A stretch of 64,000 bases of DNA from assembly GCA_012861695.1 (NCBI GenBank), contig JAAOOA010000399.1:8427147-8491146 (forward strand), written 5' to 3'. Made by a program: the position numbers and the translations under genes. Below, piece by piece: positions 1 through 64,000 of this stretch. Origin of the DNA: Trematomus loennbergii. Lineage: Eukaryota; Chordata; Actinopteri; Perciformes; Nototheniidae. Every line of letters starts with the position of its first letter. The first letter of the stretch is position 1. The notes under the pieces were generated by a model. That model did not search any database. It saw only the letters and a program-made list of their open reading frames with translations, and was not told the origin of the DNA.

Positions 1-475
1 GTACATTTAGATTTAGACATATTTGTACTCTACTTAATGCTACTTTATTCTTCTACGCTGCTACATTTCAGAGGCAAATATATTGAGCTTTTTACTCCAA
101 TACATGTATTTTAACACTCGTATACACTCATATATCAAAACACATAATATGCTGATATGGTATAATGCAGTACTGTACTACTAATCTACACAGTATTCCA
201 CATATCTGAATTACTCCACATTGACCAATTCTATATTGCTCTCACATGTATAAAAACAGGATAATATAGTAAACAAAATATAATACTGTTGAAAAGAACC
301 TGCACCAATAACTTTTAATTTTGATACTTGAAGTAAAACTTCTTTATATTACTCTGAAATGGGACATTGTGCAGTATGAGTACTTTTACTTTTTGCACTT
401 TAAGTATATTTTGATGCTAATACTTTTTTACTTACTTACTTAAGTAAAGGATCTGAGTACTTCTCAACACTGGAT
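1..475. repeat. Teleost AAGTACTT-rich interspersed repeat (copy 1)
   Basis: AT-rich sequence built from repeated AAGTACTT / ACTTAAGTAA words and ending near 475 in GATCTGAGTACTTCTCAACA. The same family appears in the opposite orientation at about 11942-12527, so two inverted copies flank the Mx locus. I recall this as a common dispersed teleost non-autonomous element. No coding capacity is visible. It touches the window edge and may continue outside. Confidence 0.6.
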
Positions 476-1589
476 ATCACTTACTTGGTAATAGGATTCA
501 AGGTGTTTGAGCATCTCTTTAAGGGTGGCCCCACTGTTACTGCTGTTTACAGTACTGATGCCGAGCGGATTCGTTTGTGAACCAAAGGATGGCACAACAG
601 TATTCTTTGTGCACGAAAGAATGACGCAGCAGGCTGTTCTTCTTCCCTCTTCCTCTTCCCTAACTTCTTGCCGTATGTGCTGTCCTGGGTGTAAACAATC
701 ATCTCCATCTTAAACTGAGTCCTCAGCATGGACTCTGCAGCAGCCTCCTTCTCCTTTGTGATGGCTTCGATCTTCATCTGAAGGACATACACATTTGTCA
801 GTAAACATTCAACAATGTACAGTAGCACATTTTGCAATTCATTTGATACCTGGGCTGTTCTGATGAGGTTGGGAAGTCCAACGAGGCTGCTCTGCGCCAA
901 CTCTAACAGCTCCTTCTTCACAATTTCTGATGTAAAATAAAAATCCAGACAATACCAGATAATTTAAAATAACTCAAAGGTCTCACATTTTCAGGTGGTC
1001 TGCAAGTATCATGATAAGACATGCCTGTTACTCCCTTGAGTTTCAGTACAGCAGGCCGTTCCAGCTGTTTGATCTGCTCTTTGACCATGCCCTCAAACGT
1101 CTTGTAGTTGATGAAGCCCGGCAACTCTCTTCCACGGTACTTTTGTTCATACTGATTCACCTCCTTCTCAATGTTCCTGTTGACTGCAATACAGATGAAT
1201 ATGTGAAAGAAAGACATAATTTCACTTCATAAGTCTCTTCATAAAGTGAGAAGGAGATGGCAATGTTTCATTATCTAGCTTAATGATTTACTTAATATAT
1301 TAATTAGCAGCTTTGTAGAATCAGGAACAGGTTTATTGCCATGCAGGTTTACACAAGGAATTTGCTTTGGTGTATAATGCTGCATACATAAACGAAGTCA
1401 GAGGAAGTAAGTTGTAGAAAAGGAGCAAATGTACACTGCAAGAAATGGCTGTGAAATCCACAGGTATTTACAGTGTTTGTGCACAGTAAATTACTGTATA
1501 CCATTTTAGAGTATAATACCGTGTTTCCAACCACAAAATTACAGCAACTCTGGAGTTACTGTAGAAATAGCAGTAGTAATGTCCCAACT

Positions 1590-1935
1590 GTAGAAGATCA
1601 CAGTAACCAACAATGTACTGTAGATATTCACAGTAACCAACAATGTACTGTAGAAGATCACAGTAACCAACAATGTACTGTAGAAGATCACAGTAACCAA
1701 CAATGTACTGTAGAAGATCACAGTAACCAACAATGTACTGTAGATATTCACAGTAACCAACAATGTACTGTAGATATTCACAGTAACCAACAATGTACTG
1801 TAGAAGATCACAGTAACCATCAATGTACTGTAGATATTCACAGTAACCAACAATGTACTGTAGATATTCACAGTAACCAACAATGTTCTGTAGAAGATCA
1901 CAGTATATGTTCTGTAGAAGATCACAGTAACCAAA
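1590..1935. repeat. 30-bp minisatellite, about 11 copies
   Basis: A 30-bp unit with core CACAGTAACCAACAATGTAC is repeated about eleven times. Units come in two versions differing only at the site reading GAAGATC or GATATTC. Long ORFs through it on both strands are a by-product of a unit length divisible by three. It lies in an Mx intron. Confidence 0.9.
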
Positions 1936-3047
1936 AAAGAGAACCAACCGAAAAACGCCATTTCTAGAATGTCTAGAAATATCTCAAATATCTTAAATAA
2001 ACCAACATCTTTTTCTTAATATACATAATCTTGATGCAGTGTAATAACTAGTTTGTCTATACTAGATATTTTATATACTTAGTAGATATATATTTTTAAG
2101 ACCCTATATCTTTGCAAACCGGAAGAACTACAACTGTGGTGCTTCCGGTTTCTGAGATAATGATTTTGGGGTTTTCATTAGCTGCAAACCGTAATCATCA
2201 AGATTTACAAAAAATAAAGCCTTGAAATATTTCACTTTGTGTGTAGTGAATCCATATAATATATGAGTTTCACTTTTTGAATTGAATTAATTAAATAAAT
2301 TAACTTTTCCACGATATTCTAATTTATTGAGATGCACCTGTGGCTATATATAGTGGCTTGGCCAAACCAAGTTGAAACCAAGGGATAATTAATAGTAACA
2401 GAAAACACAAAGGACACTGACAAAAACCCAAATCCCCCCTTTAACATGGAAGCAGGTGGTTTGTCCCAATCTGTCCCAATTGGCTCCTTGCAGTATTTAT
2501 GAGTCCTCAGCGCTTGGCCACACCCTTTGCTGAACCAGGAAGTAACCTCCCCAACAGCCACGGTAACTCAAGAGACAAAGAAAGTAATTAATACAAACAA
2601 TTTTGTCAGTTCATTTATGTAATCAAAATGTCTTACAGGTGTAAGGTTTGTAAGTTCAGTACAGGGTCCATTCCTGCATGCATTTGGTTGTTTGTATTCA
2701 AAGTGTTTTAAAATATTGTGTATTATCTAAGAATAGTGATAATGTATTTGCCAAACAGTGCCTTTTGTTGTGTCTCGTCAAATGTGTTAGTTATGCTTAT
2801 GTATTATGTCTGTCATTTCATGTTTAGTCAGTTCATGTTTATTCACGTCATGTCAGGTCTGTCTATTTATGTCATTCCTCTCTAGTTAAGTCCCCGTGTT
2901 TCATGTCTCGTTTTCCATTTCCTGTTTCATTTTGTACTTACCGCTCTCATTTCAGGCCCTGTTACTTCCTCCCTTTGTGGTTTTCTCGCCATCGTCAGTG
3001 TCTGCCCCGCCCCTGATTGTTTCCACCTGTTCCCACTCACCTCATGT

Positions 3048-4010
3048 TTAAAGGGGACCTATCATGCAAAATGCACTTTTGTACGTCTTTTATACATGAA
3101 TATGTGTCCCCGGTGTTCCAGGGAACTCACCAAGTGTCAGAAAACACAACCCTCTCTATTTTCCTCCATACCCAAATCTCTAAAAAAGGGGCTGCAACGG
3201 ATCTGATAAAAACTGATCCAGATTTGAACACTTCAATGACGGCTACGGCTATTGGGCCAACTCTCCACCTATTATGGGGAATGTGGGGTTGGGCCACGGC
3301 CGGCCATTGCCGCTCGAAAGCGCTGGAGACGCTGTAGTACATATGCCAGGCCTGTAAGTGGCGCTGTAGTCTGCCACAAAAGCAGCGAAGAAGACTTCCG
3401 CCCATAGTTACCATGGTTACCCTTCTGTTTATTCTCCGCTGTGGCTTTTTTTCTCCCTCCCCGAGGCAAGTGTTTGCTCCCGCTGCTTTAATTCAATGCA
3501 ATCCCTCCCTGTCGAGGCAAGCACTGTAATTCTCTCCGGTTAGTCCACCAGCAGATGACAAACACCACCTCTCCGCCTCTTCCAAGGAACAAGGGGACCG
3601 TGCGGCAGAGTTTCAGTTTCAGTTTCTTTCGCAGGTCAAGATGTCCGTTAAAGTTTAAATCTTCCGGACAAATTTGAAAAGTGCCGGTCAAAGGTCTTCT
3701 TTGTTATTTATTGAGCTTTAAAACAAATGAATAACGATTCTATATAATAAAACACGGAGGACGGAGATCTCTTTTTCTCCTCCTCTTGACTTGATCAGAG
3801 CACGGCTCCCCTCTCCTGCAGGGGGGCGTGGTCAGCTGCAGCTCACAGAATCAGCCCCGTAGACAGCAAACAGCACATAGAGCGAAATGAGGCATGGCTA
3901 AAATGCATGATCTGTTTGGTATTTTGAAAACAGAAACATATAATATACCTTTATATAGGTATGGCCCTACAATATATCATTTAAATATAGCATGATAGGT
4001 CCACTTTAAA
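3048..4010. mobile_element. Non-autonomous DNA transposon with terminal inverted repeats
   Basis: The ends are inverted copies: TTTAAAGGGGACCTATCATG at the left and its near complement, CATGATAGGTCCACTTTAAA, at the right. The roughly 960-bp interior has no credible ORF. It appears to interrupt an older repeat whose two halves (about 2770-3047 and 4011-4330) read like the tail of a retroelement. A diverged relative starts at about 10411 (AAAGGTCACCTATTATGC). Confidence 0.65.
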
Positions 4011-4554
4011 TAGTCCTGTCTCCCCCGGTCCTGTGTCAGTTCGTGTTTGTTCCCACGTGTGGTCGTGCCAGGCCTCAACAAAGAGAGGATCGTTTCCAGT
4101 CTTGTCAGGTTTTGTTAGTTTAAGTTTATCTTAAGTTCTCTTTTTGTTATGCTTAGTTTTTTCCTCCTTGTGAGCTTTTATTTTGTTATTCCAGTACTTA
4201 CTCTGTTAAGAGGGATTTTCTGTTCAATGACATTAAAAAGACCATTTTAGTTACATTCAAGACTGTGTCTCTGGGTCGTGCATTTGGGTTCTCCAGTTTG
4301 TGTCGAGGTCGTGACCTTTTCAACTACAGCACGTCTCTAAAATGGCTTGGCAGAAGAAATGGCTTCATATTTTTTGTTGATTTTTATCGCCACTGTTTTA
4401 AAAATGCAATCCATGTTTTTGGATATTAATATCGATTGTTTTATGGATGAAAATATTTATAATTTAGCACAAGAAAATACATGTTCTTGATACCGTTCAA
4501 CAATTAAGAATACATTGTTAAAATGTATTGTTTGCTGTCTCCTGCAGTTTTGGT

Positions 4555-5105
4555 GAGCTTTAAAATGGTGTCAAGAATTTCTGGTAATATGTAAATTACC
4601 AGCATGACATGAAGTATACTATAATAAATTGTTTTACAGTTACAATACTGATACTGTAACTTAAAATGATAGCATTAAAGTTTCTATTTTACAGTTGAAA
4701 CACTATTACCATAAATAAAAATACAGTACTTTTTAAATGGCAGTGTTTTATTTTATAGTTAAAATACTATTACCTTAAACAAAAAACAATGCTTGGAAAT
4801 TACTGTGTTTTATTTTACAGCTATAACACTACAGCTGTAACAAAAGACAGTACTTGGAAGTTACTGTGTTTCATTTTACAGTTAAAACATCATTACCGTA
4901 AACACAAATACAGTACTTGGAAGTTACTGTGTTTCATTTTACACTGTTACTGTAAATAAAAACCTGTAAATACTGTGATTACCTTTACAGTATTTAACTG
5001 GCAGCAATTGACAAGTTACTTACTGTAATTCATTTTACAGTAAGTAACTTGTCAATTGCTGCCAGTTAAATACTGTGAATTTCACAGTACGTTTCTTACA
5101 GTGTA
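4555..5105. repeat. TTTACAG-type teleost repeat containing a long perfect hairpin
   Basis: Several degenerate units of about 60 bp carry TTACTGTGTTT..TTTACAGTTAAAA. They end in an inverted repeat of about 40 bp (4993-5075) around a very short loop, with arms containing AACTGGCAGCAATTGACAAG and its complement. A related fragment lies at about 1430-1560. No ORF. Confidence 0.6.
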
Positions 5106-6869
5106 GAAATATTTATTAAAGCTATTTGAAATATTATAAAAGTAAAAATACATCTTTAAATTATTAAAAGGTTTACAATATGGAGTATGGGAACATTACA
5201 AGTGTAATACTGACCAACTTGATAAGGCACTTACATGTTACCCAGAGTCCTCTATGACAACTTTCCATGCAGCAAACTCTTTCCTGAGAATGGAAAAGAT
5301 GTTTGGCCTGCCTCCAAATTGGAGTTCCTCCCCTGTGGTGAGACTGATGGCATCCTGTGTAAATGCTGTCACTCTCTGAAATATGACGAGTTTAGATATA
5401 AAATAAGGCTAGTTATTAAGCTTTATTAACTATATCTAGAATGTGAGTCTGAAAACTGTCAGCTGGTAAACTCACATCAATGAGAAAACCAATCCTCTCA
5501 GTTGCGTCTGGTGGGGGTCCATGGCCACATTTGTCCAGATTTGCCTGAGTAGTTTAGTTTCTTCTCTATCTGTTCTTCCAGTCGAGGCAGAGATCTCTAC
5601 AAATCACACATGGTTAAGACCAGTAACATCTGAAAAGGGCTAAGTAATCTGTAGTTAACCATAAAGGTGAGGCACAAAAAACTAGTTACCTTGATATGAT
5701 GCACGAGCTCAAGAGTGAGTTTCTCCGCCAGTTTAGGAACAGTGGCATGGCCTTCATCGTAGAGAGTCCTGCAGCAAAAGTTAAACCCTTCTTAACCAGT
5801 TAAACTGCTAATTATTGTAATTAGTACCTACAAAATAATTAGCTTACTTGAAATAGGCATGTTCGCTGAAGAAGGCTTCCTCTCTTTCTAGTGCTTCAGT
5901 AAGAGACACTTTGTCTTTGATCTCCTTCTGACCCCGGCACTTGACGATCATGTAGCCTTTCTTCAGGGGGAAAACCTCATTATGGACAATTTGAACTACT
6001 GAATCCTCAGTGCCTTTGTCCACCAGGTCAGGCTTGGTCATGATCCCTAAAAGAGAAAGAGGGGAGAGTCCACTTAGACCTACAAAAGTACATACAAGTT
6101 TTGAGTGAAAAAGAGTACAACTCGGTTTAGTCAATAAACCTAATCCTCATTGGTCAATTAAGGTTGGTTCAAACTCATTACTCTACAAACTGTGGAATGT
6201 ATGTCCGCAATGTACAGTATTACCTGATCCAATGATACTTTGCAATCAGATTGTTTCTCCTCAAATGTACAACTTTAATCTGTTTACTGTATACTCTGAA
6301 TATAAGACCACTAACACAGCTTCATTATACATACAGTATATATTTATTTTAACCTACAATAACCTAAACATTTGTACAAAATAATCCAAATCATTCTTAA
6401 TAATCCAAGCTATTTATTACCCAGAGTCCTCTCTCCTCCAGGATCCACCTCCTGGGCCATCTTCAAAGCTTCTGTGGTTGCGATGTCCACATTGCAGGGG
6501 ACAACCACCAAGCTGATGGTTTCTTGTCTTTTGATGAACTTCTGGATCAGGCTCTTTATCTGAAAGTATGAATTCATATCATATGAAGTATAATCGTTTA
6601 TATCGGTGAGGACCATCCCAGGTTTTCACTATAAGTAATGTGTTTTTTTGGACGGACACAATAATTTAATTTATTTTACTATTTTCAATCTGAATTTACT
6701 TTAAAATAAAATACATCTATATTGATTCTGACTTTTCTACATCCAACTCACAGGCTATCATTGCTTTGAGAAAAAAGATTATTAATTTTCCCCTTTTAGA
6801 ATTATGGTCATTTGTTCTGGGAATGTCATTTTCGAGCCTGAGACCTGGAAAACAGGCTCGGGGCTTACT

Positions 6870-7025
6870 TAAAGCTTCTGTGGTTGCGATGTCCACATTG
6901 CAGGAGACAACCACCAAGCTGTTGGTTTCTTGTTTTGTGATGAACTTCTGGATCAGGCTCTTTATCTGAAAGTATGAATTCATATGATATGAAGTATAAT
7001 CGTTTAAATCAGTGAGGACCATCCC
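6870..7025 (-). pseudogene. Partial tandem duplicate of an Mx GTPase-domain exon
   Basis: This copies the acceptor side and first two-thirds of the exon at 6421-6559 plus about 55 bp of the preceding intron. It encodes a slightly diverged version ([19 protein letters not shown] against [19 protein letters not shown]). Similarity stops after ATTEAL, so the 3' part and donor are missing. It has a normal acceptor upstream but no usable matching donor, so I treat it as a relic. Confidence 0.75.
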
Positions 7026-7503
7026 AAAGACAGCTCAAGAGCGGCTTTTCCTCCTCCAAATGTTGTGGAGGTTAAACATGGACTGCAGGATACCCTGCAA
7101 CTTCTACAGGCCATTAAGAGTATCCTGACCAGCTTTGCATCACATCCTGGTATGGCAGTTGCACCCCTTTAATTGTAAGATTTTACAGGTGAAAGGTGCA
7201 CAGTACATAACCAGGAAGGAGCTGCCATTCGTGGAGGACCTTTATACCCAGTGGTGAAGGGGGAAAGCACATTTTTATTGTCAAAAACTATGCTGTAGCC
7301 TTTGAATCCTTGATACAACTGATCCAGGTAAATATCTTATTACCTACCTACAGTAATGTCCCACTCCCCACCCCGCATTACTTCTTTGGCCAACTTGTAT
7401 GGCAGGTTACAAATGACAAAAACCTGCCAACCACTGTAGTATTATCTCATTGTGAGGAAGCAGTACCATTTTCATTTAAATTGACTGTACACATGTTTCT
7501 ACC

Positions 7504-7890
7504 TTAAAGGTGGGGTAGGTAAGTTTGAGAAACCGGCTCGAGATACACTTTTTGTTATATTCCATGGAATGCTCTTAACATCCCGAAAGCAATGAATATC
7601 TTAATGCTTTGACAAAAAATCCATACAAAAATGTCATCTGTGGAAGCCGTAGTACTGTAAAAAGCGACCAATCATTTTAGCCGGCCCGGCTAAAATAACT
7701 GGATGGCCTACCTGCCTGTCAGCCTTCCATCTGTGCACAAACTGATATCGTGCCCTCATTGGTCATGTGCACGTTTGTGTGTGTTGGAGGAGGGGCTCTG
7801 TAAGGAAGTGGCCGATTTTTTCCGGCTGTGTATTTTCAAATTCTAGCGCACTCGAGCTGGTTTCTCCAAAATTACCTACCCCACCTTTAA
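7504..7890. mobile_element. MITE with TTAA ends
   Basis: About 387 bp bounded by TTAAAGGTGGGGTAGGTAA and its exact inverted complement at 7872-7890. TTAA at both ends suggests a piggyBac-like or similar TTAA-targeting family; this is inference from the end sequence only. No ORF. Confidence 0.75.
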
Positions 7891-8917
7891 CAGAAAAAGC
7901 TTATCGTAATATTTATTTATTTAATGAGCCACTATTATAGTTGTTCACTATGTATGTGTTACAGTTAGGTTACAACTTGTTAAATCAATTGTATTTGTGT
8001 GTTTTTCTACGATAGAACATAGTTCTAATGAAGCCAATTTGCCCAGATGTAAACAACAGTGTGATGAGTGGTATTTGTCATTTGATTTGTCCACAACAAA
8101 TAACATGGGAGAAAATGCTTCAACTTCTGGGGTCTTCTGCCATGAACTGATGTGTTGGGGAATTGGACATTCAAGTGTTTTTGGCATCAGAGCACTCTGG
8201 GAACACCAAAGTCATTTGAGGATTATTCTTTGAGGACCATAGTTTTCTCTGGACCAAGTATGGTCTAGCATACCTGATTTCCAATGTTTTCTTTTTGTCC
8301 CTTTACAGCCACCCTGGTGATGCCGGGCAGGTCAATGAGCGTCAGGTCGGGAACATCAGGAGAGGCAATCTCCAGACTGATGAGTTCATGACTGATCCCA
8401 GACCCGGTCCCGGCTATTTTATTCTGAGCTGGAGAGAGAAGACACGATGTATAATCATACCTAAGGATGGATGTGATTATTACAGAAAATAAAACTGCCT
8501 TCAATCTTCATCAATACTTGGCTTGGATAGTGACATTGATAGTAAAACAGTGTATACTGTACCTTCTCTAATCTTCTTCTCCACACCTGCAAGGCTCTTT
8601 AGCTCTTCCTCAAAGTCCTGGTAGCTTATCTTCCCGTACCACCCCTCTCCTTCTTTCCTTCTCTTCATCTTCAGTTCGAGGGGACATCTTGTCACAATGC
8701 CTGAATTAACGTAAAGTGAATACAGAGACAGGGAAGAACAAGTTAAATCCAGGAGTTCTCGGGAAAATGATAAAAGAAGCCCACAGCAGAAATCCTTTCA
8801 AATAAATAGTTGGATCTCATAATTGAATCTTGTCAAAAGGAACTCTTTGAATAAAAGGGAACTCAAGATTCATTCAACTCCACGCTTTCTCCCTTTCAGC
8901 TTGTATATTATTAGTAT

Positions 8918-9187
8918 CAGGGCCGGTTTTGGCATAGGGCGCCAGATCTGGGGGGCGTTGCGCTGGTAGCTCTGGGAGGGAAACCATTTTTTTTTACCGT
9001 TGGCGCTCATCCTAACTTTCGGCCTTGATGTAACAACATTCATAATTAAGTAAATGTAACACCCTTTTCACCCCGGTTACACTTTTCGTTTGCCCTGTAC
9101 GATGGGCGCTGTAGGCTAAGTGATGAAAGTGGGGGATGTTGGCTTTTCAGGCGCCCGCAGCTCACAGCCGAAGTGCGAGTGGGCGTG

Positions 9188-9249
<62 letters not shown>

Positions 9250-10217
9250 CGGCCGCACCGGTACCGGGGGCTTGTTAGCATCTGGTGCTAGCTGCGCTAA
9301 CGGATATAAGAAGATGTTTCTACAACAACGTGGAGGAGAGCTCTCTCCTGTCAGACTGAGAGGCTCAGTGAGGTAAATGACTCTCTCAGTGTTAAGATAG
9401 TTAACTTTATTCTAAGTTATCTCAGTGGGTCTCAACGTTTTGATCACAATTTATGTAAACAAATATTTCCAAGGCACACCTTTATAATGATTGGGATGAA
9501 CAGGTTTGAAATCATTCCAATGTATAGGCTACTATAGGATAGTAAACCAAAAATGTCGTTTAAAACTGGAGAAATACAAAATATGCCTAAATAAATAAAT
9601 GTTAACTAGGTAAAAAAAGATATGAATAAACAACAAAAATAAAATAAGTTACATTTATTTGTTATTGACTATGGTAGGTTATTGGTTATGTTCACATACT
9701 TCTACTTCTACTGAAGCCTTCCGAGTAAATTGCCAGAACGCCGACACCTCCACATCACTCCACCGCTCCAATGTTTTTTTTTGTGTTGCCAGAAGTTATT
9801 CTCTCTCCGTTGGTGCGTGGGGCTAACGCTAATGCTTTAATTTGATTATTAAAATGTAAACCGATTTTTCATATGGGTTTTTAGAGTTGTACCCCCTAGA
9901 TCAGGTCTCTAGTAATTGTGTGCTCAAAGTGCACCAGATTGAAGCATTTTACTTTAAAATGTTCAAACATTTCTTCCCGGGGGGGCATACCCCCAGACCC
10001 CCCTAGAGGATGTGACGTCCACACCCCAATTAAAACATGTTCATACAATACTGAATACATTTGAAGCCTTTGTGATGTATATTACCTATGTCAATACGTT
10101 TCTGTTTTTGTAGTGCATTGGTCTTTTGTAGAGATTTTAATTAATTTGTTCTATTTTCTATTGTGTATTCCTTGGGTACTCTATTGATACAGCGATAATG
10201 GGTTAGAACTGGCCCTG
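8918..10217. mobile_element. hAT-type non-autonomous element with 8-bp target duplication
   Basis: It begins CAGGGCCGGTTTTGG and ends AGAACTGGCCCTG, an imperfect terminal inverted repeat. It is flanked on both sides by the identical 8-mer ATTAGTAT (8910-8917 and 10218-10225), the duplication length expected of hAT transposases. The 1300-bp interior contains a (GA)n tract at about 9189-9247 and no transposase ORF. It is inserted in the first intron after the Mx start exon. Confidence 0.85.
9189..9247. repeat. (GA)n microsatellite
   Basis: About 29 uninterrupted GA units inside the hAT-type element. ORFs through it on both strands are repeat artefacts. Confidence 0.97.
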
Positions 10218-10900
10218 ATTAGTATCATCAAGTTCCCTGCAAATAACAATTTGCTATTGAGATATAATGTAGTAATAGTGAGAGAGAATGATTTAGAGGT
10301 TGTGTGAGGAGAGTGAGGATGGTTGTTGGTTATTTGTTGTACTCTTTGTTTATTTAATTGTGTCATTTTTAATTTGGTGGATAGTTAGGCTCATCGATGG
10401 GTAAATAGTTAAAGGTCACCTATTATGCAAATTCCACTTTTTCATGTCTTTTATACATAAACATGTGTCCCCTCTGTGTAAAGAGATTCTGAAGGTTTCA
10501 GGAAAAAAGAATCGCTCACTTTTTGTCCTGATCCATTTATATAAAAACCTGTCTGAAAATGAGCTGATCAGATTTTGGCCACTTTATGATGTCATAACGA
10601 CTTTTTGGCTTGTGTAACCATTAGCCAATCACCAACCAAGGTAACCAAGAACTTTTTTCTCCCCAGGAAAGTACCACCTCTCTAGCAGGCACTAAAAAGG
10701 GGGTAAAAGTTCTCATGAACTAAGTTCTCTTTTTGGTGTGAACGCAAAATCCCAGGAACTATCGGAACTAAACGGGAAAAGTACGGGGAAAACCCCCAGG
10801 GGCGGGGAGTGGCTCCTTATTTTCATCTAAAGTAACAGAGAGAGAATCCGCACTTTTGAAACAGGGCAGAAGCAAAGTGTTTTTTATTTTTTTAACTTAC

Positions 10901-11106
10901 CACTTCCTCTTGGTAGAGCCACCCCGGACAGCGCCTCCAGCACGGAGCTCTTACCCGAGCTTTGGTCTCCAATGACGGCGATAGCGGGCAGAGCCAAGTC
11001 CTCCTCTACACCCAGAGAGCGAAGAGAGTCGATGAGGTCGATGCAGGGACGCACCTTCTCCTCATACTGTTGGTTAAGAGAGTTCATGATGATGACTTCT
11101 TGTCGC
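10901..11106 (-). CDS. mx: Mx first coding exon (start codon and P-loop)
   Basis: The acceptor (CTTAG) lies just upstream of about 11106 on the minus strand, followed by a short 5' leader and an ATG at 11087-11085. It encodes an N-terminus beginning [17 protein letters not shown], typical of fish Mx, followed by GDQSSGKSS. It ends in phase 1 at a GTAAGT donor, which joins cleanly to the exon at 8563-8700 (continuing IVTRCPLELK). An upstream non-coding exon is expected for the family but was not located. Confidence 0.9.
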
Positions 11107-11299
11107 CTAAGGTAATAGAAAACAGGAAACTGAATGACACTTCCTGCGTCTGTCGCAGATAAGTGTAGTACAAAGTGCACAGGCTGTTTCTACGAGCTTG
11201 GTGTGCCGGACTCAACTAACACTGCAGGTGCAACCAGAAAATCAAGTTGGGTTTATGGGAAATCCTTGCAATGTTTGCTTGTGACTTCAATTACAAACC

Positions 11300-11782
11300 G
11301 GTTCTTCATGTGACATGCTTTGGTTATGATGCTGTAAGCCTACGCCCAAGGTCACTACTTTTGTGTTAAATTACATTTACAAATGTGTTTTTATTTAAAA
11401 ATAACCACATTTAAAAACATTTTTTTTAAATATATTGTTTTGTTGTTCAATACTTTCAAGTAAGCCCATTACAACTTCCATGTTAAAGTGACTAGTAGAA
11501 CATGTTATATTCAATTCACTTTTACCATACTGTGCTGGTATTGTCCAATGCTCAACACTTGCTCAGTTGTGTCTGGTATGTAAAATCACAATGTGGGGTA
11601 ACAATAAGGAGGTGGCAAATGTAAGAGAATATTTAGTTTAGTTGTTTTTTGTTTTGTAGTTTTCAGGATGTGCTGTTTGTCTCCCAGTCACAAACATAAG
11701 AGTTCATAAAATAGTATTACATAATCACTAATGTTGACTATTTCCATTTAACAGCAAGTAGAGTAAAATGGGCTAGAATTAA
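11300..11782. other. Upstream flank of Mx without recognised features
   Basis: AT-rich sequence. I see no exon, no terminal repeat and no long ORF. Confidence 0.5.
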
Positions 11783-11793
11783 GAAAACGAAAC
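11783..11793. promoter_or_regulatory. Candidate interferon-stimulated response element
   Basis: GAAAACGAAAC matches the ISRE consensus GAAANNGAAAC. It lies about 680 bp upstream of the first Mx coding exon. A second GCGAAAC core occurs on the minus strand close by, around 11815-11822. Fish Mx promoters carry ISREs near a non-coding first exon, so the position is plausible. The element works in either orientation, so strand is not informative. No start site was identified. Confidence 0.4.
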
Positions 11794-11941
11794 AGCATTT
11801 TGAGATGATTTCCTGACGTTTCGCTGCCAAAAAAAAGGAGAAATACAGAACGTTCAGATGTATAGTAAAAGAGTAGATTCAAGGTCAGGTTATTTCAGTG
11901 GGACATGCACATTAAACACATAAGGGGTCCTTTGCAGTTTT

Positions 11942-12527
11942 GAAAGAAATATCGAGATCCTTTACTTAAGAAAAAGTACAAATATGGTCTTAAAATAATC
12001 CACTACAAGTAAAAGTCATGATTTCTAAATTGTTCTTATGTAAAAGTACAAAAGGATTAGCATCAGAATGTACTTAAAGTATAAAAAGTGCTCATTCTGC
12101 ACAATGTCCCATTACAGAATAATATAGTACAGAAGTATTAAAATCTAAATTTACTTTGAGTATCAAAAGGGAAAGTACTCATTATGCACATTGGATCTTT
12201 TCACCTATTTTATTATTATGGTTTTATATTATTATCCTGTTTTTATACATGTAAGAGCATTTAAGTATTGTAGTTGGTCAATATGGACCAAATTTGGATA
12301 GTTTAAATACTTTGTACATTAGTAGTACAGTACTGTATTATACCATATTAGCAGATCATGTGTTTTATATATGTACAAAGTAACTAGTATCGGAGAGTGT
12401 TATATACATGTAGTGTGTAGTGGAAGTATAAAGTATCATTAGATGGAAATACTTAAGTAAAATAAAAATGTGTCATAAAAAGAGTACAATACTTGAGTAA
12501 ATGTACTTAATTACTTTCCACCACTAA
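11942..12527. repeat. Teleost AAGTACTT-rich interspersed repeat (copy 2)
   Basis: Starts near GATCCTTTACTTAAG and ends near AATTACTTTCCACCACT. It is the inverted relative of the copy at 1-475. No coding capacity. Confidence 0.65.
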
Positions 12528-12539
12528 ATAGACAACAAA

Positions 12540-13774
12540 AATATTGGACATTTTCAACATTGTCTACTGGCAATAAAGTGAGAGGTACAAGGTGACCAGA
12601 GCAGTGTGGGATCTGGCTTTTTGCATGAGACTGATATCTGCTCTAAAGCTGATGCTGAGGACTTCCTGTTGTGAATGGTTCAGTTTCTAAATGAGTGTTG
12701 TCGCCCCCTGGTGGTCACTCAGTAGACTGCACACGGTCCTGGGTTCATTTCAGGTGCTAGATAGGACTGCAGGCAGATATGACAGCAGTATGTATCGTAT
12801 GCAAGGGTGTACATTTGGTTTGAGAAGTGGGGGGGACACAAAACTGTCTGTGAATAGAAAACATCGGCAAAGTTCAAACTGTCATTTGACAGACAATCCG
12901 TTTGTGCGGATACTAAGGCAACAGGTCAAAGGTCAAGTGTTAAATCTACGAGTCCTTGACTAAATCTAATTCTCAGTTGACTGACACTCATGCAACTTCT
13001 TAACTAATCAGTTAAGTGCTTTGTTCGGCAGATCCGTAAAACCGAGTTTTTAACATCTGCAAAAGCAACGGTGTTAGCCAGAGATGTTCATGGGTGTCTT
13101 GGAGACAAGTCATTCAACATTAAGAAGCATTCAAAAAATTCTAATTTTTCACAGTTCAATGTTAGTTTTCATACATATCAGAGAAAGAAAGAATCGAGGG
13201 CTGAAGTCGAATAGTCCATTTAGCTTAGGAACCTTCCTAACGGAGTGAAATGACCCGGAAGTACCTCAGTGGCAGCCATGATAAGTGCCGTTCGAATTCT
13301 CTAGATGATAGGAAAGGAGGTTTCAAACTTCCTTTATAACCTCCTTTAGCTTAGGAACCACTGGACCTCCCTCACCAAAAATGAAAATGCTGCCCCACAA
13401 TGCCTTGCGGCCCCAGCATTTGCCATCACACAACAGTCGGCCGTTCACGGAAACAACCGATTATGACCGAGAAATTATATCATGAAAGTTACGGTGCTTA
13501 TTAAGCTTTTTAAAACGTATGTGGTAACTTGCCAAAGTGCTTTGTTTTGAACGTTCATCAGTATTATAATCAAAAAGAGAAATATGAACGTTAGTTTTTA
13601 CTGAAATTATCAAATAAAGTCAACATTTCACAGTGTTTACTGAGCTGTGTGGGGTTTGTTCAACTTTTAAAAGATGTTTGAATGGTGATATACACAGTGA
13701 TAGATGTTAAGGACTAACGTTTATAATAAATACATTTGTATTGATTTTAAGATATTTTCACAGTTCATACAATC
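12540..13774. other. Intergenic stretch with scraps of dispersed repeats
   Basis: Contains words seen in other teleost repeats (for example CGCCCCCTGGTGGTCA near 12701). A short fold-back around 13200-13370 carries TAGCTTAGGAACC twice. The longest ORF (90 codons from 12691) has no recognisable domain or splice context. Confidence 0.4.
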
Positions 13775-14024
13775 ATACGTAAGTAGTGTTACCAATCCCG
13801 CTTCAATCTCATTAGTATGCATAAAAAAGTGACAGGTCACACCTTCTAAGTCCCGCCCCCTAATTATGTTTATGACATCCTCCCTTTGATATGCTAATGA
13901 GCCCCTTTGATCGAGGTGTTATCGCGTACAGGTGTGACATCCTCACCGGTAGCCCCCACCCCCCTCAGCCCACCCCCCCCTCCCCATCACATACAGGTGC
14001 TACATCCTCTCAGGTACCCCCCCC
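13775..14024. repeat. R repeat, copy 1 (direct repeat of 15294-15540)
   Basis: About 250 bp from ATACGTAAGTAGTG to a poly-C run, nearly identical and in the same orientation as 15294-15540. Between the two copies lies 1.27 kb that belongs to the left palindrome arm. This copy lies just outside the arm and abuts its outer end inside a C-run. Confidence 0.85.
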
Positions 14025-15293
14025 CAAACAAAAAGTGAAGGAGCGCAAATGAGAAAGCTGCAGCGAGATCAAAAGTCTGATCATTGAGAAAGAAGAAACA
14101 AGAACTGCAAACAAAAACCTATGTTAAAACAAAGAAAAAAGACTTATAGTTTACATGATTACACAAATGATTTGTTTGCAACTTATAGTTTTATTTTTTA
14201 AATTTATTTTATTTTGCTTGACTCAGTTTTGTTTTCTTTTAAACTCATAGTTTTGCTTTATTCTGAGAAAGTGTTGCTTTATCTTTATGATACAAAACTA
14301 ATTCCATAGAGATTGCCTCCCTTCATGTTTACAAGTGTCCTCTCCTGCTCGATACTGTGACTGTTTTCTATGCTATCCTCAGAGTACTGGGACACTATAA
14401 CCATACGTTATACCTCACTAAAGCATGACCAGAGAAACGCTTAAGCCTATCGAAAAAGCACATCCATACCACAGTGATAACAGCGAATCGTGGACTCATC
14501 TGTACGTAACCACTACTGAGCTTTTGTTGACTTTAAATAACAATCCAGATTTGTATAAAAAAAAAACAACTGTGCATTAATATGTTTTATTCCAAGATAA
14601 TGCTGTTTGTTATCATTAATATGAAATGTGCAACCCTGTTTCTTGAACTCCTAAGCATGAAGCTTGCATCAGTGTAATAAAGCAGATTGAATATTCATGA
14701 TAGATGTGTAGGGGTCTATATTCTGACAATCACAATTACTTTATGAGTGTGGGTATTTTACAGGCATTCATGCTATTAAAGATGCACATATTTGCATAAA
14801 TAACCTGTTTGCATACCTCTGTTGTGTTCTGATAATCCAAAAATCAGCTCCTAAATTCTAACCCTATCGTCTATTCCTTGACCTCTGAGTGAAACGTCAC
14901 GGGTTAAGGGATAGTGGATAGGAGAATTCAAAAGGATTTAGGAGAAGAGACTGCGGTACTTTAGAGAATCCGACTGCACTTTCACTATCCGACGTGTTTA
15001 TGATGCGCCAGCGGAGGTCATAAATGTGCGTCTGCTCCTGTGGGAAAACTATGGAAACTACAGTTTTCTATACAGCGGACTACAACATGGATGTATAATA
15101 AGAATGAGGGACTACTGTAAACTCATCTAGAGACTCTACACCGTGCTCTGATGCTGTTGCTTTATGCTTTATGAACGTGGACAACAGAGAAACATATTCT
15201 TCATGACCAAAGTTGGAATTGAAATAAAAAAGGAAAGTGAAACTTATGCTCGTCCCCCTCTCCCTCCGGTCCACATTAATACAAATGATCCCA

Positions 15294-15720
15294 ATACGTA
15301 AGTAGTGTTACCAATCCCGCTTCAATCTCATTAGTATGCATAAAAAAGTGACAGGTCACACCTTCTAAGTCCCGCCCCCTAATTATGTTTATGACATCCT
15401 CCCTTTGATATGCTAATGAGCCCCTTTGATCGAGGTGTTATCGCGTACAGGTGTGACATCCTCACCGGTAGCCCCCACCCCCCTCAGCCCACCCCCCCTC
15501 CCCATCACATACAGGTGCTACATCCTCTCAGGTACCCCCCCCCCCCCCCCCCCCTTCTCAGCCCCACCCCGCTCGGCCCCCACCCTCTCAACCCACCCTC
15601 CTCCCCCCTTACAGCAGGTTTCACATCCGCCCTCTCAGCCCCCACCTCTCTCAGCCCCCACCTACCGCAACCCACCCCCCTCCTCATCCCCCTCCTGTCC
15701 GGTCAGCAGGGCTGTTACAG
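15294..15720. repeat. R repeat copy 2 followed by C-rich tandem units
   Basis: Contains copy 2 of the direct repeat (15294-15540). From about 15447 onward there are degenerate 75-85 bp units, each with CAGGTG.TACATCCTC or a close variant followed by C-rich AGCCCCCACC runs. The proline-rich ORF at 15410-15784 is a consequence of the C-rich repeat. The mirror copy is at about 28730-29150. Confidence 0.75.
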
Positions 15721-16580
15721 TTTAAATCTTACGGACAAAATTAGATATGATTCGCTATTAAACAAACTAATTATAGTAGATTAATTAACTATTCAAACGT
15801 GTACAGTAATTTACAATAACACGGGAATAATAAAACGGGGGCGCTCTCCCTCCTCTCATGACAACACGCCAGTATCATGCAGCTCGCGGGTCCAATAGTG
15901 AGTGACTCGATAGTAAAACTAAAAAACATAGTTATAACTAGTTTAGGTAGTTTGAGAGGTAATTAAAATAGCTACGTGTGTGTTTTGTTCCGCTCACCAG
16001 CTGTAGGGAACATGCAGAGCTACGTGTCGACTCGTCAACAACAGGGGTCTCTCCCTTCAACAGCAGCAAAGGGTCTCCTCCCGTCAGATTAGACTTTACT
16101 AGCGTTTATGTCCATGCGCAATCAGCCCATACAGGATATCTTCTGTCGGTCACACACTATTCTTGTATGTCACATAAGTGGTGCAAATGATACGGTATTG
16201 CGCTAAAGGGTGGTATCATTCTGGGCCGGAGAGATTTCCCTCCACACACACACACGCACACACAAGTCTCTCTGGAGAGGTTAACAATAGTTTAAAGATC
16301 TTACTGACCATGGGGTATTTTTGGTTTTTTCTTTATGTTTAATTACATCACCCATTAATAAAATAATCCTTATATGAAGTTATATGAGATTAGAAATAGC
16401 TGTAGGTTAGGAGGAAAGAGAAGATTTTTTTTTTATGTCGCCCCCACCCCTCCTCAGCCCCCACCCCTCTCAACCCCCTCCTCCTCATCCCCCTCCTGTC
16501 CGGTCAGCGGGGCATTACAGTTTAAATCTTACGGACAAAATTAGATATGACTCGATATTAAACAAACTAATGGACAGTCT
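15660..16580. repeat. Internal direct duplication in the arm
   Basis: A module of about 110 bp (CCCCTCCTGTCCGGTCAGC ... AAATCTTACGGACAAAATTAG) is present at about 15680-15775 and again at 16480-16570. The stretch 16110-16410 also has a diverged second copy at about 17737-17965 (GCGCAATCA.CCCATACAGG and ATATGAAGTTA.ATGAG). Mirrored copies lie in the right arm. Confidence 0.65.
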
Positions 16581-16771
16581 CCTGAGACATATGGTGGGGG
16601 ACTCGTTTGGGGGGTGTACACATAAGTGATGCAACTTTAGATACACTTTTGAAGTAAGCACCACTCTACAACTGGTAGAAAGTTAAGTACTTTGTATGGA
16701 ATTGGGTTTTCTTTAGAGCTGTTTTCAGTGAGACAATGCAGTTTCTGATCATTTCAAGTTTCAAGTTTCAA

Positions 16772-16880
16772 GGATTTATGGCATATGCCCATTAGCTACA
16801 GTGTAGATATGTCAATGAAAAACATAGGTCACAGGCTCCTCCAACAGTGCACATAAAACAGATAAAATACTGCAATTTGT
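16772..16880. repeat. Dispersed repeat sharing GCTACA.TGTAGATATG
   Basis: Related to sequence at about 63464-63551 outside the palindrome, with shared words for the transcript-like tail (CAGGCTCCTC, CACTGTAGATATG). The mirror copy is at about 27568-27678. Probably the tail of a teleost retroelement; the family is not resolved. Confidence 0.5.
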
Positions 16881-17158
16881 GCGTAATTCTCTCACAAAGG
16901 AACTGTAAGATACACGTTTATGTATGGAAAACTATATAACTTGGTAAAATATTCATTCATTTGTAGTGAATTGAGTTTTCTTCAAGAATAAAACTCTAAA
17001 TGGAGAGTTAGTGATTCGATGAAACAATGCAGTTTTGATAACTTGACTTGACTAACATTACTTTTTTTAAATATATGTTTTTAGATGCTTTACTTTTGAT
17101 TTCTTTCATATTATTTTAACACAACATTACTTTTTTCATATTTTTCAACATACTGTGA

Positions 17159-17189
<31 letters not shown>

Positions 17190-17311
17190 TCTCTCCATTA
17201 TATTTTTGAATATACAGTGATTTGTACCAAAATACAACATGCAACTATTACATTATACAATATTATGGCTTTTTGCGATATTTTCAACACAATATACTTT
17301 CTTTTTTGTAG

Positions 17312-17487
17312 GGCTTCAGGATATTGGGCATGTCATGCGTAAAACTGGTGTCATCTTTCCTGAAACTGATGTGCTGTCCGTTTTACAAACAAGTTATCTT
17401 TCTGCTTCTTCACCCTCTGAATTTTCCTCCCCCGTCCCTCTTCCTTCAGCCATCACAACAGCAATCAAGTCAGATCTGAGAAATTAA
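17312..17487 (+). CDS. Unrecognised terminal-exon-like ORF (left copy)
   Basis: A good acceptor (TTCTTTTTTGTAG) precedes an open frame reading LQDIGHVMRKTGVIFPETD and ending at TAA after KSDLRN, about 58 codons. The composition is ordinary and not repeat-like. I do not recognise the family and found no partner exon with certainty. It is on the strand opposite to the spliced gene at 18274-18840. An alternative is a chance ORF behind a chance acceptor. Confidence 0.35.
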
Positions 17488-17976
17488 ACACCTCTTCCCA
17501 AAGCGTGACTTCCCTATTGAGGGAGGGGGGCAGTGGGGCCTAACCCTATTTGGCCAAATATACTAACATGCAGAACATATGGTATGTTTGAAAAAAGACT
17601 AACCATCTATCCAGTTCAAGCTGTCTTTAAGATGTGACTTTTTCCCCGTAAAATCGTGACAAACTATTACTTATTAAATTTGACCTCATGCTGCTTGGTT
17701 GAAAATGATAGATGAGCATTTAGCAACAGATCAACGCGCAATCAACCCATACAGGAGATCTCTTTTCTACACATTATGTGTTATCACTATAATATCATGT
17801 CATTATTTAATGTTGTTTTGTTTGTGTGTGTGTGTGTGTACAACGAAGTCTCTTTGAGAGGGAAAATTATAATTTAAAGATCTTAATACCCCCTTATTGT
17901 TTAATTACTTCACACAACTATTAAAGAATCCCTATATGAAGTTACATGAGGCTACATTTTACGGGTGTGCTTCCTT

Positions 17977-18150
17977 AGATGATGTAAATAGTTTAAGTGT
18001 CATGTTAGGGGGGCATTACGGACCTCAGGAGTCCGCCCTTGGAGGCTTGGAGAGCGGATAAAGAGAGGCGTATTTACTGGTGTTGAGCCCGGGATGATGT
18101 AAATAGTCCAAGTGCCATGGAACTCAGGAGTCCGCCCTTTGAGGCGTTGT
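17977..18150. repeat. Paired direct repeat upstream of the arm gene's visible 3' side
   Basis: Two copies of a module with GATGATGTAAATAGT followed by CTCAGGAGTCCGCCCTT, at about 17977-18050 and 18091-18145. Mirror copies lie at about 26300-26475. Each GGACTCCTGAG-type core has partial dyad symmetry. Role unknown. Confidence 0.55.
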
Positions 18151-18273
18151 TAACATTAATGTTTTTTGCTTCTGTTTTTGTTACTAAGATACTTTTTAGC
18201 CTTATGATAGGATGAACTTAAGCTGTAGTCAATAAAGACATGTTTAATAGAGTGTTGCTGTTAGAGAACATAC

Positions 18274-18840
18274 CTGCGCAGCACTCCACCACGTCTTGGT
18301 TTTGGCTTCATGGCCTTCACTGTCCTCTCCCTTTTGAGTTTTTTCAAAGGCTAGGATACATTTTTCCAAATGATCACTTGTTACCTGGTGACAAACATAT
18401 GGTTATATAACCTTAAAGAACTAACAAAAAATAATTAAGTATTTGCAATGCATAAACATAGAAGATATCACTGTCATATTATGATCACTTATTGTAAGTA
18501 AGTTTAAGTAAAACTAACACAAGTCAATATTATTCACCTGGGCATTAGTGGGCTTGAGGGTCTCAGGGAGCGTGGACAAAGTGACTTGTCTCTGTATTTG
18601 AGGATTCTCAGTGCAGGCACTAACAGGAAGCTGCTGTGCATTAGTGGAGAGTCCTCTGAAGGCAGCTGTTATTTCATTCACACACTCATCTGTTACCTGC
18701 TGACTCCTCATAGTAAGTCTATCAAAGTCAGCTGTTAAGTTGTCCATACCATCGCTGGATAACAGGTAACTTTTGATTGACAGTCCAGCCATGGCAGCTG
18801 CCAACTCGTCCATATAATTCTTAAGAACGTGGTGACAATA
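18274..18840 (-). CDS. Unrecognised spliced gene, two internal exons (left copy)
   Basis: Exon 18538-18840 (303 nt, 101 codons) starts after TTTTTTGTAG and ends CAG|GTGAAT. The next exon, 18274-18384 (111 nt, 37 codons), starts after CACCAG and ends CAG|GTATGT. Both are in phase 0, so they join in frame to 138 codons with no stop. The protein is acidic and helical-looking. It holds two related stretches, QQVTDECVNEITAAF and QVTSDHLEKCILAF, each next to an exon start or middle, suggesting an internal repeat. An ATG (MDELAAAM) lies 9 codons into the first exon, but the frame is open through the acceptor, so a 5' exon probably exists. I do not recognise the family. Confidence 0.5.
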
Positions 18841-19249
18841 CTACAAAAAAGTGTATATATTAGGTCAGTTAACCTTGAAGAGCTAAACAGTTCAAGTGGT
18901 AAGTAACTAAGTATTTGCAATGAATAAACATAGAAATGATCACTGTCATATTATATAATCACTTAATATGGAGATAAGTAAAACTGACACAGACAGTTTA
19001 AACTGCTTGTTAAAACGCTATTGCTTATTGTGTTTTCTCAGCACACTAACATAAATTAAGGATGTATAATATAAAAAACTAGAAAACGATATAGTATTTT
19101 CAAGTCTTACTTTAGTATGGTAAAATTAAGAATAAGTCACATTAAAGTGTGTCATGATTTTCCGTAAAAAAGTCAAGTATAGTTTGTCAAAAGAATATGA
19201 AAAAATCATTTTGTAGAGTAGTATATTGAAAATCTCAGTGTTTAACTGA

Positions 19250-19312
19250 ACACACCTACATGTGATAACGCCTCGAACAAAGGGGTAATTAGCATACAAA
19301 GGGGGGTCACTA
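19250..19312. repeat. Inverted relative of the R repeat
   Basis: ACACCTACATGTGATAACGC ... TTAGCATACAAAGGGG matches, at roughly 80 percent by eye, the reverse complement of 15395-15455. The two sites bracket about 3.8 kb that contains the spliced gene and the terminal-exon ORF, so they could be diverged terminal inverted repeats of an inner element. Mirror copy at about 25140-25200. Confidence 0.55.
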
Positions 19313-19799
19313 GCATCAGTGGGGGAAAGGTGCTATGGGAATGAACTTTGAGGAGGGGGAACTTCCAGCCCCTAAACATCTAGTTGGGCAATGTGAATTG
19401 AACGATAAACCGATCACTGTAAATGAAACGCGGAGAGAAGCAGCAGTGCAAATCGCTAAGTCTATTACCTTGTATGCACTACGACATTAACTTGGTCAAA
19501 TGTAATATGTCTTTCTGAAGATGTGGCGAATGGTGTGTTTTTCAATTAAACAACCATAACAAAATGAAAATGTGTTTTATTTTTGCTTTCATATATAGTA
19601 ATAGTATTAACTCCTCTGACTAGACTGTACTAAAATAAGACGTTTCACTGTTAAATAAAAATGGAAGTAGAAAATCGAGATAATGAGGAGGCTCGTTATG
19701 TATCCAGTAACTATGAACAGCAGTTTGAAAATGTTATTTAACCCTTTAACTCTAATTGACAAATCTAAAATAGCCTCTAGCTTATCTATAAATTTGTGA

Positions 19800-20230
19800 T
19801 TTTAACACTTATTCACTGACACAAGGCAGATTATGGCTTTTTTCTCTTGCCAAGATACTTTTAGACACACTCTGAGGTATGCAAAACCTTAAAACTAGAA
19901 AATGAAGTACATTGTCTGATTAGATTTTTTCGTAAAGACTGTTTCTCTAAAAGGCAAGTTTGTGATTTTTAACACTTATTTACTGACACAAGGCAGATTT
20001 TTGACTTTTTTCTCTTTTCATGTGTTACCAAGATACTTTTTAGATACACTTTTTTGTATGCAACACTTAACAAAGGGGTATAATATGAAGTACTTTGTAA
20101 GGAATGGGGGTTTCTTTAATACCCCGTTGTAGAAAGTTAAGTACTTTTTCTGAACAGATTTTCTTTAAGACTGTGACTCTTAAAGACACTCTGGGATTTT
20201 AGTAAGACAATCCAGTTTTATGGAAGTAAC
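19800..20230. repeat. Degenerate ~200-bp tandem modules
   Basis: Repeating words in the same order: CAAGATACTTTT, TATGCAAAAC.TTAA, AAGTACTTTGTA, GTTTTCTTTAA and GACAATCCAGTTTTA. More diverged modules occur at about 16640-16760 and 16900-17040. The 124-codon ORF starts at the end of the last module. Mirrored at 24220-24650. Confidence 0.5.
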
Positions 20231-20594
20231 TAAAATTATTTTTGTTTTTTTCTCCTACAAAGATACTTATAGTTACACTTTAGTGGATGCAAAACTTAAA
20301 GTAAAATTAAAAATGGGTAACTACTATGGAAAACAATCTGTATATATCTATCAGAATGCAGTCAATACCTGTTTAATAAGTGTGTTGTTGATGACGATTG
20401 AAAACAGAATGAGTAGTGATCCCCGTGTAAACAGAATGGTTGAAGTTTGTAAACTAGAAGACATTTTGGATATCGTTCATTCTGGCAGTACTATTCCGGG
20501 TCATTGGGAAACGATTGTAAACGAAACATTTAAAGTGGTACTGGAATCTTCATTTTCCGAAACATTCTGTAACATTAGTCAAGTCATAGTATAG
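20220..20594 (+). CDS. 124-codon ORF of unknown function (left copy)
   Basis: An uninterrupted ORF with ordinary composition; it starts MEVTKIIFVFF and ends SQVIV. The N-terminus is hydrophobic (residues 5-12) and the body is mixed and mostly soluble. A possible splice acceptor (CTCCTACAAAG) lies inside it near codon 14, so the first residues may be intronic and the true exon may start there. No family recognised. The right-arm copy gives the same translation. Confidence 0.4.
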   Translation: MEVTKIIFVFFSYKDTYSYTLVDAKLKVKLKMGNYYGKQSVYIYQNAVNTCLISVLLMTIENRMSSDPRVNRMVEVCKLEDILDIVHSGSTIPGHWETIVNETFKVVLESSFSETFCNISQVIV

Positions 20595-20780
20595 TTTGAC
20601 AAAAAGATCTTGAAAAAGTCATGACATTGTGTGTTGAAATGGTTTTGAATAAACACATCAGTATTTAAAAAAGTAAAATTGTATCAAGTGCATCAGACAA
20701 CTCAAATTACTCCATTTGAACCATATTATAAATAAGTATAGAATGGTCATAGTATATAGCAGGGGTGTTTAATAGATTTC

Positions 20781-22028
20781 TGTGTTCTGTGTTTTGTGTG
20801 TCAGTGTTGCAGTGTTTCAGTGTTTCAGTGTTTCAGTGTTCTGTGTTTCAGTGTTGCAGTGTTTCAGTGTTTGTGTGTCAGTGTGTCAGTGTTGCAGTGT
20901 TGTAGTGTTTCAGTGTTTTGTATGTCAGTGTTTCAGTGTTTCAGTGTTTATGTATTTCAGTGTTTTCAGTGTTTTGTGTTTCAGTGTTTCAGTGTGTTTG
21001 TGTTTCAGTGTTTTCAGTGTTTTTGTGTTTCAGTGTTTCAGTGTGTTTGTGTTTCAGTGTTTCTGTGTTGCAGTGTTGCAGTGTTTCAGTGTTTTCAGTG
21101 TTTCTGTGTTTCTGTGTTGCAGTGTTGCAGTGTTTCAGTGTTTTCAGTGTTTTGTGTTTCAGTGTTTCAGTGTTTTTGTGTTTCAGTGTTTCAGTGTTTC
21201 TGTGTTTTGTGTTGCAGTGTTTCAGTGTTTTCAGTGTTTTGTGTTTCAGTGTTTCAGTGTTTTGTGTGTCAGTGTTTCAGTGTTGCAGTGTTTCAGTGTT
21301 TTCAGTGTTTTGTGTTTCAGTGTTTCAGTGTGTCAGTGTTGCAGTGTTTCAGTGTTTCAGTGTTGCAGTGTTTCAGTGTTTCAGTGTTTGTGTTCAGTGT
21401 TTCAGTGTGTCAGTGTTCAGTGTTTCAGTGTTTTGTGTTTCAGTGTTTCAGTGTTCAGTGTTACAGTGTTTCAGTGTTTCAGTGTTTCAGTGTTCTGTGT
21501 TTCAGTGTTTTGGGTGTCAGTGTGTCAGTGTTGCAGTGTTTCAGTGTTTCAGTGTTTCAGTGTTTGTGTTAGTGTTTCAGTGTTTTCAGTGTTTTGTGTT
21601 TCAGTGTTTCAGTGTTTTTGGTGTTTCAGTGTTTCAGTGTTTTTGTGTTTCTTTCTGTGTTTCTGTGTTTTTGTGTGTCAGTGTTTTCAGTGTGTCAGTG
21701 TTTCAGTGTTGCAGTGTTTCAGTGTTTCAGTTTTGTGTTTCAGTGTTCAGTGTGTCAGTGTTGCAGTGTTTCAGTGTCAGTGTTGCAGTGTTTCAGTGTT
21801 CAGTGTTTCAGTGTTTCAGTGTTTTGTTTCAGTGTGTCAGTGTTGCAGTGTTTCAGTGTTTCAGTGTTCTGTGTTTCAGTGTGGGTGTCAGTGTGTCAGT
21901 GTTGCAGTGTTTCAGTGTTTCAGTGTTTAGTGTTTCAGTGTTTTCAGTGTTTTGTGTTTCAGTGTTTCAGTGTTTTTGTGTTTCAGTGTTTCAGTGTTTC
22001 AGTGTTTGTGTGTCAGAGTGTCAGTGTT
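20781..22028. repeat. CAGTGTTTC/CAGTGTTGC minisatellite (left arm)
   Basis: About 1.25 kb of 9-10 bp units (CAGTGTTTC, CAGTGTTGC, CAGTGTTTTGTGTTT and similar). The unit contains no stop in the forward frames, so three overlapping ORFs of 258-396 codons rich in C, S, V, F and Q arise; I treat these as artefacts. Confidence 0.95.
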
Positions 22029-22104
22029 TACAGCCTTTCTTTGCTCTGATCAATCCCACAGGGATCTCCCCCTGGAAGGAATATAGCAGGATGAGAGAAA
22101 AACA

Positions 22105-22216
22105 TTAAAAAAACGTATCTTAGAAGTGGCTATAACATTTGATGCAATTCTAAAAGATAGTCAGATTCCTAAAAAGTTACAAACGGATGATGGAAAAGAA
22201 TTATTTGTTTTTGAAG
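22105..22216 (+). pseudogene. Integrase-core fragment (Polinton/Maverick-like) cut at the palindrome axis
   Basis: The forward frame reads VAITFDAILKDSQIPKKLQT followed by DDGKE. This resembles the region around the second catalytic aspartate of the retroviral-type (rve) integrases found in Polinton/Maverick and related elements, where K-L-Q-T-D-x-G-x-E-F is typical. Only about 35 codons exist before the axis; beyond it the frame reads the mirror strand. The mirror copy is 22217-22328 on the minus strand. The call rests on motif memory, not a search. Confidence 0.45.
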
Positions 22217-22405
22217 CTTCAAAAACAAATAATTCTTTTCCATCATCCGTTTGTAACTTTTTAGGAATCTGACTATCTTTTAGAATTGCATCAAATGTTA
22301 TAGCCACTTCTAAGATACGTTTTTTTAATGTTTTTCTCTCATCCTGCTATATTCCTTCCAGGGGGAGATCCCTGTGGGATTGATCAGAGCAAAGAAAGGC
22401 TGTAA

Positions 22406-23672
22406 ACACTGACACTCTGACACACAAAACACTGAAACACTGAAACACTGAAACACAAAAACACTGAAACACTGAAACACAAAACACTGAAAACACTGAA
22501 ACACATAAACACTGAAACACTGAAACACTGAAACACTGCAACACTGACACACTGACACCCAAAACACTGAAACACAGAACACTGAAACACTGAAACACTG
22601 CAACACTGACACACTGAAACACAAACACTGAAACACTGAAACACAAACACTGAAACACTGAAACACTGCACACTGAAACACTGCAACACTGACACACTGA
22701 AACACTGAAACACAAAACACTGAAAACACTGAAACACTGCAACACTGAAACACTGACACACTGAAAACACTGACACACAAAAACACAGAAACACAGAAAC
22801 ACAGAAACACAAAAACACTGAAACACTGAAACACCAAAAACACTGAAACACTGAAACACAAAACACTGAAACACTGAAACACTGAAACACTGAAACACTG
22901 AAACACTGAAACACTGAAACACTGAAACACTGAAACACTGACACACTGACACCAAAACACTGAAACACAGAACACTGAAACACTGAAACACTGAAACACT
23001 GAACACTGACACACTGAAACACTGAAACACAAAACACTGAAAACACTGAAAACACTGACACACTGAAACACTGAAACACAAAACACTGAAACACTGAAAC
23101 ACTGCAACACTGAAACACTGAACACTGACACTGAAACACTGAAACACAAAACACTGAAAACACTGAAACACTGCAACACTGAAAACACTGAACACTGAAC
23201 ACAAAACACTGAAACACTGAAACACAAAACACTGAAACACTGCAACACAAAACACAGAAACACTGAAACACTGAAACACAAAAAACACTGAAACACTGAA
23301 ACACAAAACACTGAAAACACTGAAACACTGCAACACTGCAAACACTGAAACACAGAAACACTGAAAACACTGAAACACTGCAACACTGCAACACAGAAAC
23401 ACTGAAACACAAACACACTGAAACACTGAAACACAAAAACACTGAAAACACTGAAACACAAACACACTGAAACACTGAAACACAAAACACTGAAAACACT
23501 GAAATACATAAACACTGAAAACTGAAACACTGACATACAAAACACTGAAACACTACAACACTGCAACACTGACACACTACACACTGAAACACTGCAACAC
23601 TGAAACACAGAACACTGAAACACTGAAACACTGAAACACTGCAACACTGACACACAAAACACAGAACACAGA
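22406..23672. repeat. CAGTGTTTC/CAGTGTTGC minisatellite (right arm)
   Basis: Reverse-complement partner of 20781-22028, about 20 bp different in total length and with a different order of variant units. The arrays have therefore diverged or been resolved differently. Confidence 0.95.
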
Positions 23673-23856
23673 AATCTATTAAACACCCCTGCTATATACT
23701 ATGACCATTCTATACTTATTTATAATATGGTTCAAATGGAGTAATTTGAGTTGTCTGATGCACTTGATACAATTTTACTTTTTTAAATACTGATGTGTTT
23801 ATTCAAAACCATTTCAACACACAATGTCATGACTTTTTCAAGATCTTTTTGTCAAA

Positions 23857-24231
23857 CTATACTATGACTTGACTAATGTTACAGAATGTTTCGGAAAATG
23901 AAGATTCCAGTACCACTTTAAATGTTTCGTTTACAATCGTTTCCCAATGACCCGGAATAGTACTGCCAGAATGAACGATATCCAAAATGTCTTCTAGTTT
24001 ACAAACTTCAACCATTCTGTTTACACGGGGATCACTACTCATTCTGTTTTCAATCGTCATCAACAACACACTTATTAAACAGGTATTGACTGCATTCTGA
24101 TAGATATATACAGATTGTTTTCCATAGTAGTTACCCATTTTTAATTTTACTTTAAGTTTTGCATCCACTAAAGTGTAACTATAAGTATCTTTGTAGGAGA
24201 AAAAAACAAAAATAATTTTAGTTACTTCCAT
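23857..24231 (-). CDS. 124-codon ORF of unknown function (right copy)
   Basis: Reverse-complement copy of 20220-20594 with identical translated product. It points toward the palindrome axis, as in the left arm. No family recognised. Confidence 0.4.
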   Translation of the reverse strand: MEVTKIIFVFFSYKDTYSYTLVDAKLKVKLKMGNYYGKQSVYIYQNAVNTCLISVLLMTIENRMSSDPRVNRMVEVCKLEDILDIVHSGSTIPGHWETIVNETFKVVLESSFSETFCNISQVIV

Positions 24232-25609
24232 AAAACTGGATTGTCTTACTAAAATCCCAGAGTGTCTTTAAGAGTCACAGTCTTAAAGAAAATCTGTTCA
24301 GAAAAAGTACTTAACTTTCTACAACGGGGTATTAAAGAAACCCCCATTCCTTACAAAGTACTTCATATTATACCCCTTTGTTAAGTGTTGCATACAAAAA
24401 AGTGTATCTAAAAAGTATCTTGGTAACACATGAAAAGAGAAAAAAGTCAAAAATCTGCCTTGTGTCAGTAAATAAGTGTTAAAAATCACAAACTTGCCTT
24501 TTAGAGAAACAGTCTTTACGAAAAAATCTAATCAGACAATGTACTTCATTTTCTAGTTTTAAGGTTTTGCATACCTCAGAGTGTGTCTAAAAGTATCTTG
24601 GCAAGAGAAAAAAGCCATAATCTGCCTTGTGTCAGTGAATAAGTGTTAAAATCACAAATTTATAGATAAGCTAGAGGCTATTTTAGATTTGTCAATTAGA
24701 GTTAAAGGGTTAAATAACATTTTCAAACTGCTGTTCATAGTTACTGGATACATAACGAGCCTCCTCATTATCTCGATTTTCTACTTCCATTTTTATTTAA
24801 CAGTGAAACGTCTTATTTTAGTACAGTCTAGTCAGAGGAGTTAATACTATTACTATATATGAAAGCAAAAATAAAACACATTTTCATTTTGTTATGGTTG
24901 TTTAATTGAAAAACACACCATTCGCCACATCTTCAGAAAGACATATTACATTTGACCAAGTTAATGTCGTAGTGCATACAAGGTAATAGACTTAGCGATT
25001 TGCACTGCTGCTTCTCTCCGCGTTTCATTTACAGTGATCGGTTTATCGTTCAATTCACATTGCCCAACTAGATGTTTAGGGGCTGGAAGTTCCCCCTCCT
25101 CAAAGTTCATTCCCATAGCACCTTTCCCCCACTGATGCTAGTGACCCCCCTTTGTATGCTAATTACCCCTTTGTTCGAGGCGTTATCACATGTAGGTGTT
25201 TCAGTTAAACACTGAGATTTTCAATATACTACTCTACAAAATGATTTTTTCATATTCTTTTGACAAACTATACTTGACTTTTTTACGGAAAATCATGACA
25301 CACTTTAATGTGACTTATTCTTAATTTTACCATACTAAAGTAAGACTTGAAAATACTATATCGTTTTCTAGTTTTTTATATTATACATCCTTAATTTATG
25401 TTAGTGTGCTGAGAAAACACAATAAGCAATAGCGTTTTAACAAGCAGTTTAAACTGTCTGTGTCAGTTTTACTTATCTCCATATTAAGTGATTATATAAT
25501 ATGACAGTGATCATTTCTATGTTTATTCATTGCAAATACTTAGTTACTTACCACTTGAACTGTTTAGCTCTTCAAGGTTAACTGACCTAATATATACACT
25601 TTTTTGTAG

Positions 25610-26176
25610 TATTGTCACCACGTTCTTAAGAATTATATGGACGAGTTGGCAGCTGCCATGGCTGGACTGTCAATCAAAAGTTACCTGTTATCCAGCGATG
25701 GTATGGACAACTTAACAGCTGACTTTGATAGACTTACTATGAGGAGTCAGCAGGTAACAGATGAGTGTGTGAATGAAATAACAGCTGCCTTCAGAGGACT
25801 CTCCACTAATGCACAGCAGCTTCCTGTTAGTGCCTGCACTGAGAATCCTCAAATACAGAGACAAGTCACTTTGTCCACGCTCCCTGAGACCCTCAAGCCC
25901 ACTAATGCCCAGGTGAATAATATTGACTTGTGTTAGTTTTACTTAAACTTACTTACAATAAGTGATCATAATATGACAGTGATATCTTCTATGTTTATGC
26001 ATTGCAAATACTTAATTATTTTTTGTTAGTTCTTTAAGGTTATATAACCATATGTTTGTCACCAGGTAACAAGTGATCATTTGGAAAAATGTATCCTAGC
26101 CTTTGAAAAAACTCAAAAGGGAGAGGACAGTGAAGGCCATGAAGCCAAAACCAAGACGTGGTGGAGTGCTGCGCAG
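25610..26176 (+). CDS. Unrecognised spliced gene, two internal exons (right copy)
   Basis: Mirror copy with exons 25610-25912 and 26066-26176 and identical splice signals and translation. Preserved frame and splice sites in both arms suggest a recent duplication or ongoing homogenisation. The gene points away from the palindrome axis in both arms. Confidence 0.5.
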
Positions 26177-26962
26177 GTATGTTCTCTAACAGCAACACTC
26201 TATTAAACATGTCTTTATTGACTACAGCTTAAGTTCATCCTATCATAAGGCTAAAAAGTATCTTAGTAACAAAAACAGAAGCAAAAAACATTAATGTTAA
26301 CAACGCCTCAAAGGGCGGACTCCTGAGTTCCATGGCACTTGGACTATTTACATCATCCCGGGCTCAACACCAGTAAATACGCCTCTCTTTATCCGCTCTC
26401 CAAGCCTCCAAGGGCGGACTCCTGAGGTCCGTAATGCCCCCCTAACATGACACTTAAACTATTTACATCATCTAAGGAAGCACACCCGTAAAATGTAGCC
26501 TCATGTAACTTCATATAGGGATTCTTTAATAGTTGTGTGAAGTAATTAAACAATAAGGGGGTATTAAGATCTTTAAATTATAATTTTCCCTCTCAAAGAG
26601 ACTTCGTTGTACACACACACACACACAAACAAAACAACATTAAATAATGACATGATATTATAGTGATAACACATAATGTGTAGAAAAGAGATCTCCTGTA
26701 TGGGTTGATTGCGCGTTGATCTGTTGCTAAATGCTCATCTATCATTTTCAACCAAGCAGCATGAGGTCAAATTTAATAAGTAATAGTTTGTCACGATTTT
26801 ACGGGGAAAAAGTCACATCTTAAAGACAGCTTGAACTGGATAGATGGTTAGTCTTTTTTCAAACATACCATATGTTCTGCATGTTAGTATATTTGGCCAA
26901 ATAGGGTTAGGCCCCACTGCCCCCCTCCCTCAATAGGGAAGTCACGCTTTGGGAAGAGGTGT

Positions 26963-27138
26963 TTAATTTCTCAGATCTGACTTGATTGCTGTTGTGATGG
27001 CTGAAGGAAGAGGGACGGGGGAGGAAAATTCAGAGGGTGAAGAAGCAGAAAGATAACTTGTTTGTAAAACGGACAGCACATCAGTTTCAGGAAAGATGAC
27101 ACCAGTTTTACGCATGACATGCCCAATATCCTGAAGCC
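26963..27138 (-). CDS. Unrecognised terminal-exon-like ORF (right copy)
   Basis: Mirror of 17312-17487 with the same translation. The adjacent TA-rich run differs slightly between arms. Function unknown. Confidence 0.35.
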
Positions 27139-27289
27139 CTACAAAAAAGAAAGTATATTGTGTTGAAAATATCGCAAAAAGCCATAATATTGTATAATGT
27201 AATAGTTGCATGTTGTATTTTGGTACAAATCACTGTATATTCAAAAATATAATGGAGAGAAAAAAAAAAATATATATAATATATATATA

Positions 27290-28000
27290 TATCACAGTAT
27301 GTTGAAAAATATGAAAAAAGTAATGTTGTGTTAAAATAATATGAAAGAAATCAAAAGTAAAGCATCTAAAAACATATATTTAAAAAAAGTAATGTTAGTC
27401 AAGTCAAGTTATCAAAACTGCATTGTTTCATCGAATCACTAACTCTCCATTTAGAGTTTATTCTTGAAGAAAACTCAATTCACTACAAATGAATGAATAT
27501 TTTACCAAGTTATATAGTTTTCCATACATAAACGTGTATCTTACAGTTCCTTTGTGAGAGAATTACGCACAAATTGCAGTATTTTATCTGTTTTATGTGC
27601 ACTGTTGGAGGAGCCTGTGACCTATGTTTTTCATTGACATATCTACACTGTAGCTAATGGGCATATGCCATAAATCCTTGAAACTTGAAACTTGAAATGA
27701 TCAGAAACTGCATTGTCTCACTGAAAACAGCTCTAAAGAAAACCCAATTCCATACAAAGTACTTAACTTTCTACCAGTTGTAGAGTGGTGCTTACTTCAA
27801 AAGTGTATCTAAAGTTGCATCACTTATGTGTACACCCCCCAAACGAGTCCCCCACCATATGTCTCAGGAGACTGTCCATTAGTTTGTTTAATATCGAGTC
27901 ATATCTAATTTTGTCCGTAAGATTTAAACTGTAATGCCCCGCTGACCGGACAGGAGGGGGATGAGGAGGAGGGGGTTGAGAGGGGGTGGGGGCTGAGGAG
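27290..28000. other. Right-arm non-coding stretch
   Basis: Mirror of about 16450-17160. It holds the degenerate modules, the retroelement-tail-like repeat and the 110-bp duplicated module. No credible gene. Confidence 0.6.
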
Positions 28001-30130
28001 GGGTGGGGGCGACATAAAAAAAAATCTTCTCTTTCCTCCTAACCTACAGCTATTTCTAATCTCATATAACTTCATATAAGGATTATTTTATTAATGGGTG
28101 ATGTAATTAAACATAAAGAAAAAACCAAAATACCCCATGGTCAGTAAGATCTTTAAACTATTGTTACCTCTCCAGAGAGACTTGTGTGTGCGTGTGTGTG
28201 TGTGGAGGGAAATCTCTCCGGCCCAGAATGATACCACCCTTTAGCGCAATACCGTATCATTTGCACCACTTATGTGACATACAAGAATAGTGTGTGACCG
28301 ACAGAAGATATCCTGTATGGGCTGATTGCGCATGGACATAAACGCTAGTAAAGTCTAATCTGACGGGAGGAGACCCTTTGCTGCTGTTGAAGGGAGAGAC
28401 CCCTGTTGTTGACGAGTCGACACGTATGCTCTGCATGTTCCCTACAGCTGGTGAGCGGAACAAAACACACACGTAGCTATTTTAATTACCTCTCAAACTA
28501 CCTAAACTAGTTATAACTATGTTTTTTAGTTTTACTATCGAGTCACTCACTATTGGACCCGCGAGCTGCATGATACTGGCGTGTTGTCATGAGAGGAGGG
28601 AGAGCGCCCCCGTTTTATTATTCCCGTGTTATTGTAAATTACTGTACACGTTTGAATAGTTAATTAATCTACTATAATTAGTTTGTTTAATAGCGAATCA
28701 TATCTAATTTTGTCCGTAAGATTTAAACTGTAACAGCCCTGCTGACCGGACAGGAGGGGGATGAGGAGGGGGGTGGGTTGCGGTAGGTGGGGGCTGAGAG
28801 AGGTGGGGGCTGAGAGGGCGGATGTGAAACCTGCTGTAAGGGGGGAGGAGGGGTGGGTTGAGAGGGTGGGGGCCGAGCGGGGTGGGGGCTGAGAAGGGGG
28901 GGGCTACCTGAGAGGATGTAGCACCTGTATGTGATGGGGAGGGGGGGGTGGGCTGAGGGGGGTGGGGGCTACCGGTGAGGATGTCACACCTGTACGCGAT
29001 AACACCTCGATCAAAGGGGCTCATTAGCATATCAAAGGGAGGATGTCATAAACATAATTAGGGGGCGGGACTTAGAAGGTGTGACCTGTCACTTTTTTAT
29101 GCATACTAATGAGATTGAAGCGGGATTGGTACACTACTTACGTATTGGATCATTTGTATTAATGTGGACCGGAGGGAGAGGGGGACGAGCATAAGTTTCA
29201 CTTTCCTTTTTTATTTCAATTCCAACTTTGGTCATGAAGAATATGTTTCTCTGTTGTCCACGTTCATAAAGCATAAAGCAACAGCATCAGAGCACGGTGT
29301 AGAGTCTCTAGATGAGTTTACAGTAGTCCCTCATTCTTATTATACATCCATGTTGTAGTCCGCTGTATAGAAAACTGTAGTTTCCATAGTTTTCCCACAG
29401 GAGCAGACGCACATTTATGACCTCCGCTGGCGCATCATAACACGTCGGATAGTGAAAGTGCAGTCGGATTCTCTAAAGTACCGCAGTCTCTTCTCCTAAA
29501 TCCTTTTGAATTCTCCTATCCACTATCCCTTAACCCCGTGACGTTTCACTCAGAGGTCAAGGAATAGACGATAGGGTTAGAATTTAGGAGCTGATTTTTG
29601 GATTATCCGAACACAACAGAGGTATGCAAACAGGTTATTTATGCAAATATGTGCATCTTTAATAGCATGAATGCCTGTAAAATACCCACACTCATAAAGT
29701 AATTGTGATTGTCAGAATATAGACCCCTACATCTATCATGAATATTCAATCTGCTTTATTACACTGATGCAAGCCACATGCTTAGGAGTTCAAGAAACAG
29801 GGTTGCACATTTCATATTAATGATAACAAACAGCATTATCTTGGAATAAAACATATTAATGCACAGTTGTTTTTTTATTTATACAAATCTGGATTGTATT
29901 TAAAGTCAACAAAAGCTCAGTAGTGGTTACGTACAGATGAGTCCACGATTCGCTGTTATCACTGTGGTATGGATGTGCTTTTTCGATAGGCTTAAGCGTT
30001 TCTCTGGTCATGCTTTAGTGAGGTATAACGTATATGGTTATAGTGTCCCAGTACTCTGAGGATAGCATAGAAAACAGTCACAGTATCGAGCAGGAGAGGA
30101 CACTTGTAAACATGAAGGGAGGCAATCTCT

Positions 30131-30529
30131 ATGGAATTAGTTTTGTATCATAAAGATAAAGCAACACTTTCTCAGAATAAAGCAAAACTATGAGTTTAAA
30201 AGAAAACAAAACTGAGTCAAGCAAAATAAAATAAATTTCAAAAATAAAACTATAAGTTGCAAACAAATCATTTGTGTAATCATGTAAACTATAAGTCTTT
30301 TTTCTTTGTTTTAACATAGGTTTTTGTTTGCAGTTCTTGTTTCTTCTTTCTCAATGATCAGACTTTTGATCTCGCTGCAGCTTTCTCATTTGCGCTCCTT
30401 CACTTTTTGTTTGAGATTCTGACACAAACCTCCCAGGTGGGCGGGACTTTCAGGGGTGCGTCCCCATTGGCTACTCAGTTTTTGAGTGACAGCCCAGTCC
30501 TCCAGCGATTGTACAGTGCAGGTGTTACC
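30131..30529 (+). repeat. Second fold-back, left limb
   Basis: The outer 280 bp of the right palindrome arm plus about 115 bp of extra sequence (to GGTGTTACC at 30529) recurs inverted at 30944-31827. The spacer, 30530-30943, is about 414 bp with no clear gene. Confidence 0.88.
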
Positions 30530-30943
30530 GATCACAATTAAACTGGGCAGATCACAGCTCCACAGCTGAAGACTTCTCCACGCTGCTTTCAAACTGTGAG
30601 TAAACTACGTGTGCTTCACTTGTAGGCTGTCTGAAGGTGTACACAGGTCTCAGATGGACTTGGACTTTGAACACACATCCCAGTCACCTCATTGTCATTT
30701 TGTAGTCCTCGCTGTACGCGTCCGGATTTCAGCATCGCAACCACAACCTCTCACACTGGTACTGAATGTGCATCAAAGTGTTCCTATCCAGCCAAATATA
30801 CCAAAAGATAAATGTAAACGACAGAAGAAGCGATCGAAATGTGTATTTCCTGGTTATTCGACAATGGCTCCTCAAAGTACACGCCCCTGATACATTCCTA
30901 CCGTTATAGAATATCACGAGTTCCCCGCGCCACCAGTTAAACG

Positions 30944-31827
30944 GTAACACCTGCACTGTACAATCGCTGGAGGACTGGGCTGTCACTCAAAAACTGAGTA
31001 GCCAATAGGGACGCACCCCTGAAAGTCCCGCCCACCTGGGAGGTTTGTGTCAGAATCTCAAACAAAAAGTGAAGGAGAGAGCAAAAGTCTGATCATTGAG
31101 AAAGAAGAAACAAGAACTGCAAACAAAATCCTATGTTAAAACAAAGAAAAAACTTTAGTTTACATCAGGGGTGTCAAACTCAAGGCCCGGGGGCCAAATC
31201 CGGCCCGCGACTTCATTTTATGTGGCCCCACAAGAGCTTGCAAAGAATATAATATGTTTATTATACGGTTACATGCTACTTTACAGAAGCACGTTGCCCA
31301 TAAACGACATGTCCCACAATGCATCTCAAATTTGACTTTTTCTCAGAATTTGACTTTTTTTTTCCAAATATGCCTTTTTTCTTAGAATTAGCCTTTTTCT
31401 CATAAATAGATTTTTTTTTCAAAATGCACTTCTCTTTTTCAAAATGTCACAATCAATGTTTTTTCAGAATGTGGCTTTTCTTTTAAAATCATATTGTGAC
31501 ATTCTCACTGAAGAGACTTGCAATTATTTGCTCTAGACTTCTGCTTTCAGACGTAGTTAATTATGAAGTTATATTAATTAATGATATAGTCTTAAAGTTA
31601 CAAAACCGGCCCTTTGAGTGCAACCATAATGCTGATGTGGCCCGTGATGAAATTGAGTTTGACACCCTGGTTTACATGATTACACAAATGATTTTTTGCA
31701 ACTTATAGTTTTATTTTTGAAATTTATTTTATTTTGCTTGACTCAGTTTTGTTTTCTTTTAAACTCATAGTTTTGCTTTATTCTGAGAAAGTGTTGCTTT
31801 ATCTTTATGATACAAAACTAATCCCAT
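30944..31827 (-). repeat. Second fold-back, right limb (interrupted)
   Basis: Inverted copy of 30131-30529, split by the hAT-type element at 31166-31669. Outer similarity fades near 31827 (AACTAATCCCATA). The outer-arm segment therefore exists three times in the window: about 14025-14310, 30131-30413 and here. Confidence 0.88.
31166..31669. mobile_element. hAT-type non-autonomous element with 8-bp target duplication
   Basis: Begins CAGGGGTGTCAAACTC and ends GAGTTTGACACCCTG. Both sides are flanked by GTTTACAT (31158-31165 and 31670-31677), a perfect 8-bp duplication typical of hAT insertions. About 504 bp with no transposase. The 'CAGGGGTGTCAAACTCAAGG' end is widespread in vertebrate hAT-Charlie-like families. 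Confidence 0.9.
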
Positions 31828-32616
31828 AAATCTCCCTCTTTAGATGGACAAAATGACAGTGTGGCGTAGTCTGTGCAGATGCAATGATAAAGAGGAAACC
31901 ATGGGAATAGAAACAACATGCTGCAATGGTTGCATACTTTTGTTATAGACATCCCTGTATGCACTTTAAAGTCATTGCTGCTACCTGCTGTCTGACAGGA
32001 TCAATGTCACATTTGGGTTGGAATGTATTTGTTTCTAGCAAATATAAGACATACATACGTATCACTAAATTACTTTCTGAATTAGAAATACCCATTATCA
32101 AAACTTAGTTCCACTTAAATAAGAAAAAAGTAATAGCATAGATCTTAAATAAAATGTCAGTAATAAGTCAGGGCAGTGTGATTGTTGTAAAACTTTCAGA
32201 GAGAAAATGTTTCTTTAATTAATTTCACATAGAGCATCTTAGCAAAGACATCATGCACTGAGTCGACACTGTTTTGCCAACTTGAAGAATGATACGAACA
32301 CAGAGCACTTTTCCCTTTCACAACAGGGCAAACCACTTACAAAATACATCCCTCGTAACAATTACCAAGCACAAAGACACCTTCACTTTGAAACAACGAC
32401 AAATACGACATTTAGCAAACAACACCTCTGACAGATAAAGAGTAAAAGACTCTATCCAATCATTTTTTTTACAATACCCAACAATACTTATATACACAAT
32501 AGGTGACACCCTTAATGCCTTTTTTCTTAGTTTTTTGACAAACCTACCTCCTCTCTGATCCTCCCCTGATTGCCCTATTTGAAATGCAGAAGTGCCCGCT
32601 ATAAGAAAAGGCACGG
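31828..32616. other. Downstream flank and likely 3' UTR of synpr
   Basis: AT-rich. It probably includes the minus-strand 3' UTR of the gene ending at 32617. No clear AATAAA was found close to the stop, so the polyadenylation site is not placed. Confidence 0.4.
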
Positions 32617-47250
<14,634 letters not shown>

Positions 47251-49079
47251 TTCAACAGCAGGCTTCTTTCGTTCTTACTTGTTTGATTGGATGTAAACAA
47301 TGTAAAACCTCAAGCCAAGACCCGATTGATGAGTCTCCCGCGCGTAAAGTCAGGGGCTTTCGGCTCTGATTCCGAGACCAACCGGAAAAGCCCGAGTCTT
47401 CTGCGGATTTTTGTTATGGGGGTGTTGTTTGGCATAGAGACAGGCGGGGAATGGTCTCCTCATAAAGTGACGCCTTCATTTTTTGTCATTGGAGGGAACT
47501 CATTGTTATTTTATAAATCTAGGTCGTTATTCTTGTCTGTTATTTCAGATGCACACTCATTGATAAAAGAAAAAGCTAATTCAGATGAAATGCACTGCAC
47601 TCTAATATGTCCCGGTAATATAATAATTTGAATTAAAACAATTTATTTGGGATTGAAGATAAATAAATGTTCATTGAATCTGAACTAATTTGAATTAGTT
47701 TTATCATTTAAATTACTTGTAGGCTGCCACAGCTGCAGCTAGAGGGCAGCAATATACTATTAAACATATTAGTATTATATGTATTATAGGTAGGAACTTA
47801 CATTTACAATAGCAAACTCAAAATAAAACGTTGATACAAAAATCAACTAAAGTTAAATTGGAAATTGAAATTATTGAAGTCCAAAATAACAAAGTAATAT
47901 TATTCCTACAAAAAGAAAACATCTTTCTACAGTATATTGTAGCAACAATAATTAGTATGGTAAACCTTACCTTAGTCATTTATGTAACGTGTACAGTAAA
48001 AAAAAGTTCCAGAAGTGCACTCTTATTTTTTTCTATGATCCATAGAATCATGTCTGAAATGCAGCAGAACCACTCCTACCACTTTGGGGTTTGTATTATG
48101 CAATCTTTGACAGCCAGGGACAAACCAGGCTCCATTCATGCAAACAAAGACACACATAAAAACACACACAACCACACACACACACTTTATTTTGCCGCAT
48201 CTACTGAGAGAGAGAGAACCTGAGTCTCTCCTGCACTCAGACACTTGAAGCAGACATGCGCCCCCTGCAGACTGATAACACATCCTACCCAATCACCTTT
48301 ATTTGCTTGTCATTTGAGCGGTCTCCTTTGGTGACTGAGATGAGAGAATTAAAATCCAGAGTCTGATCTCTGTCCGGGCAACAGAGCAGCATTGCCTCTG
48401 CAGGTAGGGTTAAGAACATATTAGATTTAGAATAGTATACTTTCTTACAGGACGTAGTTTTCCTTCTTATCTTTCAAAATGATTTGCATGATGCTTACAG
48501 ATGAGAGTGCTGGCTGCCGCTTGGTCTTCCTCCCTACTGACACACACCCACTGTTTAGACTGCCAATAAGAGTAAGTGTTTGCTTACAGTTGTTGCAGCT
48601 GATGAGATCATCTTCAATAAATCTGACTCTAATTATCCAAAGCAGTTGTATGTAATGTAATTATTTCTAAAACTAGTTTTACTCCTGAACAGCTACATTT
48701 CACTTATATGTGACACAGAAAAGGAAAAACAACGTAAGTGATACAGTTTTCGCCATACTTTAACAACTGACCGTGTTTCTTTTAAGCTTTACATTTCACG
48801 TTCATGTAGCTGGTTTTACAACACGTCATAATACTGAACTGGACTGTGGCAAATACAAATAAAAATAATATACAATATCAATAAATATATAAAACAACTT
48901 TACAGTACAACATAGACACTATGTCACGAGTTAACAGATAAGGTACCCATTGTGAATGTTATTATGATGCACAATTGAATTTAAATGGTTGATCGGTTAT
49001 CTGTTTTATCTTTTTTTTATGCCACACATACAATTCTGGCGGTTCATATTATTACGAGAGGTAATGAAAACGGAAGAAA
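47251..49079. other. synpr upstream region and intergenic DNA
   Basis: The first few hundred bases are moderately GC-rich and would contain the minus-strand synpr promoter and 5' UTR. The 114-codon plus-strand ORF at 47287 has no domain and no splice context. A short CA/GA-rich patch lies near 48150-48215. No other gene seen. Confidence 0.45.
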
Positions 49080-49268
49080 TGGGAGGCTGTGGCTCAGTGG
49101 AAGTGTGCTGGACTTGGAATCAGGGGGTAGCATGTTCGAGTCCCACTGCAGTCAGCATGTCGTTGTGTCCCTGGGCAAGACACTTCACCCCAAATTGCTC
49201 CTGTGGGGATTGTCCACAGTACTGAATGTATGTAAGTCGCTTTGGATAAAAGCGTCTAACAAGTGACA
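49080..49268 (+). mobile_element. tRNA-derived SINE
   Basis: The head has pol III promoter boxes: TGGCTCAGTGG (A box, near 49091) and GTTCGAGTCCC (B box, near 49134). A conserved body follows, ending GTCGCTTTGGATAAAAGCG, a tail shared by many teleost SINEs. It is not a functional tRNA gene: the tRNA-like part does not close into a full acceptor stem and it runs into the SINE body. Confidence 0.85.
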
Positions 49269-50047
49269 TGTCATGGAAAAATGGAAAATAGTATCTTAAT
49301 GTTCAGCACATATGAAGTTTAGTAATGGTTAACAACTTCAGACAGGCAGCACTTTAAATCCTTCAGTGCTCTGAAGCATGAGGAGTCCTTGGGACTCTGT
49401 AGAATACATTCAGCCCTACATTGTCTGTATATGTAAATGTTTGTATTTGTTTATCTAATGGGCCTCTACAAGGAGAGTGTATTGAACCATCACATATTTT
49501 TAGTAATACTATTTGTGAGCATTTTTTGGAGCTAGAGCCAGGTAACTGTTAGCCTAGCTTAGCATTAGGAATGGATGAAACTATAGACAGCTAGCTTGGG
49601 TCTGTCAAAAGTTCATACACCAATCAGCACCTCTAAAGCTATCTTTTAAATATGTTGTAATATAATAAATATATTTTATACCTTGATGGAATACATTATT
49701 TTCTAAACAAGGTGTATTTGATCTTTGAAATGGAACCAGGCTAATCTGCTCTGAGTTGTTATGCTAAGCTTTCACCTCCTTACATCTACTCAAACTAACT
49801 TTTGGCAAGAAAGCAAAAGAGCTTTCCTAAAGTTCTTGTATGGCTATATTTATATTAGACAACATTGAAATTTGCTTCAAGAACAAAAACGGAATCTGTA
49901 GTGTACCGCAATTACAATCCAAAAAAGCCAAACTTTGAAAAAAAGGTTCTGGTATTGGGACCAAACTTCATGGAGCTAGTATCCAAACATTTTAAAAGAT
50001 ATGTAGCCTTAGTCGTTATGACTCTGGACTGTACGCAACATGCGGCA
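49269..50047. other. Downstream flank of the zinc-finger locus
   Basis: AT-rich, likely including the minus-strand 3' UTR of the terminal exon at 50048-50844. The 92-codon plus-strand ORF near 49865 lies partly over that exon and is not credible. Confidence 0.4.
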
Positions 50048-50844
50048 TCATTGCGTCTGCTCTGCAGGACTTTGACTAGTGGACAGTTTGACTCCGTGTA
50101 CTTTCTGCATGTGCCTCTTCATGAGCAGCCTCTCTGTAAATAACTCGTCACAATCCCCACATTTGTACGGTCTCTCCTCTTTATGTTTGGCTAAAACGTG
50201 TTTTCTCAGAGTTGAACCTCTGTTGAAGGATTTGTCACAGATGTGACAGCTGAAAGGCTTCTCTCCTGTGTGAGTTCTTATATGTTCTGTCATGTGTCCT
50301 TTCAGTTTAAAACACTTGCCACAGAAATGGCAGCTGTAGGGTCTCTCTCCGGTGTGCACTCTCATGTGGTTCTGCAGATTGCTCTGACAGGGTATGTGTT
50401 TGCCACATATGTGACAGTCAAAGTTCCCCTTGCTGTCATGTGACTTGCTTTCGTGCGTCTTGAGGTGCCAGGTAAGCACACTTTTCTTGGTGAATATGTA
50501 GTTGCATATGTGGCAGCGGTACAAGGTGGTGCTGGTCTTCTCTTCAGAGGGTTCTGGATCCTCTGCAGGGGCCGGCTCTGACTCTCTGCCCTCCTCTGCG
50601 GCTCTGCAGTCTTCTAACTGTTGCACCGTTTTTATGAGTTCTTTCGTCAAGGCGTCGCCGTCATCGCTGTCGTCTAATGAAGGTGGCTCGTTGATCCTGT
50701 TGATCCACAGTTCCTCTTTCTGCTGCTCTTCCTCCTCTTTAATCTGGGAGGGTCCCGGCTCATCCTGGCACGCCCCAGGGCTCCACTCCGGCTGTCTGGG
50801 TAGCGTCTCCTCCGAAGGTGGCAGTGTAGTTGGTTGTTTGGTAT
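50048..50844 (-). CDS. C2H2 zinc-finger terminal exon B
   Basis: The acceptor CCCTTGCAG is followed by a phase-1 open frame of 265 codons. An acidic linker contains a PSQIKEEEEQQKEELW segment, typical of teleost zinc-finger genes of this kind. The fingers follow: CHICNYIFTKKSVLTWHLKTH, CHICGKHIPC..NHMRVH, CHFCGKCFKLKGHMTEHIRTH, CHICDKSFNRGSTLRKHVLAKH and CGDCDELFTE..KRHMQKVH. TGERP/TGEKP linkers are present. The product is a likely nuclear DNA-binding regulator; the target is unknown. Phase 1 matches the donor of 55686-55884, giving 331 residues if joined. Confidence 0.85.
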
Positions 50845-51250
50845 CTGCAAGGGAGGAAACGGAAACACATTACACTCAAGATCACAATCAAGATTGCCAC
50901 TGCAAAAATAGTGATGCCATTAATCCACACCGTTCGGGACTTTTACCTTTGAGATCAGCTGCCTCAGAGCCACATCAACTTCATGAAGGGAACAAACAGT
51001 CAAGAGTGAAAACCACAGAAGAGGCCCAAAATTAAGGCCTTTTTTTCTTGTGTTACACCAAAACAATCAATTACTTTTTTAAGTTAAGGAGCCATTCAAA
51101 GGATGTGATGTATCTGGTTACATAACATGTGTTTTTTCTAGCTTTCTCAGTCACATGCCAAAAAAGCTTTTGATCTTCTTAGCACACAGTTTTCACCCAC
51201 ATGTCATTTTGCTCAAACTAACAAAAAGTGGAGTGTTTTAACAGTCAGTC

Positions 51251-51256
51251 TTTATT
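51251..51256 (-). terminator. Candidate polyadenylation signal for terminal exon A
   Basis: AATAAA on the minus strand, about 1.15 kb downstream of the stop at 52404. Its position between the two finger exons argues that exon A ends its own transcript. Confidence 0.4.
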
Positions 51257-52403
51257 CTCAACAAACAGACAGACAATCTAGTACAAGCATGGTACACACA
51301 GAGTTTGTGAAAGCTAGTAATGTATATGTAATCTGTAAAGCTGAAACATTGTCCAATACATTCATACAGCACAGAGCACATGTATCTTCAACTCAGTCCT
51401 GCTGCGTTGAAGCGTTGCTATAGCCGGCATAGTATCAATGTTTTGTTAAGGCAACACAAACAAACAAATTAATTATAATCCATTAGCAAATGCATTTCAG
51501 GGTCTACTAGTATTAACGTATGTTTAAACAATCAAGCAAACTATTTATATCAAACCTTAAATACAGGTTACTGCAAATCAAACTATGAAATCATAATAAA
51601 AAAAAAGCACATCAACAGTCTCATCAAACATATTGGTCTTCAAAAACTTTGGCCGGACTAAAACAAAAATCCGAGTACAGAACTGTTTGATTATTGAACA
51701 GCAAGTTAAAGAAAGCAGCAGAACTAAAGATATTCTGTTTTAACAACACTCCATTACCCACAATGCAACTCTATGCTTTGACAGTTAGGTCAGGAATTTG
51801 GATGTTTGATGCTGGTAGCAGCCTTGAGCCACAAGCCTTAAGCAGATGCATGGGGAGCAGGCAACAGAGGTCTGTTCAACACTTTCCAACTCTGCACATC
51901 CAGATTTGATCATTTTCCGACTTGTAGTCTTAAGTCACTGGAGGTGATTTATCAAAGTGTACACTGCTCACTCTGGAGGCTAAAGGTTTCTTCTTCCAAC
52001 CTTCAAACAGACTTTGCTATGCAAAACCTTCAAAGTCAATTCATACTGTCTCGAGGACATCTTTGGTTAAAGTTTAAAGTCCATTGCACACATGTCAACA
52101 ATCAGCATCCATGTTGATGCGACCAGCAGCTTGCTCACTAGCATCTGTAACCACACCCGAATGTCATGTCCCTTCTACATTACATTTCTATTTCATTTGA
52201 GCCTTATAACTTAACAAATGTAGGATCCTTATCAAAAGGTTTGCTTTAATTCAAAAAGTGAACATCAATATATTTGCTCTTCCCTTCAGAAAACACATGA
52301 ACAGCGTGTGCAAAAGCTCATTTTGATTGATAATAAAAGCCCTTTAGATTCATTTTGTTTTACCAGTAGTAACTTCTGAACTTTTACAGTCAGCTACAGA
52401 ATG

Positions 52404-53179
52404 TCACACAGAGATATTGACGAAGTGGACCCTCTTCATGTGCCGTTTGAACATAACGAGCACAGGAAAGCGCTGGCTGCATTGCATGCACTTGAAAGGC
52501 ATGCTCTCCCTGTGTTGGATCCGGGCGTGTTTAGTCATGTTGGAAGATCTGTTGAAGCTCTTCCCACAGGTGAAGCAGGGGTAAGGCCGTTCTCCAGTGT
52601 GAGTCCTCACATGTTCTTTTATATGACTTTTCAGCTTGTATCCCTTACCACAAATGGGACAGGCATATGTTTTCTGGTCTGTGTGCGTTATCATGTGGGG
52701 GATCGCTTCACTCCTGTTGTCGCTGGACGTTGGTGAACTTGTTGTTGCATGAGCTGCGAGGTGCAATTGTAACTCTTCTTGTCTCAGGAAATACTGACAG
52801 CAAATTTCACAAAAAAAGAAAGGTCTCTTCTTTGTATATAGCGGAGATACTCCAAAGGACGGTAACGGTTGGTCATCCTGTGAAGGCATGTCGTAATCCA
52901 TGTGCTCTCCGACTGTTACAACTCGACTCAGGCTGTCTGGCATTTCGTATTGGCTGTGCTCTGCAAATGTCACAACTTGAATTAAATTGTCTGGCATCTG
53001 ATTTTCTTCATGCTCTCCTTCTGTGACCCTCTCAGTGAGGGTGTGAGTAGTGCTGCTGTACCCCGGATGTACCGGTGAGTCCACAGCCTCGGTCAGTTCC
53101 TCTTTAATGGGCAGGTTTTTTTGCTGCTCCTGAGCAAAAACCTCCTGTGTCGGTGTGGGCAGTTCGATCTGCCTTGAAT
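52404..53179 (-). CDS. C2H2 zinc-finger terminal exon A
   Basis: The acceptor CACTGTTACAG is followed by a phase-1 open frame of about 258 codons ending at a stop at 52404. Order: KEEL-type acidic linker; a repeated stretch of about 18 residues (MPDNLIQVVTFAEHSQ then MPDSLSRVVTVGEHMD, then a shorter MPSQ); then four C2H2 fingers (CEICCQYF, CPICGKGY, CFTCGKSF, CMQCSQRF), the last with a long C-terminal spacing typical of degenerate final fingers. Phase 1 matches the first exon at 55686-55884 (324 residues if joined). It is followed by about 1.15 kb of probable 3' UTR to an AATAAA at 51251-51256. Confidence 0.85.
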
Positions 53180-55139
53180 CTGTAACAGTGGATAGGAAAA
53201 TGATTTTGGTAGCAGCTTAAAAAAAAATCACTTCTCTGATCACACAAACTATATTGGTGGACTTGATTAATCCCAAGGCGTGGTGCTCGTCCTTACAGCA
53301 GCAGAGACATATAATTCAAGTTATGGTTTTAAAACAGTGAGCACGAACGTCTAAAAAACATTACAAGACACAGAGTACATGTCTCTCAAGTGTGATTCAC
53401 TAGTTTACTGGATTACTGGACATTTGCATTATGGGCCATTCATAACATATACAGGTGAACAACTGATGAAAGAAACAGCCACTTCATTTTTAAATGCTTG
53501 AAAAAAAACACAAATCTGCAAACCAAAATATATCATTTGCAGGAACTTCTGTTTTATTTTAATGCATTTGCGGTTCCAAATACTTGTGTTTTCCTTACAG
53601 TGATTGTATATAAGCAATAAAGTAAGTCCATGAATACAATATGAGATTCCTCCTCTGTGTTTCACTTCTTGCTTTTTCAAAGAATGTTTTCTTTGTGCGC
53701 CCCACGGTGTTCAAGAGAATACTGCAATGAACAACACAATGTATCTATGTGTGCTTGTAGCTTTTTGAACATATCTGCAGGGCCACGGTGCTTTTGCACA
53801 TGTATGAACATTGAGACAGTAGGTTGTGTGAGCTGGTGAAAACACATTCATCTATTCTGCACACCTGAGATTTTTCTATCTGAAGAAAGCTCTCAATTAG
53901 GCCTCTTTATTATTCATAGATAGTAAGCGTAAGGTAATGTACTTTATTAAAGGAATCAAAGTGATCATTCACTACACAGGATGAACACATCATAGTAAGC
54001 ACCTGAGCAAATGATAACAACACCCAGATCCACACTCAAAAAGGCATTCAAAATGTTGTCTGTATAAAACTGCTGTCACATTATTCGCCCTCTTTATTAT
54101 AAGTGGTTTTAATGCAGATTATTTATTTCTCCTACAAGGTGTCGCACAATCACACTGTATGGAAAAATGTACTACTAAGCGTTGCTTGCACTCCAGATTG
54201 ACATCGTATGGTAGAGGGGAATAACTTTCCTGTGTTGACAACTTGTGAGCAACAATTCTGATTACTCCAATATGACATGAACCTAAGATAACTCTTGTCT
54301 GGCTGATACATCAACAATCATTTGGCAAATGTAAGCTCTATTTAACACACAATCCCAGCTGTGATTCAATACTGTGAAGCTTTGTTTCACTCTTCGGGTC
54401 AATGACTTGAACTTCTCTCACCACAATCCCAACATGCTTTTTTTTCCAGCCACGACTAGGTTGGCAGAGAGGTGCAAACGGCCTAAAACATTCCCATTAG
54501 GAGTAACGCGCTGAAGCTTCTAGAAACAACGCAAATATAAAACACACAAATATGCACATGCAAATGGTAAATGTTTCTCAATTCTGCGCATGTGTTGTCA
54601 AGTTGGTGAAGACGTTTCTTCATTTCCATGTGTTTTGGCACATTTGTGTTTTAATATTTGCATTGTTTCTGCAGCTGCAGCACGTTTTCTCCTGAGAGTA
54701 AAGTGTCGGGCCGTTGCAGCCAGTTGGCACCTGTCGGCCACCGTAAACTCCTCATAAAAATGACCAGGAAGTACATGGCCACAGGTTAGAATTACAAACA
54801 GAAAATCACAAAAGAGAAATGCAGTTTCAATAAGCGACATCATATAAGCGACACATTCCTGATAGAAAACAATGTGACAAACAATGAATGTAAGCATTGA
54901 CGAACCATTGTTGTTCATTTTCTTACTTGCAAGAGTAGCGTTGCCATTGGTGACGGTGTCAAGGCCATTCAGGCTAAGGATGGCCATATTACTGGGCTCT
55001 TCTCAAGGTGTTTTTCATGTTATTTGCTACACCAGATCATTTGCAAATGTGCTACAATCTAAGGGTTCATAATCCCCTATATGCAGTACATAAATCCATA
55101 TAAATAATTTGACTTGCACTTCAGGGCCACCGTATACAT
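53180..55139. other. Intron of the zinc-finger locus
   Basis: Mostly AT-rich. A 129-codon minus-strand ORF (54598-54987) has no domain. Its downstream part (ARHFTLRRKRAAAAETMQ) may be an eroded dispersed repeat. No second first exon of the zinc-finger type was seen here. Confidence 0.45.
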
Positions 55140-55390
55140 ATTCTGAAATGCTGTGGTGTTTTGTGAAATGCTGTGGCGTTTTGTGAAATGCTGTGGTGTT
55201 TTCTGAAATGCTGTAGTGTTTTGTGAAATGCTGTGGTGTTTTCTGAAATGCTATGGTGTTTTGTGAAATGCTGTGGTGTTTTGTGAAATGCTGTGGTGTT
55301 TTGTGAAATGCTGTAATGTTTGTGAAATGCTGTGGTGTTTTCTGAAATGCTGTGGTGTTTTCTGAAATGCTGTAGTGTTTTGCGAAATGT
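55140..55390. repeat. 20-bp minisatellite, about 12 copies
   Basis: The unit GAAATGCTGTGGTGTTTTGT has T/C and G/A variants and occasional 1-base length changes. It lies in the zinc-finger gene's intron 1, close to the first exon. Confidence 0.93.
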
Positions 55391-55685
55391 TGTTTTGACA
55401 TGCACTTACGTCTTTCTAAGACCAATTATTATAATTGCCCGTATAACATGTATTATCATACTATGCCTACATATAAATTGACCGGATATTTACTCTCTTG
55501 ACTGTCTTCAGCTGGAAAACAGTAACGCTAGCTAAAACTGCTTGCTAACATAATGTAGCTTAATGTAGCAAATACACAGCACGTAACAGACTGTAAACGG
55601 TGTTAGCTTCTGTGCTTTAATTAACGTTACTGGACAATTACCATGATAGCGTATAGTAAGGTTAGGTGCACACTGAGAAACATAC

Positions 55686-55884
55686 CTGTTCTGTGCAGCC
55701 TTATCTCCGGCTTGTAGACCAGCTCCAGCAGCCTCTGCAGCCTCTGGTTCTCCAGCTTGGTATGGTACACTTCATCCTGGTAGTCCACGATGGTCTTCTC
55801 CACGAACCCGTAGATGTCCACTGCAGCTGCGGTTAACCTCTCCGTGAGAAAGACATTGAACGACTGGAGCGTAGCGTTAGCCAT
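55686..55884 (-). CDS. Zinc-finger gene first coding exon
   Basis: ATG at 55882-55884 and a 66-codon frame starting MANATLQSFNVFLTERLTAA, then a heptad-like LENQRLQRLLEL segment, ending in phase 1 at GTATGT. This N-terminal module, with a helical region followed by a short coiled coil, is characteristic of a large teleost C2H2 zinc-finger group. Both downstream finger exons accept phase 1. It is the only such exon visible between 50048 and 56000. Confidence 0.85.
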
Positions 55885-55889
55885 TTTAT

Positions 55890-57820
55890 GATAACCTGAC
55901 TGTCAGCTCTCTGTTGCCAGCTGTGTGTGTGTGCACCAAGCCCCCAGGAAGTGCGCCGGACTCGGGTGAAAATATTCGTTGTGTCCAAACGGCGTTACTA
56001 CAATTTCCGTATCGGTCCGTGACGTCACTGGGCCCAGAAAGACTTTTCCCCATTGACTAACATTGGGAAAGAGACGTCTGTAAATCAGCGGATAATTTTT
56101 TTTAAACTGAATAAACTACCCAGTATGAACTATTTTATAGCCCTTATTATAATCATAAGGTCCTTAAAGTTGTAAAATGCACTAAAAGCCGAATCTAGAT
56201 GTATTGTCTGTCTCCATTCATTCTACTGAGCTGGTGTGCACTGTTTAGTGGACCAGCTTTTAATATCCAATGTAACAAGAGTCATACCGCCCCCTATTGT
56301 ACTGGACTGTGTATTACTGGAGTATCCTGTAAATAAAAAACTGTTGCAATATACCCTTGTGCAATTTAAGCTTGAATTTTATTCCACTGTATTGAAAATA
56401 TGTAAACAGTACCAGCTACTTATATGATCACAAAATATATACTTCTACTTATTTTTGTACTTATTGGGTTTATTTACATATTTATATAATATGTAAGTCT
56501 AGTCTGTTTACTTAATCGGTACTATCATTTTGCTGATTTAATACCGAACATTTTGACCGACACATATAGGAATTCTGATTCTGATTCTGTCTAATTCTAA
56601 TTCCAAATATTACAGTGCATATTTATATATTGAAGCTAATCAACACATTAGATGTCACCTGACTTCCCTTTCTGGGCTAAACACTTTTTTATCAAGTTGA
56701 AAATCTTAACGTTTGTAAGGCATCACTGTAATGTCTAAGGTAAACGTGTATTCATATTTTCAGACAAATAGGCTTTAGTATGCTCAGAAATGATTATGTA
56801 TTTGTTTTGTGATGAGGACAGGTGGACTTTTGTAGTTAGGAATACAAATAAATCCTGAGGTTGCCTGCTTCACCAACAGTATATGTTCAATATTCACATA
56901 ACATAAGAAGACGTCCTGAAATCATATTAAAAATATGTATTATTTGTACTTTATAGTAAAACAATTCTGCCTTGATTTTGAGTAAATGAGTCGCATGATA
57001 TAAAAGCTACCGGTTGTGTTTATTTATTCCTGTATTTATTTCCACATTTATTTCAGTATTTTTACATTTATTTATTCTTGTATATTTTTTAATTCCTGTA
57101 TTTATTCTGTATTTATTTATGTTACTTATGTCATGTTCTGTCCTCCATATCTACCCAGATACGCAGCCTTGGAATAAACTAGGATCCCAGAAAAAAAAAA
57201 AAACTTGAATGTCTGTTCTTGCTCTTTTTTTTTTATGAACCAAACCAAATTATCTTTAGTGAAAGGGGCGGGGAGGGACATTCGAAACAAAAACCCTCTC
57301 GAAATCCATCTGAGCTCATGAAAATACACAGCATGGCATCACTGGTATTGATACTAGACATATTTAGAGTGGATTGACGCATGGCCATCAATAACTTTTG
57401 CTACCTTCACCGTCAAGAGAGGGAGTTTTGATACAACTTTCCTTTAAGGTTTGTGAAATAAAAAAGGCATCGCAGTCGTTTTCCCGTTGACTGTTTCAAG
57501 AAAGAAAGACAACAAATTGGTCTGCATTTATACATTTTAAAGTGCATTGCAGTATATAAAAAGTGAGAGTTTCACTGACACTTTTATTAGCTGAGATGCT
57601 TGCTGGGATGTTAACAGTTAAAAAAAGATCCACACTGAATCACAGGGCGATATACTGATGCTGTTCTGATAGACATGTTGAAGTGTGATGGAGGACACCT
57701 GCTGTGACATCACTGATTTGGGTGTGGTCAGAACATATAGGCGTGCACCTTGGATGTTTAAAGAGCAGCACAGCAGCAGTTCTCATGTTTTTCAGATTCA
57801 TGATTTAAAAAATTGGAAGC
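55890..57820. other. Intergenic DNA between the zinc-finger locus and zbtb49
   Basis: Starts with the probable promoter of the zinc-finger gene (CG-containing, near 55920-56040). About 57015-57120 is a degenerate TTTATTCCTGTATTTA tandem repeat, which explains a spurious 64-codon ORF. No gene seen. Confidence 0.45.
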
Positions 57821-57825
57821 ATTTT

Positions 57826-57831
57826 TTTATT
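57826..57831 (-). terminator. Candidate polyadenylation signal for zbtb49
   Basis: AATAAA on the minus strand about 190 bp downstream of the zbtb49 stop codon. Confidence 0.45.
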
Positions 57832-58021
57832 GCATAATCGGAACAATCCACACAAAACACAAGTCAACTATTTTAATATTCTTTAATGTCTGCTTAGCTA
57901 CCATTTGTGTTTTACAAGTAGTAGAAATGTGATGACAATATAAGCTTATCAAAACATTGGTGAGGATTGCACACCCTCCGAACTGGCTATGCTCATGAAA
58001 TATCTCATAAGATGCAATATT

Positions 58022-61000
58022 CTACTGCTCCATGTCATTATCGTTCTGCAGAGTCTTCATTGCCAGGCCCCACAGAGTGACACTGGAGGTAAACTGGCCC
58101 TCAGTGGACCTGTACGACCCACTGATGGGCCGGCTAGAGGAAGTGAGGGAGCCGCAGTGATTATCTGTGGGAGGAAGGTAGGGTCTCCCCATCGGATCTC
58201 TGCCCATTTCCCCTGACATCCCATTCTCCACATACGGCCCGTACACCGCCTCCTCACAGAGGTGGAGGGACTTGGCAAGCTTCATGTGGTCTGAAGAAAT
58301 CATGGCTGTGCTCCTCTCCTGGTGGTTGGAGGAGAGCAGGTGATGGGGGACCAGGGATCGCAGCTCTGGAAGAGGGGTGGGGGTGGGAGCTGGGCTGATT
58401 TGCATGCTGGGAGATGGAGTCTCTGTATGAGGTGTTGGTGGTGGTGAAGGCGATGAGGGTTTCTCTAACCCTGCATGGGGCGTCGTGCTGGAGAAAGGCT
58501 GCGAAGTGGAGGCGGGAGGACGTTTTCTCAGGCGGACAGGTTTGGGGACAGGGGCACCTTCTGAGCTACAGGGGGGGTCAGAGTTGTCTGAGGGCGGGCT
58601 GTCGGTTGGAGCCCCCTTGCAGTGTCGGTTGCTGTGTCTCCTTAACATGGCGGAGCGGGTGAAGCTCTTTCCACAGGCGTTACAGATGTAAGGTTTCTCA
58701 CCCGTGTGTGACCTTATGTGGCGCTGCAGGTCCCCTGAGCCGATGAAGCACTTTCCTACAATATTTAAGAAAACACACATTAAATGTAGATACTGTGAAG
58801 GCATTAGCTAGAGTATATTCTGAAGATCAAGCTCTACTTGGTGAATTCATCACTTGACTTAAGAATTTTCATGTCACAATTTTTGTTAATAAGCACCGGG
58901 TAACATTTTCTTGGAGATTTATTGATTCGAAATGACTACAAAACTCAATGTTTTAAATCAATAATGAAATGATGACAACAAGTCAGCATCAACACATTCA
59001 AAATTCCATTATGCTTGGAAAGCCTATCATTAGAAATAGTCAATCAAAAGATAATAGCATTGATTTATAATTTAGTTTTTAACATTTTAGAAAACACTGA
59101 AAAAAACATTTGGAATTCAGTAAAGCCCAAGGTGTCGCACTCAAAAGATTATTTTCAAATAAAAAGTGAATAACCGGAAGACATGCAATTTATAGTCACA
59201 TTAGATAAAGAGCCTCAAGTCCTTCCCACTAAAAAGCTATCACCAATAAATGTTAACTTGTTTTTAAAACATGAATAAAGCGACTAATCAATTATCAAGA
59301 TAGTCGCTGCTTAGTTTTCTGTTAGCTGACTAATCATTTCAGTCCTATGAAAGGGATTTATGCAACTACATCCAAAGTGAAATCAACGTGAATAACACTT
59401 TCAAGAAGATAGACGCTGTTCCCATCCTTACCGCAGGTGGCACAGCTGTGAGGTTTCTCTCCAGTGTGGCGGCCCTTGTGCTTCAGAAGCTTTCTGTGCG
59501 TGTTGAAGGACTTCCCGCATTGGTCACATGTGAATGTCTTGTCTGCGGTGTGAGTCCTTTTGTGCTCCTTGAGATTACTTAAATTGTTAAATCCTGAGTG
59601 ACAAGACAAGAACAGTGAATAACACACCAGGAGAAACATATTTTACAGCCGAGTCTGTGAACAACGCAGCTCACACCACTGTGGATGATTTTGTAAAGGT
59701 TTAACTTGAGAACGAGACCATTCATTAAACACTGCAAATAGATTGATTAGGAATATTATAAAGAAAAGTGATTCTGTTTAGAGCGATCATTTACCTCGAC
59801 CACATATATCACACAGATGGGGCTTCTCTCCTGTGTGGACCACTTTGTGACGATGGACATCCCCCGATGCAGTAAAGCTGGAAAACACAGATAAATATTG
59901 AATTTTAAAGGCTAGTCCTGAAATCTACGTAAATTGCCAAGATTTTGGAAACTAGTAATCAGTTAGGAGTTAAGGCAGACACACAAACATAAAATAAACA
60001 CAACATTGAAAGAGAATTCCTTTATAAGGGTAAGGGGAATGACAAAAAGGTTTAATTATATATAGGGCAATTTGATACATGGAGTTAGCTTACCTTTTAC
60101 CACATAACTCACAGATGTACGGTCTTTCTCCAGAGTGTCGCCGCAAATGTGTCTGTAAATTTCCAGCCTGCGAAACAAAATAAGTTAGATTGATATCTAA
60201 GAATAACTGTGGGAAATAAGAGTAATACACCAGACAATACCTGTGAGAAATGTCTTCCACAAACATTACACTGAAAGGGCTTCTCACCTGCATGAAAGAA
60301 AAATAGGTTTGTGTCTGAAAACAGTATTGCAATTACATTACAATTACTACAGAAACGTGTTAGTGTTAATGTGTGATTTATAAAGACTAAATACCGGTAT
60401 GTGAGCGCTTGTGCAGCTCCAGGTTGCTCGGGTGTTTGAAGATCTTCCCGCACACCTCACAACAGTAATGCTTGTTTCCGGTCTGCAGCGGTGGCTCGGG
60501 CACAGTCTTCAGACTTTGCTCTTCTTCGTTCACAGGTGGAGATCTGGGAGGTTGTACTTCTGTTGGCATCTCTGCAACAGGCTCCTTGTTGACGTTAAGG
60601 TCCTCAACCGGAGCTTCTGTAGCTTCAGTCTGGACCACTGTCTCTTCTCGCTGAATCTCTTTGGGACAGCTGAGGACAGGCTCACTCATGGACTCAGCAA
60701 ACATTTCCTCCAAAGCCTTCTGAGACCGGAGGTAGTTGTATTTCTTTAGGTACACAGCCTTCTTTGGGCGCATTGGTTTGTTGAGCATGGGGTCTTCTGA
60801 GTTAGAGCTGGGGGTGTTTAAATTATCTGAGGGTGTTAAAGAAGAGACAGGGTTCTTGTCGACTGCCACAGATGTGCAGGGAGGATTGGGCTGAACTGTG
60901 TTTCCTGAGCATACAGGAGTGTTGCTGCCTCCCTGACCGACTCCAAGCTGAATATGCGGCTCTTCCACCAGCACCAAGGGGCACGGAGCTTGATTTAAGG

Positions 61001-61799
61001 CTGCACTATTAGTCTCAAGTGCACTCTGTTTGAAGTACTGCTTACTGTAGAAGTTACGGAGCTTGTAGCCGTGGACAAGCTGTTTTTCTACAGGCGCCTG
61101 AGTGCTGCCGGCTGTGTCACAATTTGTGCTGCTATTAGAAACAGAAAGCTGCATCCTTTTGTTGTGGTCCATGTCTGCGCTGAAGCTGGTCCTCTGGGTT
61201 TCTGAGGGACAGTGGAGGTCAACATCGTGAGGAAGACCGCTCCCCAAGAGGCAGTCGTGCTCGGAGCTCAACATGCCCGGGAGAGAAAATGATGGGATCT
61301 CCACGGGTGGAGGGCAAGGCTTGAGGAAAGTATTGCACATGATCTGGACATTTAGAACCTGTAAACACTGAGCAATGTCCAGGAGTGCTTGAACATTATC
61401 TTGGTTGATGTCAAGATGGGAGGTGTACATGTAGTCCAATATTTGTCCCATACCGCTCACATCCTGGATGACCAAATTGAACACCTCATTCTTCTGACTG
61501 GGGGAATTTTGGAATAAAGACCTGGAAAAAGATCAGAGCAGTACTTTGTTACTCTAAAACAGCAGCGAATGATTACTGTGCTAAATAGAATGGATGGAAA
61601 CCACACAAATACACTGATTCAACACTCCATTTAATACAAATAGGCACCTGAAATATGAGCTGAAAGCAGCAAGGACGTTTTTGTGGGCTTTGAAGCAGAC
61701 ACCTTTGACCACTAGCATGCAGTCACAGAGCAGACCCTGGATCCTCTGCTCCTGGAGCTGCTGCAGCAGGTAGGAGCTGTGGGTAGACAGGGCGTCCAT
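58022..61799 (-). CDS. zbtb49: Zinc finger and BTB domain-containing protein 49
   Basis: Nuclear BTB-zinc-finger transcription factor. ATG at 61797-61799. Exons: 61648-61799, 60395-61521, 60241-60287, 60094-60167, 59795-59877, 59432-59593, 58022-58755; all phases join, giving about 792 residues against roughly 765 in human. Residues 1-120 form the BTB/POZ dimerisation domain ([20 protein letters not shown], then [13 protein letters not shown]). A long low-complexity linker follows with [11 protein letters not shown], a stretch shared with human ZBTB49. Then come seven C2H2 fingers ([57 protein letters not shown]), several split across exons, and a conserved C-terminus [20 protein letters not shown]. 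No defects seen. Neighbour lyar is divergent, as in human 4p16. Confidence 0.96.
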
Positions 61800-62792
61800 G
61801 CTCACTCAGCTGCTGAACCACTCAGATCCAGAAAACCTAGGGGGACATGTGTAAAAAAAAAAATAATATATATTTTTTAAATAAATACGATTTATTTCGT
61901 TTGTTTTAATTCATGAAACACAACCACATTTAAAGTGATGGTAGTGGGTTTTCTAAATGGATAAATATATAATTCAACAACCGCGCATAATCTAGTCGGT
62001 CTGTGCTACGAGACCACCCATGCAAAAATTGGGATGAAACCCACCAACATGCTAACTACAATGCTAGGCTAAACAACTACAACGGTAAACAGTGTGAGTC
62101 GGTAAGGCATTAAATCCTGAAGAAATACATTTAAAACCGAAATTGAAAGTCCTGAATCCTTGTAGTTCAGTCAAGTTTGACATAAATATAACCTACGTCT
62201 GAGGAGTCCACCTTTTATTTGGATGATGGGTCACTTTTCCAGAGTAAGAAACGTCACTTCCCCTCCTGGTGCAACCTGTATTTAGAGCCGTCAAAACATG
62301 AAGCAGGAGAAAATAGAATTATAACTTTGAGACTAAGAAGCAATTAAAGTGTAATATAACGTGAAGTGTAAAATAAGTGTAATCTCCTGCTATTTAACTA
62401 CCGAATAAAAACAAAGCTTTGCACACGGTTTGTTTTCACCCTGGTCGGAACTTCTCTCATGTTACAATTGTACACGGAAGACTTTAAGTGGCACTAACGT
62501 GTGGTGTGGTCACGTATGTTTTGAAAAGTTTACGGGAATGGAAAGACACACGGCTCCATTGGCATTAATACATCCGCAGTAATTGGTTAATTTGAACATT
62601 TGCTGTCTTTGGATAACGTAAACTTCTTTCGGTTAGCTAACATTAGCTCAAACCATTGCTGTGGACATATTCCGCATGAAGATTGTACCGATTTCGTTTT
62701 AACGTTAAGTGACACGTTGGTTGCAGATAGTAGGAACCAGATTCAATCAAAGTTATAAATCCTTTTTAGACTAGCAAAATTGTCGTTCAAAT
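61800..62792. promoter_or_regulatory. Shared intergenic region of zbtb49 and lyar
   Basis: About 1 kb between the two divergent start codons. A minus-strand acceptor (CCCCCTAG) near 61840 indicates that zbtb49 has a non-coding first exon farther right, so the true promoter gap is smaller and probably bidirectional. No TATA box identified. Confidence 0.5.
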
Positions 62793-63560
62793 ATGGTATT
62801 TTTCACCTGCAACGGGTGTGGTGAATCCCTGAAAAAAGCTCAGGTTGATAAACACGTGAACATGTGCCGGGGTTGCCAGAGCCTGTCCTGCATCGACTGC
62901 GGAAAAGACTTCTGGTAATGACTGACTATTTACTTTTGCTTAACTTTAAAATGTTGAACCCAATCTGACTTTATGTGTGTAATGGTGTGTCTATGTTCAC
63001 ATTAAACAGGGGTGATGACTACAAGAACCACGTTAAATGTATCAGTGAAGACCAGAAGTATGGAGGCAAAGGGTACGAGGCTAAGGCAAACAAAGGAGAT
63101 ATAAAACAGCAGCAGTGGATCCAGGTACAGAGAAACGACACTCCTCACTCTTGTGTATTTGTTTTTAAATCGTCTTTTGTTGCTAACTTGATGATTCCCC
63201 TCCCTCAGAAAGTCCATGACGCCATGAACAAACCTGGAGTCAGTGCAAAGCTAAAGGATGTGCTCCAACAAGTCAGCTCGTTTGACAACGTGCCTAGAAA
63301 GAGGGCCAAGTTTCAGGTTGGTATTACTTCAGTATATCAATCATTGGCTGTTTTATTGAACATCTTGTGTTATTCTATACCAACAAACAAGAATATCTAG
63401 TTCATATCATGGCCCTATGAAATGAAAATGAACCAATTTCAACTCAATCCAATGAAAAACATCAAGAGTCAAGGCTTTATTGTCATGTGCACAGTAGCTA
63501 CACTGTAGATATGGCAATTAAAAACGTAAGTCCCAGGCTCCTCACAACAATGCAACACAA

Positions 63561-63609
<49 letters not shown>

Positions 63610-63909
63610 ACATAAAACAAATCAAACCAACAATTCATAAGAATTCTGAGTAGAGCTATACGATTTGCAAGTTCCCATGGTTTTTAATAGAAGTTTGAAG
63701 AATAAGTAAAAAAAACTGGGAGTTTGTGGTGAGTTATTATGAAATGACGCACATGTGAAAGTGAAGCAGATGCAAGTGTGTGTGTTGTGTCTCTCATGCA
63801 TCTACTCAACTCTTGTGTTTTTCTTCAGAACTGGATGAGAAACTGTCTTAAAATATCTAACACAGGTCTTCATGATGAAGTGTGGGACATCCTCTCTGCA
63901 GGTGACAAT
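62793..63909 (+). CDS. lyar: LYAR nucleolar zinc-finger protein (5' part; runs off the window)
   Basis: Cell growth-regulating nucleolar protein. Exons visible: 62793-62914, 63010-63124, 63209-63316 and 63829-63909, all in frame; the last ends at a GTAAGT donor and later exons lie beyond 64000. The N-terminus holds the paired LYAR-type C2HC fingers: FTCNGCGESLKKAQVDKHV..MC, then CIDCGKDFWGDDYKNHVKC. The conserved WIQKVHDAMNKPGVSAKLKD region and NWMRNCLKI follow. The start is fixed by the family N-terminus MVFFTCN. The basic C-terminal tail is outside the window. Confidence 0.95.
63464..63551. repeat. Dispersed repeat in a lyar intron
   Basis: Related to 16772-16880 inside the palindrome (TTTATTGTCATGTGCACAGT, CACTGTAGATATGGCAAT). 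It is followed directly by a (TA)n tract. Confidence 0.5.
63564..63607. repeat. (TA)n microsatellite
   Basis: About 22 TA units in a lyar intron. Confidence 0.97.
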
Positions 63910-64000
63910 GTAAGTAACTCTGCCTAAAGCTTACTTTAATTTTATTTGACCAATTCTCTTTGCACACCACTCACTGTGAGCCATTATAGACGGAGGTGAA

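What the first reader, a model, noticed from the sequence alone, without database searches (positions are those of the whole stretch)
14025..30413. 16.4-kb zero-spacer palindrome carrying duplicated genes
Two arms of about 8.2 kb meet at 22216/22217 with no spacer. Seen directly: the same ORFs, splice sites, minisatellite and repeats occur in mirror order, and the last ~180 bp before the axis are perfectly complementary. The outer halves differ at scattered positions (14830/29608, near 14997, the poly-C run at 15540, near 16020), so this is not one read simply mirrored. Possible explanations are a recent inverted duplication with gene conversion strongest at the axis, a head-to-head insertion of a linear element, or two haplotypes joined wrongly. 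Perfect spacer-less palindromes this size are unstable and rare in assemblies.
Basis: partly seen in the sequence, partly recalled or inferred. Interest (0 to 1): 0.88.

Follow-up and report, generated by a model that had tools for sequence, protein, structure and literature searches.

The report
Giant palindromic Maverick-derived mobile element
The big mirror-image stretch is one copy of a 13.8-kb mobile DNA element, found many times in this fish genome, that looks like one end of a virus-like transposon (Maverick) folded back on itself; a further 1.3 kb of mirrored DNA on each side is most likely an assembly error.

Summary
The 16.4-kb palindrome is in the sequence as described, but it is two things. 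The core, 15301-29138 (13.84 kb), is one copy of a dispersed mobile element. Its axis sequence scored at 40 loci of this genome, the window's included, all 40 as inverted pairs (40 of 317 candidates scored). Its ends, AGTAGT...ACTACT, are Maverick/Polinton end motifs. Exact 6-bp target duplications flank 13 of the 19 other palindromes whose flanks I read. Polymerase-bearing elements in the same genome have the same ends. The axis cuts a Maverick integrase gene fragment (33 aa, 67% identical). Of 16 centres compared, 11 carry a 30-32-nt asymmetric loop; the window's "zero spacer" looks like a blend of its two orientations. Arms are much more alike within copies than between copies. The outer 1.27 kb on each side mirrors host flank and is most likely a misassembly. 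Best reading: a non-autonomous element made from the integrase end of a Maverick by snap-back replication, kept symmetric through a self-complementary intermediate. Structure shown, mechanism inferred. A new variant of a known kind.

The parts
15301..29138 (.). Palindromic mobile element, 13.84 kb, termini AGTAGTGTTACC...(mirror)
   Evidence: In all 10 fetched copies similarity stops within 8 bp of these ends; terminus pattern 128 forward + 125 reverse, reversed-pattern control 0/0
15301..22216 (+). Left arm
22217..29138 (-). Right arm (inverted copy of the left arm)
15301..16436 (+). Outer ~1.1 kb of the arm, 90-92% identical to the end of a polymerase-bearing Maverick at C687 (L041:7954-9325)
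22087..22216 (+). ORF running into the axis; 22108-22206 codes for 33 aa that are 67% identical to the Maverick integrase ORF of C687 (L042:9370-9870, -)
   Evidence: the ORF alone has no Pfam match
22207..22226 (.). Axis: 20-nt symmetric sequence where 11 of 16 centres compared have a 30-32-nt asymmetric loop
20777..22029 (+). 8-bp minisatellite TTTCAGTG, left arm
22404..23674 (-). 8-bp minisatellite, right arm
13776..13781 (.). TACGTA, proposed true left target-site duplication
13782..14025 (+). Extra copy of the first 244 bp of the element, ending in poly-C at the misjoin
14025..15300 (.). Mirror copy of the right host flank, probably spurious, ending in TACGTA
29139..30413 (.). Host flank right of the element, starting with target duplication TACGTA (29139-29144)
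18514..18840 (-). ORF of 108 aa (mirror about 25610-25936); relatives in two notothenioid fishes and on two metagenome contigs
19336..19490 (+). Short ORF MGMNFEEGELPA... (mirror about 24961-25115); longer forms occur in other copies
20313..20594 (+). ORF of 93 aa (mirror about 23857-24138); relatives P0001-P0004, of which P0001, P0002 and P0004 have a further C-terminal stretch not found in the window

Best explanation
The core is a non-autonomous derivative of the Maverick/Polinton elements of this genome. It is a giant palindrome: the integrase end of a Maverick (terminal repeat, accessory-type region with short ORFs, and the beginning of an integrase gene) present twice, head-to-head, around a loop of about 32 nt. 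Shown: the palindrome is a repeated unit with Maverick-type ends and 6-bp target duplications; polymerase-bearing Mavericks with the same ends are in the same genome; the axis lies in an integrase gene fragment, whose reading continues into the loop and breaks where the mirror begins; two shorter elements with the same ends are not palindromic at their midpoints; arms are more alike within copies than between copies. Inferred: during Maverick-type protein-primed replication a single strand folded back inside the integrase gene and primed on itself (snap-back), giving a molecule with the same replicable and integrable end twice. It spreads with polymerase and integrase supplied in trans, and stays symmetric because its single strand is self-complementary and mismatches between arms are repaired. 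Separately, the mirrored 1.27-kb flanks and the poly-C join at 14025 in the window are assembly errors; the true locus is A-TACGTA-element-TACGTA-B.
For: 40 of 40 scored axis loci, the window's included (317 first-look candidates), are inverted pairs. Flanks read for 19 palindromes besides the window: 13 exact 6-bp duplications, 2 of 5 bp, 4 none (by eye, by script). 7 of 7 tested polymerase-bearing elements with the same termini have exact 6-bp duplications. Of 39 terminus pairs formed from the first 100 of 253 listed places, 8 hold a PolB match (15.0-16.3 kb), 12 hold a scored axis (13.0-14.6 kb), 19 hold neither. The C687 element has PolB, A32-like ATPase and rve integrase, and a sub-threshold adenovirus-protease match, and 90-92% identity to the outer arm. 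Integrase fragment at the axis: 22 of 33 aa identical, E 2e-11 in a single comparison; in copy C1041 the reading goes on into the loop as KELFNKIFEALLKK against KEFFNKVFQALLKK (by eye). Vertebrate Mavericks have the end motif (AGT)2//(ACT)2, 6-bp duplications, and an integrase module facing the centre with accessory regions outside the core modules (PMC8097293 passages), which matches the order in the arm. Arm pairing: mean 0.173% within copies against 1.10% for random pairing, 0 of 20,000 shuffles as low (11 copies); 0.173% against 0.442%, again 0 of 20,000, without C23. C23: 9 substitutions between its arms, 175-202 to all other arms compared. Loop present in both orientations. Misassembly: TACGTA pairing, C506 flank mirrored 60/60 bp.
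Against: No reads are available, so arm identity could be inflated by polishing with multi-mapped reads. C14 arms differ by 16 substitutions, more than from some other copies; C713 arms differ by 43 and it has no target duplication; C529 has a deletion in one arm only; C87 arms differ in structure. Within-copy distance is below every between-copy distance in only 3 of 11 copies (C66, C147, C23). Apart from the outer ~1.1 kb, the integrase fragment and matches of 34-77 bp, the arm was not found in the fetched part of the C687 Maverick, so the exact parent is unknown; the C687 right end was not read. The integrase match is short. No snap-back intermediate was seen. The mirrored flank has 4 substitutions in 1,271 bp, so a real inverted duplication of the flank is not excluded.
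Confidence: 0.8

Rival explanations
1. The palindrome formed once, by chromosomal inverted duplication or a head-to-head double insertion, and has since moved as an ordinary transposon; arm similarity is due to gene conversion in the chromosome.
For: The loops read are the same sequence or close variants, so one founding event is likely. Some copies have unequal arms.
Against: C23 has a different outer arm sequence on both sides and only 9 substitutions between arms, so symmetry was re-made after divergence. The same Maverick end on both sides with a short loop inside the integrase gene fits copying of one end better than a chromosomal accident.
Confidence: 0.16
2. The palindromes are sequencing or assembly foldbacks of a single-armed element.
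For: The window and C506 have mirrored flanks, C456 and C290 share a right flank nearly the same as that of C87, and C713 lacks a target duplication. In the unique part of the window arms 12 of 14 gaps are 1 bp, 9 of them in homopolymers.
Against: 13 of 19 palindromes have different host DNA on the two sides with an exact 6-bp duplication, which a foldback would not give. The asymmetric loop is the same or nearly the same sequence across copies, in both orientations.
Confidence: 0.04
3. The whole 16.4 kb, flanks included, is a real inverted duplication at this locus, for example a break at the palindrome repaired by hairpin copying that took 1.27 kb of flank along.
For: The mirrored flank has 4 substitutions in 1,271 bp, so it is not letter-for-letter one sequence. 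Palindromes can trigger such rearrangements (general knowledge).
Against: A pairs with B through TACGTA if the extra 1.5 kb is left out. The join lies in a poly-C run where the element start is duplicated. C506 has the same oddity.
Confidence: 0.12

Closest known systems
Vertebrate Maverick/Polinton elements
   Same: End motif (AGT)2//(ACT)2, 6-bp target duplications, outer ~1.1 kb 90-92% identical to a polymerase-bearing element in the same genome, integrase gene fragment facing the centre inside an accessory-type region (PMC8097293 passages)
   Different: No complete Maverick core gene found in the ORFs tested, only an integrase fragment and an 18-aa protease-like piece; inverted repeats of 6.9 kb make up the whole element, against 46-1,447 bp for intact vertebrate Mavericks in that paper
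Snapback genomes of adeno-associated virus (defective interfering particles)
   Same: One end of a linear genome in self-complementary form, head-to-head as dimer, depending on trans-acting functions (PMC8235507 passages)
   Different: Parvoviral replication rather than protein-primed; not an inherited, integrated, multi-copy family
Foldback-like elements such as Galileo
   Same: Very long inverted repeats in a dispersed DNA transposon (PMC4168063 passages)
   Different: P-superfamily transposase and 7- or 8-bp duplications; here 6 bp and Maverick ends
Polinton-like viruses of cryptophytes
   Same: Expanded inserted families with TIRs of hundreds to thousands of bp and 5-6 bp duplications (PMC12220804 passages)
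   Different: Described elements encode capsid and other genes; 'palindrom' does not occur in the main text of that paper

Membership tests
Maverick/Polinton | 6-bp target-site duplication | tested here: met
   13 of 19 palindromes exact, 2 with 5 bp, 4 none
Maverick/Polinton | End motif (AGT)2//(ACT)2 | tested here: met
   AGTAGT...ACTACT; motif from PMC8097293
Maverick/Polinton | Ends shared with a polymerase-bearing element in the same genome | tested here: met
Maverick/Polinton | Encodes complete PolB, integrase, ATPase, protease, capsid | tested here: not met
   No Pfam match in 10 window ORFs at E<=1 or in 2 ORFs of copy C23 at E<=10. tblastn of 7 ORFs of the C687 Maverick against the arm found only 33 aa of integrase at the axis and 18 aa of the protease-like ORF. 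Filed as a Maverick-derived non-autonomous element, not as a Maverick
Maverick/Polinton | TIR length within 46-1,447 bp | tested here: not met
   6.9 kb (range)
Snapback (self-complementary) defective genome | Same end twice, head-to-head, around a short loop | tested here: met
Snapback (self-complementary) defective genome | Loop is a continuation of the parent gene into which the strand folded back | tested here: met
   Integrase reading continues into the loop in copy C1041 (by eye); short stretch
Snapback (self-complementary) defective genome | Made during viral-type replication and carried by a helper | not testable with these tools
   Candidate helpers present; process not observed
Foldback/Galileo (P superfamily) | 7- or 8-bp target duplication | tested here: not met
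   6 bp
Assembly foldback artefact | Same host flank on both sides, mirrored | tested here: inconclusive
   Met for the window's outer 1.27 kb and for C506; not met for the 13 copies with a 6-bp duplication between different flanks

The most novel reading that the evidence does not exclude
These are inherited snap-back satellites of Maverick viruses. A self-complementary molecule, made from the integrase end of a Maverick, lives on the replication and integration machinery of Mavericks still present in the genome, multiplies as a hairpin, and competes with its helper the way defective interfering genomes do. Inward-facing mirrored genes could also give double-stranded RNA, so the fish may carry an inherited brake on Mavericks.
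Probability: 0.25. Interest if true: 0.88.

Novelty: new variant of a known kind. Interest (0 to 1): 0.76.

Why it matters
Maverick particles had not been observed according to PMC8097293 (abstract, in the listing), and protein-primed replication outside the chromosome has, as far as I recall, not been shown for vertebrate Mavericks. A multi-copy family of near-perfect 13-14 kb palindromes with Maverick ends, an axis inside the integrase gene and within-copy symmetry is what a self-complementary replication intermediate would leave behind, and it can be tested in a living fish. It also shows that very large palindromes can sit at many loci of a genome, and warns that such elements can make assemblers write mirrored host flanks.

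Tried and rejected
Considered and rejected: missed-adapter foldback as the source of the core (different flanks with 6-bp duplications); a unique segmental inverted duplication; a host gene duplicated in mirror image (no Pfam match at the E-values used for the window ORFs scanned, or above cut-off for the ORFs of other copies and relatives; no solved-structure match for one ORF). On my first pass I treated the 85-bp match between the axis and the C687 Maverick as minor; a direct comparison showed it to be integrase. For that reason I raised the confidence of the best explanation from 0.75 to 0.80, lowered the chromosomal rival from 0.20 to 0.16, and set interest at 0.76 instead of 0.74. A fold prediction for the relative P0001 had mean pLDDT 43 and was not used. 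A viral-contig scan with one ORF found no relative. I could not count axis centres genome-wide, or search for the missing C-terminal part of the 20313 ORF: those requests did not complete. Not in print: my searches covered an open-access library only; I saw their listings, and no listed title or abstract opening describes a palindromic Maverick family. The 2006 Polinton paper is not held. Papers seen as passages only: PMC8097293, PMC12220804, PMC8235507, PMC4168063, PMC12368964, PMC6431247, PMC4046053, PMC2836005.
Full report
Observation. The palindrome is real in the sequence: 14025-30413 matches itself inverted at 98.6%, with the axis at 22216/22217 and 212 perfect bases on each side. Outside the 8-bp minisatellite the element arms differ by 6 substitutions and 14 gaps in 5,433 aligned bases; 12 of the gaps are 1 bp, 9 of those in homopolymers. 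The region also holds a third, direct copy of the arm stretch 15294-15543 at 13775-14025, ending in poly-C just where the left arm begins.

It is a dispersed element. The window lies in a 1.208-Gb assembly at C399:8427147-8491146. A 187-bp query next to the axis gave 80 matches, which form 40 inverted pairs at 40 loci, the window's included; these are the 40 candidates scored out of 317 in the first look, so the number is a lower bound. I fetched both halves of 10 further copies. In all 10, similarity to the window stops at 15293-15301 on the left and 29138-29145 on the right. The element is therefore 15301-29138, and the outer 1.27 kb on each side of the reported palindrome is not part of it.

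Ends and target duplications. Copies begin AGTAGT and end in its mirror. Among the 10 copies (read by eye), 7 have an exact 6-bp duplication (C14, C6, C66, C147, C529, C28b, C23), 2 have 5 bp (C27, C87) and C713 has none. Of 9 more copies tested by script, 6 have exact 6-bp duplications; C456 and C290 share a right flank that is nearly that of C87, and C506 has a right flank that is the reverse complement of its left flank, over 60 of 60 bases. In total 13 of 19 non-window copies have exact 6-bp duplications, 2 have 5 bp and 4 have none.

Relation to Mavericks. A search for PF03175 (DNA polymerase B) gave 122 matches in this genome (91 of 116 candidates scored) and none in 14 control genomes. 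The 20-base terminus occurs 128 times forward and 125 times reverse with up to one mismatch; the reversed control pattern occurs 0 and 0 times. From the first 100 of these 253 places, 39 plus/minus pairs under 45 kb can be formed: 12 hold a scored palindrome axis (13.0-14.6 kb), 8 hold a polymerase match (15.0-16.3 kb) and 19 hold neither (axis and polymerase positions typed as points). Of the 8 polymerase-bearing pairs I tested 7, and all 7 have exact 6-bp duplications. One such element at C687, read in two separate pieces, carries a 1,179-aa PolB, an A32-like ATPase, an rve integrase and a sub-threshold match to adenovirus protease. Its left end is 90.3% identical to the first 1,012 bases of the arm, with a further stretch at 91.8%. 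The AGTAGT//ACTACT end motif and 6-bp duplications are those given for vertebrate Mavericks in PMC8097293 (passages), where TIRs run from 46 to 1,447 bp; here each arm is 6.9 kb.

The axis lies in an integrase gene. An ORF runs into the axis at 22087-22216. Pfam does not recognise it, but 33 of its 43 residues align without gaps to the integrase ORF of the C687 Maverick with 22 identities (67%; E 2e-11 for this single comparison). In tblastn of 7 ORFs of that Maverick against the arm, only this and an 18-aa match of the protease-like ORF (arm 1261-1314) passed E 0.01. In copy C1041, whose loop is asymmetric, the reading goes on into the loop as KELFNKIFEALLKK against KEFFNKVFQALLKK of the Maverick, and the resemblance ends where the mirror arm begins (by eye). 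So the loop is the continuation of the integrase gene, and the arm reads, from outside in: Maverick end, short ORFs, minisatellite, integrase. PMC8097293 describes an integrase module facing the centre, with accessory regions outside the core modules (passages), which is the same order. The rest of the arm matched the fetched part of C687 only in stretches of 34-77 bp; its right end was not read, so the exact parent is not known.

Centre. In 16 centres compared, the window's included, 8 show the same 32-nt asymmetric loop in one or other orientation; C23, C1041 and C456 have 30-31 nt; C420, C417 and C2345 are shortened further; the window and C87 are symmetric. The window's GTTTTTGAAG/CTTCAAAAAC combines TTTTTGAAGC, found in one orientation of the loop, with its mirror GCTTCAAAAA, found in the other, as a consensus over reads of both orientations would; this is inference. 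Of the 19 terminus pairs with neither axis nor polymerase, I read pieces of 351-401 bp at the midpoints of 13. C113, C49, C173 and C1 show a palindromic centre with a variant of the loop, C415 a partial one, and C399:29.88M shows the loop at the edge of the piece. The other 7 contain arm sequence without a palindrome in the piece. Among them C2 (7.54 kb) and C86 (7.45 kb) have one forward run of arm sequence with an extra segment at the midpoint, and are identical to each other over 549 bp. At C2, one 301-bp piece near the right end matches Maverick-type terminal sequence in inverse orientation (89-90% to C23 outer arms, 73-74% to the window arm and C687), and in a second 301-bp piece 72 bp match the C687 subterminal region at 95.8%, also inverse; C2 has a 6-bp duplication. 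These are relatives not palindromic at their midpoints, and possible progenitors; they were not read whole.

Arms evolve together. Counting substitutions only, outside the minisatellite and away from gaps, arms of one copy differ by 0.173% on average against 1.10% for random pairing of the same 22 arms; no shuffle of 20,000 was as low, and the same holds without C23 (0.173% against 0.442%), without C23 and C713, and without C23, C713 and C87. C23 is the clearest case: its arms differ from each other by 9 and from all others compared by 175 to 202. Its outer ~0.9 kb is only 81% like the main family (left arm compared), while its inner part shows 0-1.4% substitutions per 250-bp bin from 17551 on (right arm compared). 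A palindrome formed once and then copied as ordinary DNA would not do this. Against: C14 (16 differences within), C713 (43, no target duplication), C529 (deletion in one arm) and C87 (unequal arms). Only C66, C147 and C23, 3 of 11, are closer within than to every other arm. Without reads, polishing effects cannot be excluded.

Genes. The short ORFs scanned have no Pfam match above cut-off. The ORF at 20313 has four relatives on short contigs; P0001, P0002 and P0004 have a C-terminal stretch not found in the window. P0009 combines peptide parts found apart in the arm, as a transcript would (by eye).

The window locus. The best reading is that the true insertion joins A, ending TACGTA at 13781, to the element and then to TACGTA at 29139 and B. 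The assembly instead runs 244 bp into the element, meets a poly-C run, jumps to a mirror copy of the right flank (14025-15300), and then writes the whole element. C506 supports this as a recurrent assembly error at these palindromes. The mirror copy has 4 substitutions in 1,271 bp, so a real rearrangement keeps about one chance in eight.

Mechanism. Inferred, not shown: a strand of a Maverick or Maverick-type element folds back inside the integrase gene and primes on itself, giving a self-complementary molecule with two identical ends; polymerase and integrase from resident Mavericks copy and insert it; repair of mismatches in the folded strand keeps the arms alike. AAV snapback genomes are the closest known parallel (PMC8235507 passages).

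Noticed in passing
31166-31669: About 504-bp hAT-like insertion with 8-bp duplication GTTTACAT and ends CAGGGGTGTCAAACTC (the hAT label is recalled), inside a diverged inverted copy (30942-31828) of 30130-30530.
   Followed up: partly
C506:65486-81617 (L060, L061): Second palindromic copy with a host flank mirrored over 60 of 60 bases.
   Followed up: partly
C456, C290 and C87 right flanks (L047, L049, L024): C456 and C290 show the same right flank and C87 nearly the same, suggesting misjoins at palindromic copies.
   Followed up: no
C27:2834528-2845654, C399:984982-995726, C327:86099-96026: Same-ended elements of 10-11 kb with arm sequence but no palindromic centre in the piece read; the first two have 6-bp duplications.
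   Followed up: no
C2:46567708-46575246 and C86:13890033-13897478 (L095, L096): 7.5-kb elements not palindromic at the midpoint, identical to each other over 549 bp there, with a longer form of the 19336 ORF.
   Followed up: partly
L027, L028 (C23): Copy whose outer arm sequence differs from the main family on both sides while the inner arms are nearly identical, as if the terminal part had been exchanged and then copied to the other arm.
   Followed up: partly
16561-16614 (arm 1261-1314) against L042:5912-6451 (-): 18-aa match (83%) to the protease-like ORF of the C687 Maverick near the inner edge of the terminal repeat.
   Followed up: no
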